Positions 1-64,000 of a stretch of 64,000 bases of DNA are shown one piece after another. Each line of letters starts with the position of its first letter. Position 1 is the stretch's first letter. The DNA is taken from the NCBI RefSeq assembly GCF_900187605.1, contig NZ_FYEA01000005.1, positions 124,001-188,000 on the forward strand, given 5' to 3'. A program made the translations under genes and the position numbers. Source of the DNA: Pseudomonas sp. Irchel 3H7. GTDB lineage: Bacteria; Pseudomonadota; Gammaproteobacteria; Pseudomonadales; Pseudomonadaceae. The notes beneath the pieces are model-generated. The model did no database searches. It saw only the letters and a program-made list of their open reading frames with translations, and was not told where the DNA came from.

Positions 1-912
1 GTAGCCGTTGTAACCGTCGATACCGGCGCCGATCACCAGGTCGCCCTTGTCGGACTGGCTGATGTAACCGTGTACGGCGTTGGACATGATCACGCTGTCG
101 ATAATCGGTTTGATCGGCTCGGACACCAGCGCTTGCAGCGGGTGGGATTCGATCGGCAGACGGAAACCGGCCAGTTTGGCCATGTGCCCGGAGTTACCGG
201 CGGTGACCACGCCGACGCGCTTGGCGCCGATGAAACCCTTGTTGGTTTCAACACCGATGCACACGCCGTTTTCCTTGCGGAAACCGATCACTTCGGTCTG
301 CTGGATCAAGTCCACGCCCAAGGCGTCGGCGGCACGGGCAAAGCCCCAAGCCACGGCATCGTGACGGGCGACGCCGCCGCGACGCTGCACGGTCGCGCCC
401 ATCACCGGGTAGCGGGTGTTTTTCGAGCAGTCGAGGTACGGAATCTCGTCAGCGACTTGCTTGGCGTTGAGCAGTTCGCCATCAACGCCATTGAGGCGGT
501 TGGCGCTGACCCGACGCTCGGAATCACGAATATCCTGCAGGGTGTGGCACAGGTTGTAGACGCCACGCTGGGAGAACATCACGTTGTAGTTGAGGTCCTG
601 GGACAGGCCTTCCCACAATTTCATCGCGTGTTCGTAGAGGTGCGCCGACTCGTCCCACAGGTAGTTGGAGCGAACGATGGTGGTGTTGCGCGCGGTGTTA
701 CCGCCGCCCAGCCAGCCCTTCTCGACCACGGCGACGTTGGTGATGCCGTGCTCTTTCGCGAGGTAGTAAGCGGTCGCCAGACCGTGCCCGCCGCCGCCGA
801 CGATGACCACGTCGTAGACCTTCTTCGGCGTTGGCGTGCGCCACATGCGCTGCCAGTTTTCGTGGTGGCTGAGGGAGTGTTTGAAGAGGCCGAAGCCCGA
901 ATAGCGTTGCAT
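1..912 (-). CDS. soxB: Sarcosine oxidase subunit beta (3' end outside window)
   Basis: Subunit of heterotetrameric sarcosine oxidase, which demethylates sarcosine to glycine and passes the one-carbon unit to tetrahydrofolate. The first 304 residues are present and the frame runs off the left edge without a stop. The N-terminus [14 protein letters not shown] and the dinucleotide-binding stretch [17 protein letters not shown] (about residues 33-50) are typical of SoxB. The start at 912 has a GGAG ribosome-binding site about 9 bases upstream. It lies 20 bp downstream of glyA on the same strand, so glyA-soxB are probably co-transcribed, as in other pseudomonads where soxBDAG follow glyA1. Confidence 0.95.
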
Positions 913-932
913 AGTCAGTTACTCCAGAACAC

Positions 933-2186
933 TCAGCGATAAACCGGGAAGTCTGCGCACAGGGCCGACACTTGCTGGGCAACATTGGCCTCGACATCGG
1001 CATCGCCGAGGTTGTCGAGGATGTCGCAGATCCAGCCAGCCAACACTTCGCACTGGGTCACCTTGAAACCGCGCGTAGTGACAGCCGGGGTGCCGATGCG
1101 CAGGCCCGAGGTCACGAACGGCGATTGCGGGTCGTTCGGCACGGCGTTCTTGTTGACGGTGATGTGTGCACGGCCAAGGGCGGCGTCGGCGTCTTTGCCG
1201 GTCAGGCCCTGACGGATCAGGCTGACCAGGAACAAATGATTGTCGGTGCCGCCGGACACTACATCGTAGCCACGTTTGATAAACACGCTGGCCATCGCCT
1301 GAGCGTTGTCGATCACTTGTTGCTGATAAGCCTTGAAGCCCGGCTCCAGCGCTTCTTTGAAGCACACGGCTTTACCGGCGATGACGTGCATTAACGGGCC
1401 GCCCTGAGCGCCGGGGAACACCGCGGCGTTGAGCTTCTTCTCGATCTCTTCGTTGGACTTGGCCAGGATCAGCCCGCCCCGTGGACCGCGCAGGGTTTTG
1501 TGCGTGGTGGTGGTGACCACGTCGGCGTACGGCAGCGGGTTCGGGTACAGACCGGCAGCGACCAGACCGGCGACGTGGGCCATATCGACGAAGAGCAGCG
1601 CGCCGACTTTGTCAGCAATCTGACGGAAGCGCGGGAAGTCCAGAGTCTTCGAGTAAGCGGAGAAACCGGCGACGATCATTTTTGGCTTGGATTCGACGGC
1701 CAGACGCTCGACTTCGTCGTAATCGATCAGCCCGGTGTCGGTGTTGATGCCGTACTGCACGGCGTTGTAGAGCTTGCCCGAGGACGACACTTTGGCGCCG
1801 TGGGTCAGGTGACCGCCGTGGGCCAGGCTCATGCCGAGGATGGTGTCGCCTGGCTGGATCAGCGCCAGGTACACGGCGCTGTTGGCCGAAGAACCGGAAT
1901 GCGGCTGGACGTTGGCGTAATCGGCGCCGAACAGTTGCTTGGCGCGTTCGATGGCCAGCGCTTCAACTTTATCCACATGCTCGCAGCCACCATAGTAGCG
2001 CTTGCCCGGGTAGCCTTCGGCGTATTTGTTGGTCAGGCCGCTGCCTTGCGCTTGCATGACGCGTTTGCTGGTGTAGTTCTCCGACGCGATCAGCTCGATG
2101 TGATCTTCCTGACGTTGCTCCTCGGCATTCATCGCCGCCAGCAGTGCATCGTCGTAACCCTGGATCTGGTCTTGCTTGCTGAACAT
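933..2186 (-). CDS. glyA: Serine hydroxymethyltransferase
   Basis: PLP enzyme that interconverts glycine and serine using 5,10-methylene-THF. In this operon it would use the glycine and the C1 unit released by sarcosine oxidase. It is 417 residues, the normal length. The N-terminus [19 protein letters not shown] and the PLP-lysine region [16 protein letters not shown] are visible. The in-frame extension upstream of 2186 lacks SHMT sequence, while 2186 is preceded by GGGAGAG, so I chose that start. This is the glycine betaine cluster copy (glyA1-like), followed immediately by soxB. Confidence 0.96.
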
Positions 2187-2375
2187 CGCGTCTCTCCCAG
2201 CGGCATCTGTGCGCCATTCGTCTCGGTAAGGCACTGGCAATGAAGGCAGTGCCCTTTGATGCCGATGGTATGACCGGCGCAGACAGCTCAAATGCCTGCG
2301 CGCGCCACGCAAAGGTGCGTTTACGACATGGCCGGAAATGCGTTTTCCAGACTCGATCTCGAAAACACTGGAGAA
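2187..2375. promoter_or_regulatory. Upstream region of glyA
   Basis: This non-coding stretch ahead of glyA should contain the promoter of the glyA-sox operon, which in P. aeruginosa is controlled by GbdR and SouR. I could not assign an operator with confidence by eye. Confidence 0.3.
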
Positions 2376-2471
2376 CCCTGTGGGAGCTGGCTTGCCAGCG
2401 ATGGCGGCGGCACATCCGGCATTGATGGTGGCTGACCCACCGCTATCGCTGGCAAGCCAACTCCCACAGGG
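2376..2471. repeat. REP palindrome pair, family C
   Basis: Two inverted copies of a sequence containing GGGAGCTGGCTTGCCAGCGA face each other around about 45 bp. The same family recurs at 37143-37250, 39032-39125 and 46443-46538. It abuts the stop codon of the TraX-like gene. Confidence 0.9.
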
Positions 2472-3182
2472 TCATGCGGCAACTTGGCGGATAAGTAGTA
2501 GCAGGAGGAAATGTGTGGGGTAGAGGGCGTAAGCCCAACGGCGCATGGGGGGTGGCTGGAGATGTCGTGCATGTCGCAACAGGAACATTCCGAGCAGTGG
2601 CGCGAACAGACAGGTGGCAATGCCAAGAATGGCGACGCTGCTACCGAACCTTGCGGAGTCGTAAAGCACTTGCCATTGATTCGCTGCGAGACAAATCAAT
2701 CCCGGCACCAAGCTGAAGTACCACGGGCGGCGAAATACCAGCAGCATCGCCAGCGGCAGCAAAACGCCGAAGAACCCGAACATCAGTCGCTCCGGAAAAA
2801 CAGCGGCCAGCACCAGCGCCGCAACGCCCAGCAATCGCGACATGATCGAGGGATCCTGCCACCCCCGCGCCACCAGCAACCCCAGCGCCAGCGTCGGCAT
2901 CACATTCAACGTATCGGGCTCAGGAATGTACAACCGGTAAGGAATTTCACTCACCGCACTGAACAGCAACAACCAGCCCAGGTAGCGCCATTCCGTCTTC
3001 TGCGAACCATCACGCGCCAGATTCGCCGCCATCGCCAGACAAAACCACGGAAACGCCAACCGTCCTGGCACATACAGCCAATCGACGGAAAAGCCGACAT
3101 ATCGCAGGTGATCGAACAACATGCTCAGCAGCGCCAGCCACTTGAGCAGATCCAGTGCGCCGTCGCGTTTGCTCAGGTGCAT
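2472..3182 (-). CDS. TraX family membrane protein
   Basis: Polytopic membrane protein of 236 residues resembling TraX, which in F-type plasmids acetylates pilin; chromosomal TraX-like proteins are of unknown function. The start MHLSKRDGALDLLKWLAL is chosen because AGGA lies just upstream and the longer frame adds non-conserved sequence. The core DHLRYVGF near the N-terminus and about eight hydrophobic segments fit the family. It is transcribed divergently from ltaE. No conjugation genes are nearby, so a role in conjugation is unlikely here. Confidence 0.8.
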   Translation of the reverse strand: MHLSKRDGALDLLKWLALLSMLFDHLRYVGFSVDWLYVPGRLAFPWFCLAMAANLARDGSQKTEWRYLGWLLLFSAVSEIPYRLYIPEPDTLNVMPTLALGLLVARGWQDPSIMSRLLGVAALVLAAVFPERLMFGFFGVLLPLAMLLVFRRPWYFSLVPGLICLAANQWQVLYDSARFGSSVAILGIATCLFAPLLGMFLLRHARHLQPPPMRRWAYALYPTHFLLLLLIRQVAA

Positions 3183-3308
3183 AATCGTCCTACAAACTGG
3201 TAATTTCCTGAACGTGACATCCCGTGTGCTCCCCGGAAGATCTTCGGTAAAGTGCGCACCCTCATTGACCACGAGCCTTCACAAGAGTCTCGACCACGGA
3301 AGCCGGCC

Positions 3309-4349
3309 ATGACCGACAAGAGCCAACAATTCGCCAGCGACAACTATTCCGGAATCTGCCCTGAAGCCTGGGCTGCAATGGAACAGGCCAACCACGGCCA
3401 CCAACGCGCTTATGGCGACGATGAATGGACCGCTCGCGCGGCCGACCATTTCCGCCAATTGTTCGAAACCGACTGCGAAGTGTTCTTCGCCTTCAACGGC
3501 ACCGCCGCCAACTCGCTGGCCCTGTCGTCGCTGTGCCAGAGTTACCACAGCGTGATCTGCTCGGAAACCGCCCACGTCGAAACCGACGAATGCGGCGCCC
3601 CGGAATTCTTCTCCAACGGCTCGAAACTGCTGATCGCCGGCACCGAAAACGGCAAGATCACCCCGCAATCGATCCGCGAAGTCGCGCTCAAGCGCCAGGA
3701 CATTCACTACCCGAAACCGCGTGTGGTCACCCTGACCCAAGCCACCGAAGTCGGCAGCGTCTACACCCCGGAAGAAGTCCGCGCCATCAGCGCCACTTGC
3801 AAAGAGCTGGGCCTGCACCTGCACATGGACGGCGCGCGCTTCTCCAACGCCTGCGCCTTCCTCGGCTGCTCCCCGGCCGATCTGACCTGGAAGGCCGGTG
3901 TTGATGTGCTGTGCTTCGGCGGCACGAAAAACGGCATGGCCGTGGGTGAAGCGATTCTGTTCTTCAACCACAAACTGGCCGAAGACTTCGATTACCGCTG
4001 CAAACAGGCCGGGCAACTGGCGTCGAAAATGCGCTTCCTCTCGGCACCGTGGGTCGGCATCCTCGAAAACGACGCCTGGCTGAAATACGCTCGCCACGCC
4101 AACCACTGCGCGCAGCTGCTGGCTGAACTGGTCAGCGACATTCCCGGCGTCGAACTGATGTTCCCGGTGCAGGCCAACGGCGTGTTCCTGCAACTGTCCG
4201 AGCCGGCCATCGCCGCGCTGACCGCGAAGAACTGGCGCTTCTACACCTTCATCGGCAAGGGCGGCGCACGCTTCATGTGTTCCTGGGACACCGAAGAAGA
4301 ACGCGTCCGCGAACTGGCCCGCGACATCCGCGAAGTCATGTCCGCCTGA
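3309..4349 (+). CDS. ltaE: Low-specificity L-threonine aldolase
   Basis: PLP-dependent fold-type I enzyme of 346 residues that cleaves L-threonine and allo-threonine to glycine and acetaldehyde. The PLP lysine lies in CFGGTKNGMAVGEA (about residues 200-213), and HMDGARFSNA is the conserved aspartate region. The start MTDKSQQFASDNY is typical. It sits among glycine-generating genes, so it may add a second route to glycine. It is followed by a REP pair, not by a co-transcribed gene. Confidence 0.92.
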   Translation: MTDKSQQFASDNYSGICPEAWAAMEQANHGHQRAYGDDEWTARAADHFRQLFETDCEVFFAFNGTAANSLALSSLCQSYHSVICSETAHVETDECGAPEFFSNGSKLLIAGTENGKITPQSIREVALKRQDIHYPKPRVVTLTQATEVGSVYTPEEVRAISATCKELGLHLHMDGARFSNACAFLGCSPADLTWKAGVDVLCFGGTKNGMAVGEAILFFNHKLAEDFDYRCKQAGQLASKMRFLSAPWVGILENDAWLKYARHANHCAQLLAELVSDIPGVELMFPVQANGVFLQLSEPAIAALTAKNWRFYTFIGKGGARFMCSWDTEEERVRELARDIREVMSA

Positions 4350-4370
4350 CCTGACGCTACACCCTCCCCC

Positions 4371-4449
4371 TGTAGGAGCTGCCGAAGGCTGCGATCTTTT
4401 GATCTTGAAAAACAAAATCGAAAGATCGCAGCCTTCGGCAGCTCCTACA
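4371..4449. repeat. REP palindrome pair, family A
   Basis: Inverted pair built on TAGGAGCTGCCGAAGGCTGC with AT-rich spacer. It is the most frequent repeat of the window; other copies are at 22231, 25216, 25822, 32418, 45124, 54616 and 61935. It could form a strong hairpin after ltaE. Confidence 0.92.
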
Positions 4450-4523
4450 CAGGCTGTGCTTCTGCCTGGTCTACATTGTCTGTCGAGCCCTCCGCTCACA
4501 TAACAATAAGCAGGAGCATCGGC

Positions 4524-5348
4524 ATGTCGTTACAAGGCAAAACCCTGTTCATCACCGGCGCCAGCCGTGGCATTGGTCGTGAGATTGCGCTGCGTGCCGC
4601 GAAGGACGGGGCCAACATAGTGATTGCGGCGAAAAGTGCCGAACCCCACGCCAAGTTGCCCGGGACCATTCACAGCGTCGCGGCTGAAGTCGAGGCGGCT
4701 GGCGGTAAGGCTTTGGCGCTGCAAGTGGACGTGCGTGATGAAGACGCGGTGCGTCAGGCACTTGCCCAGGCCAACGAGCACTTCGGCGGCATCGATGCAT
4801 TGGTGAACAACGCCGGTGCGATAAAACTCACCGGTGTGCAACACATCGAACTCAAGCGTTTCGACCTGATGCACCAGATCAACACCCGCGCGGTGTTGCT
4901 GTGCAGTCAGGCCGCCCTGCCCTACCTGAAGAAATCCGCCGGGCACATTCTCAATCTGTCGCCGCCACTGAATCTGGCGAGCAAGTGGTTTGCGCAGTTC
5001 AGTCCGTACACCGTGACCAAGTACGGCATGAGCATGCTGACGCTGGGAATGAGCGAGGAATTTGCCAGTTACGGGATCAGCGTCAATTCGTTGTGGCCGC
5101 AGACGATGATTGCCACGGCGGCGATCGAGTTTCAGCTGGGTAATCGGGAGTCGTTCAAGCAGGCGCGTCTGCCTTCGATCATGGCGGATGCGGCGCATGT
5201 GATTCTGGATAGCAGCGGGCGGCAGATTACCGGGCGGTTGTTGATTGATGAGGAGATTTTGCGTGAGAACGGTGTGGCGGAGTTTGATCATTATCGGTTT
5301 GATCGGGAAAGCGAGGCGGCGTTGATGCCGGATTTGTTTGTTGACTGA
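4524..5348 (+). CDS. SDR family oxidoreductase (HSDL2-like)
   Basis: Short-chain dehydrogenase/reductase of 274 residues. The nucleotide-binding motif ITGASRGIGREIAL is at residues 10-23, the NNAG motif is in LVNNAGAIK, and the catalytic Tyr-Lys pair is in SPYTVTKYGMSML. The early segment KSAEPHAKLPGTIHS is typical of the SDR_c subgroup related to hydroxysteroid dehydrogenase-like protein 2. AGGAG lies 7 bases before the chosen ATG. The substrate is unknown. It is convergent with gbcB across a repeat block. Confidence 0.85.
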   Translation: MSLQGKTLFITGASRGIGREIALRAAKDGANIVIAAKSAEPHAKLPGTIHSVAAEVEAAGGKALALQVDVRDEDAVRQALAQANEHFGGIDALVNNAGAIKLTGVQHIELKRFDLMHQINTRAVLLCSQAALPYLKKSAGHILNLSPPLNLASKWFAQFSPYTVTKYGMSMLTLGMSEEFASYGISVNSLWPQTMIATAAIEFQLGNRESFKQARLPSIMADAAHVILDSSGRQITGRLLIDEEILRENGVAEFDHYRFDRESEAALMPDLFVD

Positions 5349-5352
5349 AATA

Positions 5353-5660
5353 GCCCCTCACCCTAGCCCTCTCCCAAAGGGAGAGGGGACTGATCGGGGG
5401 ATATTTGAGAATTACGCCGACGTGAAACTACTTTGCCGAATCCATAATCGATAAGGTCGTTCAGGTCGATGCAGAACGCCAGACACCTCCGTCGACCCCT
5501 CTCCCTCAGGAGAGGGAACTGATTGGGGAATGCTCGAGGAATACGCCGACCTGAAACTGCTTTACCGAATCTATAGTCGATAAGGTCGTTCAGGTCGATG
5601 CAGAACGCCAGACACCTCCGTCGGCCCCCTCTCCCTCTGGGAGAGGGCTGGGGTGAGGGT
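5353..5660. repeat. Composite repeat: family E palindromes and a 129-bp direct repeat
   Basis: Family E repeats (CCCTCACCCTAGCCCTCTCC and its complement) flank two copies of a unit with a period of exactly 129 bp, for example the shared TCAGGTCGATGCAGAACGCC at 5461 and 5590. The units are not identical. The block separates the convergent SDR and gbcB genes. Confidence 0.85.
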
Positions 5661-5666
5661 TACCGA

Positions 5667-6767
5667 TCAGAAATCGATACGCACATCCCCCTTCGGCACA
5701 CTGCAGCACGACAAGATAAACCCTTCGGCCTCGTCGTCCTCGGTAATCCCGCCGTTGTGCTCCATCTCCACCTCACCGCCCAGCTTCAGCACCTTGCACG
5801 TCCCGCAAATGCCCATACCGCACGCCTTCGGAATCATCAGCCCCAGCTTGGCGGCCGCCGCATGCACGGTCTCGCCCGGTGCCACACGAATGCTCTTGCC
5901 GGACGAAGTGAATTCGACCTGATGCAGATCCGCCGCATCGATTTCCGGTGCATCCGCAGCCTGCTCGGCCTGTTCGACCGCATCGGCACGGGCTTCCGGC
6001 GGCGTGGCGCCGAAGGATTCCTCGTGATAACGCGACATGTCGTAACCGGCCACTTCGAGCAGGCGCTTGACCGCGTTCATGTACGGCGTCGGGCCGCAGC
6101 AGAACACTTCGCGCTCGAGGAAGTCCGGCACCATCAATTCGAGCATCTTGTGGTTCAGGTAACCGCGATACCCGGCCCACGGCTCACCCAAGCCATGTTT
6201 CTCGCAAATCAGGTGCAGGCTGAAGTTGTCGATCCGCGACGCCATGTGCTCCAGCTCGCGGTGGTAAATGATGTCTTTCGGCGAGCGCGCGCTGTGGATA
6301 AAGGTCATGTCGACGTTAGCGTTGGTGTCGTAGAACCAGCGCGCCATCGACATGCACGGCGTGATGCCGACGCCGCCGCTCAGATACAGCACTTTCGGGC
6401 TCGGGAAGTCGATGGCATTGAACAACCCGACCGGCCCGTGCACCGCCAGTTCCTGGCCTTCATGCAGCGTATCGTGCAGCCAGTTGGAGACCTTGCCGCC
6501 CGGCACCCGTTTGATTGTCACCGAAAAGCTGTACGGCACCGACGGCGAACTGGAGATCGTGTACGAGCGCATGATCGGCTGGCCTTCGATTTCCAGCTCC
6601 AGTGTGACGAATTGCCCGGGCTTGAAGAAGAACAGGATCGGCTGATCAGCCATAAAGCAGAAGGTGCGCACGTCCCAGGTTTCCTGGATGACTTTGACGC
6701 AACGGACGATGTGTCGGCCATTGGCCCAGGTCTGGGTGGTGACCGGATTCAGGAAGCTGTTGGACAT
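5667..6767 (-). CDS. gbcB: Glycine betaine catabolism reductase component GbcB
   Basis: Electron-transfer partner of the Rieske oxygenase GbcA, which demethylates glycine betaine to dimethylglycine. It is 366 residues. An N-terminal FAD domain carries RSYTISSSPS, followed by an NAD(P) domain with YLSGGVGITPCMSMAR. A C-terminal plant-type 2Fe-2S ferredoxin domain contains ACGMGICGTCKVLKL and a last cysteine near LSCCS. The start at 6767 (MSNSFLNPV) has GGAG upstream; an ATG four codons earlier is less well placed. It is divergent from gbcA. Confidence 0.94.
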   Translation of the reverse strand: MSNSFLNPVTTQTWANGRHIVRCVKVIQETWDVRTFCFMADQPILFFFKPGQFVTLELEIEGQPIMRSYTISSSPSVPYSFSVTIKRVPGGKVSNWLHDTLHEGQELAVHGPVGLFNAIDFPSPKVLYLSGGVGITPCMSMARWFYDTNANVDMTFIHSARSPKDIIYHRELEHMASRIDNFSLHLICEKHGLGEPWAGYRGYLNHKMLELMVPDFLEREVFCCGPTPYMNAVKRLLEVAGYDMSRYHEESFGATPPEARADAVEQAEQAADAPEIDAADLHQVEFTSSGKSIRVAPGETVHAAAAKLGLMIPKACGMGICGTCKVLKLGGEVEMEHNGGITEDDEAEGFILSCCSVPKGDVRIDF

Positions 6768-7064
6768 GCTGTTCTCCACGGCCGACTGTCGGCCTCATGT
6801 CGGCGATTCTGCGTATAGCGCGAACCGCCCGTTTACCTATCCGCGACATCGGCATACTTATCGCGACCAGCCCCCAACCACCGGGGGTTGCGCGTCGGGA
6901 ACAGATTGCACCATGTCGCCCATGGATAAGGTTCGCGGCAGCGCCGGCCCCACACTCGCCCCAACACCAAGACAGATTCTTTACACCTTGCGTAGCAACC
7001 GTTAGCAGCACACCTGATCAGCCACTTTTCGCCGGCCACGCAGATGGCCATGAGGATCACATCG
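6768..7064. promoter_or_regulatory. Divergent gbcB/gbcA promoter region
   Basis: This 297-bp gap separates the divergent gbcB and gbcA genes and must hold both promoters. Established work in P. aeruginosa places GbdR binding sites in this interval. I did not identify the sites base by base. No coding sequence or repeat is apparent. Confidence 0.6.
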
Positions 7065-8360
7065 ATGGACGTCACCGCAAAAATCAGCCTGGGCGATCCG
7101 CTGGAACCCGCACGCAAGGCCACCGCACAAATGCTCCAGGAGCGCGAGCGCACGTTTTCGCTGCCGCAACCGTTCTACAGCGATGAGCGGCTGTTCGATA
7201 TCGACATGCAGGAGATCTTTCAGAAAGAGTGGTTGATCGCCGGCATGACCTGCGAAATCCCGGCCAAGGGCAACTACCTGACCCTGCAGGTCGGCAAAAA
7301 CCCGATCATCGTCATTCGTGGCGCCGAAGGCGTCGTGCACGCGTTCCACAACGTCTGCCGCCACCGTGGCTCGCGTCTGTGCACCAGCGAAAAAGGCAAA
7401 GTCGCCAAACTGGTCTGCCACTACCACCAGTGGACCTATGAGCTGGACGGGCGGCTGCTGTTCGCCGGCACCGAAATGGGCGCCGACTTTGACATGAAGC
7501 AGTACGGCCTGAAACCGGTGAACGTGAAGACTGCCGGCGGCTACATCTTCATCAGCCTGGCGGAGAATCCGCCGGCCATTGATGACTTCCTGTCGACGCT
7601 GAACCATTACATGGAACCGTACGACATGGAGAACACCAAGGTGGCGATCACCACCACCTTGATGGAAAAGGCCAACTGGAAACTGGTGCTGGAAAACAAC
7701 CGCGAGTGCTACCACTGCAACGCGTCGCACCCGGAACTGCTGAAAACCCTGCTGGAATGGGACGACGTCACCGACCCACGCGCCGATCAGGCGTTCAAGG
7801 ATCACGTCGCCGCCTCCGCCGCTGCCTGGGAAGCCGAAAAGATCCCCTACGCCCACGCCAGCTTCGGCCTGCGCAACCGCATCGTGCGCATGCCGCTGCT
7901 CAAGGGCACCGTGTCGATGACCCTCGACGGCAAACAGGGCTGCGCGAAACTGATGGGCCGCATCAAGAACCCGGACCTCGGCTCGATGCGCATCCTGCAC
8001 CTGCCGCACTCGTGGAACCACTGCATGGGCGACCACATCATCGTCTTCACCGTGTGGCCGATCAGCGCGCAAGAAACCATGGTCACCACCAAGTGGATCG
8101 TGCACAAGGATGCGGTTGAAGGCGTCGATTACGACGTGGAACGCATGCGTCAGGTATGGGACGCGACCAACGATCAGGATCGTCGACTGGCCGAAGAGAA
8201 CCAGCGCGGGATCAACTCCACGGCGTATCAGCCTGGGCCTTACTCGAAGACGTATGAGTTTGGTGTGGTCAACTTCGTTGATTGGTACAGCGAGCGCCTG
8301 TTGAGCAACCTCGGCGCCGAGCCTGCGCCGTACCTCAAAGGCGTGCCTGTGCAGGGCTGA
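7065..8360 (+). CDS. gbcA: Glycine betaine monooxygenase, Rieske subunit GbcA
   Basis: Catalytic Rieske non-heme iron oxygenase for the first demethylation of glycine betaine, releasing formaldehyde. It is 431 residues. The Rieske ligands are in NVCRHRGSRLC and VCHYHQW (about residues 99-129). The mononuclear iron site begins in NNRECYHCNASHPELL. The chosen ATG follows GAGGA; two in-frame ATGs at 7044 and 7050 are possible but poorly spaced. A family A/B repeat and the DnaA-box repeats lie downstream. Confidence 0.95.
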   Translation: MDVTAKISLGDPLEPARKATAQMLQERERTFSLPQPFYSDERLFDIDMQEIFQKEWLIAGMTCEIPAKGNYLTLQVGKNPIIVIRGAEGVVHAFHNVCRHRGSRLCTSEKGKVAKLVCHYHQWTYELDGRLLFAGTEMGADFDMKQYGLKPVNVKTAGGYIFISLAENPPAIDDFLSTLNHYMEPYDMENTKVAITTTLMEKANWKLVLENNRECYHCNASHPELLKTLLEWDDVTDPRADQAFKDHVAASAAAWEAEKIPYAHASFGLRNRIVRMPLLKGTVSMTLDGKQGCAKLMGRIKNPDLGSMRILHLPHSWNHCMGDHIIVFTVWPISAQETMVTTKWIVHKDAVEGVDYDVERMRQVWDATNDQDRRLAEENQRGINSTAYQPGPYSKTYEFGVVNFVDWYSERLLSNLGAEPAPYLKGVPVQG

Positions 8361-8361
8361 T

Positions 8362-8443
8362 CAAGATCAAAAGATCGCAGCCTTCGGCAGCTCCTACAGG
8401 TGGAATGCGTTCCCCTTGTAGGAGTGAGCCTGCTCGCGATAGC
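8362..8443. repeat. Hybrid REP pair (family A arm plus family B arm)
   Basis: The left arm is a family A unit (AAGATCGCAGCCTTCGGCAG) and the right arm a family B unit (AGGAGTGAGCCTGCTCGCGA). Mixed pairs suggest recombination between repeat families. Confidence 0.8.
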
Positions 8444-8520
8444 TATTTCACCTTCACCACATCCCTGAACCTTGATTGCACAATTTCTGATCAATCACCC
8501 CACACCCTATACCCACCAAG

Positions 8521-9090
8521 CCCCCCAGCCTTCCGCAAACAAGTTATCCACATAGCCACCCACAGCAAATGGGGGTAACTGTGGATGAACGAAAAAATAA
8601 CTGACTGATTTGTGAAGAAAAATCGTGACTTATCCAGAATCACGGTTTGCAAGGCGCATTGGTTGATTTTTGATCACACTCTTGTAAGCCACGTTCTGTA
8701 TGGCCCGTAGAGGATGACGAACACGTTATCCACAGAAGCGCCAACAGAGTTCGGGGGTAACTTTGCCTTGTCTGTGGAAAAGCGTTGGAGGCTGTGTGAA
8801 ATCGAGGTTTGCGCGGGAATTAAGTCCGGAAACTGACGAATTGACTGTTTTTTGATCATCCCTTCGAAAGCCACGGTTTGTATGGTCCTCAGCGGATAGC
8901 GAACATCTTATCCACAGAAGCGCCAACAGAGATTGGGGGCAACTTATTCAGTTATCCAAGATAAAAAGCCCAGAAAATCCGTGACTTAGGCTGGTTGCTT
9001 TTTGATCGGAGAGCTGTAGGGCTTGATTGACGTGGGGTGCAGAGAGGGGTGAACACGTTATCCACAGTTCCGCCAACAGGGATTGTGGGT
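8521..9090. repeat. Tandem 182-bp repeats with DnaA boxes; no gene
   Basis: Gene-free block with at least three and a half diverged copies of a repeat. Each copy starts with a perfect DnaA box TTATCCACA in the same orientation (8544-8552, 8726-8734, 8908-8916, 9058-9066). Box spacings are 182, 182 and 150 bp. The box is followed in each unit by a variant of CGCCAACAGAGTTCGGGGGT. Other shared segments include TTTTTGATCA and AAGCCACG. I see no open frame with codon bias. See findings for a possible DnaA-titrating role. Confidence 0.85.
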
Positions 9091-9098
9091 AAACACTC

Positions 9099-9291
9099 CC
9101 CCTCACCCCAGCCCTCTCCCTCCGGGAGAGGGAGCCGACCGTATCGCCTGTTCAAACTCCACCGACCTGAACGAACATTGTGATCTCAGGCTTGGCCAGA
9201 CCAAGGTCACCGCGCAATCGCAGGTCGATGTAATTAGCCAATACCACTCGGTCGGTCCCCTCTCCCTCTGGGAGAGGGCTAGGGTGAGGGG
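9099..9291. repeat. Family E palindromic repeats
   Basis: Outer arms read CCCCTCACCCCAGCCCTCTC and, inverted, CCCTCTGGGAGAGGGCTAGG. They enclose about 120 bp with no open frame. The block sits immediately after the stop of the ETF beta-like gene. Confidence 0.85.
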
Positions 9292-9295
9292 CTTT

Positions 9296-10066
9296 TCAGC
9301 GAACCACACCTTCTTCAATCAGCAGCTTGAGGATCGCTTCAGCCCCGGCCTGTGCGGTAACACCTTTGAGCACCTGCCCACCGCCGCCACTGGCCTTGGC
9401 CGTCGCGGCCTTCATCCGGTCCGCCCCGCTTTTGGCCTTGATCACCTTCAAGCGTTTCGGCCGCGGCTTGGCCGCCTGCAAAGTAGCCACCGACAACAGT
9501 TCATCGTCCACCACTTCGACGTCGTCAGCCTGCAAGACCCCGCGCCGCGCCGGACCATAAGCACTCTGCCGAGGCTTCGGCGCAGCGTTATCCACAGTCG
9601 CCAGAAACGGCAGCTTCACCTTCAACCGGCGCCGCTGCCCACGCGGCAACGCTTGCAGCACCAGCGCCGAACCGTCATTGATCGACTCGACCTGCGCCAG
9701 CCCGACCACCAACGGCCAGCCCAGACCTTCCGCCAGCAGGAACGGCAACATCCCCGAACCTTCACCGGTTTCCGCCTGACTGCCGGTCAACACCACTTGC
9801 GCCCCGGCATCACGCAGATACTCGGTCAGCGCCGGCAAGGCATCAGCACCGGCGGGCTGTTCCAATACATGCATCTGCTCAAGACCCATGCCCAGATAGG
9901 CGCGCAACGCCGGTTCCGCGACGTCGCCGGCATGCAGCACTTGCAGGTTATCTCCCGCCAGTTGCAGGCCCAGTTCCACGGCGCGGGCATCCTGATCAGC
10001 ACGGCGTGGCCGCCCGGAAGTCGGGTGAGCGCCGATGGAAACCAGACTGATAACTTTCGTGTTCAT
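9296..10066 (-). CDS. Electron transfer flavoprotein beta-like subunit (dgc locus)
   Basis: Beta-type ETF subunit of 256 residues, predicted to carry electrons from dimethylglycine demethylation towards the quinone pool. The ETF signature region VVLTGSQAETGEGSGMLP lies at about residues 90-108. AAGGAA precedes the start. It lies 9 bp after the alpha-like gene. In P. aeruginosa the corresponding pair sits next to dgcB. One perfect DnaA box falls inside the coding sequence (9588-9596), probably through codon choice or chance. Confidence 0.88.
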   Translation of the reverse strand: MNTKVISLVSIGAHPTSGRPRRADQDARAVELGLQLAGDNLQVLHAGDVAEPALRAYLGMGLEQMHVLEQPAGADALPALTEYLRDAGAQVVLTGSQAETGEGSGMLPFLLAEGLGWPLVVGLAQVESINDGSALVLQALPRGQRRRLKVKLPFLATVDNAAPKPRQSAYGPARRGVLQADDVEVVDDELLSVATLQAAKPRPKRLKVIKAKSGADRMKAATAKASGGGGQVLKGVTAQAGAEAILKLLIEEGVVR

Positions 10067-10075
10067 AGCGTTTCC

Positions 10076-11296
10076 TTAAGCCGCATCGCGCTTGGCTTCG
10101 TTGCGGTAAGCCGCCACCGCTTCGATCAACGCTCGCAGAATCTCTGCGCTCTCGCCGATCACCGAGAGGTCGGCGCGCTTGATCATGTCGCAACCCGGAT
10201 CGAGGTTGATTGCCACGACCTTGTCGCAGGCGCCGATGCCTTGCAGATGCTGGATTGCGCCGGAGATACCCACAGCCACATAAACCCGTGCGGTGACCCA
10301 GGTGCCGGACGCACCGACCTGGCGATCACGGGCCATGAAGCCATCATCCACTGCAACGCGGGAAGCGCCTTCGGTAGCGCCAAGTGCCGCCGCCGTTTGG
10401 TGAAACAACTGCCAGTCCTTGACGCCGTTGCCGCCGGAGAAAATGAACTCCGCTTCGGCCATCGGAATCGCTGCCGGGTCCACCGCCACCGCACCGAGAT
10501 CTTCGATCCGCGACAGGCTGCGCGCGACGCTTGTGGATAACTCCACCGGCAACGCTTCGTGGCGAGTTTCGCTGACCGGCTCGGCGCATTCGGCCGCAGC
10601 CAGAATCAATCGTGCGACGGGACGCGCGAGGTCTTGCAGCCCGGCGCCCGCGCGGCCAATGCACTCCTGATCCTTGACCTGCCAGACCCGCGTCGCCGGA
10701 CGCTCGCCAAGTGCAGCGGCAAAACGTCGACCGAGTTCACCGCCACCGCTGCGACTGTCCGGCAGCAGCCAGTGACGTGGGTTGAACTGGTTATCCACAG
10801 CGCGCAAGCCCTGCACGCGCTGTTCCGGTGCATAACCGCTGAACTCTTCACCCTCAAGCACCAGCAAGCGATCTACGCCAGCAGTCGCGAAAGCATTTTC
10901 CTTGTGCTCGCCAAAGACCACCGCCAACACCGCACCATCAGTGCCAGCGAGTTGATGGGCAAGGCCGAGCAAATCACGGTCGTGACTGCTCAAGCGGCCG
11001 CCGACCATGTCCGGCACCACGGTGATATAGAACGCCGGGGCTGGCACTTGATGCAGCGGCAGTTGCACCTCCACAGCAGCCGAACGTTTGACCGCCCCGC
11101 CCTGCTGCGCGCCGCTGCGGTCGATACGCTTGATGCCGTTGGGGCCGATAAAACCGATGCCGTGCAGATTCTTGCGGATGATGCCGTTGGGCCCCATCCA
11201 GTTGTGTTGCGCCGGTTGCATGGCCGCGTGCAGTGGGTGCAGGCGGTTACGCGCAATCCATTCGGCGCGTGGGTCGCGGCGGATAATGTCGCTCAT
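10076..11296 (-). CDS. Electron transfer flavoprotein alpha-like subunit (dgc locus)
   Basis: Alpha-type ETF subunit of 406 residues, longer than the usual 310 or so because of an N-terminal extension of about 75 residues rich in Gly, Asn and basic residues (GPNGIIRKNLHGIGFIGPNG). The FAD domain near the C-terminus contains VGASGTWVTARVYVAVGISG and AINLDPGCDMIKRADLSVIG. Its ATG overlaps the dgcB stop by one base (TGATG), implying translational coupling. Two DnaA boxes occur within it (10532-10540 and 10791-10799). Confidence 0.88.
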   Translation of the reverse strand: MSDIIRRDPRAEWIARNRLHPLHAAMQPAQHNWMGPNGIIRKNLHGIGFIGPNGIKRIDRSGAQQGGAVKRSAAVEVQLPLHQVPAPAFYITVVPDMVGGRLSSHDRDLLGLAHQLAGTDGAVLAVVFGEHKENAFATAGVDRLLVLEGEEFSGYAPEQRVQGLRAVDNQFNPRHWLLPDSRSGGGELGRRFAAALGERPATRVWQVKDQECIGRAGAGLQDLARPVARLILAAAECAEPVSETRHEALPVELSTSVARSLSRIEDLGAVAVDPAAIPMAEAEFIFSGGNGVKDWQLFHQTAAALGATEGASRVAVDDGFMARDRQVGASGTWVTARVYVAVGISGAIQHLQGIGACDKVVAINLDPGCDMIKRADLSVIGESAEILRALIEAVAAYRNEAKRDAA

Positions 11297-13245
11297 CAGT
11301 GGGCCTCCGCAGGTTCACGTTTGGCCGGGGTGGCAGGCTTGTTCGGCGCGGCGTCTTCGAGCAGCGCGTCGGCCACCAGTTCGGCGATGTCCTTGATCAG
11401 CGGACGCGGTTCGACCACGCCTTCGAGCATCGCCGTGCACTGTGGACAACCCACCGCCACCAGTTCGGCGCCGGTCTCGCGGATGTCTTCCATGCGCATG
11501 TCGGGAATCCGCTGCTTGCCCGGAATGTCAGTGATCGGCGCCCCGCCACCGCCGCCGCAGCAGCGCGAGCGGAAGCCGGAACGTTGCATCTCTTTGACCT
11601 CGATACCGAGTGCACGCAGCACTTCACGCGGCGCTTCATATTCGCCGTTGTAGCGGCCGAGGTAGCACGGATCGTGATAGGTCACGCTGTTGCCTTTGTG
11701 CTGACCGAGATTGAGCGCGCCGGCCTGGATGATTTCCGCCATGTAAGTGCTGTGGTGTTGCACCAGGTAGTTGCCGTCGAACGCGCCGTACTCGTTTTTC
11801 AGCACGTGGAAGCTGTGCGGATCGCAAGTGACGATGCGGTTGAAGCTGTATTTGGCCAGAGTCTGGATGTTGCGTTTGGCGAGCAACTGGAAGGTCGCTT
11901 CATCGCCAAGACGCCGGGCGACGTCGCCGCTGTCACGCTCTTCGAGACCGAGTACGGCAAAGTCGATTTTCGCCGCTTTCAGCACTTTGACGAAGGCGCG
12001 CAGGGTGCGCTGATTGCGCATGTCGAAGGCACCGTCGCCGACCCAGAACAGCACGTCGGTGGATTTCTTTTCGCTGAGCAGATTGAGGTTCAAATCCGCC
12101 GCCCAGTTCATCCGCCCGCCCGGGGCAAAACCGCCCGGGTTGTCGGTGGCAATGAGGTTCTCGAGGACTTCAGCGCCCTTGTTCGGCGTCGCGCCTTTTT
12201 CCAGAGTCAGGTGACGGCGCATGTCGACGATGGCGTCGACATGTTCGATCATCATCGGGCACTCCTCGACGCAGGCACGGCAGGTGGTGCACGACCACAG
12301 GGTTTCGGCATCGACCAGACCGTTGACGATCGGTTGATGTGGATTGCCCGAGTGTTCGCCCACAGGCTTGCCGGGATAAGGGCTACCGGCGAACTTGGCG
12401 TCAGTGCCACCGGCGAGACCGACGACCATGTCCTGAATCAGCTTTTTCGGGTTCAGCGGCTGGCCGGCAGCAAAGGCCGGGCACGCCGCTTCGCATTTGC
12501 CGCACTGCACGCAGGCGTCAAAACCGAGCAACTGGTTCCAGGTGAAATCCTTGGGTTTCTCAACACCCAATGGTGCGCTCGGATCGTTCAGATCCAGCGG
12601 CTTCAAACCGGTGGAACGGCCGCCGCCAAAACGTTCGGCGCGACGGTGCCAGGCCAGGTGCAAGGCACCGGCAAAGGCATGCTTCATCGGCCCGCCCCAA
12701 GTCATGCCGAAGAACAGTTCCGACACGCCCCACAGCACGCCAATTCCGAGGATGACCGCGAGCACCCAGCCGCCAAAGTTCTCCGGGAGGATTCCGGCCA
12801 CCGGCAGGGTCAGCAGAAAGAACGACGCCGAGAACGCCAGCAGGCTTTTCGGCAGGCGCATCCACGGGCCTTTCGACAGCCGCGCCGGCGGATTGCGCCG
12901 ACGCAGGTAAACGAAAATCGCGCCGACGAACATCACCGCCGTCATCAGCAGCAAGGCGTAACCGAGGATGCGGTTATGCAGGCCGAAACCGTGGACCAGC
13001 AGCGCCAGCACAATCGACGCCACCGCTCCGCCCGCTGTCGCGACGTGGGTGTTGGCAATGTATTTGTCCCGCGCCACTACGTGGTGCAAATCGACCATGT
13101 AACGCTTGGGCATGGCCAACAGGCCGCCGATCAGATCGACCTTCGAGGCCCGGCCCCGGCGCCACATGGCCACCCGCCGCAACGCGCCGAGGACACCAAG
13201 GCCCAGAGCGGCGAACAACAGGATTGGAAGAAGGGTGTTCAACAT
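11296..13245 (-). CDS. dgcB: Dimethylglycine catabolism iron-sulfur protein DgcB
   Basis: Membrane-anchored electron-transfer subunit working with DgcA in dimethylglycine demethylation. It is 649 residues. The N-terminus has about five hydrophobic segments. Two 4Fe-4S motifs follow, CVQCGKCEAACP (about residue 265) and CTTCRACVEECP (about 340). CCG domains follow, with GFRSRCCGGGGGAP near residue 590. I start at MLNTLLPILLFA (13245); the longer frame would read through a REP element. A family D repeat separates it from dgcA. Confidence 0.93.
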   Translation of the reverse strand: MLNTLLPILLFAALGLGVLGALRRVAMWRRGRASKVDLIGGLLAMPKRYMVDLHHVVARDKYIANTHVATAGGAVASIVLALLVHGFGLHNRILGYALLLMTAVMFVGAIFVYLRRRNPPARLSKGPWMRLPKSLLAFSASFFLLTLPVAGILPENFGGWVLAVILGIGVLWGVSELFFGMTWGGPMKHAFAGALHLAWHRRAERFGGGRSTGLKPLDLNDPSAPLGVEKPKDFTWNQLLGFDACVQCGKCEAACPAFAAGQPLNPKKLIQDMVVGLAGGTDAKFAGSPYPGKPVGEHSGNPHQPIVNGLVDAETLWSCTTCRACVEECPMMIEHVDAIVDMRRHLTLEKGATPNKGAEVLENLIATDNPGGFAPGGRMNWAADLNLNLLSEKKSTDVLFWVGDGAFDMRNQRTLRAFVKVLKAAKIDFAVLGLEERDSGDVARRLGDEATFQLLAKRNIQTLAKYSFNRIVTCDPHSFHVLKNEYGAFDGNYLVQHHSTYMAEIIQAGALNLGQHKGNSVTYHDPCYLGRYNGEYEAPREVLRALGIEVKEMQRSGFRSRCCGGGGGAPITDIPGKQRIPDMRMEDIRETGAELVAVGCPQCTAMLEGVVEPRPLIKDIAELVADALLEDAAPNKPATPAKREPAEAH

Positions 13246-13290
13246 GGTGAAGCTCCCACCAGTACAACCTGGAGAAACACGGCGTTCAAT

Positions 13291-13395
13291 GATCGTTCCC
13301 ACGCTCTGCGTGGGAATGCATGCCGGGACGCTCCGCGTCCCAAGCGGACGCAGAGCGTCCATTGCGGCATTCCCACGCAGAGCGTGGGAACGATC
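13291..13395. repeat. Family D palindromic repeat
   Basis: Nested inverted repeats with outer arms ATCGTTCCCACGCTCTGCGT and inner arms around GGACGCTCCGCGTCC. A close copy is at 42078-42188. It lies between dgcA and dgcB, inside the presumed operon. Confidence 0.9.
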
Positions 13396-13408
13396 GGTTC
13401 ACTAGCCC

Positions 13409-15469
13409 TTAGAAATCCTTGCAGAGCCGCAGAGCGTCATAAATGGCGGCGTGGGTGTTGCGCTGCGCCACGCAGTCGCCGATGCGGAACAACAAGTAGC
13501 CGTCGCCCGCCTCGCTCAGCGAAGGTTGCGGCTGGATCGCGAACAACGCCTCGACGTCGATTTGGCCCTTGTTGCGCGAACCCTCTTTGAGCGCGTAGTA
13601 GATTTCCTCATCCGGACGCACGCCGTTTTCCACCACCACCTGATCAACCACCCGCTCCTCTTTGGCGCCGGTGTATTCGTTCTCCAACACCGCGACCAGT
13701 TTGTCGCCTTCGCGGTAGACCTTCTCCAGCATCATGTCGCCGGTCATGATCACTTCTTTCGGGTACATGCTGCGGTAGTAGGTCGGGAACGACGTACCAC
13801 CGATGGCCACGCCCGGTTTGATGTCGTCGGTGACGATCTCGACCTGGCTGCCCTTGTCGGCGAGGAAGTCGGCGACCGACATCCCGGTGAACTCGCAAAT
13901 GGTGTCGTAGACCAGCACGTTCTTGCCCGGCGCAACCTTGCCGTCGAGCACGTCCCAACTGCTGACCACCAGCCCTTCGGCGGCGCCCCAGTGCTCGTTC
14001 TGTTCCAGATACGGATGCCCGCCGACCGCCAGCACCACTACGTCCGGACGCAGGTCCATGATGGTGTCTGCGTCGGCCGCCGTGCCCAGACGCAGATCGA
14101 CTTTCAGCCGCGCCAATTCCAGCTGGAACCAGCGGGTGATGCCAGCGATCTGGTCGCGCTGCGGCGCTTTCGATGCGGTGGTGATCTGCCCGCCGATGAA
14201 TTCCTTCTTCTCGAACAGGGTCACGTCGTGGCCACGCTCGGCGGCAACGCGGGCCGCTTCCATCCCGGCCGGGCCGGCACCGACGATCACAACCTTGCGT
14301 TTCGGCCCGGTGGATTTCTCGATGATGTGCGGCACGCCCATGTACTCACGGGACGTTGCGGCGTTCTGGATGCACAACACGTCGAGGCCTTGATACTGGC
14401 GGTCGATGCAATAGTTGGCGCCGACGCACTGTTTGATCTGGTCGATCTGACCCATCTTGATCTTGGCGATCAGGTGCGGGTCTGCGATGTGCGCGCGGGT
14501 CATGCCGACCATGTCGACGTAACCGCCCTCAAGAATCCGCGTGGCCTGGTTCGGGTCCTTGATGTTCTGTGCGTGCAGCACCGGCACTTTGACCACTTCC
14601 TTGATCCCGGCGGCCAGATGCAAGAACGGCTCCGGTGGATAACTCATGTTCGGAATCACGTTGGCCAAGGTGTTGTGGGTGTCACAACCCGAGCCGACGA
14701 CGCCGATGAAATCGAGCATGCCGGTGTCGTCGTAATACTTGGCGATCTGCTTCATGTCTTCGTGGGACAAGCCGTCCGGGTGGAACTCGTCACCGCAGAT
14801 GCGCATGCCCACGCAGAAGTCGTCACCGACCTCGGCGCGCACGGCTTTCAGTACTTCCAGACCGAACTTCATCCGGCCTTCGAAGGTGCCGCCCCATTCG
14901 TCGGTACGCTTGTTGACGCGCGGGCTCCAGAACTGGTCGATCATGTGTTGGTGCACCGCCGACAGCTCAACGCCGTCGAGGCCACCGGCCTTGGCCCGGC
15001 GTGCGGCTTGGGCATAGTTGCCGATGACCCGCCAGATTTCTTCCGGCTCGATGGTTTTGCACGTGGCGCGGTGCACCGGTTCACGGATGCCCGACGGCGA
15101 CATCAGGGTCGGCCAGTGGAAACCGTCCCAGCGCGAGCGCCGGCCCATGTGGGTAATCTGAATCATGATCTTGGCGCCGTGCTTGTGCATGGCGTCGGCC
15201 AGATTCTGGAAGTGCGGGATGATGCGGTCGGTCGACAGGTTGACCGAACTCCACCACTGCTGCGGGCTGTCGATGGCGACCACGGAGGAGCCGCCACAGA
15301 TCGCCAGGCCGATGCCGCCCTTGGCTTTCTCTTCGTAATATTTGACGTAGCGCTCGGTGGTCATGCCACCGTCAGTCGCGTAGACCTCGGCGTGCGCGGT
15401 GCTGAGCACGCGGTTGCGGATGGTCAGTTTGCCGATCTGGATCGGCTGGAACATTGCTTCGAAAGCCAT
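13409..15469 (-). CDS. dgcA: Dimethylglycine demethylase flavoprotein DgcA
   Basis: Enzyme of the trimethylamine dehydrogenase/old yellow enzyme family, 686 residues, converting dimethylglycine to sarcosine. It has an N-terminal FMN-type TIM barrel (about 1-370), a cysteine motif in KQCVGANYCIDRQ, then an FAD/NAD domain with KVVIVGAGPAGMEAARVAAE (about 394-413). The cysteine motif resembles the TMADH 4Fe-4S site, but the second position is alanine (gcc), as described in findings. AGGAA precedes the start. DUF5943 is 15 bp upstream. Confidence 0.93.
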   Translation of the reverse strand: MAFEAMFQPIQIGKLTIRNRVLSTAHAEVYATDGGMTTERYVKYYEEKAKGGIGLAICGGSSVVAIDSPQQWWSSVNLSTDRIIPHFQNLADAMHKHGAKIMIQITHMGRRSRWDGFHWPTLMSPSGIREPVHRATCKTIEPEEIWRVIGNYAQAARRAKAGGLDGVELSAVHQHMIDQFWSPRVNKRTDEWGGTFEGRMKFGLEVLKAVRAEVGDDFCVGMRICGDEFHPDGLSHEDMKQIAKYYDDTGMLDFIGVVGSGCDTHNTLANVIPNMSYPPEPFLHLAAGIKEVVKVPVLHAQNIKDPNQATRILEGGYVDMVGMTRAHIADPHLIAKIKMGQIDQIKQCVGANYCIDRQYQGLDVLCIQNAATSREYMGVPHIIEKSTGPKRKVVIVGAGPAGMEAARVAAERGHDVTLFEKKEFIGGQITTASKAPQRDQIAGITRWFQLELARLKVDLRLGTAADADTIMDLRPDVVVLAVGGHPYLEQNEHWGAAEGLVVSSWDVLDGKVAPGKNVLVYDTICEFTGMSVADFLADKGSQVEIVTDDIKPGVAIGGTSFPTYYRSMYPKEVIMTGDMMLEKVYREGDKLVAVLENEYTGAKEERVVDQVVVENGVRPDEEIYYALKEGSRNKGQIDVEALFAIQPQPSLSEAGDGYLLFRIGDCVAQRNTHAAIYDALRLCKDF

Positions 15470-15484
15470 GGCGGGTTCCTCGAC

Positions 15485-16015
15485 TTACAACGGCTTGACG
15501 GTGAACAGGCCGTCGTCGTGGCCTTCTTCGGAGCCACCGTAGACTTGCTCGGCGACGGTGCGGATGCTGCTGCCGCGTGCTTGCAGAATCTGGTCCATGG
15601 CCCCAGCAAACCAACCGGTGAACATGTAGTCGACCTTGCGCCCGACCTTGCCGTAGACGTAGACGAACGCCGAGTGTTCGAGCTTGACGCTGGCGGTGCC
15701 TTTGTCGAGGTCGATGTCCTGGATCTTGAACAGGCCCCAGCCGCGTTGCGACAGACGCTTCATGTAGTGCTCGAACACCGCGACTCCTTCCAGGCCGTGG
15801 CATTCAGCTTCCTTCTCGCACCAGTGCCAGGCGGATTTGTAGCCGGCCTTGTAGAGGATTTCGGCGTAGGCGTCAGCGCCCAGAACCTCTTCGATGCCCA
15901 TGTGGTTATTCACAAAGAAGTGACGTGGCACGTAGAGCATTGGCAGGGCGTCGGAGGTCCAGACACCGGTCTCGCTGTCGACTTCGATTGGCAATTGCGG
16001 GGCGATCTTGGCCAT
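15485..16015 (-). CDS. DUF5943 protein of the dgc cluster
   Basis: Protein of 176 residues recognised as the conserved hypothetical that precedes dgcA in pseudomonads. Histidine- and cysteine-containing stretches such as SAWHWCEKEAECHG are notable, and the fold may resemble V4R/4VR domains, which I infer from the general sequence pattern only. It has no signal peptide or membrane segment. The short 15-bp gap to dgcA suggests an accessory role in dimethylglycine metabolism or cofactor handling. Confidence 0.8.
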   Translation of the reverse strand: MAKIAPQLPIEVDSETGVWTSDALPMLYVPRHFFVNNHMGIEEVLGADAYAEILYKAGYKSAWHWCEKEAECHGLEGVAVFEHYMKRLSQRGWGLFKIQDIDLDKGTASVKLEHSAFVYVYGKVGRKVDYMFTGWFAGAMDQILQARGSSIRTVAEQVYGGSEEGHDDGLFTVKPL

Positions 16016-16059
16016 GGAAACTTAACTCCAGAAAATTTTAGATTCAGTGTTGGCCGCGG

Positions 16060-16093
16060 CCCTCACCCCAGCCCTCTCCCAGAGGGAGAGGGA
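16060..16093. repeat. Family E repeat (single unit)
   Basis: One unit, CCCTCACCCCAGCCCTCTCC followed by AGAGGGAGAGGG, between the dipeptidase gene and DUF5943. It interrupts an otherwise compact minus-strand operon. Confidence 0.8.
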
Positions 16094-16121
16094 GCAGATC
16101 GGCGGCGGTCTTGAGAAAGCG

Positions 16122-17099
16122 TTACTCGCCCCAGACGTCTTTGAGGACGTTGACCCAGTTCTCGCCCATGATCTTGCGTACCACGCGCTCGGAATGGCCG
16201 CGCTTGAGCAGGGTTTCGGTCAGGTTCGGGAACTCGCCGACGGTGCGGATGCCCAGCGGGTTGATGATCTTGCCGAAACTGGTCAGACGGCGGGCGTAAC
16301 CCTTGTCGTGGGTCAGGTATTCAAAGAAGTCCTGACCGTGGCCCTGGGTGAAGTCGGTGCCAATGCCGATGGCGTCTTCGCCGACGATGTTCATCACGTA
16401 TTCGATCGCTTCGGCGTAATCGTCGATGGTCGAATCGATGCCCTTGGCGAGGAACGGCGCGAACATGGTCACGCCGACGAAACCGCCGTGATCAGCGATG
16501 AACTTGAGTTCCTCATCGGACTTGTTGCGCGGGTGCTCTTTGAGACCCGACGGCAGGCAGTGGGAATAGCAAACCGGTTTTTTCGATTCGAGGATGACTT
16601 CTTCGGAAGTCTTGGAACCGACGTGGGACAGGTCGCACATGACGCCAACACGGTTCATTTCAGCCACGATTTCGCGACCGAAGCCCGAGAGGCCGCCGTC
16701 ACGCTCGTAGCAACCGGTGCCGACCAGGTTCTGGGTGTTGTAGCACATCTGCACGATGCCGACGCCGAGCTGCTTGAACACTTCGACATAGCCGATCTGG
16801 TCTTCAAACGCGTGAGCATTCTGGAAGCCGAAGAGGATGCCGGTCTTGCCTTGCTCTTTGGCGCGGCGGATGTCGGCGGTGGTGCGCACCGGCATGACCA
16901 GGTCGCTGTTGTCGCGGATCAGCTTCTGGCTGGCAGCAATATTGTTCACGGTCGCCTGAAAGCCTTCCCACACCGACACAGTGCAGTTGGCTGCCGTCAG
17001 ACCGCCCTTGCGCATGTCTTCGAACAGCTCGCGGTTCCATTTGGCAATGATCAGACCGTCGATAACGATGCTGTCGGCGTGTAATTCGGCTGGGCTCAT
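16122..17099 (-). CDS. Membrane dipeptidase family (peptidase M19) protein
   Basis: Zinc amidohydrolase-fold protein of 325 residues. M19 signatures are CDLSHVGSKTSEEV and PVCYSHCLPSGLKEHPRNKS (metal and active-site region). The usual N-terminal HxD metal motif appears altered (DSIVIDGLIIAKWNR), so the metal site may differ from classical renal dipeptidases. The start MSPAELHADS follows AGGGGA; the upstream in-frame extension is not conserved-looking. It is the first gene of the DUF5943-dgcAB operon in the reading direction. The substrate is unknown but presumably relates to betaine metabolism. Confidence 0.85.
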   Translation of the reverse strand: MSPAELHADSIVIDGLIIAKWNRELFEDMRKGGLTAANCTVSVWEGFQATVNNIAASQKLIRDNSDLVMPVRTTADIRRAKEQGKTGILFGFQNAHAFEDQIGYVEVFKQLGVGIVQMCYNTQNLVGTGCYERDGGLSGFGREIVAEMNRVGVMCDLSHVGSKTSEEVILESKKPVCYSHCLPSGLKEHPRNKSDEELKFIADHGGFVGVTMFAPFLAKGIDSTIDDYAEAIEYVMNIVGEDAIGIGTDFTQGHGQDFFEYLTHDKGYARRLTSFGKIINPLGIRTVGEFPNLTETLLKRGHSERVVRKIMGENWVNVLKDVWGE

Positions 17100-17333
17100 C
17101 AGGCGTCCCCTTATTGGCGATTCATGCGCCGAATCGTCTGCCGGCGCTTTGGGGCCAGCATATGCCTCGGTGCCGGGGCGACCGGGTGCAAAAACGACAG
17201 GGGAATTGCCGAAAGCGTCAATCCGCGACAAAGGGTCGCCAGACGCTCCGATCAGCTACCTGTTCAAGCCCGCAAGCTTGAGCCAGAATCTCCGGCATCT
17301 TCGAAACACCACTGGATTAGAGCGGCGACAACA

Positions 17334-17735
17334 ATGAAATCGATCTTCCTGGCTTTGGCTTTGATTGCGACCGGCGTACACGCCGCCGAAGAGTCCGACA
17401 ACAACCCGTGCGACGCCGTCGAAAACGACGTCCAGACCCTGGAATGCTCGACCTACAGCCGCAGTACCGCCGAAGACCTGCTCAAGGACAACTACGCCAG
17501 CCTGACCGAACGCATGCAGACCGCGTACGGCAAAAACGCGACGCAACTGGCGGATATCACCGCCAAACTCAAAACCGCCCAGCAGCAGTGGCTGAAGACG
17601 CGGGATGCCGATTGCGCCGTGGAAGCGTTCCCGGCGACGGCGGGGAGCAAGGCGTTCACGATTGCGCAGAATGACTGCGTGGCGCGGATGAGTGATGAAC
17701 GGTCGGAGTTTTTGGAGTCGATTGGGCAGGAATAG
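17334..17735 (+). CDS. LprI-like (DUF1311) secreted protein
   Basis: Protein of 133 residues with a signal peptide (MKSIFLALALIATGVHAAEE). The mature part has four cysteines and the pattern LKTAQQQWLKTRDADC, typical of the lysozyme inhibitor LprI/DUF1311 family. It likely acts in the periplasm. The start at 17334 is the first that gives a clean signal peptide. It is transcribed away from the dipeptidase operon. Confidence 0.85.
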   Translation: MKSIFLALALIATGVHAAEESDNNPCDAVENDVQTLECSTYSRSTAEDLLKDNYASLTERMQTAYGKNATQLADITAKLKTAQQQWLKTRDADCAVEAFPATAGSKAFTIAQNDCVARMSDERSEFLESIGQE

Positions 17736-17826
17736 TCCTCAAAATTTGAAGGAAAATTGGCACTGCTTTCTGCAATTGCCTCGTGAATCTCTTCTTCTTA
17801 CGGCACATGCCGACTTCGCCTACACC

Positions 17827-17867
17827 TATTGCGTGAAAGCCCCGATCTACGGGCGCTTCACGCAATA
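17827..17867. terminator. Inverted repeat after the LprI-like gene
   Basis: Arms TATTGCGTGAAAGCCC and GGGCGCTTCACGCAATA form a long stem around an 8-base loop, with a single bulged base. There is no uridine run, so it may be a processed hairpin or a REP-like element and not a standard terminator. Confidence 0.45.
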
Positions 17868-17900
17868 TCCTGACAACTGTTCTTGATTGGCCACCTTAAA

Positions 17901-17942
17901 AATATAAGCAAAGATTCGCGAATCTTATAAAAGACTTATATT
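17901..17942. promoter_or_regulatory. Nested palindromic operator/promoter of the toxin-antitoxin pair
   Basis: A perfect 16-bp palindrome AAGATTCGCGAATCTT (17911-17926) is flanked symmetrically by AATATAAG (17901-17908) and CTTATATT (17935-17942). It ends 5 bp before the toxin ATG. The position and symmetry fit autoregulation by the XRE antitoxin or the complex. Confidence 0.7.
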
Positions 17943-17947
17943 CTTCC

Positions 17948-18202
17948 ATGAACAGCATCCACTGGACACGAAAGGCCGTTAAGCAACTCTTGAAATTGCA
18001 CTCTGTGCATCAGGTACAGGTTCGAGATGCCGTTACGGCGCTTGCCGACATGCCTGATGTGGGCAATGTCAAAGCACTGATTGGCCATGACTACTCCTAC
18101 CGCCTGCGTGTCGGTAATTATCGAGTCATGTTCGACTGGGATGGCGCAATCAAAGTGGTCAGTATTCAAGAGGTCAAGAAACGCGATGAACGCACCTACT
18201 GA
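17948..18202 (+). CDS. RelE/ParE superfamily toxin
   Basis: Small basic protein of 84 residues with the RelE fold pattern: N-terminal helix WTRKAVKQLLKL, then the core YSYRLRVGNYRVMFDWDG, and a C-terminal strand ending in VKKRDERTY. RelE-type toxins are ribosome-dependent mRNA endonucleases. The gene overlaps the downstream XRE gene by 17 bases, and the toxin comes first, as in higBA-type modules. Confidence 0.85.
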   Translation: MNSIHWTRKAVKQLLKLHSVHQVQVRDAVTALADMPDVGNVKALIGHDYSYRLRVGNYRVMFDWDGAIKVVSIQEVKKRDERTY

Positions 18203-18509
18203 CATCCAAATCATCAACGACGCCGAGGGCAACCCCGCCTTCGTCGTCATTCCCTACGCGCAGTACGTTGCGCAAAAAATGCAGCCCGACCTGATTCCCC
18301 ATGAGGTCGTCAGCCGGATGGTCGATGGGGCAACACCGATCCGTGCCTGGCGCGAACACCTCAACCTGACTCAGGAAGAAGTCGCCAAACGCATGGGTAT
18401 TTCGCAACCGGCGTTTGCTCAACAGGAAACGGTGTCCAAGCCACGTAAAGCGACACGCGAGAAAATTGCGTCGGCGTTCGGCATCACCGCCAATCAGCTT
18501 GAGCTGTAA
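18186..18509 (+). CDS. XRE family antitoxin
   Basis: Protein of 107 residues. The N-terminal part (IQIINDAEGNPAFVVIPYAQY) resembles the toxin-binding region of Phd/HigA-like antitoxins. The C-terminal part is a Cro/C1 helix-turn-helix (LTQEEVAKRMGISQPAFAQQE, about residues 60-80). It overlaps the toxin gene, and the operator upstream of the toxin is its likely target. Confidence 0.86.
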   Translation: MNAPTDIQIINDAEGNPAFVVIPYAQYVAQKMQPDLIPHEVVSRMVDGATPIRAWREHLNLTQEEVAKRMGISQPAFAQQETVSKPRKATREKIASAFGITANQLEL

Positions 18510-18538
18510 GCTGCCCCCTTCACTTCAAGGAATTCCCC

Positions 18539-18955
18539 ATGAACATCTGCGGCATCGAAATCAAAGGCAGCGAAGCAATCATCGCCGTGGCCGCTCTCGA
18601 CGGTTCGACCCTGAGCCACGTCCCCCTTGCCACCAAGAAAATCGCCCTTGAAGACGATGACGAGGCGGCCAACGTGAAGCTGTTCGCGGCGCAGGTGGCG
18701 TCGTTTGTGCGGGAGAACTCGGTTGATCGGATTGCGATCAAGAAACGCAGCAAGAAGGGTGAGTTTGCCGGCGGGCCGACGACGTTCAAGATTGAGGGGA
18801 TTTTGCAGTTGCTGGATGGTTGCGAGGTGACGTTGTTGTCGCCGCAGACGATCAATGCGCAGGCGAAGAAGCATAATTTCGAGCTGCCGGGGACGCTGAA
18901 CAAGTATCAGCATGAGGCTTACAAGGCAGCGTGTTCGGCGTTGCTGAAGAAGTAA
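18539..18955 (+). CDS. DUF3010 family protein
   Basis: Protein of 138 residues beginning MNICGIEIKGSEAIIAV and ending KYQHEAYKAACSALLKK, recognised as the DUF3010 family of unknown function. The start resembles the first strand of an RNase H-like/actin-like fold (short GIEIKGSEAI strand), which is inference. AAGGAA lies before the ATG. It follows the antitoxin by 29 bp, so read-through is possible. Confidence 0.8.
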   Translation: MNICGIEIKGSEAIIAVAALDGSTLSHVPLATKKIALEDDDEAANVKLFAAQVASFVRENSVDRIAIKKRSKKGEFAGGPTTFKIEGILQLLDGCEVTLLSPQTINAQAKKHNFELPGTLNKYQHEAYKAACSALLKK

Positions 18956-18980
18956 GCGTTTTTCAGACAATGAAGATCCC

Positions 18981-19073
18981 AATGTGGGAGCGAGCCTGCT
19001 CGCGAAAGCGGTGGATCAGTCAATCCTGTATTGACTGACACGCCGTCTTCGCGAGCAGGCTCGCTCCCACATT
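18981..19073. repeat. REP palindrome pair, family B
   Basis: Inverted pair of TGGGAGCGAGCCTGCTCGCG. Related copies are at 27441, 48880 and 58914. It lies between the convergent DUF3010 and cdhR genes. Confidence 0.9.
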
Positions 19074-19091
19074 GGTTTTGGGTGCATCCAT

Positions 19092-20036
19092 TCAGGCCTG
19101 GGCGGTACGCCGGTCTTCGCGAGGGCAGCGGGCGAAGCGGGCGCGGTAACTGCGGGTGAAGTAGGACGGGGACTCGAAGCCGCAGGCGATGCTCACTTCC
19201 AGCACGCTCATGTCGGTCTGGCGCAGTAACTGGCGGGCTTTTTCCAGGCGCAGACGCAGATAAAAATTGCTCGGCGTATCGTTCAGGTGCAACCGAAACA
19301 AGCGCTCCAGTTGCCGCCGCGTCACCTTGATCGATTCCGCCAATTGCAGCGTAGTCAGCGGCGGTTCGCTGTGCTGCTCCATCTCGCCAATCACATGAAC
19401 CAGTTTCTTGTTGCTGATGCCGTAACGCGTGGCGACTTCCATGCGCTGGTGGTCTTTGCGTGGACGAATGCGCCCCAGCACAAACTGCTCGCTGACCTGA
19501 ATCGCCAGTTGCGGCCCATGGGCCTGGGCGATCAGATCGAGCATTAGATCGATAGAAGCCGTACCGCCGGCCGAGGTGATTCGCCGGCGGTCGATCTCGA
19601 ACAGCTCCTGGGTCACGCTGAGTTGTGGATAAGATTCCTTGAAGGCATCGATGGCTTCCCAGTGCAGGGTCAGGCGATGGCCATCAAGCAGGCCCGCCTC
19701 AGCAAGGACGAAGCTGCCGGTGTCGATGGCGCCGAGGGTCACGCCTTCGTTGTCCAGCCGCCGCAACCAGTGTTCAAGGATTGGCGTGGCGAACTTCAGC
19801 GGTTCAAACCCGGCCACCACCAGCAGCGTCGCGCCTTTCTTCAGCGGGTCAAGCGCCGCGTCGGCGTTGACCGACATGCCATTGCTCGCCAGCACCGCCC
19901 CGCCGTCGGCGCTGAGCACATGCCAGCGATACAACTCGCCACGAAAGCGGTTGGCCACGCGCAGCGGTTCAATTGCAGAGATAAAGCCAATGGCGGAGAA
20001 CCCCGGCATCAGCAAGAAATAGAAATCCTGAGACAT
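19092..20036 (-). CDS. cdhR: Carnitine catabolism regulator CdhR
   Basis: AraC-family activator of 314 residues with a GATase1/DJ-1-like N-terminal domain (LLMPGFSAIGFISAIEPL, about 8-180) and a C-terminal AraC helix-turn-helix domain (IKVTRRQLERLFRLHL and SIACGFESPSYFTRSYR). It is the GlxA subtype. In P. aeruginosa CdhR activates caiX-cdhCAB in response to carnitine. Here it is divergent from caiX across 207 bp, which fits that role. Confidence 0.93.
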   Translation of the reverse strand: MSQDFYFLLMPGFSAIGFISAIEPLRVANRFRGELYRWHVLSADGGAVLASNGMSVNADAALDPLKKGATLLVVAGFEPLKFATPILEHWLRRLDNEGVTLGAIDTGSFVLAEAGLLDGHRLTLHWEAIDAFKESYPQLSVTQELFEIDRRRITSAGGTASIDLMLDLIAQAHGPQLAIQVSEQFVLGRIRPRKDHQRMEVATRYGISNKKLVHVIGEMEQHSEPPLTTLQLAESIKVTRRQLERLFRLHLNDTPSNFYLRLRLEKARQLLRQTDMSVLEVSIACGFESPSYFTRSYRARFARCPREDRRTAQA

Positions 20037-20243
20037 GTGCGCACTCGATTCGCGGGTAACGAAAGGGAGGGTAGCGTGGCTCGTTGATACGCCGATTGTC
20101 GTCGGCGTTCAAGCGCACAGGTCGCTACAGTGCAAATGCCAGTCGCCGCAGTGCGCTTTTACGGGGGCATAGCTGCGTAACTTGGCATCACCGGCGCGTC
20201 AGACGCCGGGAACCACAATAAACGACCTGCCGAGGAACCCGAC
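20037..20243. promoter_or_regulatory. Divergent cdhR/caiX promoter region
   Basis: This 207-bp gap is expected to hold the carnitine-responsive promoter bound by CdhR and GbdR. I see no repeat or open frame. I did not assign operator bases. Confidence 0.5.
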
Positions 20244-21188
20244 ATGAAACGACTGATCAGCAGCTGTGTTCTTGCACTCAGCGGTACCGCTTTCTTGAGC
20301 GCCAGCGTCATGGCGGCCGAACCCGCCTCATGCCAGAACGTGCGCATGGGCGTGGTCAACTGGACCGACGTGATCGCCACCAGTGCCATGACCCAGGTCC
20401 TGCTCGACGGCCTCGGCTACAACACCAAACAGACCAGCGCGTCCCAGCAAATCATCTTCGCCGGGATCCGCGATCAGCGCCTGGACCTGTTCCTCGGTTA
20501 CTGGAACCCGCTGATGACGCAGACCATTACCCCGTTCGTCGACGCCAATCAGGTCAAAGTCCTCGAAGCGCCGAGCCTGAAAGACGCCCGCGCGACCCTC
20601 GCGGTGCCGACTTATCTGGCCGACAAAGGCCTGAAAACCTTCGCCGACATCGCCAAGTTTGAAAAAGAACTGGGCGGCAAGATCTACGGCATCGAGCCAG
20701 GCTCGGGCGCCAACACGCAGATCAAGGCAATGATCGCCAAGAACCAGTTCGGTCTCGGCAAGTTCCAGTTGGTCGAATCCAGCGAAGCCGGGATGCTCGC
20801 TGCCGTCGACCGCGCCGTGCGCCGCAAAGAGGCCGTGGTGTTCTTCGGCTGGGCGCCGCACCCGATGAACGTCAACGTGCAGATGACGTATCTGACCGGC
20901 AGCGACGACGCCCTCGGCCCGAACGAAGGCATGGCCACGGTGTGGACCGTCACCGCGCCGAAATACGCCGAGCAGTGCCCGAACATCGGTCGCCTGCTGA
21001 CCAACCTGACGTTCACCGCCGAGGACGAGAGCCGGATGATGCAGCCGCTGCTCGATCACAAGGATGCTTTCGAATCGGCCAAGCAATGGCTCAAGGATCA
21101 CCCCGAAGACAAGCAGCGCTGGCTTGAGGGTGTGACCACGTTCGATGGCAAACCGGCCGCTGAAAACCTCCAGCTGACCAGCAAATAA
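20244..21188 (+). CDS. caiX: Carnitine-binding periplasmic protein CaiX
   Basis: OpuAC-type substrate-binding protein of 314 residues for a quaternary-amine ABC transporter. It has a signal peptide (cleavage likely after SVMA, residue 22 or so). It binds carnitine in P. aeruginosa and shares the CbcWV core transporter. The mature domain shows [16 protein letters not shown] and [15 protein letters not shown], whose Trp residues fit a quaternary-ammonium cage. GAGGAA precedes the start. It is the first gene of the carnitine operon. Confidence 0.92.
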
Positions 21189-21297
21189 CCCTCTATTGAA
21201 AAACCCGCTCTCCCAGATGGGAGAGGCAAATGAACCACGCTTCGCAGCCCCGAACAGGGCTGCGGACAGACCCATCACGCCTGAAGGAAACCGCACC

Positions 21298-22185
21298 ATG
21301 AACCACGACGTCATCATCACCTGCGCACTCACCGGTGCTGGCGACACGACCGCCAAGAGCCCCCACGTGCCGGTCACCCCGAAACAGATCGCTGCGGCGG
21401 CTGTGGAAGCGGCCAAGGCTGGCGCCACGGTTGTGCACTGCCATGTGCGCGATCCGCAGACCGGCAAGTTCAGCCGCGACGTGGCGCTGTACCGCGAAGT
21501 GATGGAGCGCATTCGCGAGGCGGACGTCGACATCATCGTCAACCTCACCGCTGGTATGGGCGGCGACCTGGAAATCGGCGCCGGCGAGAACCCGATGGAG
21601 TTCGGTCCGAACACCGATCTGGTCGGCCCGCTGACCCGTCTCGCCCACGTTGAAGAGTTGCTGCCGGAAATCTGCACCCTCGATTGCGGCACGCTGAACT
21701 TCGGCGATGGCGACACCATTTACGTCTCGACCCCGGCGCAATTGCGCGCCGGCGCCAAGCGCATCACCGAGCTGGGCGTGAAAGCCGAGCTGGAAATTTT
21801 CGACACCGGTCACCTGTGGTTCGCCAAGCAGATGATCAAGGAAGGTTTGCTCGATAACCCGCTGTTCCAGTTATGCCTGGGCATTCCGTGGGGCGCCCCG
21901 GCGGACACCACCACCATGAAAGCCATGGTCGATAACTTGCCGGCGGATGCGGTGTGGGCCGGGTTCGGGATTGGCCGGATGCAGATGCCAATGGCGGCGC
22001 AAGCGGTGCTGCTCGGCGGCAACGTGCGGGTCGGGCTGGAAGACAACCTGTGGCTGGACAAGGGTGTGCTGGCGACCAACGGCCAATTGGTCGAACGCGC
22101 CACCGAGATCCTCAGCCGCCTCGGCGCGCGCGTGCTGACCCCGGCAGAGGGCCGCAAAAAGATGGGCCTGACCCAGCGCGGTTAA
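21298..22185 (+). CDS. cdhC: 3-dehydrocarnitine cleavage enzyme CdhC (BKACE)
   Basis: Beta-keto acid cleavage enzyme of 295 residues (DUF849/BKACE), converting 3-dehydrocarnitine and acetyl-CoA to betainyl-CoA and acetoacetate. The zinc-binding [11 protein letters not shown] motif is at about residues 45-55, and the family features [10 protein letters not shown] and [11 protein letters not shown] follow. AAGGAA lies before the ATG. The longer upstream frame begins in a repeat, so it is not used. Confidence 0.93.
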
Positions 22186-22230
22186 CCCTCAGCTCAAAAA
22201 ACGGGGCTCTGACTGCCCCCCAAATTTCAC

Positions 22231-22324
22231 CTGTAGGAGCTGCCGAAGGCTGCGATCTTTTGATTTTGTTTCTCAAGATCAAGATCAAGATCAAAAGATC
22301 GCAGCCTTCGGCAGCTCCTACAGG
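22231..22324. repeat. REP palindrome pair, family A, inside the carnitine operon
   Basis: Inverted pair in the 164-bp cdhC-cdhA gap. The spacer contains a short AAGATC triplet repeat. It would form a hairpin in the operon mRNA between two co-directional genes. Confidence 0.9.
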
Positions 22325-22349
22325 GATTACTTTCCACGGGAAAATTCCT

Positions 22350-23315
22350 ATGAGCTTTATCACCGAAATCAAAACCTTCGCTGCGCTGGGCAGCGGTGTC
22401 ATCGGCAGCGGCTGGGTGGCCCGTGCCCTCGCCCATGGCCTCGACGTGGTGGCCTGGGACCCGGCGCCCGGTGCCGAAGCGGCACTGCGCAAACGCGTGG
22501 CCAATGCCTGGGGCGCGCTGGAGAAAAACGGTCTGGCGCCGGGCGCTTCGCAGGATCGTCTGCGCTTCGTCGCGACCATCGAAGAATGCGTGCGCGATGC
22601 CGACTTCATTCAAGAAAGCGCCCCGGAACGTCTGGAGCTGAAACTTGATCTGCACAGCAAAATCAGCGCAGCGGCCAAGCCAAATGCGTTGATTGGTTCG
22701 AGCACTTCGGGGCTGTTGCCGAGCGAGTTCTACGAGAGTTCGACGCATCCGGAACGCTGCGTGGTCGGCCACCCGTTCAACCCGGTTTATCTGTTGCCGC
22801 TGGTGGAAGTGGTCGGTGGCAAGAACACCGCGCCGGAAGCTGTGCAGGCGGCCATGAAGGTTTATGAGTCCCTCGGCATGCGCCCGTTGCACGTACGCAA
22901 GGAAGTGCCCGGTTTTATCGCCGACCGCTTGCTCGAAGCGCTGTGGCGTGAGGCATTGCACTTGGTTAACGACGGTGTCGCGACCACTGGCGAGATCGAT
23001 GATGCGATCCGTTTTGGCGCCGGGTTGCGCTGGTCGTTCATGGGTACGTTCCTCACTTACACGCTGGCTGGGGGTGACGCAGGCATGCGCCACTTCATGT
23101 CGCAATTCGGCCCGGCGTTGCAGTTGCCGTGGACGTATCTGCCGGCGCCGGAGCTGACTGACAAGTTGATTGATGATGTGGTCGATGGCACCAGTGATCA
23201 GCTCGGTCGTCACAGCATTTCGGCGCTGGAGCGCTATCGTGATGATTGCTTGCTGGCGGTGCTGGAGGCGGTGAAGAGCACCAAGGAGAAGCATGGGATG
23301 AGTTTCAGCGAGTGA
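22350..23315 (+). CDS. cdhA: L-carnitine dehydrogenase
   Basis: NAD-dependent dehydrogenase of 321 residues oxidising L-carnitine to 3-dehydrocarnitine. It belongs to the 3-hydroxyacyl-CoA dehydrogenase fold, with the dinucleotide motif [16 protein letters not shown] at residues 11-26. The catalytic-domain motif [19 protein letters not shown] is also present. The start is set at [10 protein letters not shown]; the upstream in-frame sequence is repeat-derived. The ribosome-binding site is weak, so coupling to the upstream gene is possible. Confidence 0.93.
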
Positions 23316-23337
23316 TGTGTCTGGCATGACATCGCTG

Positions 23338-23499
23338 CCCTCACCCTAGCCCTCTCCCGGGGGGAGAGGGAACTGACCGTGGTGTTTTTGCGAGCTACGC
23401 CGATTTGCACTACTGAGTCGAACTCAAGACTTGAAAGACTTGAAGATCTGCTCCCTTTCCCCCTCGCCCCCCTTGGGGGAGAGGGCTGGGGTGAGGGGG
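23338..23499. repeat. Family E palindromic repeats, inside the carnitine operon
   Basis: Outer arms around CCCTCACCCTAGCCCTCTCC and its inverted counterpart enclose about 100 bp between cdhA and cdhB. No open frame is supported. Confidence 0.85.
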
Positions 23500-23543
23500 C
23501 AGCTCTTGATCTTAACGACCCGCCAACTGCCGGAACCCAAACC

Positions 23544-24020
23544 ATGCCCCACCTCACCACCTACCAAACCAAAGTCATCCTCGACTGGGTCGACTACAAC
23601 GGCCACCTGCGCGACGCCTTCTACTTGCTGATTTTCAGCTACGCCACCGACGCCCTGATGGACCGCCTCGGCATGGACAGCAACCACCGCGAAGCCAGCG
23701 GCCACTCGCTGTTCACCCTCGAACTGCACCTCAATTATCTGCACGAAGTGAAGCTCGACACCGAGGTCGAAGTGCACACGCAAATCATCGGTCACGACAG
23801 CAAACGTCTGCACCTCTATCACAGCCTGCACAAGGTCGGTGATGCGCAAGAGCTGGCCGGCAACGAACAGATGCTGCTGCACGTCGACCTCGCCGGCCCG
23901 CGCTCGGCGCTGTTCAGCCCGGACACCTTGAACCGCCTGCAAGACATCATCGCCGAGCAGAAAGACTTGCCCGCTCCCGCTTACATCGGCCGCGTCATCG
24001 CGCTGCCACCTGCAAGGTAA
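23544..24020 (+). CDS. cdhB: Betainyl-CoA thioesterase CdhB
   Basis: Hot-dog fold thioesterase of 158 residues. The 4-hydroxybenzoyl-CoA thioesterase-like signature is VDYNGHLRDAFYLL (about residues 16-29). It releases glycine betaine from betainyl-CoA, linking carnitine breakdown to the gbc/dgc pathway. The start MPHLTTYQTK is the first one after the repeat block. It is 24 bp upstream of the hydroxylase gene. Confidence 0.9.
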   Translation: MPHLTTYQTKVILDWVDYNGHLRDAFYLLIFSYATDALMDRLGMDSNHREASGHSLFTLELHLNYLHEVKLDTEVEVHTQIIGHDSKRLHLYHSLHKVGDAQELAGNEQMLLHVDLAGPRSALFSPDTLNRLQDIIAEQKDLPAPAYIGRVIALPPAR

Positions 24021-24044
24021 ATCCATCAATCGCAAGGAGCCGCT

Positions 24045-25208
24045 ATGAACACCGCTGCCGCTGTTGCCGATTTCCGTACTTATCCGTTGATCAGCGCGCT
24101 AAGCGGCGTGCAGACCCTGGCGGATCGCGTTGCCATCGCCTGGGCTGACGGTCGCGTCAGCCCGTTTCACCATGTCTGGTTGCGGGACAATTGCCCGTGC
24201 CCGAAGTGCGTCTACAACGTCACCCGCGAACAGGTGTTCGAGATTGTCGACGCCGCTGAAGACCTCAAGCCTGTCGCCGCGCATATCGATACTGACGGCT
24301 GCCTGCGCATTGACTGGCAGGACGGCCACCTCAGCCGCTTCGATCCCGGTTGGTTACGCGCACACGCCTACGACGATGATTCCCGCGCCGAACGTCTGGC
24401 GGGCAAACCCAAGTCTTACCTGTGGCACAGCGATTTGCAGTTGCCGGTGTTCGACTATTCGGCACTGATGAACGACAACGCCACCCTGCTGCAATGGATG
24501 ATCGCCATTCGCGACATTGGCCTGACGCAGGTGCGCGGTGTGCCCACTGAACCCGGCTCGCTGAAACTCATCGCGCAGCGCATTTCATTCATCCGCGAGA
24601 GCAACTTCGGCGTGCTGTTCAACGTGCAATCCAAAGCCGATGCCGAAAGCAATGCCTACACCGCTTTCAACCTGCCCTTGCACACGGATCTGCCAACTCG
24701 CGAGCTGCAACCGGGGCTGCAATTTCTGCATTGCCTGGTAAACGCCGCCGAGGGTGGCGAGAGTATTTTTGTCGATGGCTTTGCGATTGCCGATGCGTTG
24801 CGCAGTGAAGACCCGGCGTCGTTTCAGGCCTTGTGTGAAATCCCGGTGGAGTTTCGCAACAAGGACCGCCACAGCGACTATCGCTGCCTGGCGCCGATCA
24901 TTGCGTTGGATGCCTTGGGACGCGTGACGGAGATTCGTATGGCGAACTTTCTGCGCGGCGCGTTTGATACGTCGGTGGAGCAGATGCCGGTGCTGTATCG
25001 GGCTTATCGGCGGTTTATTGCGATGACCCGTGAGCCACGGTTTCGGCTCATGCAAAGGCTCAATCCCGGTGAGCTTTGGTGCTTCGATAACCGCCGCACC
25101 TTGCATGCGCGCAATGCGTTTGACCCGGCGACCGGGGCACGGCATTTTCAGGGTTGCTATGTCGATCGGGATGAGTTGTTGTCGCGGATTCTGGTGTTGC
25201 AGCGCTAG
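24045..25208 (+). CDS. Gamma-butyrobetaine dioxygenase
   Basis: Fe(II)/2-oxoglutarate dioxygenase of 387 residues, hydroxylating gamma-butyrobetaine to L-carnitine. An N-terminal zinc site CPCPKCVYN lies at about 46-54. The TauD-fold iron ligands are HTD in PLHTDLPTRE and the distal His in RRTLHARNAF. The length matches Pseudomonas GBBH (about 383). AAGGAG precedes the start. As the last gene of the carnitine operon, it allows butyrobetaine to feed the pathway. Confidence 0.93.
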   Translation: MNTAAAVADFRTYPLISALSGVQTLADRVAIAWADGRVSPFHHVWLRDNCPCPKCVYNVTREQVFEIVDAAEDLKPVAAHIDTDGCLRIDWQDGHLSRFDPGWLRAHAYDDDSRAERLAGKPKSYLWHSDLQLPVFDYSALMNDNATLLQWMIAIRDIGLTQVRGVPTEPGSLKLIAQRISFIRESNFGVLFNVQSKADAESNAYTAFNLPLHTDLPTRELQPGLQFLHCLVNAAEGGESIFVDGFAIADALRSEDPASFQALCEIPVEFRNKDRHSDYRCLAPIIALDALGRVTEIRMANFLRGAFDTSVEQMPVLYRAYRRFIAMTREPRFRLMQRLNPGELWCFDNRRTLHARNAFDPATGARHFQGCYVDRDELLSRILVLQR

Positions 25209-25215
25209 ACCATAA

Positions 25216-25287
25216 AAAGATCGCAGCCTTCGGCAGCTCCTACAGGGAAATGCATTCCAATGCAGGAGCTGCCGAAGGCTGCGATCT
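25216..25287. repeat. REP palindrome pair, family A
   Basis: Short inverted pair directly after the dioxygenase stop codon. Confidence 0.9.
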
Positions 25288-25302
25288 CTGCTTTTCAGCA
25301 GG

Positions 25303-25342
25303 CAAAAAAAGCCCCGATACCAGCCGTGACTGGATCGGGGCT
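25303..25342 (-). terminator. Intrinsic terminator reading leftward
   Basis: Stem AGCCCCGAT/ATCGGGGCT with inner CCAG/CTGG. It is followed, in the minus direction, by seven uridines (the A run 25304-25310 on the plus strand). No annotated minus-strand gene ends here. It may terminate an unannotated small RNA from 25343-25540, or antisense transcription. Confidence 0.6.
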
Positions 25343-25552
25343 CAAGCTACTGTTGAGGAGCTGCCGTGCGAGGGTGACCAAACCTTCGTGTTGCAAGCTG
25401 AGTTCAGTGTGCCCACTCCCTTGAGCGGCAAGTTAGCCGAAAACGACCTGTTCATAGCCGTCGCAGCCACTGCGACAAAACGCCCTTGCCGTGCCCCGGC
25501 GTGGCTACCAGAATCGAGCCACGACCTCCGTTATTGAAGAAGGATGCGCGTC

Positions 25553-25816
25553 ATGATGTATGCCGATTTGATCGATCAGGAAGATTTGTTGGGCCAGCTC
25601 AAGGCGTTGGGTATTCAAGTACCCAGTGGCACGACCGCCGATCAGGCCTGCGAGTGCGCGGTGCGCGGTCTGGATAATGTGCGCGCGTTTGAACTGCGCA
25701 AGATGGTCAAGGACATGTACACCAGCGGCGCCAGCATCCAGCCGGCGGTGCGGCAGGCGATCGACAAGCAGTTGTTGCCGGCATTGGCGGACTTCCAGCA
25801 AAGCCATAGCGCCTGA
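25553..25816 (+). CDS. Small conserved-looking protein upstream of gbdR
   Basis: Predicted 87-residue soluble protein, MMYADLIDQEDLLGQLKALG onward. It is helical, with no signal peptide. AAGGA lies 9 bases before ATG 25553, whereas the ATG at 25544 is too close to it. I do not recognise a named family. It is convergent with gbdR across a REP pair. Confidence 0.7.
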   Translation: MMYADLIDQEDLLGQLKALGIQVPSGTTADQACECAVRGLDNVRAFELRKMVKDMYTSGASIQPAVRQAIDKQLLPALADFQQSHSA

Positions 25817-25821
25817 CAGCA

Positions 25822-25902
25822 GATCAAAAGATCGCAGCCTTCGGCAGCTCCTACATTGGAACGCATATCCCTGTAGGAGCTGCCGCAGGCTGCGATCTTT
25901 TG
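25822..25902. repeat. REP palindrome pair, family A
   Basis: Inverted pair that fills the convergent gap between the small gene and gbdR. Confidence 0.9.
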
Positions 25903-25904
25903 CC

Positions 25905-27008
25905 TTACAGCCTTACGCTGGCAAACGTCGATTCATTACGCGCCTGACTCAACGCCGACATCGGCCCCGACAGCGGCGACATCACGATTGCCTGCGGGAG
26001 CGGCAGCATCGCCACTTGCTGGGTGGTGTTGGAGCCTACGCGCTCGTCACGCGGCGGAATGCCGAAGTATTCGCGATAGCACTTGGAGAAGTGCGGCGTC
26101 GAGACGAAACCACACACCGACGCCACTTCGATGATCGACATCGGCGTTTGCTTGAGCAATTGCCGGGCGCGGATCAGACGCAGCTTCAAGTAATAGCGCG
26201 ACGGCGAGCAGTGCAGGTATTTCTGGAACAACCGCTCCAGCTGTCGACGCGACACAGCGACGTACACCGCCAATTCATCGAGGTCGATCGGCTCTTCGAG
26301 GTTGGCTTCCATCAGCGCGACGATTTCCTGCAGCTTCGGCTGATTGGTGCCGAGCATGTGCTTGAGCGGCACACGCTGGTGATCCTGCTCGTTGCGGATG
26401 CGTTCGTAGACGAACATTTCCGAGATCGCGGCGGACAGCTCGCGACCATGATCGCGGCTGATCAGGTGCAGCATCATGTCCAGCGGCGCGGTGCCGCCGG
26501 AGCTGGTGAAACGGTTACGGTCGAGGGTGAACAAGCGAGTGCTCATGGCCACGCGCGGGAAAGCTTCCTGCATCGCCGCCAGACATTCCCAGTGCACGCT
26601 GCAATCGAAACCGTCGAGCAGGCCAGCGCAGGCCAGCGCCCAACTGCCGGTGCACACGGCGCCAAGGCGCTTGGACTGACGCGCCTGGCTTTGCAGCCAG
26701 GAAACGTGTTCACGAGTCACGGTACGCTGAATGCCGATACCGCCGCAGACAATCACGGTGTCCAGCGGTGGCGCTTTGTGCATGGACGCGTCGGGAGTGA
26801 TTTGCAGACCGTCACTGGCCCACACTTGGCCACCATCAACGGTGAGGGTGCTCCAGCGATACAGCTCGCGACCGGACAATTGGTTGGCCATGCGTAGAGG
26901 TTCTACTGCGGAGGCCAGAGAAATCAGCGTGAAATTGTCCAGCAGCAGAAAGCCGATGGATTGAGGCGCACGGTTCTGGGGTTGGGCCCCGGAGTTGAAC
27001 GACGTCAT
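25905..27008 (-). CDS. gbdR: Glycine betaine/dimethylglycine regulator GbdR
   Basis: AraC-family activator of 367 residues of the GlxA type. It has a DJ-1-like sensor domain (GFLLLDNFTLISLASAVEPL, about 18-200) and a C-terminal DNA-binding domain (VAVSRRQLERLFQKYL and ASVCGFVSTPHFSKCYR). GbdR activates gbcA, gbcB, dgc, sox and cbcXWV genes in P. aeruginosa. AGGAG precedes the start. Its position between the carnitine locus and sdaB-cbcXWV matches that organisation. Confidence 0.94.
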   Translation of the reverse strand: MTSFNSGAQPQNRAPQSIGFLLLDNFTLISLASAVEPLRMANQLSGRELYRWSTLTVDGGQVWASDGLQITPDASMHKAPPLDTVIVCGGIGIQRTVTREHVSWLQSQARQSKRLGAVCTGSWALACAGLLDGFDCSVHWECLAAMQEAFPRVAMSTRLFTLDRNRFTSSGGTAPLDMMLHLISRDHGRELSAAISEMFVYERIRNEQDHQRVPLKHMLGTNQPKLQEIVALMEANLEEPIDLDELAVYVAVSRRQLERLFQKYLHCSPSRYYLKLRLIRARQLLKQTPMSIIEVASVCGFVSTPHFSKCYREYFGIPPRDERVGSNTTQQVAMLPLPQAIVMSPLSGPMSALSQARNESTFASVRL

Positions 27009-27440
27009 CGCGGTATCTCCTCACACAAAGCGGGTGATGGCCTCAGGCGGAGGCTCTTGTTATTGCCAGCGTTCTCGCGTGGGAGACGGGCTTTGTTATG
27101 ACAGAGCAATTGCCATGCCTAAAATTGGATGGCCGTTCAATAACTCCTGAAAACGACGTCGCGACGTGTCTATACGAGACGTCCGACAAAAGGTATTTCG
27201 AAGTGCCATCAGCGTGGCTGAAAGCCCTGCCCCGCAGCGTGTGAGCAAATCGGTAGCACTTGTGGGAACTGGCCTGCGCGCGGTTTGAGGGGAGTGTCAC
27301 CGCAAGCACGGGTGACGGACGGTCAGGGCGCGGATCGTATGTAACAGGTGGGAAAGACTCTTATCTGTTTGCGACGCGCTAAAAGGTGGCGTGATTTATT
27401 GTCCGTGTTCACTTGGTGAGCAGTTTTGACTGGTCTGACG
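27009..27440. promoter_or_regulatory. Upstream region of gbdR
   Basis: Non-coding stretch of about 430 bp between gbdR and sdaB (both minus strand). It should carry the gbdR promoter. I see no convincing open frame; small frames here lack codon bias. Confidence 0.4.
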
Positions 27441-27508
27441 CTATCGCGAGCAGGCTCACTCCTACAATTGGAATGCGTTCCCCTGTAGGAGTGAGCCTGC
27501 TCGCGATT
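27441..27508. repeat. REP palindrome pair, family B
   Basis: Inverted pair of CTATCGCGAGCAGGCTCACT just past the sdaB stop. Confidence 0.9.
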
Positions 27509-27522
27509 GGGGCAACGCGGTC

Positions 27523-28899
27523 TCAGCACTCAACCGCGCTGACCGCCAACCCACCACGCGATGTCTCTTTATATTTGTCATGCATGTCGGCGCCGGTATC
27601 ACGCATGGTGCGGATCACCCGGTCCAGCGAAATAAAATGCTGACCATCCCCCCGCAAAGCCATCTGCGCCGCGTTGATCGCCTTCACGGCGGCGATCGCA
27701 TTGCGCTCGATGCACGGCACTTGCACCAGGCCACCGACCGGATCGCAGGTCAGCCCAAGGTTATGTTCCAGGCCAATCTCCGCCGCGTTGCACAACTGCT
27801 CCGGCGTAGCGCCAAGAATCTCCGCCAGCCCCGCCGCCGCCATCGCGCAGGCAGAACCGACTTCGCCCTGACAGCCCACCTCAGCGCCCGAGATCGAAGC
27901 ATTCTTCTTGCACAGAATCCCCACCGCCGCCGCACCGAGGAAGTAGTCGACCACGTTGGCGTCCGTCACCGCTTCGCTGAACTTCATAAAGTAGTGCAGC
28001 ACCGCCGGAATGATTCCCGCAGCGCCATTGGTCGGCGCCGTGACCATGCGCCCGCCGGCCGCGTTTTCTTCATTAACAGCCAACGCAAACAGATTGACCC
28101 ACTCCATCGCGCTCAGCGTCGAGCCGATCACATTGGGTTTGCCCAACTCCTGAAGACTGCGATGCAACTTCGCCGCGCGCCGACGCACATTCAATCCGCC
28201 GGGCAGGATGCCTTCGTGTTTCAAACCCTGCTCGACGCAATCCTGCATCGCCCGCCACAGCTTCATCAGCCCGGCGCGGATTTCTTCCTCGCTGCGCCAG
28301 ACTTTTTCGTTGGCCATCATCAATTCAGCGACGCGAAGATTGTTCCGCTTGCACAACTCCAGCAACTCGACCGCGCTGGAAAAGTCATAAGGCAATTCAG
28401 TGCGATCCAGATCAACGACGCCGCTGGACGCCTGCGCTTGATCGACGACAAAACCACCGCCCACCGAATAGTAGGTGTCGCGATGCAGTTCGCCGTGATC
28501 ACCCTCGGCCACAATCGTCATGGCATTGGGGTGGAACGGCAGGTTCTCGTCGATCAGGCGCATGTCCCGAGCCCAGACAAACGGCACCGACAAACGACCA
28601 TCCAATAGAAGGGTATGAGTTTCGCGCAGCGCCTGAATGCGCGGGCCGATCTGCGACGGGTCGATTGCGTCCGGCCACTCGCCCATCAAGCCCATGATCA
28701 CCGCGTTGTCGCTGCCGTGACCGATACCGGTAGCAGACAGCGACCCGAACAATTGCACTTCTATACGGCGCACCTGTTCCAGTTGGTGCTTGTCCCGTAG
28801 CGACTCGACGAACAACGCCGCGGCGCGCATGGGTCCGACGGTGTGGGAACTGGAAGGGCCGATGCCGATTTTGAACAGGTCGAAAACACTGATAGCCAT
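27523..28899 (-). CDS. sdaB: L-serine ammonia-lyase (4Fe-4S)
   Basis: Converts L-serine to pyruvate and ammonia, the final step that brings betaine-derived serine into central metabolism. It is 458 residues. The N-terminal [20 protein letters not shown] is diagnostic. The cluster-binding region is [20 protein letters not shown] (about residues 335-354). The upstream frame extension is non-conserved; AGGAG lies before ATG 28899. It is divergent from cbcX. Confidence 0.94.
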
Positions 28900-29336
28900 T
28901 GCTGCAGAGCTCCTGAGGATGCCGGTCCGGGACGCAAAAGCGCCCGCTGGCGGAGCTGCTACGCTCAAGCTGCGATCCGCCGGAATGCCCGCATCATCAG
29001 GCTTTTGTCCGGACGCACGGCGTCTGACACCGACGCACTCATGTCCACCAGCGCCGCGCCGTTTTCGCCCCGGTTTTTCGCCGTTTTTGTACGGTTCAGA
29101 TGGCCATTCGGGGCTGAAAAAAGCTGTAAGCGACGTCACTGACACTGGATGCGACCATCCCTGTACTGGATACGACCCCCCCTGTAGGCGTCAGATTTTC
29201 ACTGGTACATGATCGTTATGACTCGATTGCAAGGCGCCGTGGTAGAGCTGTCTCCAGAACGCCATCCAACCGCAACCTATAAGTGCGGTGGTCCACAGTC
29301 GGAACACTGCCAAAAAAAACACCAAGGAGTCCATCC
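28900..29336. promoter_or_regulatory. Divergent sdaB/cbcX promoter region
   Basis: This 437-bp gap contains the start regions for sdaB and the cbcXWV transporter genes; GbdR regulates cbcXWV in P. aeruginosa. I see no repeat or supported open frame in it. Confidence 0.45.
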
Positions 29337-30281
29337 ATGAAAGGTTCCCCGTCGTTGTTGTTGGCCGCCATGCTGAGTCTGCCGTTACTGGCGCAAGCTG
29401 CAGAACCGGCACAGTGCAGTACCGTTAACTTCTCTGATGTCGGCTGGACCGACATTACCGCCACCACCGCCACCACCTCCGTCGTGCTCAACGCCCTCGG
29501 CTACAAGACCAAGACCACCATGATCTCCGTGCCCGTGACCTACAAGTCGCTGGCCGACGGCAAGAACATGGACGTGTTCCTCGGTAACTGGATGCCGACC
29601 ATGGAAAACGACATCAAGGCCTACCGCGACGCGGGCACCGTGGAAACCGTGCGCACCAACCTCAAGGGCGCCAAATACACCCTCGCCGTGCCGCAAGCCC
29701 TGTATGACAAAGGTCTGCATGACTTCGCCGACATCGCCAAATTCAAGAAAGAGCTCGACGGCAAGATCTACGGCATCGAGCCTGGCAACGACGGCAACCG
29801 TCTGATCCAGAGCATGATCGACAAGGACGCCTTCGGCCTGAAGACCGCCGGTTTCAAAGTCGTCGAATCATCGGAAGCGGGCATGCTCTCGCAGGTGGAT
29901 CGCGCGCAAAAACGCGACACAGCGGTGGTCTTCCTCGGCTGGGCGCCGCACCCGATGAACAAGCGCTTCAAGATTCAATACCTGACCGGTGGCGATGATT
30001 TCTTCGGCCCCGATTTCGGTGCTGCGACCGTGGCGACCAATACCCGCAAGGGTTATGCCGAGGAATGCAGCAACGTCGGTCAGTTGCTGAAGAACCTGGA
30101 GTTCACCGTCGACATGGAAAGCGAACTGATGGGCAACATTCTCGACGACAAGATGAAGCCTGACGCGGCCGCCAAGGCCTGGCTGAAAAAGAATCCACAA
30201 GTGCTCGATACCTGGCTCGCTGGCGTGACCACCATTGACGGTAAACCTGGCCTGGAGGCCGTGAAAGCCAAGCTTCAGTAA
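29337..30281 (+). CDS. cbcX: Choline-binding periplasmic protein (ChoX/CbcX)
   Basis: OpuAC-type substrate-binding protein of 314 residues with a signal peptide (MKGSPSLLLAAMLSLPLLAQ, cleaved near residue 22). DVGWTDITATTATTSVVL and [14 protein letters not shown] supply Trp residues of the aromatic box. It is paralogous to CaiX in this window. AAGGAG precedes the start. The next two genes encode the permease and ATPase of the choline transporter. Confidence 0.93.
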   Translation: MKGSPSLLLAAMLSLPLLAQAAEPAQCSTVNFSDVGWTDITATTATTSVVLNALGYKTKTTMISVPVTYKSLADGKNMDVFLGNWMPTMENDIKAYRDAGTVETVRTNLKGAKYTLAVPQALYDKGLHDFADIAKFKKELDGKIYGIEPGNDGNRLIQSMIDKDAFGLKTAGFKVVESSEAGMLSQVDRAQKRDTAVVFLGWAPHPMNKRFKIQYLTGGDDFFGPDFGAATVATNTRKGYAEECSNVGQLLKNLEFTVDMESELMGNILDDKMKPDAAAKAWLKKNPQVLDTWLAGVTTIDGKPGLEAVKAKLQ

Positions 30282-30347
30282 TCGCTTATGCCGGGCGGGT
30301 TCGCCCGCCCGGGCTGTTTATTTCCTTGCATGCGGACGTTCACTACC

Positions 30348-31193
30348 ATGCTGATTGATCAGAAAATACCTTTAGGCCAGTACATCGCGGGCTTCGTTGA
30401 ATGGTTGACGCAACACGGCGCCAACACCTTCGACGCAATCGCCGTGACCCTGGAAACGATGATCCACGGCGTGACGTTTGCGCTGACCTGGTTCAACCCA
30501 CTGGTCTTGATTGGCCTGATCGCACTACTCGCTCACTTCATTCAGCGTAAATGGGGCCTGACCGCGTTCGTCATCGCCTCCTTCCTGCTGATCCTCAATC
30601 TGGGGTACTGGCAGGAGACCATGGAAACCCTCGCCCAGGTCATGTTCGCGACCCTGGTCTGCGTGGTCATCGGCGTGCCGCTGGGCATCGTCGCCGCGCA
30701 CAAACCGATGTTCTACACGGTCATGCGTCCGGTACTCGATCTGATGCAGACCGTACCGACCTTCGTTTACCTCATTCCTACCCTGACCCTCTTCGGGCTG
30801 GGTGTGGTGCCAGGCCTGATCTCCACGGTGGTGTTCGCCATCGCTGCGCCGATCCGCCTGACCTACCTGGGCATCCGCGATGTCCCGCAAGAACTGATGG
30901 ACGCCGGCAAGGCCTTTGGCTGCTCGCGTCGTCAACTGCTCTCACGGATCGAACTGCCTCACGCCATGCCGAGCATCGCAGCCGGCATCACCCAGTGCAT
31001 CATGCTGTCGTTGTCGATGGTGGTGATCGCGGCACTGGTAGGCGCCGACGGACTCGGCAAACCGGTGGTCAACGCACTGAACACTGCTGATATCGCCCTG
31101 GGCTTCGAAGCGGGCCTGGCGATCGTACTGCTGGCGATCATGCTCGACCGTATCTGCAAACAACCCGACGCCAAAGTAGGGGGTGACGCATGA
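30348..31193 (+). CDS. cbcW: Choline ABC transporter permease CbcW
   Basis: Inner-membrane permease of 281 residues. The binding-protein-dependent loop (EAA) is in GKAFGCSRRQLLSRIELPHA, about 190-209. Six or so membrane segments are visible. The start MLIDQKIPLGQY is preferred on homology, although its ribosome-binding site is weak. The stop overlaps the start of cbcV (ATGA). Confidence 0.92.
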   Translation: MLIDQKIPLGQYIAGFVEWLTQHGANTFDAIAVTLETMIHGVTFALTWFNPLVLIGLIALLAHFIQRKWGLTAFVIASFLLILNLGYWQETMETLAQVMFATLVCVVIGVPLGIVAAHKPMFYTVMRPVLDLMQTVPTFVYLIPTLTLFGLGVVPGLISTVVFAIAAPIRLTYLGIRDVPQELMDAGKAFGCSRRQLLSRIELPHAMPSIAAGITQCIMLSLSMVVIAALVGADGLGKPVVNALNTADIALGFEAGLAIVLLAIMLDRICKQPDAKVGGDA

Positions 31194-32368
31194 GCATAAT
31201 TCGCTTCGAAGACGTCGACGTAATCTTCTCCAAAGATCCACGCGAGGCACTCAAGCTGCTCGATCAGGGCATGACCCGCAACGAGATCCTGAAGAAGACC
31301 GGCCAGATCGTCGGCGTGGAAAAAGCCTCGCTGGACATCAACAAAGGCGAAATCTGCGTGCTGATGGGCTTGTCGGGTTCCGGCAAGTCGAGCCTGCTGC
31401 GCTGCATCAACGGCCTCAACACCGTGAGCCGCGGCAAGCTGTTCGTCGAGCATGAAAACCGCCAGATCGACATCGCCTCCTGCACCCCGGCCGAGCTGAA
31501 AATGATGCGCACCAAACGCATCGCCATGGTGTTCCAGAAGTTCGCCCTGATGCCGTGGCTGACGGTGCGCGAGAACATCAGTTTCGGTCTGGAAATGCAG
31601 GGTCGTCCGGAGAAAGAACGCAAGAAACTCGTCGATGAAAAACTCGAACTGGTTGGCCTGACCCAATGGCGCAACAAGAAGCCGGACGAACTCTCCGGCG
31701 GCATGCAGCAGCGTGTCGGTCTGGCGCGGGCACTGGCGATGGACGCCGACATTCTGCTGATGGACGAACCGTTCTCGGCGCTCGACCCGCTGATCCGTCA
31801 GGGTCTGCAGGATGAACTGCTGGAACTGCAACGCAAGCTGAGCAAGACCATCGTGTTCGTGAGTCACGACCTCGACGAGGCGCTCAAATTGGGTAGCCGC
31901 ATCGCGATCATGAAAGACGGCCGGATCATCCAGTACAGCGTGCCGGAAGAGATCGTGCTGAACCCGGCGGACGACTATGTGCGTACCTTCGTCGCACACA
32001 CCAATCCGCTCAATGTGCTCTGCGGTCGCAGCCTGATGCGCACGCTGGACAAGTGCAAACGCATCAATGGTTCGGTGTGCCTGGATCCGGGTGGCGATTC
32101 GTGGCTGGACCTGGCCGAAGGCAACACCATCAAAGGCGCACGGCAAAATGGTTCGGTGCTGAACCTGCAGAACTGGGCACCGGGGCAAGCGGTGGAAGGC
32201 CTGGAACGCAAGCCGACACTGGTGGACTCGAACATCGGTATGCGTGACGCCTTGCAGATTCGTTATCAAACCGGCAACAAGTTGGTGCTGCACGATAACA
32301 ATCATGTGGTGGGGATTCTGGGCGACAGCGAGCTGTATCACGCGTTGTTGGGCAAGAACCTGGGCTAA
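31190..32368 (+). CDS. cbcV: Choline ABC transporter ATPase CbcV
   Basis: ATP-binding subunit of 392 residues. Walker A is GLSGSGKSSLLRC (about 63-75), the signature is LSGGMQQRVGLARALA, and Walker B is DILLMDEPFSALDP. The C-terminal 110 residues form an accessory region unlike tandem CBS domains of ProV. The 4-base overlap with cbcW indicates coupling. It is followed by an intrinsic terminator. Confidence 0.94.
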   Translation: MSIIRFEDVDVIFSKDPREALKLLDQGMTRNEILKKTGQIVGVEKASLDINKGEICVLMGLSGSGKSSLLRCINGLNTVSRGKLFVEHENRQIDIASCTPAELKMMRTKRIAMVFQKFALMPWLTVRENISFGLEMQGRPEKERKKLVDEKLELVGLTQWRNKKPDELSGGMQQRVGLARALAMDADILLMDEPFSALDPLIRQGLQDELLELQRKLSKTIVFVSHDLDEALKLGSRIAIMKDGRIIQYSVPEEIVLNPADDYVRTFVAHTNPLNVLCGRSLMRTLDKCKRINGSVCLDPGGDSWLDLAEGNTIKGARQNGSVLNLQNWAPGQAVEGLERKPTLVDSNIGMRDALQIRYQTGNKLVLHDNNHVVGILGDSELYHALLGKNLG

Positions 32369-32380
32369 TAACCCGGACAC

Positions 32381-32412
32381 AAAAACGCCGCGAGAGGATC
32401 GCGGCGTTTTTG
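32381..32412 (+). terminator. Intrinsic terminator after cbcV
   Basis: AAAAACGCCGCGA and TCGCGGCGTTTTT form a 13-bp stem around a five-base loop with a uridine run. It could work in both directions. Confidence 0.9.
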
Positions 32413-32417
32413 TTTGA

Positions 32418-32497
32418 AGATCAAAAGATCGCAGCCTTCGGCAGCTCCTACAGGGGAATGCGATCCATGTAGGAGCTGCCGAAGGCTGCGATCTTTT
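32418..32497. repeat. REP palindrome pair, family A
   Basis: Inverted pair between the convergent cbcV and betT genes. Confidence 0.9.
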
Positions 32498-32504
32498 AAA
32501 GGAA

Positions 32505-32533
32505 CAACGCGGTGCTTCAGACTGAAACACCGC
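32505..32533 (-). terminator. Probable hairpin terminator of betT
   Basis: GCGGTG (32509-32514) pairs with CACCGC (32528-32533), extended by TTC/GAA. In the minus direction it is followed by GTTGTTCC, a poor uridine run, so efficiency is doubtful. Confidence 0.4.
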
Positions 32534-32544
32534 GCACATGCGGT

Positions 32545-34542
32545 TTAGCTATACACCCGGCCAAGGAGCTGCCGATGGCTTTCAAACTGATCGAGCACAT
32601 CCCGCGTGATCTGATCCTGCGTGAAGCCCATCAGGTCGTAATCCTGGCTGCCGTTGTGCAGATACACCTCCGCGCGGTAGTAACGCTGACGCGCTTCATC
32701 GGACTGCGCCGATTCAGTCGGGGTCGCCAGATAGCCGTCCAGGCTCACTTCGTAAACGAAAGGGTTGCCCTCTTCCATCTCGACGCGCACGCCCATGCAA
32801 CGCTTGGATTTACCCAACAGCGTCTGCACTTCCAGCCCCTGTGCACGCATCTGCGCGGTGGCATCTTCCAGCGCCGGGCTGACCTGCTTGTCCATGAAAC
32901 GCTGCACCACCGATTGGCTCGGTTGCAGGTCCAGTTGCGTCAGACGCTCGCTGAAACCACGACGACCGCGCTCCGCCAGTTGCGCTTGCTCCTGTTCGAT
33001 CTGCACGTCCTGACGCATCGCCTTGTGCAGGCCGAACATGAAGAACACCAGCACCACCGAGAACGGCAGGCCAGCCAACACGACCATGGTTTGCATGGCT
33101 TCGAAGTTACCGGCAAACAGCAGACCGATGGTCACCAGGGTGATCACCACCGACCAGAAGATCCGCAGCCAGTGCGGCGCATCTTCATCGACGTTGCCGC
33201 CCTTGCAGGACAGATTCGCCATCATCACCGCGCCAGAGTCGGCCGGGGTCAGGAACAGTACGAAACCAACAAAGATCGACACACCGATGACGACTTTCGA
33301 CGCCGGGTAGTGCTCAAGCAATTGATAAATCGCCATCGACGGCTGTTCCAGGGCCGTCTTGCCCAGCTCCACCGCGCCATGGTTCATCACCAGGTCCAGC
33401 GCCGAGTTACCGAAGATCGACAGCCAGGCCAGGGTAAAGCCCAGCGGAATCAACAGCACGCCAGCCACCAGCTCACGCACGGTACGACCACGGGAAATAC
33501 GCGCGATGAACATGCCAACGAATGGCGCCCAGGAAATCCACCACGCCCAGTAGAACAGCGTCCACAGGCCCATCCAGCGCTCGGACTTGGCGTTATCGCC
33601 CTCGTACACATAAAGGTCGAAGGTTTTCAGCACGATGCCATTGAGGTAGTCACCGATGTTCTGCACGAAGCCGTTGAGCAGGTGCAGGGTCGGGCCGAAC
33701 AGCAATACGAAAATCAGCAGACCACTGAACAGCACGATGTTCAGGTTGGACAGACGACGGATGCCGTTTTCCACGCCGGACACGGCAGCGATGGTCGCCA
33801 CGGTGCTCATCACGATGATCACGATCAAAAGGTTAGTGTTGCTGTGTTCCATGCCGAACAGGTTTTCCAGCCCCGACGACACTTGCAGCGAACCAATCCC
33901 CAGGTTCGTCACCAGACCCAGCAGGGTCACGAACATGCCGAAGCCGTCCACCGCGTGACCGGCCGCACCCTTGACCCAACGCTCGCCGACCAGCGGATAC
34001 AGCGCCGAACGCAGGGCCAGCGGCTGGTTATGCCGGTAAGCAAAGTACGCTACGGCCAGACCAACCAGTGCGTAGATCGCCCAGCCGTGCAGGCCCCAGT
34101 GCAAGAAAGTCAGCTGTACAGCCTGACGCGCGGCCATGTTGCTGGCCGATGTGCCTTCCGGCGGATTGAAGTAGTGATCCAGTGGCTCGGATGCGCCGAA
34201 ATACAACAGCGAAATACCGATACCCGACGAGAACAGCATCCCCGCCCAGGCGCCGTAACTGAAATCCGGGGTGTCGTCCTTGCTGCCCAGTTTGAGTTTG
34301 CCGTACGAGGAAAACGCCAGGCCCACCACAAACACCAGGTAGGCGGCGATGACCACCATGTAGTACCAGCCGAAGCTGCGCGACAACCAGGCCTGAGCGA
34401 TACCCAACAGTCTGCCGGCCTCTTGCGGGGCGATAATCAGAATGGCGGTCAACAAAAGAATCAGCGCGGTAGAGGTGTAAAACACCCAACCGTTGACCGT
34501 CACCTTCTCGGGCGGGGTCTTTATAAGCGAGGCAGAACTCAT
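32545..34542 (-). CDS. betT: BCCT family choline transporter BetT
   Basis: Secondary transporter of 665 residues for choline. It has twelve membrane segments, and the BCCT signature around FYWAWWISWAPFVGMFIARI (about 325-345). A long hydrophilic C-terminal domain of about 150 residues is the type linked to osmotic control. I start at MSSASLIKTP, preceded by GGAG; the first 12 codons of the longer frame lack support. It is divergent from betI with a BetI operator between. Confidence 0.94.
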   Translation of the reverse strand: MSSASLIKTPPEKVTVNGWVFYTSTALILLLTAILIIAPQEAGRLLGIAQAWLSRSFGWYYMVVIAAYLVFVVGLAFSSYGKLKLGSKDDTPDFSYGAWAGMLFSSGIGISLLYFGASEPLDHYFNPPEGTSASNMAARQAVQLTFLHWGLHGWAIYALVGLAVAYFAYRHNQPLALRSALYPLVGERWVKGAAGHAVDGFGMFVTLLGLVTNLGIGSLQVSSGLENLFGMEHSNTNLLIVIIVMSTVATIAAVSGVENGIRRLSNLNIVLFSGLLIFVLLFGPTLHLLNGFVQNIGDYLNGIVLKTFDLYVYEGDNAKSERWMGLWTLFYWAWWISWAPFVGMFIARISRGRTVRELVAGVLLIPLGFTLAWLSIFGNSALDLVMNHGAVELGKTALEQPSMAIYQLLEHYPASKVVIGVSIFVGFVLFLTPADSGAVMMANLSCKGGNVDEDAPHWLRIFWSVVITLVTIGLLFAGNFEAMQTMVVLAGLPFSVVLVFFMFGLHKAMRQDVQIEQEQAQLAERGRRGFSERLTQLDLQPSQSVVQRFMDKQVSPALEDATAQMRAQGLEVQTLLGKSKRCMGVRVEMEEGNPFVYEVSLDGYLATPTESAQSDEARQRYYRAEVYLHNGSQDYDLMGFTQDQITRDVLDQFESHRQLLGRVYS

Positions 34543-34881
34543 GGCACAAATGCTCCAGGCAGTGCGAGAGAAGAACACAAGGCAACACGGAACCCGACCA
34601 ATCGGTTAGTTGGCAGCCGACCGGCGGGTGATATAAAGACATCCCGAAAAAAGCCCGAACCTGCCGAAATGGCGCTGCGAATCGCTTTCGTGGCCGAAGG
34701 TGGACGGACGTTCATCCGAAACCTGGCCGTGAGCGTCTTGCCCTTTCAACACGTCCATCGAATCGCGAACCGCGCCATGCCCCACGCAGGTTTCGAGCTG
34801 TTTCAGATGTCGGTTTTATCGCCACTTACACGTAGGAAAAATCTGTAGGCAGCGACGATTTGTCGCAGATCTTATTCTTTG

Positions 34882-34901
34882 TTGATTGAACGTTCAATCA
34901 A
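34882..34901. promoter_or_regulatory. BetI operator
   Basis: Perfect 20-bp palindrome TTGATTGAACGTTCAATCAA, very similar in core (GAACGTTCAAT) to the known BetI site of E. coli as I remember it. It lies in the divergent betT/betI gap, 70 bp before betI, positioned to repress both directions until choline binds BetI. Confidence 0.88.
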
Positions 34902-34971
34902 AACAAAATAGACTGGCCGTCAATCCGATAGGCGTCATTCGCCGCTCGGAAGGCCTAAGGAGATGTGCAAG

Positions 34972-35565
34972 ATGCCCAAGGTCGGTATGCAACCCATCCG
35001 CCGCCAACAACTGATCGAAGCCACTTTGCAGGCGGTCGATCAGGTCGGAATGGGGGACGCCAGCATTGCGCTGATCGCCCGTTTGGCCGGTGTCTCGAAT
35101 GGCATCATCAGTCATTACTTTCAGGACAAGAACGGCCTGATTGCCGCCACGATGCGGTATCTGATGACCGCCCTCAGCGAGAGCGTCACCGCGCGCCGTC
35201 AGGCGCTGGCAGATGACAGCCCACGGGCGCATCTGCAGGTGATCATCGAAGGCAACTTCGACGCCAGCCAGGTCAATGGCCCGGCAATGAAAACCTGGCT
35301 GGCCTTCTGGGCCACCAGCATGCACCAGCCGTCTTTGCACAGGTTGCAGCGGATCAACGATCACCGTCTGTATTCCAACCTGTGCTGCCAGTTCCGCCGT
35401 GTGCTGTCGCTCGAAGATGCGCGCAGCGCAGCACGAGGACTGGCAGCGTTGATTGACGGCTTGTGGTTGCGCGGCGCTTTGTCGGGAGACGCTTTCGACA
35501 CGGCGCAGGCGCAACAGATCGCTTACGAATACATGGATTTCCAATTGGCCAAGAAGGTGAGCTAG
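34972..35565 (+). CDS. betI: Choline-responsive repressor BetI
   Basis: TetR-family repressor of 197 residues. The N-terminal helix-turn-helix is at about 10-55 ([20 protein letters not shown]). The ligand domain with [15 protein letters not shown] is characteristic of BetI. AAGGAG is 9 bases before ATG 34972, while ATG 34963 abuts it, which decides the start. It is first of the betIBA operon. Confidence 0.95.
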
Positions 35566-35653
35566 AGCACACAGAAAACGCTCGGCCCCTGAACGCCACC
35601 GCAGCCTCACCGCGGTGGTCAACGCCAACCACCAATGCACTTGCGAGGACACT

Positions 35654-37126
35654 ATGGCCCGTTTCGAACTGCAAAAACTTTACATCGATGGCGCGTACTC
35701 CGACGCCGGCAGCGATGCCACCTTCGAAGCCATCAACCCGGCTAACGGTGAAGTCCTCGCACTGGTGCAACGTGCGACCAAGGAAGACGTCGAGCGCGCC
35801 GTAGTCAGCGCTGAAAAGGGCCAGAAAATCTGGGCCGCGATGACCGCCATGGAGCGTTCGCGCATCCTGCGCCGCGCCGTCGACATCCTGCGCGAGCGCA
35901 ACGATGAACTGGCTGCTCTGGAAACCCTGGACACCGGTAAAGCCTTCTCCGAAACCAAGTACGTCGACATCGTCACCGGCGCCGACGTGCTGGAATACTA
36001 CGCAGGCCTGGTGCCCGCCATCGAAGGCGAGCAGATTCCACTGCGCGACACTTCGTTCGTCTACACCCGTCGCGAGCCGCTGGGCGTCGTGGCCGGTATC
36101 GGCGCGTGGAACTACCCGATCCAGATCGCGCTGTGGAAATCCGCTCCAGCCCTGGCCGCTGGTAACGCGATGATCTTCAAGCCAAGCGAAGTCACCTCGC
36201 TGACCACCCTGAAACTGGCCGAGATCTACACCGAAGCCGGCGTACCGAATGGTGTGTTCAACGTTCTGACCGGCAGCGGCCGTGAAGTCGGCACCTGGCT
36301 GACCGAGCACCCGCGCATCGAGAAAATCTCGTTCACTGGCGGCACCGACACCGGCAAAAAAGTAATGGCCAGCGCTTCGGCTTCGTCGCTCAAAGACGTG
36401 ACCATGGAACTGGGTGGCAAATCCCCGCTGATCATCTGCGACGACGCCGACCTGGATCGCGCTGCCGACACCGCGATGATGGCCAACTTCTACAGCTCCG
36501 GTCAGGTCTGCACCAACGGCACTCGCGTGTTCGTTCCGGCGCACCTGAAAGCCGCGTTCGAAGCCAAGATCGTTGAACGCGTTGCACGCATCCGCGTTGG
36601 CAACCCGGAAGACGAAAACACCAACTTCGGCCCGCTGGTCAGCTTCGCGCACATGGAAAGCGTGTTGGGTTACATCGCCAAAGGTAAAGAGCAAGGCGCC
36701 CGCGTGCTGTGTGGCGGCGAGCGTCTGACCGACGGCGAATTCGCCAAAGGCGCATTCGTTGCTCCAACCGTGTTCACCGATTGCACCGACGACATGACCA
36801 TCGTCCGTGAAGAAATCTTTGGCCCGGTGATGGCGATCCTCTCCTACGAAACCGAAGAAGAAGTGATCCGCCGCGCCAACGACACCGACTTCGGCCTGGC
36901 CGCTGGTATCGTCACCAAAGACCTGAACCGCGCGCACCGCGTGATTCATCAACTGGAAGCCGGTATCTGCTGGATCAACGCCTGGGGCGAGTCCGACGCA
37001 AAAATGCCGGTTGGCGGTTACAAGCAGTCGGGTGTCGGCCGTGAGAACGGCATCAGCTCGCTGAACAACTTCACCCGCATCAAATCGGTACAGGTCGAGC
37101 TGGGCGATTACGTTTCGGTGTTCTAA
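35654..37126 (+). CDS. betB: Betaine aldehyde dehydrogenase
   Basis: NAD(P)-dependent aldehyde dehydrogenase of 490 residues, oxidising betaine aldehyde to glycine betaine. The glutamate motif is [12 protein letters not shown] (about 252-263) and the catalytic Cys is in [13 protein letters not shown] (about 280-292). The length is exactly that of Pseudomonas BetB. It is 88 bp after betI. Confidence 0.96.
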
Positions 37127-37142
37127 GACCCGAGATTTGCAT

Positions 37143-37250
37143 TGCCCGCGAAGGCCTCTTCGCGGGCAAGCCCGCTCCCACAGGCTTGGAGTCGTCCATC
37201 CAATTTGTGGCAGCCCCCAATCCCTGTGGGAGCTGGCTTGCCAGCGATTC
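37143..37250. repeat. REP repeats (family C with an extra hairpin), inside betBA
   Basis: A GCCCGCGAAGG/CCTCTTCGCGGGC hairpin and two family C-like arms lie in the 180-bp betB-betA gap. Confidence 0.85.
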
Positions 37251-37306
37251 GAGTGCACAGCACTCGCCAAGGTCCGACCTGACCACTATCAAAGAGGGTG
37301 CATTCA

Positions 37307-39010
37307 ATGTCCCAAGAATTCGATTACATCATCATCGGTGCCGGCTCGGCCGGTAACACCCTGGCGACCCGTCTGACTGAAGACGCCGGCGTCACCGTTC
37401 TGCTGCTCGAAGCAGGCGGCCCGGACTACCGTTTCGACTTCCGCACGCAAATGCCGGCTGCCCTGGCGTTCCCGCTGCAAGGTCGTCGTTACAACTGGGC
37501 GTACGAAACCGATCCAGAGCCACACATGGACGGTCGCCGGATGGAATGCGGTCGCGGCAAAGGCCTCGGCGGTTCCTCGTTGATCAACGGCATGTGCTAC
37601 ATCCGTGGTAACGCCATGGACTACGACGGCTGGGCAAAACTGCCAGGTCTGGAAGACTGGTCGTACCTCGACTGCCTGCCGTACTTCCGCAAAGCCGAAA
37701 CCCGCGACATCGGCCCGAACGATTACCACGGTGGCGAAGGCCCGGTCAGCGTGACCACGCCGAAGGCGGGCAACAACCCGTTGTTCCACGCCATGGTTGA
37801 AGCTGGCGTACAAGCCGGTTACCCGCGCACCGAAGACTTGAACGGTTACCAGCAGGAAGGCTTCGGCCCGATGGACCGCACCGTGACGCCGAACGGCCGT
37901 CGTGCCTCCACCGCGCGTGGCTACCTCGACGTCGCCAAGAAGCGTTCGACCCTGACCATCGTCACTCACGCCCTGACCGACAAGATTCTGTTCGAAGGCA
38001 AGCGTGCCGTTGGCGTGCGTTACCTGGTTGGCGACGCCGAAGAGCGTGTCGAAGTCAAAGCGCGCAAAGAAGTGCTGCTGTGCTCCGGCGCCATCGCTTC
38101 GCCGCAGATTCTGCAGCGTTCCGGTGTCGGTCCTGCCGAACTGCTGAAGTCGCTCGACATTCCGGTCGTTCACGACCTGCCGGGCGTCGGTGAAAACCTG
38201 CAGGATCACCTTGAGCTGTACCTGCAATACGCCTGCACTCAGCCGGTTTCGCTGTACCCGTCGCTGCTCTGGTACAACCAGCCGGCCATCGGTGCCGAGT
38301 GGCTGTTCAACGGCACCGGCATCGGCGCCAGCAACCAGTTCGAAGCCGGCGGTTTCATCCGTTCGCGTCCGGAATTCGAATGGCCGAACATCCAGTACCA
38401 CTTCCTGCCAGTGGCGATTAACTACAACGGCAGCAACGGTGTGAAAGAGCACGGTTTCCAGGCGCACATGGGTTCCATGCGCTCGCCAAGCCGTGGTCGC
38501 ATCCAGGCCAAATCGAAAGACCCGCGCCAGCACCCGAGCATCCTGTTCAACTACATGGCTACCGAGCAGGACTGGCAGGAATTCCGCGACGGCATCCGCC
38601 TGACCCGTGAAATCATGCAGCAGCCGGCACTCGACGCTTTCCGTGGCCGCGAAATCAGCCCGGGCATCGAAGTGCAAACCGATGAGCAGCTGGACAAGTT
38701 CATCCGCGAGCACGCCGAAACCGCGTTCCACCCGTCCTGCTCGTGCAAGATGGGCACCGACGAGATGGCTGTGGTTGATGGCGAAGGTCGCGTGCACGGC
38801 ATGCAGAGCCTGCGTGTGGTCGATGCCTCGATCATGCCGATCATCACCACCGGCAACCTCAACGCGCCGACGATCATGATCGCCGAGAAAATCGCCGACA
38901 AGATCCGTGGTCGCAAACCACTGCCGCGCAGCAATGCTGCTTACTACGTGGCGGGCGATGCGCCGGTGAAGGGCAAGCCGATGCGTGATATCACCCCGGC
39001 GGCTCAGTAA
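37307..39010 (+). CDS. betA: Choline dehydrogenase
   Basis: Membrane-associated GMC flavoprotein of 567 residues oxidising choline to betaine aldehyde. The FAD motif is [17 protein letters not shown] (residues 6-22). The GMC signature is [20 protein letters not shown] (about 80-99) and the catalytic His is in HPSCSCKMG. The start MSQEFDYII follows GAGGG and fits other BetA proteins. Confidence 0.96.
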
Positions 39011-39031
39011 GACGTAATACCGCGTCACGGC

Positions 39032-39125
39032 TAATCGCTGGCAAGCCAGCTCCCACAGGGTTTTGCGTCGTTCACACATATTGTGTTCACCAAAAAACCT
39101 GTGGGAGCCTGGCTTGCCAGCGATG
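39032..39125. repeat. REP palindrome pair, family C
   Basis: Inverted pair of AATCGCTGGCAAGCCAGCTC after betA. Confidence 0.9.
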
Positions 39126-39293
39126 GGGCCCTCAGATTCAGCACAAATTCCCTCGCTGCACAGTAAATCCCCCTACACCCCCTCTTCACTTGATCCTACC
39201 CCCACGCAGGCCTACTCTAGACCTCGCGCAACCTTTTCACCCCTCCCCGCCGAGTAGCCTCACCCCGCTTCCCCCTGACAAGGAGGTTCCCGA

Positions 39294-40736
39294 ATGTTCG
39301 ATTTCCACCCCCAGCTCAAGCAGCGCTTCGCTGCCTTGCGCACGGGCGCTGAGTTCTTTTCCCTGCGATACGTACGCGAGTCCGGGCAGTACCTGTCGGT
39401 ACGTAAAAACGTCGCCGAACCGCCGAGCCTGAGCCGCGACGAAGGCGCGATGCTCACCGTTCGGGTCAATGGTGTTGAGGCCTACGCGGCGACCAACGAT
39501 CTGTCGCAACAAGGTCTGCAAGCCGCCCTCGAACGCGCCGAGCTGCAAGCCCGTCGGCTCAAGCCGCACGCCTTGCTCGACCTGCGCGATCAGCCAGTGT
39601 CCAGCGATCGCGCTGATTACTTTTCGCCCAATCTCGAACAACCCTTCCCGTCCCTGAGCGAATGCTTCGAGCTGCTCGGTGCGGAATCCGCCTCGGTGCC
39701 AAAGGATGAGCGCCTGGTGAATTGGCAGGTGAGCATTGGCATCACCCACGTCGAACAGATCTACCTGAGCAGCGCCGGGGCTGAATTGCGCCAGGCCCAG
39801 CGCTTCGTTTATCCAGGCCTCGACGTCACCGCTTACGACGGCAATGACAGCCAGACTCGCAGCCTCGGTCGCGAGAACTTCGGCCAACAGGGCGGCGCTG
39901 ATGTGATCAGCCGTTGCGGTTTGATCGGCGCCGGTCCGCAAGTTGCCGATCAGGCCCTGCAACTGCTGCTTGCGCCGAACACCCCGCAAGGCCCGCGCGA
40001 CCTGCTGTTGATGCCGGACCAGATGATGCTGCAGATCCACGAATCCATCGGCCACCCGCTGGAACTCGACCGCATCCTCGGCGACGAACGCAATTACGCC
40101 GGCACCAGTTTCGTCAAAGCCAGCGACTTCGGCAGCCTGCAATATGGTTCGAAACTGCTCAACGTGACCTTCGATCCAGGCATTCCCGAAGAACTGGCCA
40201 GCTATGGCCACGATGACGACGGCAGCAAGGCCAGCAAACAATTCCTGATCCGCGATGGCCTGTTGCTGCGTCCGCTGGGCGGGGCGCTGTCGCAGTTCCG
40301 CGCCGGTCTCGATGGCGTTGCCAACAGCCGCGCCTGCGGCTGGAACCGTGCGCCGATCGATCGCATGGCCAACCTTAATATCGAGCCGGGCGATCAGCCA
40401 CTGAACAAACTGATCGAAGGCATCGAGAACGGCATTCTGATGAGCACCAACCGTTCTTGGTCGATCGACGATGCGCGCAACAAATTCCAGTTCGGCTGTG
40501 AATGGGGCCAGTTGATCGAAAACGGCGAACTCAAAGGCGTAGTAAAAAACCCGAACTACCGGGCGATTTCCGCGCACTTCTGGAAAAGCCTGCGCGCCGT
40601 CGGCGACGCCAACACCGTCAAGGTGCTGGGCACGCCGAACTGCGGCAAGGGCGAACCGAACCAGGTGATCCGCGTCGGCCACGCTTCGCCGGCCTGCGTA
40701 TTCAGCAACGTTGATGTGTTTGGGGGAGACGCCTGA
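39294..40736 (+). CDS. TldD/PmbA family metalloprotease, TldD-like subunit
   Basis: Protein of 480 residues with the zinc motif in QIHESIGHPLELDRILGD (HExxH, about residue 248), as in catalytic TldD subunits, which degrade unfolded peptides in the TldD/E chamber. The flanking sequence differs from the housekeeping TldD (which has HEAVGHGLEGD), so this is a paralogous subgroup. Its stop overlaps the next gene by one base (TGATG). AAGGAG precedes the ATG. The natural substrate is unknown. Confidence 0.88.
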   Translation: MFDFHPQLKQRFAALRTGAEFFSLRYVRESGQYLSVRKNVAEPPSLSRDEGAMLTVRVNGVEAYAATNDLSQQGLQAALERAELQARRLKPHALLDLRDQPVSSDRADYFSPNLEQPFPSLSECFELLGAESASVPKDERLVNWQVSIGITHVEQIYLSSAGAELRQAQRFVYPGLDVTAYDGNDSQTRSLGRENFGQQGGADVISRCGLIGAGPQVADQALQLLLAPNTPQGPRDLLLMPDQMMLQIHESIGHPLELDRILGDERNYAGTSFVKASDFGSLQYGSKLLNVTFDPGIPEELASYGHDDDGSKASKQFLIRDGLLLRPLGGALSQFRAGLDGVANSRACGWNRAPIDRMANLNIEPGDQPLNKLIEGIENGILMSTNRSWSIDDARNKFQFGCEWGQLIENGELKGVVKNPNYRAISAHFWKSLRAVGDANTVKVLGTPNCGKGEPNQVIRVGHASPACVFSNVDVFGGDA

Positions 40737-42073
40737 TGAGCATTTCGAAGAGTCAGTCCGACGCCTTCAAGGTCATGGTCGAGTGGCTGCGCGACAGCGT
40801 GCGCGAGCCGGAACAATTCACCCTCAGCTTTGCCGCCGAATCCTCGGCGTTCGTGCGTTTCAATCACGCCAAGGTACGTCAGGCCGGACAAGTGCAGCAG
40901 GCCAATATCGTCCTGAAACTGATCAACGATGGTCGCCACGCCGACCTTCAGGTCACCCTGTCCGGTGATCAGGAAGGCGATCTGCAACGGCTTGCCGAAG
41001 GTCTGCAACAACTGCGCGAAACCCTGCCGTTGCTGCCGCAGGATCCGTATCTGTTGCTCAACCACCACGGCTGGCAGAGCCAGAACGTGCAGGAACATCC
41101 GCTGCCGGACACTGAACAGGTGGTCGATGAAATCTGTGCTGCCGCTGAGGGTCTGGACTTGGTTGGCTTCTATGCGGCCGGCCCGATCAGCCGTGGCTTC
41201 GCCAGTTCTTCGGGAGCGTTTGGCTGGCATCAGGCCAACAGCTTCAACTTCGATTTCAGCCTGTTCCACGAGAACGGTGAAGCGGTGAAAGCCAGCTACG
41301 CCGGGCATGACTGGAGCAGCGAAGGTTTCGCCAAGCGCTTTGCTCAGGCACGTGAGCAACTGGAGTTTCTCGGCCGCCCGCTACGCACCTTGGCGCCGGG
41401 GCAGTACCGTGCGTATCTGGCACCGGCGGCGCTGGAAGAAATCATGGGCATGCTGAGCTGGGGCGGTTTCTCGGCGCAGTCAATCGCGAGCAAGAGCAGC
41501 CCGTTGCAGAAGTTGTATGTCGGCGATCAGGCCTTCAGTCCGCTGCTGTCGCTGGATGAAAAAGTCAGTGAATCGCTGAGCCCGGCGTTTTCCGGCGAAG
41601 GTTATCCGCGCAGCGATCTGCGGCTGATCGTCGAAGGCAAAGCGGGCGATCAACTGGTCGGTTCGCGCAGCGCCGCCGAATATGGCCTGGCCGCCAACGG
41701 CGCCGGCGGCGGTGAAATGCCAAGTGCGTTGAACATGGCAGCGGGTGATCTGGCGCAAGCAGAGATCCTCAAGCAGTTGGGCACCGGGTTGTACATCAGC
41801 AACCTGTGGTACCTGAACTACTCGGATCAACCGGCCGCGCGCATGACTGGCATGACCCGTTTCGCGACCTTCTGGGTCGAGAACGGCGAGATTCAGGCGC
41901 CGGTCAGCACCATGCGCTTTGACGATAGCGCCTACAGCCTGCTCGGTTCGCAGCTGGAAGCGTTGACCGCCGAGCGCGAGTTGCTGCTGTCGGCGAGTAC
42001 GTACAGCCAGCGCAATACCTCGTCGGCGTTACTGCCGGGGGCGCTGGTCAGCCGTTTAACCCTGACCCTCTGA
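40736..42073 (+). CDS. TldD/PmbA family protein, TldE-like subunit
   Basis: Protein of 445 residues without the HExxH motif, as expected of the non-catalytic TldE/PmbA partner. It has matching architecture (FYAAGPISRGFASSSG in the middle and GTGLYISNLWYLNYSDQP near residue 350). Coupling to the upstream gene by TGATG overlap supports a heterodimer. It ends in a family D repeat. Confidence 0.87.
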   Translation: MSISKSQSDAFKVMVEWLRDSVREPEQFTLSFAAESSAFVRFNHAKVRQAGQVQQANIVLKLINDGRHADLQVTLSGDQEGDLQRLAEGLQQLRETLPLLPQDPYLLLNHHGWQSQNVQEHPLPDTEQVVDEICAAAEGLDLVGFYAAGPISRGFASSSGAFGWHQANSFNFDFSLFHENGEAVKASYAGHDWSSEGFAKRFAQAREQLEFLGRPLRTLAPGQYRAYLAPAALEEIMGMLSWGGFSAQSIASKSSPLQKLYVGDQAFSPLLSLDEKVSESLSPAFSGEGYPRSDLRLIVEGKAGDQLVGSRSAAEYGLAANGAGGGEMPSALNMAAGDLAQAEILKQLGTGLYISNLWYLNYSDQPAARMTGMTRFATFWVENGEIQAPVSTMRFDDSAYSLLGSQLEALTAERELLLSASTYSQRNTSSALLPGALVSRLTLTL

Positions 42074-42077
42074 CGGT

Positions 42078-42188
42078 GATCGTTCCCACGCTCTGCGTGG
42101 GAATGCAGCCGGGGACGCTCTGCGTCCCAGCCAAAAGCGGACGCGGAGCGTCCGTTGAGGCATTCCCACGCGGAGCGTGGGAACGATC
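42078..42188. repeat. Family D palindromic repeat
   Basis: Close copy of the 13291-13395 element. It lies between the TldE-like gene and the exporter gene. Confidence 0.9.
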
Positions 42189-42213
42189 ATTAACCCCAAC
42201 GACAAGAGGTTCC

Positions 42214-43641
42214 ATGCCCAACCGCCCGCCTCTCGACGCCATCACCGCCCGCTGGTTGCCGTGGGTCGTCGCCATCGCTTTCTTCATGCAGTCCCTCGAC
42301 GGGACCATCCTCAACACCGCCCTGCCCGCCATGGCTCGCGATCTGGCCGAAGACCCCTTGCGCATGCAGGGCGTGATCATCGCCTACATGCTCACCGTGG
42401 CCTTGCTGATCCCGGCTTCGGGCTGGATCGCCGACCGCTTCGGCACCAAGAAAATCTTCTTCGGCGCGATCCTGCTGTTCAGCTTCGGCTCGCTGCTCTG
42501 CGCTTTGTCGAGCAGCCTGAGCATGCTGATTGGTGCCCGGGTCATTCAGGGTCTGGGCGGTGCGCTGATGCTGCCGGTCGGCCGACTGGTCGTGCTGCGC
42601 GCTTATCCACGATCCGAGCTGGTGCGGATCATGGGTTTCATCACCATCCCCGGCCTGCTCGGCCCGTTGATCGGCCCGACCATGGGCGGCTGGATGGTCG
42701 AATACCTGACGTGGCACTGGATCTTCCTGATCAACCTGCCGGTCGGCGTGATCGGCTGCTACGCGGTGTGGAAGTTCATTCCCGACCTGCGCGGCACTGA
42801 GCGTACGCGCTTCGATAGTCTGGGTTTTCTGTTGTTCGGCGCGGCGATGATCCTGATCACCATCGCCATGGAAGGCCTTGGCGAGCTGCACTTGCCGCAC
42901 CTGCGCGTGATGTTGCTGTTGTTCGGTGGCATGGCCTGTCTGGCGGCGCACTGGTTGCGCGCCGGGCACATCGAAAACCCGCTGTTCGCACCGTCGCTGT
43001 TCAAGACCCGCACGTTTGCCGTCGGTATTCTTGGCAACCTGTTCGCGCGTTTGGGCAGCGGCGCGTTGCCGTTTCTGGTGCCGCTGCTGCTGCAAGTGGC
43101 GCTGGGTTATTCACCGTCGCAAGCGGGGATGAGCATGCTGCCGCTGGCGGCGGCGGCGATGATCGCCAAGTGGGTGGCGCGACCGCTGATTGAACGACTT
43201 GGTTATCGCATCGTCCTCACCGGCAACACGCTTGCGCTGGGGATCATGTTGGCGAGCATGGGCCTGGTCAGCGAGCAGACGCCGTACTGGCTGCTGCTGT
43301 GCCTGCTGGCGATTCTCGGCGCGATCAACTCGCTGCAATTTACCGCGATGAACACGGTGACGCTGATCGACCTCGACGACGCCAGCGCCAGCAGTGGCAA
43401 CAGTTTGCTCTCGGTGGTGGCGCAGTTGTCGTTGAGTCTCGGGGTGGCATGCGCCGGTGCATTGCTCGGTGGGTTCACGGCAGAGGTCGGTAACGATGGC
43501 GTGGAAACCGTGCTCGGTGCCTTCCAGCTGACCTTCGTCACCGTCGGCATCATGGCGATGCTCGCGGCAACGATCTTCTCGCAGTTGTCGAAGGAAGACG
43601 GCCGGCGCGCCAAACGTCCGGAAGAACACATCGAACATTAA
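42214..43641 (+). CDS. DHA2 family MFS exporter (MdtD-like)
   Basis: Drug:proton antiporter-type membrane protein of 475 residues. The N-terminal FFMQSLDGTILNTALPAMAR and the motif GWIADRFGTKKIFF closely resemble E. coli MdtD. Around 12-14 membrane segments are visible. The substrate cannot be told from sequence. The start MPNRPPLD is used because the longer frame reads from repeat DNA. Confidence 0.87.
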   Translation: MPNRPPLDAITARWLPWVVAIAFFMQSLDGTILNTALPAMARDLAEDPLRMQGVIIAYMLTVALLIPASGWIADRFGTKKIFFGAILLFSFGSLLCALSSSLSMLIGARVIQGLGGALMLPVGRLVVLRAYPRSELVRIMGFITIPGLLGPLIGPTMGGWMVEYLTWHWIFLINLPVGVIGCYAVWKFIPDLRGTERTRFDSLGFLLFGAAMILITIAMEGLGELHLPHLRVMLLLFGGMACLAAHWLRAGHIENPLFAPSLFKTRTFAVGILGNLFARLGSGALPFLVPLLLQVALGYSPSQAGMSMLPLAAAAMIAKWVARPLIERLGYRIVLTGNTLALGIMLASMGLVSEQTPYWLLLCLLAILGAINSLQFTAMNTVTLIDLDDASASSGNSLLSVVAQLSLSLGVACAGALLGGFTAEVGNDGVETVLGAFQLTFVTVGIMAMLAATIFSQLSKEDGRRAKRPEEHIEH

Positions 43642-43721
43642 GCACTGTTCGTCCAGAACTTTCGAAGAAAGTGGCACGGGGCTGCTACACTGCGCGACAT
43701 TTTGTTTTGCAGGCCAGTCCC

Positions 43722-45107
43722 GTGACCACCATCGCCACCGCTTTTAATACTCTGCCGCTGTCCGCCGCCATGCTGGCTAACCTCGAATCCCTCGGTTATG
43801 CCCAGATGACGCCGATCCAGGCGCAGAGCTTGCCGGTGATCCTCAAGGGGATGGACCTGATCGCCCAGGCCAAGACCGGCAGCGGCAAGACCGCCGCGTT
43901 CGGCATCGGCCTGCTCAACCCGATCAACCCGCGCTACTTCGGTTGCCAGGCACTGGTGATCTGCCCGACGCGTGAGCTGGCCGACCAGGTCGCCAAGGAA
44001 ATCCGTCGTCTGGCCCGTGCCGAAGACAACATCAAGGTCCTGACCCTGTGCGGCGGCGTGTCGTTCGGCCCGCAGATTGCTTCGCTGGAGCACGGCGCGC
44101 ACATCATCGTCGGCACCCCGGGGCGCATCCAGCAGCACCTGCGCAAGGGTTCGCTGGTCCTCGATGGCCTGAACACGCTGATCCTCGACGAAGCTGACCG
44201 CATGCTCGACATGGGTTTCTACGACGCCATCGAAGACATCATCATCAAGACCCCGGAGCGCCGTCAGACCCTGCTGTTCTCCGCGACTTACCCGGTGGGC
44301 ATCAAGCAACTGGCGTCGAAGTTCATGCGTGATCCGCAAACGGTGAAAGCCGAAGCGTTCCACGATGACACGCAGATCGAGCAGCGTTTCTACGAGATTT
44401 CCCCGGAAGATCGCATGGGCGTGGTGACGAAAGTCCTGCACCACTTCCGTCCGGCGTCGTGCGTGGCGTTCTGCTTCACCAAGCAGCAGGTTCAGGAAAC
44501 CGTTGATCACCTGACCGCCAAAGGCATTTCCGCCGTCGGCCTGCACGGCGATCTGGAACAGCGTGATCGCGATCAGGTGCTGGCGATGTTCGCCAACCGC
44601 AGTACCTCGGTACTGGTCGCCACCGACGTCGCCGCCCGAGGTCTGGACATCGATGCGCTGGACATGGTGATCAACGTCGAACTGGCCCGCGATTCGGAAA
44701 TCCACATTCACCGCGTTGGCCGCACCGGTCGCGCTGGCGAGAAAGGCATCGCGATCAGCCTGGTTGCTCCGGGCGAAGCGCACCGCGCGCAAGCCATTGA
44801 GCAGCTGCAGAAGTCGCCGCTGAACTGGGATCAGGTCGATAACCTCAAGTCCCAAGGCCTTGCCCCGCTGCAACCGCCGATGACCACGCTGTGCATCGGC
44901 GCGGGCCGTAAAGACAAGGTTCGCCCGGGCGACATTCTGGGTGCTCTGACGGGTGATGCCGGTATTCCGGGTGCGCAGGTTGGCAAGATCGCGATTTTCG
45001 ACTTCCAGGCTTATGTGGCTGTTGACCGCACCGTGGCCATGCAGGCCTTGCAGCGTTTGAACGACGGCAAGATCAAGGGCCGCTCGCTGCGCGTCCGCAT
45101 CCTTTAA
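43722..45107 (+). CDS. dbpA: ATP-dependent RNA helicase DbpA
   Basis: DEAD-box helicase of 461 residues acting in 50S assembly through 23S rRNA hairpin 92. Q motif region MTPIQAQSLP, Walker A AKTGSGKT, LILDEADRML and HRVGRTGRAGEKG are all present. The C-terminal DbpA RNA-binding domain covers about 385-461. The start is a GTG (VTTIATAFN); an earlier GTG at 43671 is possible but adds unlike sequence. Confidence 0.94.
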   Translation: MTTIATAFNTLPLSAAMLANLESLGYAQMTPIQAQSLPVILKGMDLIAQAKTGSGKTAAFGIGLLNPINPRYFGCQALVICPTRELADQVAKEIRRLARAEDNIKVLTLCGGVSFGPQIASLEHGAHIIVGTPGRIQQHLRKGSLVLDGLNTLILDEADRMLDMGFYDAIEDIIIKTPERRQTLLFSATYPVGIKQLASKFMRDPQTVKAEAFHDDTQIEQRFYEISPEDRMGVVTKVLHHFRPASCVAFCFTKQQVQETVDHLTAKGISAVGLHGDLEQRDRDQVLAMFANRSTSVLVATDVAARGLDIDALDMVINVELARDSEIHIHRVGRTGRAGEKGIAISLVAPGEAHRAQAIEQLQKSPLNWDQVDNLKSQGLAPLQPPMTTLCIGAGRKDKVRPGDILGALTGDAGIPGAQVGKIAIFDFQAYVAVDRTVAMQALQRLNDGKIKGRSLRVRIL

Positions 45108-45123
45108 GAACAACGTAACTCCC

Positions 45124-45210
45124 CTGTAGGAGCTGCCGCAGGCCGCGATCTTTTGACTTTGTTTTTTAAGAGCAAGATCAAAAGATCGCAGCCTGCGGCA
45201 GCTCCTACAG
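45124..45210. repeat. REP palindrome pair, family A
   Basis: Inverted pair with GCAGG variants between dbpA and the flavoprotein gene. Confidence 0.9.
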
Positions 45211-45244
45211 TTCGTTTTGTGGTGATATTTCAGAGGACACCGTT

Positions 45245-46423
45245 TTGCGCTCTACCGAAGTCGTGATCATTGGCGCTGGCGCCGCTGGGTTGATGTGTGC
45301 ACTGACCGCCGCCGGGCGTGGGCGTCAGGTGTTGCTGCTCGACCATGCGAACAAGGCTGGCAAGAAAATCCTGATGTCGGGTGGTGGCCGCTGCAATTTC
45401 ACCAACATGTACACCGAGCCGAGCAATTTCCTCTCGCAAAATCCGCACTTCTGCAAATCCGCACTGGCGCGCTACACCCAGTGGGATTTCATCGGCATGG
45501 TCGGCAAACACGCCGTGCCGTACCACGAGAAGAAACTCGGTCAGCTGTTCTGCGATAACAAATCCAGCGACATCCTTGGCATGCTGCTGGACGAATGCGA
45601 TCAGGCCGGCGTCGAGTTGCATCTGGACACGTCGATTCAGACCATCGAGAAAGTCGAGAACGGTTACCTGCTCGACACTACCCTCGGCCAGATCCAATGC
45701 CAGTCGCTGGTGATCGCCACCGGGGGTCTGTCGATCCCGACACTGGGCGCCACCGGTTTCGGTTATCAGGTCGCCAAGCAGTTCGGCCACGAGCTGCTGC
45801 CGACTCGCGCCGGTCTTGTGCCGTTCACCATCACCGATCAGCTCAAGGAATTGTGCACCGAGCTGTCCGGCACTTCGGTGGATTGTCTGGTCAGCTGCAA
45901 CGACCAGAGCTTTCGCGAGAACATCCTGTTCACTCACCGAGGCCTCAGTGGTCCGGCGATTTTGCAGATCTCCTCGTTCTGGGAATCTGGCGATACGGTG
46001 GAGATCAACCTGCTGCCGGATCACGACGCCGCGAGCTGGCTGCAACAGCAAGTGGCCGAGCGCCCGAACAGTGAATTGAAAACTTTGCTGGGTGAGATTT
46101 TCACCAAGAAGATGGCCAATTTGCTGGCAGATAACTGGTTCGTGTCCAAGCCGATGAAGCAGTACACCCACGCAGAACTGGCGGAGATCGCCGAGAAGCT
46201 CGGCAGCTGGAAAGTCGTACCGGCGGGGACTGAGGGTTATCGCACGGCCGAAGTAACGCTCGGTGGCGTCGATACCCGCGAAGTGTCGTCGAAAACCATG
46301 GAATCGCTGAAAAGCCCCGGCCTGTACTTCATCGGCGAAGTCCTCGACGTCACCGGGCATCTGGGCGGCTTCAACTTCCAGTGGGCCTGGGCCTCGGGCT
46401 ACGCCGCCGCGCAGTACGCTTAA
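45245..46423 (+). CDS. YhiN/HI0933-family FAD-dependent oxidoreductase
   Basis: Flavoprotein of 392 residues with FAD motif VVIIGAGAAGLMCALTAAG (residues 6-24), MSGGGRCNFTN, and the C-terminal FIGEVLDVTGHLGGFNFQWA. It belongs to the BaiN/YhiN group of NAD(P)/FAD-dependent oxidoreductases with unknown substrate. The start is TTG at 45245, preceded by GAGG; there is no ATG that would keep the FAD motif. Confidence 0.88.
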   Translation: MRSTEVVIIGAGAAGLMCALTAAGRGRQVLLLDHANKAGKKILMSGGGRCNFTNMYTEPSNFLSQNPHFCKSALARYTQWDFIGMVGKHAVPYHEKKLGQLFCDNKSSDILGMLLDECDQAGVELHLDTSIQTIEKVENGYLLDTTLGQIQCQSLVIATGGLSIPTLGATGFGYQVAKQFGHELLPTRAGLVPFTITDQLKELCTELSGTSVDCLVSCNDQSFRENILFTHRGLSGPAILQISSFWESGDTVEINLLPDHDAASWLQQQVAERPNSELKTLLGEIFTKKMANLLADNWFVSKPMKQYTHAELAEIAEKLGSWKVVPAGTEGYRTAEVTLGGVDTREVSSKTMESLKSPGLYFIGEVLDVTGHLGGFNFQWAWASGYAAAQYA

Positions 46424-46442
46424 TTCAAAGCTAAATACAAAA

Positions 46443-46538
46443 ACCTGTGGGAGCTGGCTTGCCAGCGATGAGGCCGGCAGATCCAACATCATTGTTGACT
46501 GTCATGCAGCCATCGCTGGCAAGCCAGCTCCCACAGGG
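46443..46538. repeat. REP palindrome pair, family C
   Basis: Inverted pair following the flavoprotein gene. Confidence 0.9.
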
Positions 46539-46677
46539 TTCCGTGCCCAATTCAAGATTTAGTTCTACACAAGATCTCAAAGGAACACTTTTTGCTGTCA
46601 GATGTGATCGGCGCCATTGCGTCGGCGTCATTACTGGCTCAATTTAGCGGCATCGCCTCGGAAGGCCTTCGCACTTC

Positions 46678-48870
46678 ATGTCCTCGACCTCGTTTCGTCA
46701 GTCTTTGCGGCGCCTGTGGGCGCTGGATAAATTCAGCTATAGCGTGCGGGTGTTCATCGCCCTGACCGGCAGCATGGCGCTGTGTTGGTATCAGGATGAA
46801 ATGGGCCTGCTGATCCCGTTGTTCCTGGGGATTATCGCCAGCGCCCTGGCCGAGACCGACGACAGTTGGCAGGGCCGCCTCAACGCCCTCGCCGTGACAC
46901 TGGTGTGCTTCAGCATCGCCGCACTGTCGGTGGAATTGCTCTTCCCCTACCCCATCGTGTTTGCCATTGCATTGGCGCTGGCCAGTTTCGGCCTGACCAT
47001 GCTCGGGGCACTCGGCGAGCGTTATGGCGCGATTGCTTCGGCGACGTTGATTCTGTCCGTATACACAATGATCGGCGTTGATCAGCGCGGTGGCGCGGTC
47101 ACCGATTTTTGGCACGAGCCGATGCTGCTGGTGGCCGGGGCGGCGTGGTACGGCTTGCTCTCGGTGCTGTGGCAGGCGCTGTTTTCCAACCAGCCGGTGC
47201 AACAAAGTCTGGCGCGATTATTCCGTGAGCTGGGCTTTTACCTGAAGCTGAAATCCTCGCTGTTCGAGCCGATCCGGCAAATGGATGTGGAAGCGCGGCG
47301 TCTGGAACTGGCCCAGCAGAACGGTCGCGTGGTGGCGGCGCTGAACAGTGCCAAGGAAATCATCCTGCACCGCGTCGGCAACGGCCGCCCCGGCTCGAAA
47401 GTCAGCCGCTACCTGAAGCTGTATTTCCTCGCGCAAGACATACACGAACGCGCCAGCTCCTCGCACTACCCGTACAACGCGCTGGCCGAAGCGTTCTTCC
47501 ACAGCGACGTGCTGTTCCGCTGCCAACGCCTGTTGCGCCAGCAAGGCAAGGCCTGCCGCGCTCTGGCCGAATCGATCCAGATGCGCCAGCCATTTATTTA
47601 TGACGCGAGTTTCGCCGAAGCCCTCAGCGACCTCGACGCCTCCCTCGAACACCTGCGCATCCAGAGCAATCCGGCCTGGCGCGGATTGCTGCGTTCGCTG
47701 CGCGCACTGGCGGCCAACCTCGGCACCCTCGATCGTTTGCTCAGCGACGCGAGCAACCCGGATGCCTTGGCCGATGCGACCGACAGCAGCCTGCTCGACC
47801 GTTCGCCGCGCAACCTCAAAGACGTCTGGGTGCGCCTGCGCACGCAACTGACGCCGACTTCTCTGTTGTTCCGTCATGCCCTGCGCCTGCCCTTGGCGCT
47901 GAGTATCGGCTACGGCATGGTGCACCTGATTCACCCGTCGCAAGGCTACTGGATCATCCTCACCACGCTGTTCGTCTGCCAGCCGAACTATGGCGCGACG
48001 CGGCGCAAACTCGGTCAGCGGATCCTTGGCACCGCTATCGGCCTGACCGTGGCGTGGGCGCTGTTCGATCTGTTCCCGAGTCCGTTGGTGCAGTCGTGCT
48101 TTGCCATCGCCGCCGGCGTGGTGTTCTTTACCAACCGCACCACCCGCTACACCCTGGCGACGGCGGCGATCACCATCATGGTGCTGTTCTGCTTCAACCA
48201 GGTCGGTGACGGTTACGGACTGTTCCTGCCACGCCTGTTCGATACGCTGCTGGGCAGCCTGATTGCCGGCCTGACGGTATTCCTGTTCCTGCCGGACTGG
48301 CAGGGTCGACGCCTGAATAAAGTGCTGGCCAACACCCTGACCTGCAACAGCATCTACCTGCGCCAGATCATGCAGCAATACGCCGCCGGCAAGAGCGACG
48401 ACCTCGCCTATAGGCTGGCCCGACGTAACGCGCACAACGCCGATGCCGCGCTGTCGACGACGCTGGCAAACATGCTCATGGAGCCGGGGCATTTCCGTAA
48501 GGAAGCGGATGTCGGCTTCCGCTTTCTGGTGCTGTCGCACACGTTGTTGAGTTATCTGTCAGGGTTGGGCGCGCATCGCGAGACGCAGTTGCCGGCAGAT
48601 GTGCGTGAGCAGTTGATTGATGGCGCCGGGGTGAAACTGGCGACGAGCATTGATGAAATCGCCCAAGGGCTGGCGAACAAGCAGCCGGTGGCGATTCAGA
48701 GTGACGAGGAAGAAGCGCTGGCCAATGAGCTGGAGCAGATGGCCGATGAGATCGATGAGGGGCAGCGGTTGGTGCAGACACAGTTGGCGTTGATCTGCCG
48801 GCAACTCGGACCGTTGCGGACGTTGGCGGCGCATCTGATCAAGGACACCTCAGAAATCAGCGGCGGTTGA
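46678..48870 (+). CDS. yccS: YccS family (FUSC) inner-membrane protein
   Basis: Integral membrane protein of 730 residues with two sets of membrane helices (about 20-140 and 400-520) and cytoplasmic regions between and after. This is the layout of YccS/YhfK and other FUSC proteins related to aromatic acid efflux. The motif YWIILTTLFVCQPNYGATRR is characteristic. The physiological substrate is unknown. The last 100 residues are acidic and helical. Confidence 0.88.
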   Translation: MSSTSFRQSLRRLWALDKFSYSVRVFIALTGSMALCWYQDEMGLLIPLFLGIIASALAETDDSWQGRLNALAVTLVCFSIAALSVELLFPYPIVFAIALALASFGLTMLGALGERYGAIASATLILSVYTMIGVDQRGGAVTDFWHEPMLLVAGAAWYGLLSVLWQALFSNQPVQQSLARLFRELGFYLKLKSSLFEPIRQMDVEARRLELAQQNGRVVAALNSAKEIILHRVGNGRPGSKVSRYLKLYFLAQDIHERASSSHYPYNALAEAFFHSDVLFRCQRLLRQQGKACRALAESIQMRQPFIYDASFAEALSDLDASLEHLRIQSNPAWRGLLRSLRALAANLGTLDRLLSDASNPDALADATDSSLLDRSPRNLKDVWVRLRTQLTPTSLLFRHALRLPLALSIGYGMVHLIHPSQGYWIILTTLFVCQPNYGATRRKLGQRILGTAIGLTVAWALFDLFPSPLVQSCFAIAAGVVFFTNRTTRYTLATAAITIMVLFCFNQVGDGYGLFLPRLFDTLLGSLIAGLTVFLFLPDWQGRRLNKVLANTLTCNSIYLRQIMQQYAAGKSDDLAYRLARRNAHNADAALSTTLANMLMEPGHFRKEADVGFRFLVLSHTLLSYLSGLGAHRETQLPADVREQLIDGAGVKLATSIDEIAQGLANKQPVAIQSDEEEALANELEQMADEIDEGQRLVQTQLALICRQLGPLRTLAAHLIKDTSEISGG

Positions 48871-48879
48871 CAGGGCGTC

Positions 48880-48946
48880 ATCGCGAGCAGGCTCACCCCT
48901 ACAGGGGAACGCATTCCAAATTGTAGGAGTGAGCCTGCTCGCGATA
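48880..48946. repeat. REP palindrome pair, family B
   Basis: Inverted pair between the convergent yccS and binding-protein genes. Confidence 0.88.
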
Positions 48947-48982
48947 GCGACATCTGCCACACAGAGGATTCTGGATCGACCC

Positions 48983-49720
48983 TCACATCCCATGCTGCCT
49001 CAACAACTTGTCATAACTGCCATCCGCCTTCATCGCCGCAATCGCCTTATCAAACCCTGCAACAATCTGCTCATGCTGCGGATTCTTCAGGCTCACCAGA
49101 ATGTGCAGGCTGTTCTCACTCAACGGCTTGGGCAAAAATTCCACTGAATTGCGCACCTTGGCTGATTCGCGCGCCAGGTAATACTTCGCCACATACTCAT
49201 CCTCCAGCGTCAACTTGACCCGATCCGCCGCGAGCATGCGCACGGCCATGGCGAAGTTATGCACAGGGACTTTCTGCAACGCCGTGTCGGCATCGAACGG
49301 CGCCGAATAGGCATAGCCGCGCACCACCGCAATCGGGTACGTGTGCAATTGCTGCAGATTGGAATAATCGAGTGGCGTGTCTTTGCGCTTGAGAAAGCGG
49401 ATGCGGTTGAGCAGGTATTCCCCGGAAAACTCGCCCAGCTTGGTCCGCTCATCGTTGTACCAGGCGTTGACCAACACGTCGTAGCGGCCTTCGCCGACAC
49501 CGAGCAGCGCCCGCGCCCAAGGCACCTGTTCGTAGCCGCTGGCATAACCGGCCCGGGCCAGGGCAGTCGTGACGATGTCGGTGGCCAGTCCGCCGTTGAC
49601 CAGCGTGTCGTCGGTAAAGGGTGGCCAGATATCAAACACCAGCCGCAGCTTCTCCGCTGCAGCAGTCTGAGCCAGCAAGAGCAATCCGACCAAAGCAAAG
49701 GCTCGATGCAAACGCGGCAT
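48983..49720 (-). CDS. Periplasmic substrate-binding protein, SBP_bac_3 type
   Basis: Protein of 245 residues with a signal peptide (cleaved after AQTAAA, near residue 22). The mature part begins KLRLVFDIWPPFTDD, typical of solitary amino-acid-binding-like proteins in Pseudomonas. No permease or ATPase lies nearby, so it is an orphan binding protein with unknown ligand. AAGGA precedes the start. Confidence 0.85.
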   Translation of the reverse strand: MPRLHRAFALVGLLLLAQTAAAEKLRLVFDIWPPFTDDTLVNGGLATDIVTTALARAGYASGYEQVPWARALLGVGEGRYDVLVNAWYNDERTKLGEFSGEYLLNRIRFLKRKDTPLDYSNLQQLHTYPIAVVRGYAYSAPFDADTALQKVPVHNFAMAVRMLAADRVKLTLEDEYVAKYYLARESAKVRNSVEFLPKPLSENSLHILVSLKNPQHEQIVAGFDKAIAAMKADGSYDKLLRQHGM

Positions 49721-49975
49721 GCTTGAAAATCCTTAGCGGGCAGGTTGCCCAGCATGTTTTCAGCCAAAACCCCAAGGCCCCTTACCGGCAAAACCCAGGC
49801 CCTAACATTAGCTCATTGCAGCCAGTGCACAGGGCTCTTCAGCAGATTACACAAAGTCGCCGAGACTGCGAGAAAGGAATGATGGCATTTTGACCTTTGT
49901 CACAGACTCTTACGCCATAAAGACATCTTTGCCGCAGGCGCTTAGTATCGGGCGACACGTTCAAGGAATCGGCAA

Positions 49976-50428
49976 ATGACAATCGAATGGGTCTGCAAAC
50001 ATCACAGTGATCTGGGCAAGGAACAGCTGTACGCGCTGTTGAAGCTGCGCTCGGACGTGTTCGTGGTTGAACAGAAATGCGCTTATCCGGACCTCGACGG
50101 TCAGGATCTGGAAGGCGATACCTATCACCTGATGGGTTGGGAAGATGATCAGTTGATGGCCTACCTGCGCCTGCTGGATCCGGAATCCCAGGGCGGCGAC
50201 GTGGTGATCGGCCGGGTGATTACTGCACCGCAGGGGCGCGGCAGAGGGCTGGGGCACGAAATGATGGAGCAGGCGCTGAAACAGGCTGAAAAGCATTGGC
50301 CGCAGGTGCCGATCTATCTGTCGGCACAGGCGCATTTGCAGGGGTATTACGGCAAGTACGGGTTTGTTGTGGCGGGTGAAGAGTATCTGGAGGATGACAT
50401 TCCACACATCGGGATGCGTCGCGCCTGA
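49976..50428 (+). CDS. elaA: GNAT acetyltransferase ElaA
   Basis: Protein of 150 residues of the ElaA group. LYALLKLRSDVFVVEQKCAY is near the N-terminus, and the acetyl-CoA loop is VITAPQGRGRGLGHEMMEQA (about 81-100). Its acceptor is unknown. AAGGAA lies before the ATG. Confidence 0.9.
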   Translation: MTIEWVCKHHSDLGKEQLYALLKLRSDVFVVEQKCAYPDLDGQDLEGDTYHLMGWEDDQLMAYLRLLDPESQGGDVVIGRVITAPQGRGRGLGHEMMEQALKQAEKHWPQVPIYLSAQAHLQGYYGKYGFVVAGEEYLEDDIPHIGMRRA

Positions 50429-50432
50429 ACAG

Positions 50433-50606
50433 CCCCTCACCTTAGCCCTCTCCCGGAGGGAGAGGGGACTGACCGAGTTGTGCTGCGCTATCCGCCGACC
50501 TGAAAAACCGAGTCGATTATGGATTCAACGGCGCTCGCTCACGTCGGCGTAACTCTCCAATATCCCCCAATCGGCCCCCTCTCCCTCTGGGAGAGGGCTG
50601 GGCGGG
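50433..50606. repeat. Family E palindromic repeats
   Basis: Outer arms CCCCTCACCTTAGCCCTCTC and inverse enclose about 110 bp. There is no supported gene inside. Confidence 0.85.
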
Positions 50607-50628
50607 CGGCGTTCCGATGAGGGGCTTT

Positions 50629-50925
50629 TCAGGGATATCCCAGAACTGCCTTGATCTGCCGCAAATTACGCTCGATCCACCCGCGATCAATCGCCCCCCA
50701 ATCACGAATCCGATAGCGCCCGGCGTGATTGCGCGCGCCCTCTTCCTGCTCGAACTCACAAACGATATCCAGATCCGCCAACGCCGCAATCGTGTCCTGC
50801 GCCGTGCGCCGGGGCATGCCGGTCACTTCGGTCAGCGTCGGCACACTCGGCGCCAGACCGCTGTCGATCAGGTACGCCACATACAAGCGGCGGTAGAAAC
50901 TGCTTTTGGTCTTGCTGACGTCCAT
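50629..50925 (-). CDS. Small winged-helix protein
   Basis: Protein of 98 residues. The helix-turn-helix-like segment is VPTLTEVTGMPRRTAQDTIA (about 29-48), then a wing-like AGRYRIRDWGAIDRGW. It is probably a DNA-binding regulator. AGGAAGG precedes ATG 50925, which is preferred over the GTG two codons earlier. It lies 24 bp after the YgjP-like gene on the same strand, suggesting an operon. Confidence 0.75.
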   Translation of the reverse strand: MDVSKTKSSFYRRLYVAYLIDSGLAPSVPTLTEVTGMPRRTAQDTIAALADLDIVCEFEQEEGARNHAGRYRIRDWGAIDRGWIERNLRQIKAVLGYP

Positions 50926-50949
50926 CCACACCTTCCTGGTTGCGTACTG

Positions 50950-51444
50950 TTAAGCCTGCATATCCCGCCACGTCAGGTACACGCGCAGATCAAACTCGAC
51001 CTGGTGGTACCCCGGCAGCATGTGCTCACACAATTTATAGAACGCCTTGTTGTGATCCGACTCTTTGAAATGCGCCAGTTCATGCACCACGATCATTTTC
51101 AGAAAGTCCGGCGCGGCGTCCTTGAACAACGAGGCGATACGAATCTCTTTCTTGGCCTTGAGCTTGCCGCCCTGCACCCGCGACACTGTGGTGTGCAGAC
51201 CGAGGGCGCGGTGCGTCAGGTCGAGGCGATTGTCGAACAGCACCTTGTCGATGGCCGGCGCGTTGCGCAGGTATTCCTGCTTCAAGTCCAGCGCATAGCT
51301 GTACAAAGCCTTGTCGCTCTGCACGTCGTGCCGTCCCGGATAGCGTTGATTCAGGTAATCACCCAGACGCCCTTCGGCGATCAATTGGCGCACCTGATCC
51401 TGTAATTGCGCGGGATAGGCCTGGAGGTACTTCAACACAGTCAT
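50950..51444 (-). CDS. YgjP-like metallopeptidase domain protein
   Basis: Protein of 164 residues with the zinc motif IVVHELAHFKESDHNKAF (HExxH with the third His nearby), as in YgjP/WLM-type M48-like proteins. No signal peptide is present. The peptide substrate is unknown. The start MTVLKYLQAYP is chosen by family length; its ribosome-binding site is weak and an upstream ATG at 51492 remains possible. Confidence 0.82.
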   Translation of the reverse strand: MTVLKYLQAYPAQLQDQVRQLIAEGRLGDYLNQRYPGRHDVQSDKALYSYALDLKQEYLRNAPAIDKVLFDNRLDLTHRALGLHTTVSRVQGGKLKAKKEIRIASLFKDAAPDFLKMIVVHELAHFKESDHNKAFYKLCEHMLPGYHQVEFDLRVYLTWRDMQA

Positions 51445-51488
51445 GGACAAGCGACACGGTTCGAAAAAGGTGCGCCAGTGTAGCGAAT

Positions 51489-53612
51489 TCAAACGGGCAG
51501 CGCGCTCCAGTCAAACGGCTCGGCGAAGCTGACCGCGTCCTCGGCGATCAATGGCCGGGCCACGAGGAAGCCCTGCACATACTCGCAGCCGTGGGCTTGC
51601 AGCCATTGGTATTGCTCGATGGTTTCAACGCCCTCGGCGATCACCAGCAAACCGTATTGCTTGCACAGACTGATGACCGTGCTGACCAGCGAGGCGTCGC
51701 GTTTGGAGTCCGGCAATCGCGCGATGAGATGGCGATCAATTTTCAGCGTATCGAGTTCCAGATCGCGCAGATGCGCCAGCGAACACGGCCCGGAACCGAA
51801 GTCATCCAGCGCCACCCGCACCCCAAGATTGCGCAGCAAACGCAGCTGTTTGCGGGTTTCGTCGGGGTTTTGCATCAGCGCTTCTTCGGTGACTTCGACC
51901 TCCAGTTGCCGAGGCTGCAAGGCGTGTCGCTCCATCACCTGACGCAACTCGGTGACCAGATTCGGCAGACTGAACTGGGTGTTGCTCAAACTCACGCCGA
52001 GCACCAGATCCTCGGCAAACAGGGTTTCCCAGGCTTTACGCTGACCGGCGCCGCGATGATAAATCCAGCTGCCGAGGCGGCTGATCAGCCGCGCCTCTTC
52101 CAGCAGCGGCAAGAACAACCCCGGCGGCACATCGCCGACACTCGGGTGCTGCCAGCGCAACAACGCTTCAAAGCCACGAATCTGGCCCGTGTCGATAGCC
52201 ACCTGCGGTTGATAGACCAGATTGAAATCGCGATTCTCGATGGCGGCACGCACGCTCTCTTCGAGCATCAACCGCGAGCGCGCCCTACCGTTCATTTCAT
52301 GATCATAAAAGCGATATTGCTGACGCCCGGCGCGCTTGGCTTCGTACATGGCGATGTCGGATGCACGCAGCAATCCGTCGAGGTTCGAGCCGCAATCCGG
52401 ATAAGTGGCGATGCCGATACTCGCGCCCAAAGCGATGTCCAACCCTTCGATCTGCTGACAGATCGACACTCGCTCGATGAGTTTTTCGGCAATCTTCGCC
52501 GCTTGCTCGGGAAACTCCAGATCCAGCAGCGCGGTGAATTCATCACCGCCCATGCGCGCGAGAATGTCGAACGGTCGCAGACAGGCCTTCAATTGCTCGG
52601 AGACCCAGCGCAACACCCGGTCGCCGGCATCGTGACCGAGTGAATCGTTGACCCGTTTGAAGCCATCAAGATCCAGATACAGCAAGACCCAACTGCTATC
52701 ACTGCGCTCACCGCGCAGCAACAGGTTTTCAACAGTCTGGTAAAAGCCGCGGCGGTTGAGCAACCCGGTCAGTGGATCGGTCACCGCTTGGAATTCAAGC
52801 TGCTGGTGCAAGTGCCGCACCACCGACATGTCCAGCACGGTCACCACCATCGCGTGTTGCTCGGCAGGCAACGCCGCACACGACAAGGCTACCGGCACTT
52901 GCTGGCCGGGCGCCGTGCGTAGCAAGGCGTCGTGCAGCCTTAGCGTTTCGCCACGCTTGTAGCTGGCATAAAACTCGGAATCGGCCCACAGCGGAATGTG
53001 CGGCTTCTGTAGAAAATCGAGAAACTCTTTACCTTCCAGCTCCTTCACCGGCGCATTCAACAAACGCGAAATCGCCGGATTGGCAAAACGGATCAAACCG
53101 TCTTCGCCCACCACCAGAATGCCTTCAGCCGCGTTATCCAGCACCGAGGCATTGAAGGCGCGTGCCACTTCCAGATCATGACTCAGGCGCTGCAAGGCCC
53201 GGCGATTGCGCTGGTGCTCCAGCAACGCCTGCACTTTGGGCTTGAGTATCTGCGGGTCGAACGGCTTGAACAGGTAATCCACCGCGCCACTGGCATAGCC
53301 CTTGATCACGGCGTCCTGGGACTGTTCGTTGGCGGTCAGAAAGATGATCGGCGTCAGGCGCGTGCGCTGGCTGCCACGCATCAGGCGCGCGACTTCAAAG
53401 CCGTCCATGCCCGGCATTTGCACGTCCAGCAGCACCAGATCGACGTCGTGCGAGAGCAGAATATTGAGCGCTTCGAAACCCGAGGCTGCGGTGAGGACGT
53501 GCCAATCCTGGCGCTGCAGCAACGCGCGCATGCTGATCAGATTTTCAGGGTAATCATCAACGATCAAAAGGACAGAGTTGCCTTCACCTGGCGGGGGTTG
53601 CGCGCATTCCAT
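51489..53612 (-). CDS. Response regulator with PAS, GGDEF and EAL domains
   Basis: Cyclic-di-GMP signalling protein of 707 residues. The receiver domain has its phospho-acceptor Asp in LVLLDVQMPGMDGF (about residue 60). A PAS domain covers about 155-270. The GGDEF domain has an intact MGGDEFTALLD, and the EAL domain an intact GFEALLRWQHP. Both catalytic motifs are present, so either synthesis or hydrolysis is possible. No cognate kinase lies adjacent. Confidence 0.92.
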   Translation of the reverse strand: MECAQPPPGEGNSVLLIVDDYPENLISMRALLQRQDWHVLTAASGFEALNILLSHDVDLVLLDVQMPGMDGFEVARLMRGSQRTRLTPIIFLTANEQSQDAVIKGYASGAVDYLFKPFDPQILKPKVQALLEHQRNRRALQRLSHDLEVARAFNASVLDNAAEGILVVGEDGLIRFANPAISRLLNAPVKELEGKEFLDFLQKPHIPLWADSEFYASYKRGETLRLHDALLRTAPGQQVPVALSCAALPAEQHAMVVTVLDMSVVRHLHQQLEFQAVTDPLTGLLNRRGFYQTVENLLLRGERSDSSWVLLYLDLDGFKRVNDSLGHDAGDRVLRWVSEQLKACLRPFDILARMGGDEFTALLDLEFPEQAAKIAEKLIERVSICQQIEGLDIALGASIGIATYPDCGSNLDGLLRASDIAMYEAKRAGRQQYRFYDHEMNGRARSRLMLEESVRAAIENRDFNLVYQPQVAIDTGQIRGFEALLRWQHPSVGDVPPGLFLPLLEEARLISRLGSWIYHRGAGQRKAWETLFAEDLVLGVSLSNTQFSLPNLVTELRQVMERHALQPRQLEVEVTEEALMQNPDETRKQLRLLRNLGVRVALDDFGSGPCSLAHLRDLELDTLKIDRHLIARLPDSKRDASLVSTVISLCKQYGLLVIAEGVETIEQYQWLQAHGCEYVQGFLVARPLIAEDAVSFAEPFDWSALPV

Positions 53613-53934
53613 GCTGCTTCTCTTGTCGGGACTTTTGGTCGGCTTCCGGTAAAAACCGCACACATACTGAGCCTTCACTCTAGTACTGGATCCAAGAAAG
53701 CAGAAGCTGTCATCAGGCCATCATTTAACCAAAGCGTGAATTTGCCGACTAACGGTCACCGCTGAAGCCCCCGAAAACCGGCAGAGATGGCATTTCGACA
53801 GGATGTTGACGTCAATCATCTGCCAAACGGGCATTAACAAAAAATCCCTCTACGCTTATAAAGGCCGCCCCAAAACGTGCGGGCTAGAGCTTCTGGCACG
53901 TACGTGCAGCGAATTTTGAGTGGAAGAACCCGAC

Positions 53935-54603
53935 ATGATCGATCTCGCAACCTGGAACCTCAGCGTTCCCGTTGGCAGCCCGCCATACACCGTCGAAACC
54001 TCCAAACTGGTGAACGGCTTCAAAGATCAATACTTCCATTCCGACACCGGCACCTTGTTCTTCTGGTCACCGGTTACCGGGTCAAAAACCGAAAACGCCA
54101 TCTACCCGCGCACCGAACTGCGGGAGACCTACAGCAACGGCACGCTGCGAAACTGGTATTACCCGGACGCGGACAACCTGCTGCGGGCGACCCTCACGGT
54201 TAATAAGGTGCCCAGCTCCGGCAAGATCGTCATCGGCCAGATTCACGCTTATGAAAGCCAGAAGCCGATGGTCAAACTTGAGTATCAGTACAAGACAAAA
54301 ACCGAAACCGGCAACCTGGTGATCAAGGTGCGCATGCATCCGGATGACGACGAAAGCCGCGTCATCACCCTCGCCACCGGGGTCAAACTGGATCGCGAAT
54401 TCAACTACCTTATTCACCTGAGTCCTGGCGGTGCGTTGGGTGTCAGTGCGGCGGGTTATCAGTGGGATTCACAGATCAGCGCGACCTGGCGCAACAAGCC
54501 GTTGTACTTCAAGGCTGGGGTTTATGTGCAGGACAACACCGGGTATACGAGTGAGGGTGGGCAAGTGACCTTCTCCAAACTCGACATCGATCACGACAAA
54601 TAA
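53935..54603 (+). CDS. Polysaccharide lyase family 7 (alginate lyase)
   Basis: Protein of 222 residues with the three PL7 motifs: YPRTELRE (about 57-64), IVIGQIHAYE (about 96-105) and YFKAGVYVQDN (about 190-200). It is expected to cleave alginate by beta-elimination. It has no recognisable signal peptide, so it may act in the cytoplasm or leave by another route. GGAAG precedes the ATG. No alginate biosynthesis genes are nearby. Confidence 0.9.
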   Translation: MIDLATWNLSVPVGSPPYTVETSKLVNGFKDQYFHSDTGTLFFWSPVTGSKTENAIYPRTELRETYSNGTLRNWYYPDADNLLRATLTVNKVPSSGKIVIGQIHAYESQKPMVKLEYQYKTKTETGNLVIKVRMHPDDDESRVITLATGVKLDREFNYLIHLSPGGALGVSAAGYQWDSQISATWRNKPLYFKAGVYVQDNTGYTSEGGQVTFSKLDIDHDK

Positions 54604-54615
54604 CCCAATCCCCAC

Positions 54616-54709
54616 GGTAGGAGCTGCCGAAGGCTGCGATCTTTTGATCCTGTTTTTGATTCTGAAAAGACAAAATCAAAAGATCGCAGCCTTCGGCAGC
54701 TCCTACCTT
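54616..54709. repeat. REP palindrome pair, family A
   Basis: Inverted pair after the lyase gene. Confidence 0.9.
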
Positions 54710-54837
54710 TAAACAGTGCTGTTTAGATCTGTCGGCGGTTACTTCCGGATGCCTACAAGGCCTTGCGCCGTTGCCTACCACTACGCCAGAATCCGCCGGC
54801 TTGTGCGCCTGGCGGGCCATCGGTAACTTGATTCGCG

Positions 54838-55060
54838 TCACTGATTTCCAGTGATCGGGTTTAGTAGCCCGTGGTTTCAAGCGTTGTGCACAAGCATCTG
54901 TCAGTCAGGTATTCCCATACCTGCGCTTGATGGTAGCTGTGCGCAGGGCACCTTCGGGTGCGCCGGCTTGCTCGAAACCCCGGTCTACTAACCTGCGTAC
55001 AGTTGCCTCCACTTTGATTTAGTAGCCAGAGCGGGGGCACTCCAATCAGGTTTCGAGCAA
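54838..55060 (+). promoter_or_regulatory. Structured RNA leader with two alternative folds, upstream of DUF6124 gene
   Basis: Fold A: GGTTTAGTAG plus GGTTTC (54858-54878) close a long stem with GAAACC plus CTACTAACC (54974-54993). It encloses hairpins CAGGTAT-TCCC-ATACCTG (54906-54923) and GCACC-TTCG-GGTGC (54948-54961). Fold B: TTGCTCGAAACC (54968-54979) is perfectly complementary to GGTTTCGAGCAA (55049-55060), directly before the ATG. Inside it, CTACTAA (54985-54991) pairs with TTAGTAG (55019-55025). The folds exclude each other, so this looks like a translational switch. An upstream CACTG/CAGTG hairpin starts at 54838. Confidence 0.7.
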
Positions 55061-55423
55061 ATGACAAAATCAACGCCGCACCCGCCAGAAACAGATCCCG
55101 CATCCCCCTACGAATCCCTCGATTCCAAAAAACTCAACGACGCCGCCGAGCGCGCCCTCGACCATTACCTCAAACCGTCAGCCTTCATCATGGCCAGCAC
55201 GCATAAACCCGAACCCATGTACCTCGCCAACCCGAAGTACAACACCGAATCCCTGCTGGCCAACGCCAGCGAAACACTGGGTTCAGCCAGCGAAATGCTC
55301 AACAACTTCGCCGCCATGCTCGACACCTCACACCGCAAGACCGCGCTAGGCATTGCGCAAGTCGTCATGCTCGGTGAATTGGCGGTAAATCAGGCATTGG
55401 ATCACGTTGAACTGAAGGAGTAG
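55061..55423 (+). CDS. DUF6124 (DUF3077-type) protein
   Basis: Protein of 120 residues of the Pseudomonas-specific DUF6124 family. It has a polar N-terminus and a helical C-terminal half (SETLGSASEMLNNFAAMLD, then RKTALGIAQVVMLGELAVN). It has no signal peptide. The function is unknown. The start codon is preceded by AGG within a segment that can be sequestered by the leader. A terminator follows about 90 bp later. Confidence 0.85.
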   Translation: MTKSTPHPPETDPASPYESLDSKKLNDAAERALDHYLKPSAFIMASTHKPEPMYLANPKYNTESLLANASETLGSASEMLNNFAAMLDTSHRKTALGIAQVVMLGELAVNQALDHVELKE

Positions 55424-55513
55424 TCACTCATACCGAACTTTTCATTGAGGAATCCCTTGAATGTCCACTACAAGTGACAATCTTATCTTTTAAACGGTAA
55501 AACGCCCTCACAC

Positions 55514-55544
55514 AAGAAACCCACCTAACGGCGGGTTTCTTTTT
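55514..55544 (+). terminator. Intrinsic terminator after DUF6124 gene
   Basis: AAGAAACCC and GGGTTTCTT form a stem, with an inner CC/GG extension, followed by a uridine run. Confidence 0.85.
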
Positions 55545-55622
55545 AGACCAGCTTAATTATTCCTAGACTTTGTAACAACGCTGATTGAACTCAAAGAAAA
55601 ACCTTTTTAATACATTACCGCA

Positions 55623-55856
55623 TCACCCACTGCGCAAACGCAACCTCAAATCAAGTGTCGATTCTTTAACAATATTATAGTCTGCTAATGAGCGCCCCTC
55701 CTCGAGTTGCTTTCCATTAAAAATCAGCCACTGCTGATCAGGCGGAATGCCCTCCTTATCCTGTACTTTCTCCTTAACATTTAGGATACTGTCGCTTGAT
55801 TCGACCTCTAGAACGACAACCTTAGCATCAGACATTTTTTTTACATAAACCCGCAT
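55623..55856 (-). CDS. Ubiquitin-like protein, near-ubiquitin sequence
   Basis: Protein of 77 residues that aligns end to end with eukaryotic ubiquitin with a one-residue insertion near residue 10. By hand alignment against the remembered ubiquitin sequence, about 52 of 76 positions are identical. Invariant stretches include [20 protein letters not shown] and KESTL. Lysines equivalent to ubiquitin K6, K11, K27, K29, K33, K48 and K63 are all present. The tail is LRLRSG, with a single terminal glycine in place of Gly-Gly. AGGAG lies 7 bases before ATG 55856, which favours this start over 55871. Codon use is AT-rich, unlike the surrounding chromosome. No E1, E2 or deubiquitinase gene is recognisable in the window. 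Confidence 0.92.
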
Positions 55857-55871
55857 AGCTCCACTCCTCAT

Positions 55872-56012
55872 TTACAAACAACAAATAGAGAGCCAATCTC
55901 CAAACCCTATTCTCCTCACATTTAAGACTTCCACACCTGATAGAACTAACAGGTTTTCATAATAAATAGCGATAAACCCCATATCAAAAAATCGTAAAAA
56001 AGTGGACGAACA
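55872..56012. other. AT-rich gap upstream of the ubiquitin-like gene
   Basis: AT-rich sequence between the ubiquitin-like start and the left end of the transposon-like element. It should hold the promoter of the ubiquitin-like gene. I see no open frame. Confidence 0.5.
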
Positions 56013-56843
56013 AAAAAGGGAGCAGATTTATTTAGATCCTCCCATCCCTCACAGCTCCACTTACTTCGTTATAACAAGGACATAGTAGGTTATATGCCAA
56101 GAATGGCACGCATTGTATTACCCAATTATCCGCACCATATTGTGCAACGAGGCCACAACAAGCAGGTAGTATTCGCCACCCCAGAGGCTTCCGGCGATAT
56201 CTCAGCCATTTGAAAGAATTCAAGCATGTATTTGGCGTGAAGGTTTACGCCCTCTGTTTAATGACTAATCACGTCCACCTCCTCCTCGCCCCAGGAGATG
56301 ACGCATCTGGACTCGGGCAGTTGATGAAAGGTCTGGCTGGCCGTATGACGCGTTATCGCAATAGACTCGAAGGTCGTTCGGGCACCCTGTGGGAAAGTCG
56401 ATACAAATCTAGCGTCGTCGAAAGAGACACCTATTTGCTAGCCTGTAGCCGATACATCGAACTCAACCCGGTGCGAGCCCAAATGATTGGTCGGGCACAA
56501 GATTACCCGAGATCGAGCTATTCCTTGAGACTTAATGAAACTGCCGAGAGCATTTGGCTGGGTGAAAGCCCCGGTTTCAAAGGACTTGGATTAGACTATT
56601 CAGCCCGCTTGGCTCGTTACAGCGAATTGATAGATCAGGCCACACCCCCGTCAGAGTTGCAGTTGATAAGAGGGGCGCTTCAACGCGGGCAATTGACGGG
56701 CAGTCCGCGCTTCACAGAAGAAATTGAAAACATCACGGGAATGCGGGTTTCACAACGCTCTAGAGGGCGCCCCCCCCCGAAATAGTGTGGACGCTTACAA
56801 AAAAATCGAAAGGGATTGGATTTAATAAATCTGTCCCCTTTTT
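56013..56843 (+). mobile_element. RAYT-type element with terminal inverted repeats
   Basis: Left end AAAAAGGGAGCAGATTTATT (56013-56032) is inverted at the right end as AATAAATCTGTCCCCTTTTT (56824-56843), with two mismatches in 20. The pair brackets a single Y1 transposase gene. Such AAATCTGTCCCC ends are common around this transposase group. The encoded transposase is frameshifted, so the element is probably not autonomous. Confidence 0.8.
56094..56785 (+). pseudogene. Frameshifted REP-associated (Y1, HUH) transposase
   Basis: The N-terminal part MARIVLPNYPHHIVQRGHNK is read from 56094 but hits a stop at 56213. The rest (RRYLSHLKEFKHVFG onward) continues in another frame to 56785. One missing base between about 56172 and 56190 would restore a normal protein of about 230 residues. 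The HUH motif TNHVHLLLAP and the presumed catalytic Tyr in RYIELNPVRA are intact in the second part. Restarting at ATG 56210 would give 191 residues without the first strand. Confidence 0.85.
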
Positions 56844-57050
56844 GATTTCTTTTGCCACTTCCTTTTTTATCACAATAAATAATAAGCTTTATATCAAAAA
56901 AATATTAAAACTGTCATTTATTACAGGTGCCTGCTCGTTCACAAAAAACTATTCTTAGTCAAACAACGCAAAATATTAAAAAGTTAGAAGATCAAATCTG
57001 TCCATTGTTTCCAAATCACAAAAAGCAACAAATCCATCGAGGAGATTGAC
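56844..57050. other. AT-rich gap, no gene seen
   Basis: Very AT-rich stretch between the mobile element and the next small gene. It should contain that gene's promoter. Confidence 0.5.
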
Positions 57051-57410
57051 ATGTCGCATCCGATAAATGGTGATTACAGCCACGTCTACTACGGCAAGGA
57101 AGAGACTATTCTTTTTCGCATTACTAGCCATGATGAAGCAAGTGGTAAATTCAGTGGGGAATTACTTGAGAACCAGTTCACCCCTTCTTCAACCAGCCAC
57201 AATATAAATGGATGGTTCAGTTTCAATAGAAGCACAAGTTCTACATCGTTTACCTTCGAGACGCCAACAGACAAGTGGGATTTGCAATCACCCTACTTGG
57301 AGAGTCCGAATCAATTCGGGATAATGAACGCAATCCGCACCCCAAAAGACAAATCGCAACCGCCTCAAAACTGGGTTTTATTGAAAACAAATTCACACAC
57401 AGGTACTTAG
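57051..57410 (+). CDS. Unknown small beta-rich protein in AT-rich island
   Basis: Protein of 119 residues with no signal peptide and a strong GAGGAG ribosome-binding site 7 bases before the ATG. It is rich in Ser, Thr, Asn and aromatic residues and alternates polar and hydrophobic residues (TSFTFETPTDKWDL, NWVLLKTNS), suggesting an all-beta barrel. I do not recognise the family. A loose resemblance to avidin-like barrels (IRT..NWVLL against streptavidin INTQWLL) is only a guess. Its AT-rich composition matches the ubiquitin-like gene. Confidence 0.7.
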   Translation: MSHPINGDYSHVYYGKEETILFRITSHDEASGKFSGELLENQFTPSSTSHNINGWFSFNRSTSSTSFTFETPTDKWDLQSPYLESPNQFGIMNAIRTPKDKSQPPQNWVLLKTNSHTGT

Positions 57411-57651
57411 CCATTCTCTCACTTACCGAAATACACCTTCATGATGTCGCATTTCCTTGCGCCTAACGTAAACAGAAAACATTATTCAACCTGAGCATAG
57501 TTTCTTCCAGCGACACGTAATTCACCGCCAACTGCGCTCTCGCCGTTTTATTAAGAATTATCAGAGGGTTACCAAGAAAGATAGTTGACGAATTTGGATA
57601 GAATACATAAGCTAGACATAGAAACGGCTCAACGATTTGACCATTCCTCAT
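57411..57651. other. Gap with no convincing gene
   Basis: A 62-codon minus-strand frame (57463-57651) ends in ARAQLAVNYVSLEETMLRL and may be a gene remnant, but it has no good ribosome-binding site or family match. I do not call it as a gene. Confidence 0.4.
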
Positions 57652-57688
57652 GCATTAAAAAACCGCCTCACGGCGGTTTTTTTAATGC
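57652..57688. terminator. Bidirectional intrinsic terminator of fba
   Basis: GCATTAAAAAACCGCC and GGCGGTTTTTTTAATGC form a stem around TCAC, with A and U runs on both sides, so it can act on both strands. It lies just past the fba stop. Confidence 0.92.
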
Positions 57689-57706
57689 CGGCAAAACTCG
57701 AATAGC

Positions 57707-58771
57707 TTAGTTAACCTTGGCGTTCAACTCACCCTTCAGATAACGCTGGTACATCGCTTCCAGCGAGATCGGTTTGATCTTCGAAGCATTACCGGCAGTA
57801 CCAAACGCTTCATAACGAGCGATACACACGTCACGCATTGCAGTAACAGTCGCGCCGAAGAATTTACGTGGGTCGAATTCGCTCGGGTTGGTGGCCATCA
57901 GGCGACGCATCGCACCGGTGGATGCCAAGCGCAGGTCGGTGTCGATGTTGACCTTGCGCACGCCGTACTTGATGCCTTCGACGATTTCTTCAACCGGTAC
58001 GCCGTAGGTTTCTTTGATGTCGCCGCCGTACTGGTTGATGATCGCCAGCCACTCTTGTGGCACCGACGATGAACCGTGCATTACCAGGTGAGTGTTCGGG
58101 ATGCGCTTGTGGATTTCCTTGATGCGGTCGATCGCCAACACGTCACCGGTCGGTGGCTTGGTGAACTTGTAGGCGCCGTGGCTGGTGCCGATGGCGATGG
58201 CCAGGGCATCGACCTGGGTGCGTTTGACGAAGTCAGCGGCTTCTTCCGGGTCGGTCAGCATTTGGCTGTGATCCAGAACGCCTTCGGCGCCGATGCCGTC
58301 TTCTTCACCGGCCATGCCGGTTTCCAGCGAACCCAGGCAGCCCAGCTCGCCTTCTACCGAAACGCCGCAGGCGTGCGCCATGGCCACGGTTTGTTGGGTA
58401 ACGCGGACGTTGTAGTCGTAGTCGGTCGGGGTCTTGCCGTCTTCGCCCAGCGAGCCGTCCATCATCACCGAGCTGAAGCCCAGTTGGATCGAGCGCTGGC
58501 AGACGTCAGGGCTGGTGCCGTGGTCCTGGTGCATGCACACCGGGATGTGCGGGAATTCTTCGATCGCGGCCAGGATCAGGTGACGCAGGAAAGGCGCGCC
58601 GGCGTATTTACGGGCGCCGGCCGAAGCCTGAACGATCACCGGGGAGTCAGTCTTGTCAGCGGCTTCCATGATGGCGCGCATCTGCTCAAGGTTGTTGACG
58701 TTGAAGGCTGGAACGCCGTAGCCGAATTCGGCTGCGTGGTCCAACATCTGGCGCATGCTGATAAGTGCCAT
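57707..58771 (-). CDS. fba: Class II fructose-bisphosphate aldolase
   Basis: Zinc-dependent aldolase of 354 residues of glycolysis and gluconeogenesis. Zinc ligands and signatures are seen in [16 protein letters not shown] (about 74-90), [14 protein letters not shown] and [11 protein letters not shown]. The start [12 protein letters not shown] is normal for the family. It ends the tkt-epd-pgk-fba group, whose genes all point leftward. Confidence 0.96.
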
Positions 58772-58913
58772 TGTGTGTGTCTCTCCCGGTTGAGGGTCGT
58801 TAATCGTGCCAGCCTGCCGGAGCGGCGGCGGCTATTCAAGTGATTGCAGATCGGGGGTTGAGGCCCGGTCTGGTGATTCGATAAAGCCAATTCTTCAGAA
58901 CTGCGCAGAACCC

Positions 58914-59007
58914 TTGTAGGAGTGAGCCTGCTCGCGATAGCCATCTTTCAGTCAATATTGCAGCGACTGTCAGGTCGCTATCGCGAGCAGGCTCACTCCT
59001 ACATTGG
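58914..59007. repeat. REP palindrome pair, family B
   Basis: Inverted pair between fba and mliC. Confidence 0.9.
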
Positions 59008-59023
59008 GTCTGCGGTGATGCAA

Positions 59024-59356
59024 TTACTGCGCTTTGCAGCCGCGGCCGATCAGGTCATTGGTGGCGACCCAGTACACCAGGCCTTCCTCTCCCTTGACGT
59101 GAAACGCCAGCATGCCGTCGCTGTACAGCGTGCCCGAGGCCCCCGGCTCTTCTTTCAGGCGATAGACCTGATCACCGCCACCCAGTCGAACGTCGACTTC
59201 CTTCTGGCCGGCATCGGCGTAACGCCACAGCACTTTGGCCTGGCTGTCGCAGGTCCAGGTGGTCCAGTTGTCCGCCGGAGCAGACGACTGAAACAGGTTC
59301 AACTGCGCGCAACCGCCCAACAATGCCAACGCCGCAATGGCGATCAAGCCTTTCAT
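59024..59356 (-). CDS. mliC: MliC family lipoprotein, lysozyme inhibitor
   Basis: Lipoprotein of 110 residues with lipobox LLGGC (Cys 16). The mature domain has WTCDSQAKVLWRYADAG and a C-terminal Cys, as in membrane-bound C-type lysozyme inhibitors. It likely protects peptidoglycan from host lysozyme. The adjacent gene is another small lipoprotein. Confidence 0.85.
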   Translation of the reverse strand: MKGLIAIAALALLGGCAQLNLFQSSAPADNWTTWTCDSQAKVLWRYADAGQKEVDVRLGGGDQVYRLKEEPGASGTLYSDGMLAFHVKGEEGLVYWVATNDLIGRGCKAQ

Positions 59357-59413
59357 CCGTGTTCCTCGACTGACGGCGCATGCCGCCAGCCCTGAGTTAA
59401 AGAGTCAGACCCG

Positions 59414-59635
59414 TCAAGGACAACCATGTTCCTTGGCCGGGGTTTGCGTCTCGTATTTGTCCAGGCCGTCCGGCCCCGAGCGCTTGTTCAGCACCGGGTT
59501 GGTTTCGGCCTGCCAGTCGGCCTGATAACAGCCCTTCTGCGACTCGCTCGGCGCCGGCGTGGCCTCGGCCTTCGGGTTACTCCCGCAGGCCGCCAGCGTA
59601 CCGGTCAGCAACAACAGCGCTAACGACTTGACCAT
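59414..59635 (-). CDS. Small lipoprotein
   Basis: Protein of 73 residues with signal peptide and lipobox (MVKSLALLLLTGTLAACGSN). The mature part is short, polar and contains two more cysteines. AAGGAG is 9 bases before ATG 59635, whereas the longer frame overlaps pgk. It lies 34 bp after pgk, so it is probably in the same transcript. The function is unknown. Confidence 0.8.
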   Translation of the reverse strand: MVKSLALLLLTGTLAACGSNPKAEATPAPSESQKGCYQADWQAETNPVLNKRSGPDGLDKYETQTPAKEHGCP

Positions 59636-59669
59636 GAAAACACTCCTTTGCCTGGCCAAACGGGCGGCC

Positions 59670-60833
59670 TCAGGCCTTGGCCCGGCTTTCCAGGACTTCA
59701 ACGGCTGGCAGCACTTTGCCCTCGACGAATTCGAGGAACGCGCCACCACCGGTGGAAATGTAGGAGATTTGCTCAGCCACGCCATATTTATCGATCGCGG
59801 CCAGGGTGTCGCCACCGCCAGCGATGGAGAACGCCGAGCTTTCCGCGATGGCCTGAGCCAGCACTTTGGTGCCGTTGCCGAACTGGTCGAATTCGAACAC
59901 ACCGACCGGGCCGTTCCACAGAATGGTTTTCGACGACTTCAGCAGTTCGGCGAAGTTGGCTGCGGTTTGCGGGCCGATGTCCAGAATCATGTCGTCAGCC
60001 GCGACGTCGGCGATCAGCTTGACGGTCGCTTCAGCGGTTTCAGCGAATTCTTTGGCAACCACCACGTCAACCGGCAGTGGCACGCTGACTTTGGCAGCGA
60101 TGGCGCGCGCGGTGTCGAGCAGATCCGGTTCGTACAGCGACTTGCCAACCGGGTGACCGGCGGCCGCGAGGAAGGTGTTGGCGATGCCGCCGCCGACGAT
60201 CAGTTGATCGCAGATCTGGCTCAGGCTGTTCAGCACGTCGAGTTTGGTCGACACCTTAGAGCCGGCAACGATGGCCGCCATTGGCTGAGCCGGTGCGCCG
60301 AGGGCTTTGCCCAGTGCATCCAGTTCAGCGGCCAACAGTGGGCCAGCAGCGGCGACTTTGGCGAACTTGGCCACGCCGTGGGTCGAACCTTCGGCGCGGT
60401 GAGCGGTGCCGAACGCGTCCATCACGAACACGTCGCACAGGGCGGCGTATTGCTGGGCCAGTTCGTCAGCGTTCTTTTTCTCGCCTTTGTTGAAGCGCAC
60501 GTTTTCGAACAGAACGATGTCGCCGGCCTTGACGTCAACGCCGCCGAGGTAATCGGCGACCAGCGGCACTTCACGGCCCAAGGCCTTGCTCAGGTAGTCA
60601 GCAACAGGCTTGAGGCTGTTCTCGGCGGAGAACTCGCCTTCGGTCGGACGGCCAAGGTGCGAGCAGACCATCACGGCCGCGCCTTTTTCCAGGGCCAGCT
60701 TGATGGTCGGCAGCGAAGCCAGGATACGCGCGTCGCTGGTGACAACACCGTCCTTGACTGGGACGTTGAGGTCTTCGCGGATCAATACGCGCTTACCTTG
60801 CAGATCGAGGTCGGACATCTTCAACACGGTCAT
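59670..60833 (-). CDS. pgk: Phosphoglycerate kinase
   Basis: Glycolytic kinase of 387 residues. [15 protein letters not shown] is at the N-terminus, and [12 protein letters not shown] and [13 protein letters not shown] near the end form the substrate and nucleotide regions. AGGAAG precedes ATG 60833. It is 12 bp after epd. Confidence 0.96.
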
Positions 60834-60845
60834 GGGTCGCACTTC

Positions 60846-61898
60846 CTACGGTTTTTTTGAAGTTGCTGTTTGCAGATAGTGTTCTGCAACGTCCAGCATT
60901 CGGTTGGCAAAACCCCATTCGTTGTCGAACCAGGCCAGGATGTTCACCAGTTTGGGGCCGGAAACACGGGTCTGACTGGCATCGACGATGGCCGAATGTG
61001 GGTCATGGTTGAAATCACAACTGGCGTGCGGCAGCTCGGTATAGGCGAGCAGACCTTTGAGCGGGCCATAGGTGGCGGCTTCGCGCAGGATCCGGTTGAC
61101 CTCATTGGCATCGGTCGCGGTGGCGGTCTGCATCGTGATGTCGAGGCAGGACACGTTGACCGTCGGCACGCGTACGGCTTTGGCCTGAATTCGCCCGGCA
61201 AGTTCCGGCAGCAGGCGCTCGATACCGCGCGCCAGACCAGTGGACACCGGGATCACCGACTGAAACGCCGAACGCGTGCGGCGCAGGTCTTCGTGGTGAT
61301 AGGCGTCGATCACCGGCTGATCGTTCATCGCCGAGTGAATCGTGGTGATCGACACGTAATCGAGGCCGATCGCCTTGTCGAGCAGGCGCAACAACGGCAC
61401 GCCGCAGTTGGTGGTGCAGGAGGCGTTGGACACCAGCAGCTCGTCGCCGGTCAGGCAATCCTGATTGACGCCATAAACGATGGTGGCGTCGACATCCGCC
61501 TCGCTGGCCATCGGCTGCGAGAACAACACGCGTGGCGCGCCGGCGTCGAGAAAGCGCTGGCCGTCGGCACGGGTGTTATAGGCACCGGAGCATTCGAGCA
61601 CCAGATCGACACCAAGCGACGCCCAATCGATGCCTTCGGGGGTGGCACTGCGCAGGACCTTCACGCAGTCGCCATTAATATGCAGACAATCGCCTTCTAC
61701 TCGCACCTCGCCCGGGAAGCGGCCGTGGGTGGAGTCGAAGCGTGTCAGGTATTCGATGCTGGCCATGTCCGCCAGATCGTTGATCGCGACAATTTCAAAC
61801 CCGGCTTTCTCGCCTCGCTCAAACAACGCACGCAAGACGCAACGACCAATCCGGCCGTAGCCGTTGAGTGCAACTTTGTAAGGACGCGGTTGAGGCAT
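60846..61898 (-). CDS. epd: D-erythrose-4-phosphate dehydrogenase
   Basis: GAPDH-family enzyme of 350 residues making erythronate-4-phosphate for pyridoxal phosphate synthesis. The NAD motif is VALNGYGRIGRCVLRALFE (residues 9-27) and the catalytic cysteine is in LLVSNASCTTNCGVP. Its place between tkt and pgk is the conserved order in Pseudomonas, which favours Epd over Gap. Confidence 0.93.
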   Translation of the reverse strand: MPQPRPYKVALNGYGRIGRCVLRALFERGEKAGFEIVAINDLADMASIEYLTRFDSTHGRFPGEVRVEGDCLHINGDCVKVLRSATPEGIDWASLGVDLVLECSGAYNTRADGQRFLDAGAPRVLFSQPMASEADVDATIVYGVNQDCLTGDELLVSNASCTTNCGVPLLRLLDKAIGLDYVSITTIHSAMNDQPVIDAYHHEDLRRTRSAFQSVIPVSTGLARGIERLLPELAGRIQAKAVRVPTVNVSCLDITMQTATATDANEVNRILREAATYGPLKGLLAYTELPHASCDFNHDPHSAIVDASQTRVSGPKLVNILAWFDNEWGFANRMLDVAEHYLQTATSKKP

Positions 61899-61934
61899 GG
61901 GGTTCTCGATAATATTCGCTACAACACAACCTCA

Positions 61935-62021
61935 TGTAGGAGCTGCCGAAGGCTGCGATCTTTTGATCCTGTTTTTTTCAGATCAAGATCAAAAGATCGC
62001 AGCCTCCGGCAGCTCCTACAG
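61935..62021. repeat. REP palindrome pair, family A, between tkt and epd
   Basis: Inverted pair in the 160-bp gap between tkt and epd. Confidence 0.9.
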
Positions 62022-62058
62022 GGGAACGCGGTGGCCGGGGCCACCGCATTCGTACTGC

Positions 62059-64000
62059 TTAGTCTTCCAGCAGTTCTTCAGCCTGACCCAGGATGTTTTC
62101 CAGGGTGAAGCCGAACTCTTCGAACAGTGCCGAAGCCGGAGCCGATTCGCCGTAAGTGGTCATGCCGATCACGCGACCTTCCAGACCCACGTACTTGAAC
62201 CAGAAGTCGGCGTGAGCCGCTTCGATGGCGATACGCGCGCCAACCTGCAATGGCAGCACGGCTTGCTTGTAGCCGGCGTCCTGAGCATCGAACACGCTGG
62301 TGCACGGCATGGAAACCACGCGCACCTTGCGACCTTGTTCGGTTAGTTTGTCGTAAGCCTGAACCGCCAGACCGACTTCCGAACCGGTGGCGATCAGGAT
62401 CAGCTCAGGCTCGCCTGCGCAGTCCTTCAGCACGTAACCGCCACGGCTGATGTCGGCAATCTGGCCGGCATCGCGTTCCTGGTGTTGCAGGTTCTGACGC
62501 GAGAAGATCAGCGCCGATGGGCCGTCCTTACGCTCCAGCGCGTTTTTCCAGGCCACGGCCGATTCCACGGCATCGGCTGGACGCCAGGTGTCGAGGTTCG
62601 GCGTGGTACGCAGGCTGGTCAGTTGCTCGATCGGCTGGTGCGTCGGGCCGTCTTCGCCCAGACCGATGGAGTCGTGGGTGTAGACGTGGATGACCTGCTT
62701 CTTCATCAGCGCCGACATGCGTACAGCGTTGCGCGCGTATTCCATGAACATCAAGAAGGTCGCGCCGTAAGGCACCAGACCGCCGTGCAGGGTCACGCCG
62801 TTCATGATCGCGGTCATGCCGAATTCGCGCACGCCGTAGTACATGTAGTTGCCGCTGGCATCTTCAGCGCTGACGCCTTTGCAACCTTTCCACAGGGTCA
62901 GGTTGGAACCGGCAAGGTCAGCGGAGCCGCCGAGCAGTTCCGGCAGCAGCGGACCGAACGCGTTCAGGGTGTTCTGGCTGGCTTTACGGCTGGCGATGGT
63001 TTCGCCTTTGGCCGCGACTTCAGCGATGTAGGCCGAAGCTTTTTCGGAGAAGTCGGCCGGCAGTTCACCGCTCAGGCGACGTACCAGTTCGTTGGCTTCG
63101 GTCGGGAATGCAGCGGAGTAGGCAGCGAAACGCTGATCCCACTCGGCTTCGGCCGCGCGACCTTTTTCCTTGGCATCCCACTCGGCATAGATGTCGGCCG
63201 GGATTTCGAACGGGCCATGGTTCCAGTTCAGCGCCTGACGGGTCAGGGCGATTTCCGCATCACCCAGTGGAGCGCCGTGGCACTCTTCTTTGCCCTGCTT
63301 GTTCGGCGAACCGAAACCGATGGTGGTCTTGCAGCAAATCAGGGTCGGCAGCGGGCTCTTGCGCGCGGTCTCGATGGCGGTCTTGATCTCTTCCGGGTCA
63401 TGACCGTCAACGTTGCGGATCACTTGCCAGTTGTAGGCCTCGAAACGCTTCGGCGTGTCATCGGTGAACCAGCCTTCGACTTCGCCGTCGATGGAGATGC
63501 CGTTGTCATCGTAGAAAGCGATCAGCTTGCCCAGACCAAGAGTGCCGGCCAGCGAAGCGACTTCGTGGGAAATGCCTTCCATCATGCAGCCATCACCCAG
63601 AAACACGTAGGTGTGGTGGTCGACAATGTTGTGGCCAGGACGGTTGAACTGCGCGCCCAGCACTTTTTCAGCCAGAGCGAAGCCCACAGCGTTGGCCAGA
63701 CCCTGACCCAGCGGGCCGGTGGTAGTTTCAACGCCCGGGGTGTAACCGAACTCCGGGTGGCCCGGGGTGCGGCTGTGCAGTTGACGGAATTGCTTGAGGT
63801 CTTCGATCGACAGGTCATAACCGGTCAGGTGCAGCAGCGAGTAGATCAACATCGAGCCGTGGCCGTTGGACAGCACGAAGCGGTCACGGTCGGCGAACGA
63901 TGGATTGCTCGGGTTGTGCTTGAGGTAGTCGCGCCAAAGCACTTCGGCGATATCTGCCATACCCATAGGGGCACCGGGATGGCCGCTGTTGGCTTTTTGC
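62059..64000 (-). CDS. tkt: Transketolase (5' end outside window)
   Basis: Thiamine-diphosphate enzyme of the pentose phosphate pathway. In-window 646 residues of an expected 665. The frame enters at the right edge with [16 protein letters not shown], so the ATG at 63966 is internal. The ThDP motif begins at [18 protein letters not shown] and the transketolase signature includes [18 protein letters not shown]. It is first of the tkt-epd-pgk-fba group in the reading direction. Confidence 0.97.

What the first reader, a model, noticed from the sequence alone, without database searches (positions are those of the whole stretch)
55623..55856. A bacterial protein about two thirds identical to eukaryotic ubiquitin
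The 77-residue product covers all of ubiquitin, keeps counterparts of all seven conjugation lysines and most of the core, and ends LRLRSG. By hand alignment to the remembered ubiquitin sequence, about 52 of 76 positions match. Surface changes are telling: R42 to Trp, H68 to Asp and V70 to Arg alter the Ile44 patch, while R72 and R74 are kept. The single terminal Gly resembles a mature tail but with Ser for Gly75. Such closeness suggests relatively recent transfer from a eukaryote, and AT-rich codons support a foreign origin. Possible roles: a mimic that enters or blocks host ubiquitin machinery, a bacterial conjugation system whose enzymes lie elsewhere, or a defence component. None is shown.
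Basis: partly seen in the sequence, partly recalled or inferred. Interest (0 to 1): 0.92.

Follow-up and report, generated by a model that had tools for sequence, protein, structure and literature searches.

The report
Stray ubiquitin in a bacterial hotspot
This bacterium really carries a free-standing gene for a protein two thirds identical to ubiquitin; related genes are scattered through the same bacterial genus, some of them in the same gene-swapping hotspot, which in relatives holds toxin and defence genes, so it is probably a recycled ubiquitin used in microbial conflict rather than a fresh theft from a eukaryote or a working tagging system.

Summary
Confirmed: window 55623-55856 (minus strand) encodes a 77-residue ubiquitin, 52 of 76 positions identical to human, Pfam ubiquitin 2e-23, predicted structure pLDDT 93, TM 0.95 to 1UBQ. 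It is not a lone, recent eukaryotic import. 17 of 398 genomes of the genus, this one included, pass the ubiquitin cut-off. Three others carry a ubiquitin, or its remains, beside the same alginate lyase on the same strand. The interval to fba is a variable hotspot, 81 bp to over 5 kb, that in relatives holds HipBA, AbiL and xenorhabdolysin-like genes and duplicated fba 3' ends. The nearest relative by flanks lacks the gene. No conjugation pathway was seen: ThiF and JAB hits look housekeeping, biosynthetic or phage-derived; E2 searches were negative but lacked a working control. Only 3 of 8 bare copies keep a full-length tail. Best reading: a non-exported, probably non-conjugated relative of the Bacteroides fragilis ubiquitin, kept as conflict cargo. 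Function is inferred, not shown. Elsewhere in the genus ubiquitin is fused to an autotransporter barrel.

The parts
55623..55856 (-). ubiquitin homologue gene, 77 aa (P0001), stop codon included
55864..55868 (-). ribosome-binding site AGGAG, 7 nt before the ATG
   Evidence: read from the sequence
55959..55987 (-). sigma-70-like promoter candidate TTGATA-17-TATTAT (10 of 12); 1 found, 1.2 expected in shuffles, so weak
55511..55543. copy of an fba-type terminator, 30 of 33 bases as at the fba end of the near relative L064; likely scar at the left edge of the inserted segment (the terminator scan does not list it)
57657..57690 (.). inverted repeat and T run downstream of the window's fba (terminator by eye); right edge of the segment
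53920..54603 (+). alginate lyase (Alginate_lyase2), left border of the hotspot
55061..55423 (+). DUF6124 gene, in 13 of 44 hotspot intervals by picked frames, 16 of 44 by tblastn
56097..56785 (+). Y1/RAYT-type transposase, broken by a frameshift near its start
57051..57410 (+). 119-aa orphan, hotspot cargo; no Pfam, NCBIfam or PADLOC match; structure prediction poor
57707..58771 (-). fba (class II fructose-bisphosphate aldolase, name recalled), right border; its 3' end is duplicated in several relatives

Best explanation
The gene encodes a true ubiquitin fold that belongs to a scattered set of bacterial ubiquitin homologues, of which the B. fragilis ubiquitin is the studied example. In this genus it travels as accessory cargo and sits here in a recombination hotspot at the 3' end of fba that in relatives also carries toxin-antitoxin, anti-phage and toxin-like genes. 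It most likely acts as a small stable protein that binds a partner non-covalently in microbial conflict, with antagonism of other bacteria as the single most likely use. Without a signal peptide it would leave the cell by lysis or by a delivery system such as a type VI system, of which this genome has two TssF loci. Shown: identity, predicted fold, family, same-locus copies, hotspot, no signal peptide, no conjugation operon next to it. Inferred: binding mode, conflict role, target and release.
For: Ubiquitin beside the same alginate lyase and on the same strand in W, L043 (G228), L046 (G033, truncated) and L047 (G105, fused and diverged; its stretch ends before fba). Patchy presence: of the 47 best-ranked alginate-lyase genomes, 43 were examined and 3 have it (W, G033, G105; the latter two were in hand because of their ubiquitin); the 40 fetched have none, including L064 (G097) with 99-100% identical flanking proteins. 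Other cargo in 44 intervals: HipA in 9, AbiLi plus AbiLii in 1, alpha-xenorhabdolysin-like subunits in 2 (best score just under the NCBIfam cut-off). Partial fba 3' copies in L064, L067, L072, L075, L084 and L046. Constraint on the protein: against five other copies pN is 0.25-0.33 while pS is 0.81-0.97 (0.39 and 0.74 against the G105 fusion); 14 of 14 core positions stay I, L, V, M or F. Conjugation features are not conserved: 5 of 8 bare copies end at residue 73, only one ends RGG. Eukaryotic contact patch lost here: 1 of 5 positions kept. Across 21 ubiquitin loci no enzyme of ubiquitin chemistry recurs next to the gene (by the first 50 residues of each shared protein). BfUbb is a secreted ubiquitin that inhibits strains of its own species (PMC5705921, passages read). 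Two TssF loci in the genome.
Against: No activity, expression or target is known. BfUbb is exported by a signal peptide; this protein has none and its first strand begins at residue 2. No immunity gene is recognised, though BfUbb producers did not seem to need one (passage). Decayed copies (L046/L013 truncated; L015 with an internal stop) show that the gene is often dispensable. Saturated pS shows past constraint, not present function in this strain. Toxin and defence genes were seen in relatives' intervals, not in this window's; here the neighbours are DUF6124, a broken transposase and an orphan without a PADLOC match, so guilt by association is weak.
Confidence: 0.4

Rival explanations
1. 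An intracellular anti-phage or regulatory protein: a ubiquitin fold that stays in the cytosol and binds a phage or host protein, without conjugation.
For: No export signal; AbiL and HipBA occupy the same hotspot in relatives.
Against: No PADLOC match for the protein; no match in 50,697 phage records at E 1e-3, no relative in the pattern scan of viral contigs; single-gene defence of this fold is not known to me.
Confidence: 0.2
2. A mimic or inhibitor that enters eukaryotic cells and interferes with the host ubiquitin system.
For: 68% identity to human ubiquitin, all seven lysines, R72 and R74 kept; [quoted passage not shown]
Against: The Ile44 patch is rebuilt (R42W, H68D, V70R, L8M), Gly75 is Ser, and there is no C-terminal Cys as in BfUbb; little room for an unstructured N-terminal secretion signal.
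Confidence: 0.15
3. A decaying remnant without function.
For: Truncated, stop-bearing or fused copies in relatives (L013/L046, L015, L014); broken transposase next door; in G016 the copy with the stop sits in the same DUF6124-ubiquitin-transposase block.
Against: Intact frame, good ribosome-binding site, core fully kept, high-confidence fold, pN well below pS against other copies.
Confidence: 0.15
4. A conjugated protein modifier working with E1-, E2- and JAB-like enzymes encoded elsewhere in the genome.
For: Ends in Gly and keeps the lysines; ThiF-family proteins exist in the genome.
Against: E2 families PF00179 and PF14461 gave nothing, though the controls were also silent. ThiF hits: one MoeB-like, one TcdA-like, one in a precursor-peptide/ABC-transporter cluster, one in a biosynthetic cluster, one AroE-like chance hit (MoeB, TcdA and AroE named by recall). 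JAB hits: a protein among prophage tail genes and RadC (named by recall). The tail is not conserved in sister genes.
Confidence: 0.05

Closest known systems
Bacteroides fragilis ubiquitin BfUbb (PMC3352274 abstract and passages; PMC5705921 abstract start and passages)
   Same: Bacterial free-standing ubiquitin of 76 residues when mature, 63% identical to human by the paper (window protein 68%); present in some strains only; its authors saw no activating and conjugating enzymes, and none dedicated was found here.
   Different: BfUbb has a signal peptide, is secreted and ends in Cys. The window protein has no signal peptide, ends RSG, has an altered Ile44 patch and lies in another phylum at a hotspot.
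Exported bacterial ubiquitins found here: Ub-autotransporter (G092, G166, G187, G325), Ub-IPTL-CTERM (Denitrificimonas), signal-Ub ending in Cys (Tenacibaculum)
   Same: Same PF00240 domain, 40-52 of 74-76 positions identical to the window protein over 13 exported or anchored copies.
   Different: They carry leaders that look like signal peptides (by eye) and, in many, C-terminal anchors; the window copy is a bare domain.
Eukaryotic ubiquitin
   Same: 52 of 76 identical, same predicted fold (TM 0.95 to 1UBQ), seven lysines.
   Different: G75S, R42W, H68D, V70R, a one-residue insertion; no E2 found in the genome, in searches without a working control.
Bil/BUB bacterial ubiquitination-like operons (BilABCD described in PMC11354881, passages)
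   Same: A ubiquitin fold in a bacterium, with defence genes at the same site in relatives.
   Different: No E1, E2 or JAB gene next to it; no PADLOC match.

Membership tests
Ubiquitin family PF00240 | score above the curated cut-off and ubiquitin beta-grasp fold | tested here: met
   82.4 bits against 25.4; AlphaFold pLDDT 93.1, Foldseek E 2.7e-12 and TM 0.95 to 1UBQ
Conjugatable eukaryotic-type ubiquitin | C-terminal Gly75-Gly76 | tested here: not met
   Tail is RLRSG; Gly76 alone is kept
Conjugatable eukaryotic-type ubiquitin | E1 and E2 enzymes in the genome | tested here: inconclusive
   No ubiquitin-type E1 recognised among 5 ThiF hits; E2 models PF00179 and PF14461 gave no hit but rang in no control
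BfUbb-type secreted antibacterial ubiquitin | N-terminal signal peptide | tested here: not met
   A stop codon precedes the 82-aa frame; no hydrophobic leader (by eye, no signal-peptide program was at hand)
BfUbb-type secreted antibacterial ubiquitin | C-terminal cysteine | tested here: not met
   Ends in Gly; no Cys in the protein. The feature is stated in PMC3352274
BfUbb-type secreted antibacterial ubiquitin | inhibits related strains | not testable with these tools
   needs a bench assay
Bil/BUB operons | Ubl, E1, E2 and JAB genes together | tested here: not met
   Neighbours are DUF6124, a transposase, an orphan, fba and alginate lyase

The most novel reading that the evidence does not exclude
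Ubiquitin has become a recurring, rapidly changing weapon or defence module in gammaproteobacteria: bare cytosolic copies are exchanged through the fba 3'-end hotspot, which also takes up toxin and anti-phage genes, while sister copies are displayed on the cell surface by autotransporter barrels or sorting signals, all working without conjugation.
Probability: 0.35. Interest if true: 0.82.

Novelty: new variant of a known kind. Interest (0 to 1): 0.62.

Why it matters
A secreted ubiquitin in B. fragilis has looked like a curiosity. The searches here find ubiquitin proper, not just beta-grasp relatives, in about 4% of sampled genomes of this genus (17 of 398, two of them marginal and two broken) in several formats: bare, surface-anchored, and fused or decayed. 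That makes the question of what bacteria do with ubiquitin directly testable in easily handled laboratory strains.

Tried and rejected
Recent single transfer from a eukaryote: rejected on same-locus copies and saturated synonymous sites. Contamination: rejected, 413,865-base contig and shared gene order. Plasmid or phage carriage: 3 plasmid records match the protein (Ruminococcus albus, two Pseudoalteromonas); the only plasmid match to the 2.2-kb segment is a transposase in one Pseudomonas aeruginosa record; none in phages; in viral contigs 18 pattern hits but no relative. One clade of all eight bare copies: neither shown nor rejected (AU p 0.22). A second draw of the genus around G228 (348 genomes) gave no new positives. 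The 119-aa neighbour was folded alone and came out at pLDDT 39, unusable. An LSm-like relation of the N-terminal half of the G105 fusion was suspected by eye, but blastp among the hotspot proteins found no relative. An attempt to name the genus by plasmid similarity of the flank did not name it. Matches L018-L020 lie below the cut-off; L020 is GGDEF-like by eye, the other two were not read on the right strand; all three were dropped.

In print: searches listed BfUbb papers but, in what they listed, none on ubiquitin in this genus or on a ubiquitin-autotransporter fusion; the library lacks most subscription papers. The 2024 Nature Microbiology paper on BfUbb and a prolyl isomerase is not held; I know it only as cited in PMC12396204 (passages).

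Full report
What is there. The minus-strand frame at 55623-55856 gives 77 residues ending LRLRSG. AGGAG stands 7 nt before the ATG (read), and a weak sigma-70-like site lies about 100 nt further up (1 found, 1.2 expected). Pfam gives ubiquitin at 2e-23. The phmmer search of the PDB matches 375 distinct sequences at E 0.001, of which 60 were shown, nearly all named as ubiquitin, polyubiquitin or a ubiquitin fusion. Against human ubiquitin 52 of 76 positions agree. AlphaFold, with seven sequences, gives pLDDT 93.1 and pTM 0.81; Foldseek lists solved ubiquitins first, 1UBQ at rank 14 with TM 0.95.

What changed on the surface. All seven lysines stand, and all 14 core positions (list recalled) stay I, L, V, M or F, but only 1 of 5 positions of the Ile44 contact patch (list recalled) is kept, and Gly75 is Ser. 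Over eight bare copies in the genus, the core keeps such residues in 106 of 112 cells and the patch is kept in 25 of 40; the lysines are kept in 2 to 7 of 7. Five of eight copies end at residue 73; the others end RGG, KGGL and RSG. A conjugation tail is thus not what selection preserves.

Distribution. The genome has one copy. In 398 genomes of the genus, this one included, 20 match at E <= 0.001 and 17 pass the cut-off. By reading the frames these 17 are: 8 bare copies (G000, G245, G018, G370, G228, G384, G126, G339), 4 leader-ubiquitin-barrel fusions (G187, G166, G325, G092; the barrel was tested by Pfam in G092 only), 1 N-terminal fusion (G105), 1 truncated (G033), 1 with an internal stop (G016), and 2 marginal (G085, G029; the G029 protein falls under the cut-off as a protein). 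In the order, 6 of 390 match, this genome included. A protein search of 293 relatives found 11, this genome included. In the GTDB contigs, by a pattern scan that finds close relatives only, six came back: an Actinomycetota MAG, Denitrificimonas, Lysobacter, an Opitutia MAG and two Tenacibaculum. The closest of these is as similar to the window protein as human ubiquitin is (52 of 76 for both).

Locus. A comparison of neighbours (output partly cut; repeated within 6 kb of each gene for 21 loci and 293 frames) showed that the window, L043 (G228), L046 (G033) and L047 (G105) carry the ubiquitin beside the same alginate lyase, on the same strand; fba is on the other side in the first three and beyond the fetched stretch's end in L047. 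Another set (L040, L041, L042) has it, on a constant strand, between an oxidoreductase-like gene and a NUDIX-like gene, with other genes in between in two of them (names by eye). The window also shares with L048 (G016), at another chromosomal place, the order DUF6124, ubiquitin (there with a stop), transposase. So the block may move together. Otherwise the gene families shared across unlike positions near the gene are few and look incidental, such as GGDEF-like and LysR-like paralogues (by eye).

Hotspot. I searched 199 genomes with the alginate lyase (165 matched). Of the 47 best-ranked genomes, three were in hand (the window, G033, G105), 40 were fetched, and four were left out (G167, G002, G114, G178). 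The interval to fba runs from 81 bp to more than 5 kb; in several stretches fba is cut by, or lies beyond, the fetched end (L072, L076, L079, L085, L089, L098). Of the 40, none matches a panel of 13 ubiquitin sequences, so 3 of 43 have it here. Over 44 intervals (these 43 and G228), 10 hold no picked frame of 70 aa or more, 9 hold HipA, 13 DUF6124 (16 by tblastn), 5 the transposase, 6 a small orphan family, 2 xenorhabdolysin-like genes, 1 an AbiLi/AbiLii pair. Partial copies of the fba 3' end lie inside the interval in L064, L067, L072 (two), L075, L084 and L046. The window itself keeps a 33-base terminator-like copy at 55511-55543 that matches the fba end of L064 at 30 of 33, so the 2.1-kb segment with the ubiquitin, the broken transposase and the 119-aa orphan lies between two fba-type terminators. 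L064, with flanking proteins 99-100% identical, has no ubiquitin there. I read this as exchange by recombination at fba; the reading is inference.

History. Pairwise comparisons give pN 0.25-0.39 and pS 0.74-0.97 between the window copy and six others: mostly saturated synonymous sites with the protein held back. The one close pair of bare copies (G018, G370) has omega 0.40, a looser constraint. The tree (22 rows, 76 columns, one eukaryotic row; the G105 fusion left out) is star-like: 2 of 19 inner branches are strong, the window pairs with G228 at 90/70, and the human row has a branch of length zero. By path the human row is also the window's nearest neighbour (0.43), ahead of the Actinomycetota row (0.47). 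A eukaryotic source is plausible, its date is not recent, and the number of transfers is open.

Conjugation. PF00179 and PF14461 gave no hit, but also no control hit. Of five ThiF hits one is MoeB-like, one TcdA-like, one sits beside a small precursor-like peptide and an ABC transporter, one sits in a biosynthetic cluster, one is AroE-like (names partly recalled). Prok-JAB hits are a protein among prophage tail genes and RadC (by recall). Nothing next to the ubiquitin gene is an enzyme of this kind.

Judgement. The setting speaks for an accessory conflict protein. What the protein binds, and whether it acts inside the cell or on neighbours, no call shows. I put antagonism first because the bacterial ubiquitin whose function has been tested in the papers I saw is an antibacterial protein (PMC5705921, abstract start and passages) and because toxin-like and defence cargo shares the hotspot in relatives; the lack of a signal peptide is the main argument against.

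Noticed in passing
L006, L002, L004, L005 (genomes G092, G187, G166, G325): Leader like a signal peptide (by eye) + ubiquitin + about 300-residue C-terminus; the G092 protein hits Autotransporter beta-domain at 1.5e-16: a ubiquitin probably displayed on the bacterial surface. The other three were judged by the likeness of their frames only.
   Followed up: partly
L022 6001-6336, L054 and L055: Exported ubiquitins with C-terminal sorting signals: L022 has IPTL-CTERM (4.9e-10); L054 and L055 look alike by eye.
   Followed up: partly
L021 6001-7387 (Actinomycetota MAG): Two ubiquitin-bearing frames in a row: the one that brought the locus in and a second at 6707-7387.
   Followed up: no
L048 9433-11503 (genome G016): Same order as the window (DUF6124, ubiquitin with an internal stop, transposase) at another chromosomal place: the block may move as a unit.
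   Followed up: partly
L072, L075, L084, L064, L067, L046, between alginate lyase and fba: Partial copies of the fba 3' end beside cargo genes, two in L072: a recombination-driven cargo hotspot.
   Followed up: partly
L050 9880-10710 (genome G029): A 276-aa protein with a weak N-terminal ubiquitin-like match (22.8 bits, below cut-off) next to TssF/TssG/ClpV-like frames (names by eye).
   Followed up: partly
L047 9909-10373 (genome G105): At the same locus the ubiquitin is fused to an N-terminal part of about 76 residues with no Pfam match.
   Followed up: partly
L085 and L089: Hotspot operon in two relatives; in L085 two proteins resemble alpha-xenorhabdolysin subunit A (117.3 and 36.6 bits, cut-off 125); L089 shares the first of these by blastp.
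   Followed up: partly
L104 5988-9652 (window genome, contig C19): ThiF-family protein beside a 99-aa peptide ending EEVSGGACTARSFRACDG and a peptidase-ABC transporter: looks like a peptide natural-product cluster.
   Followed up: no
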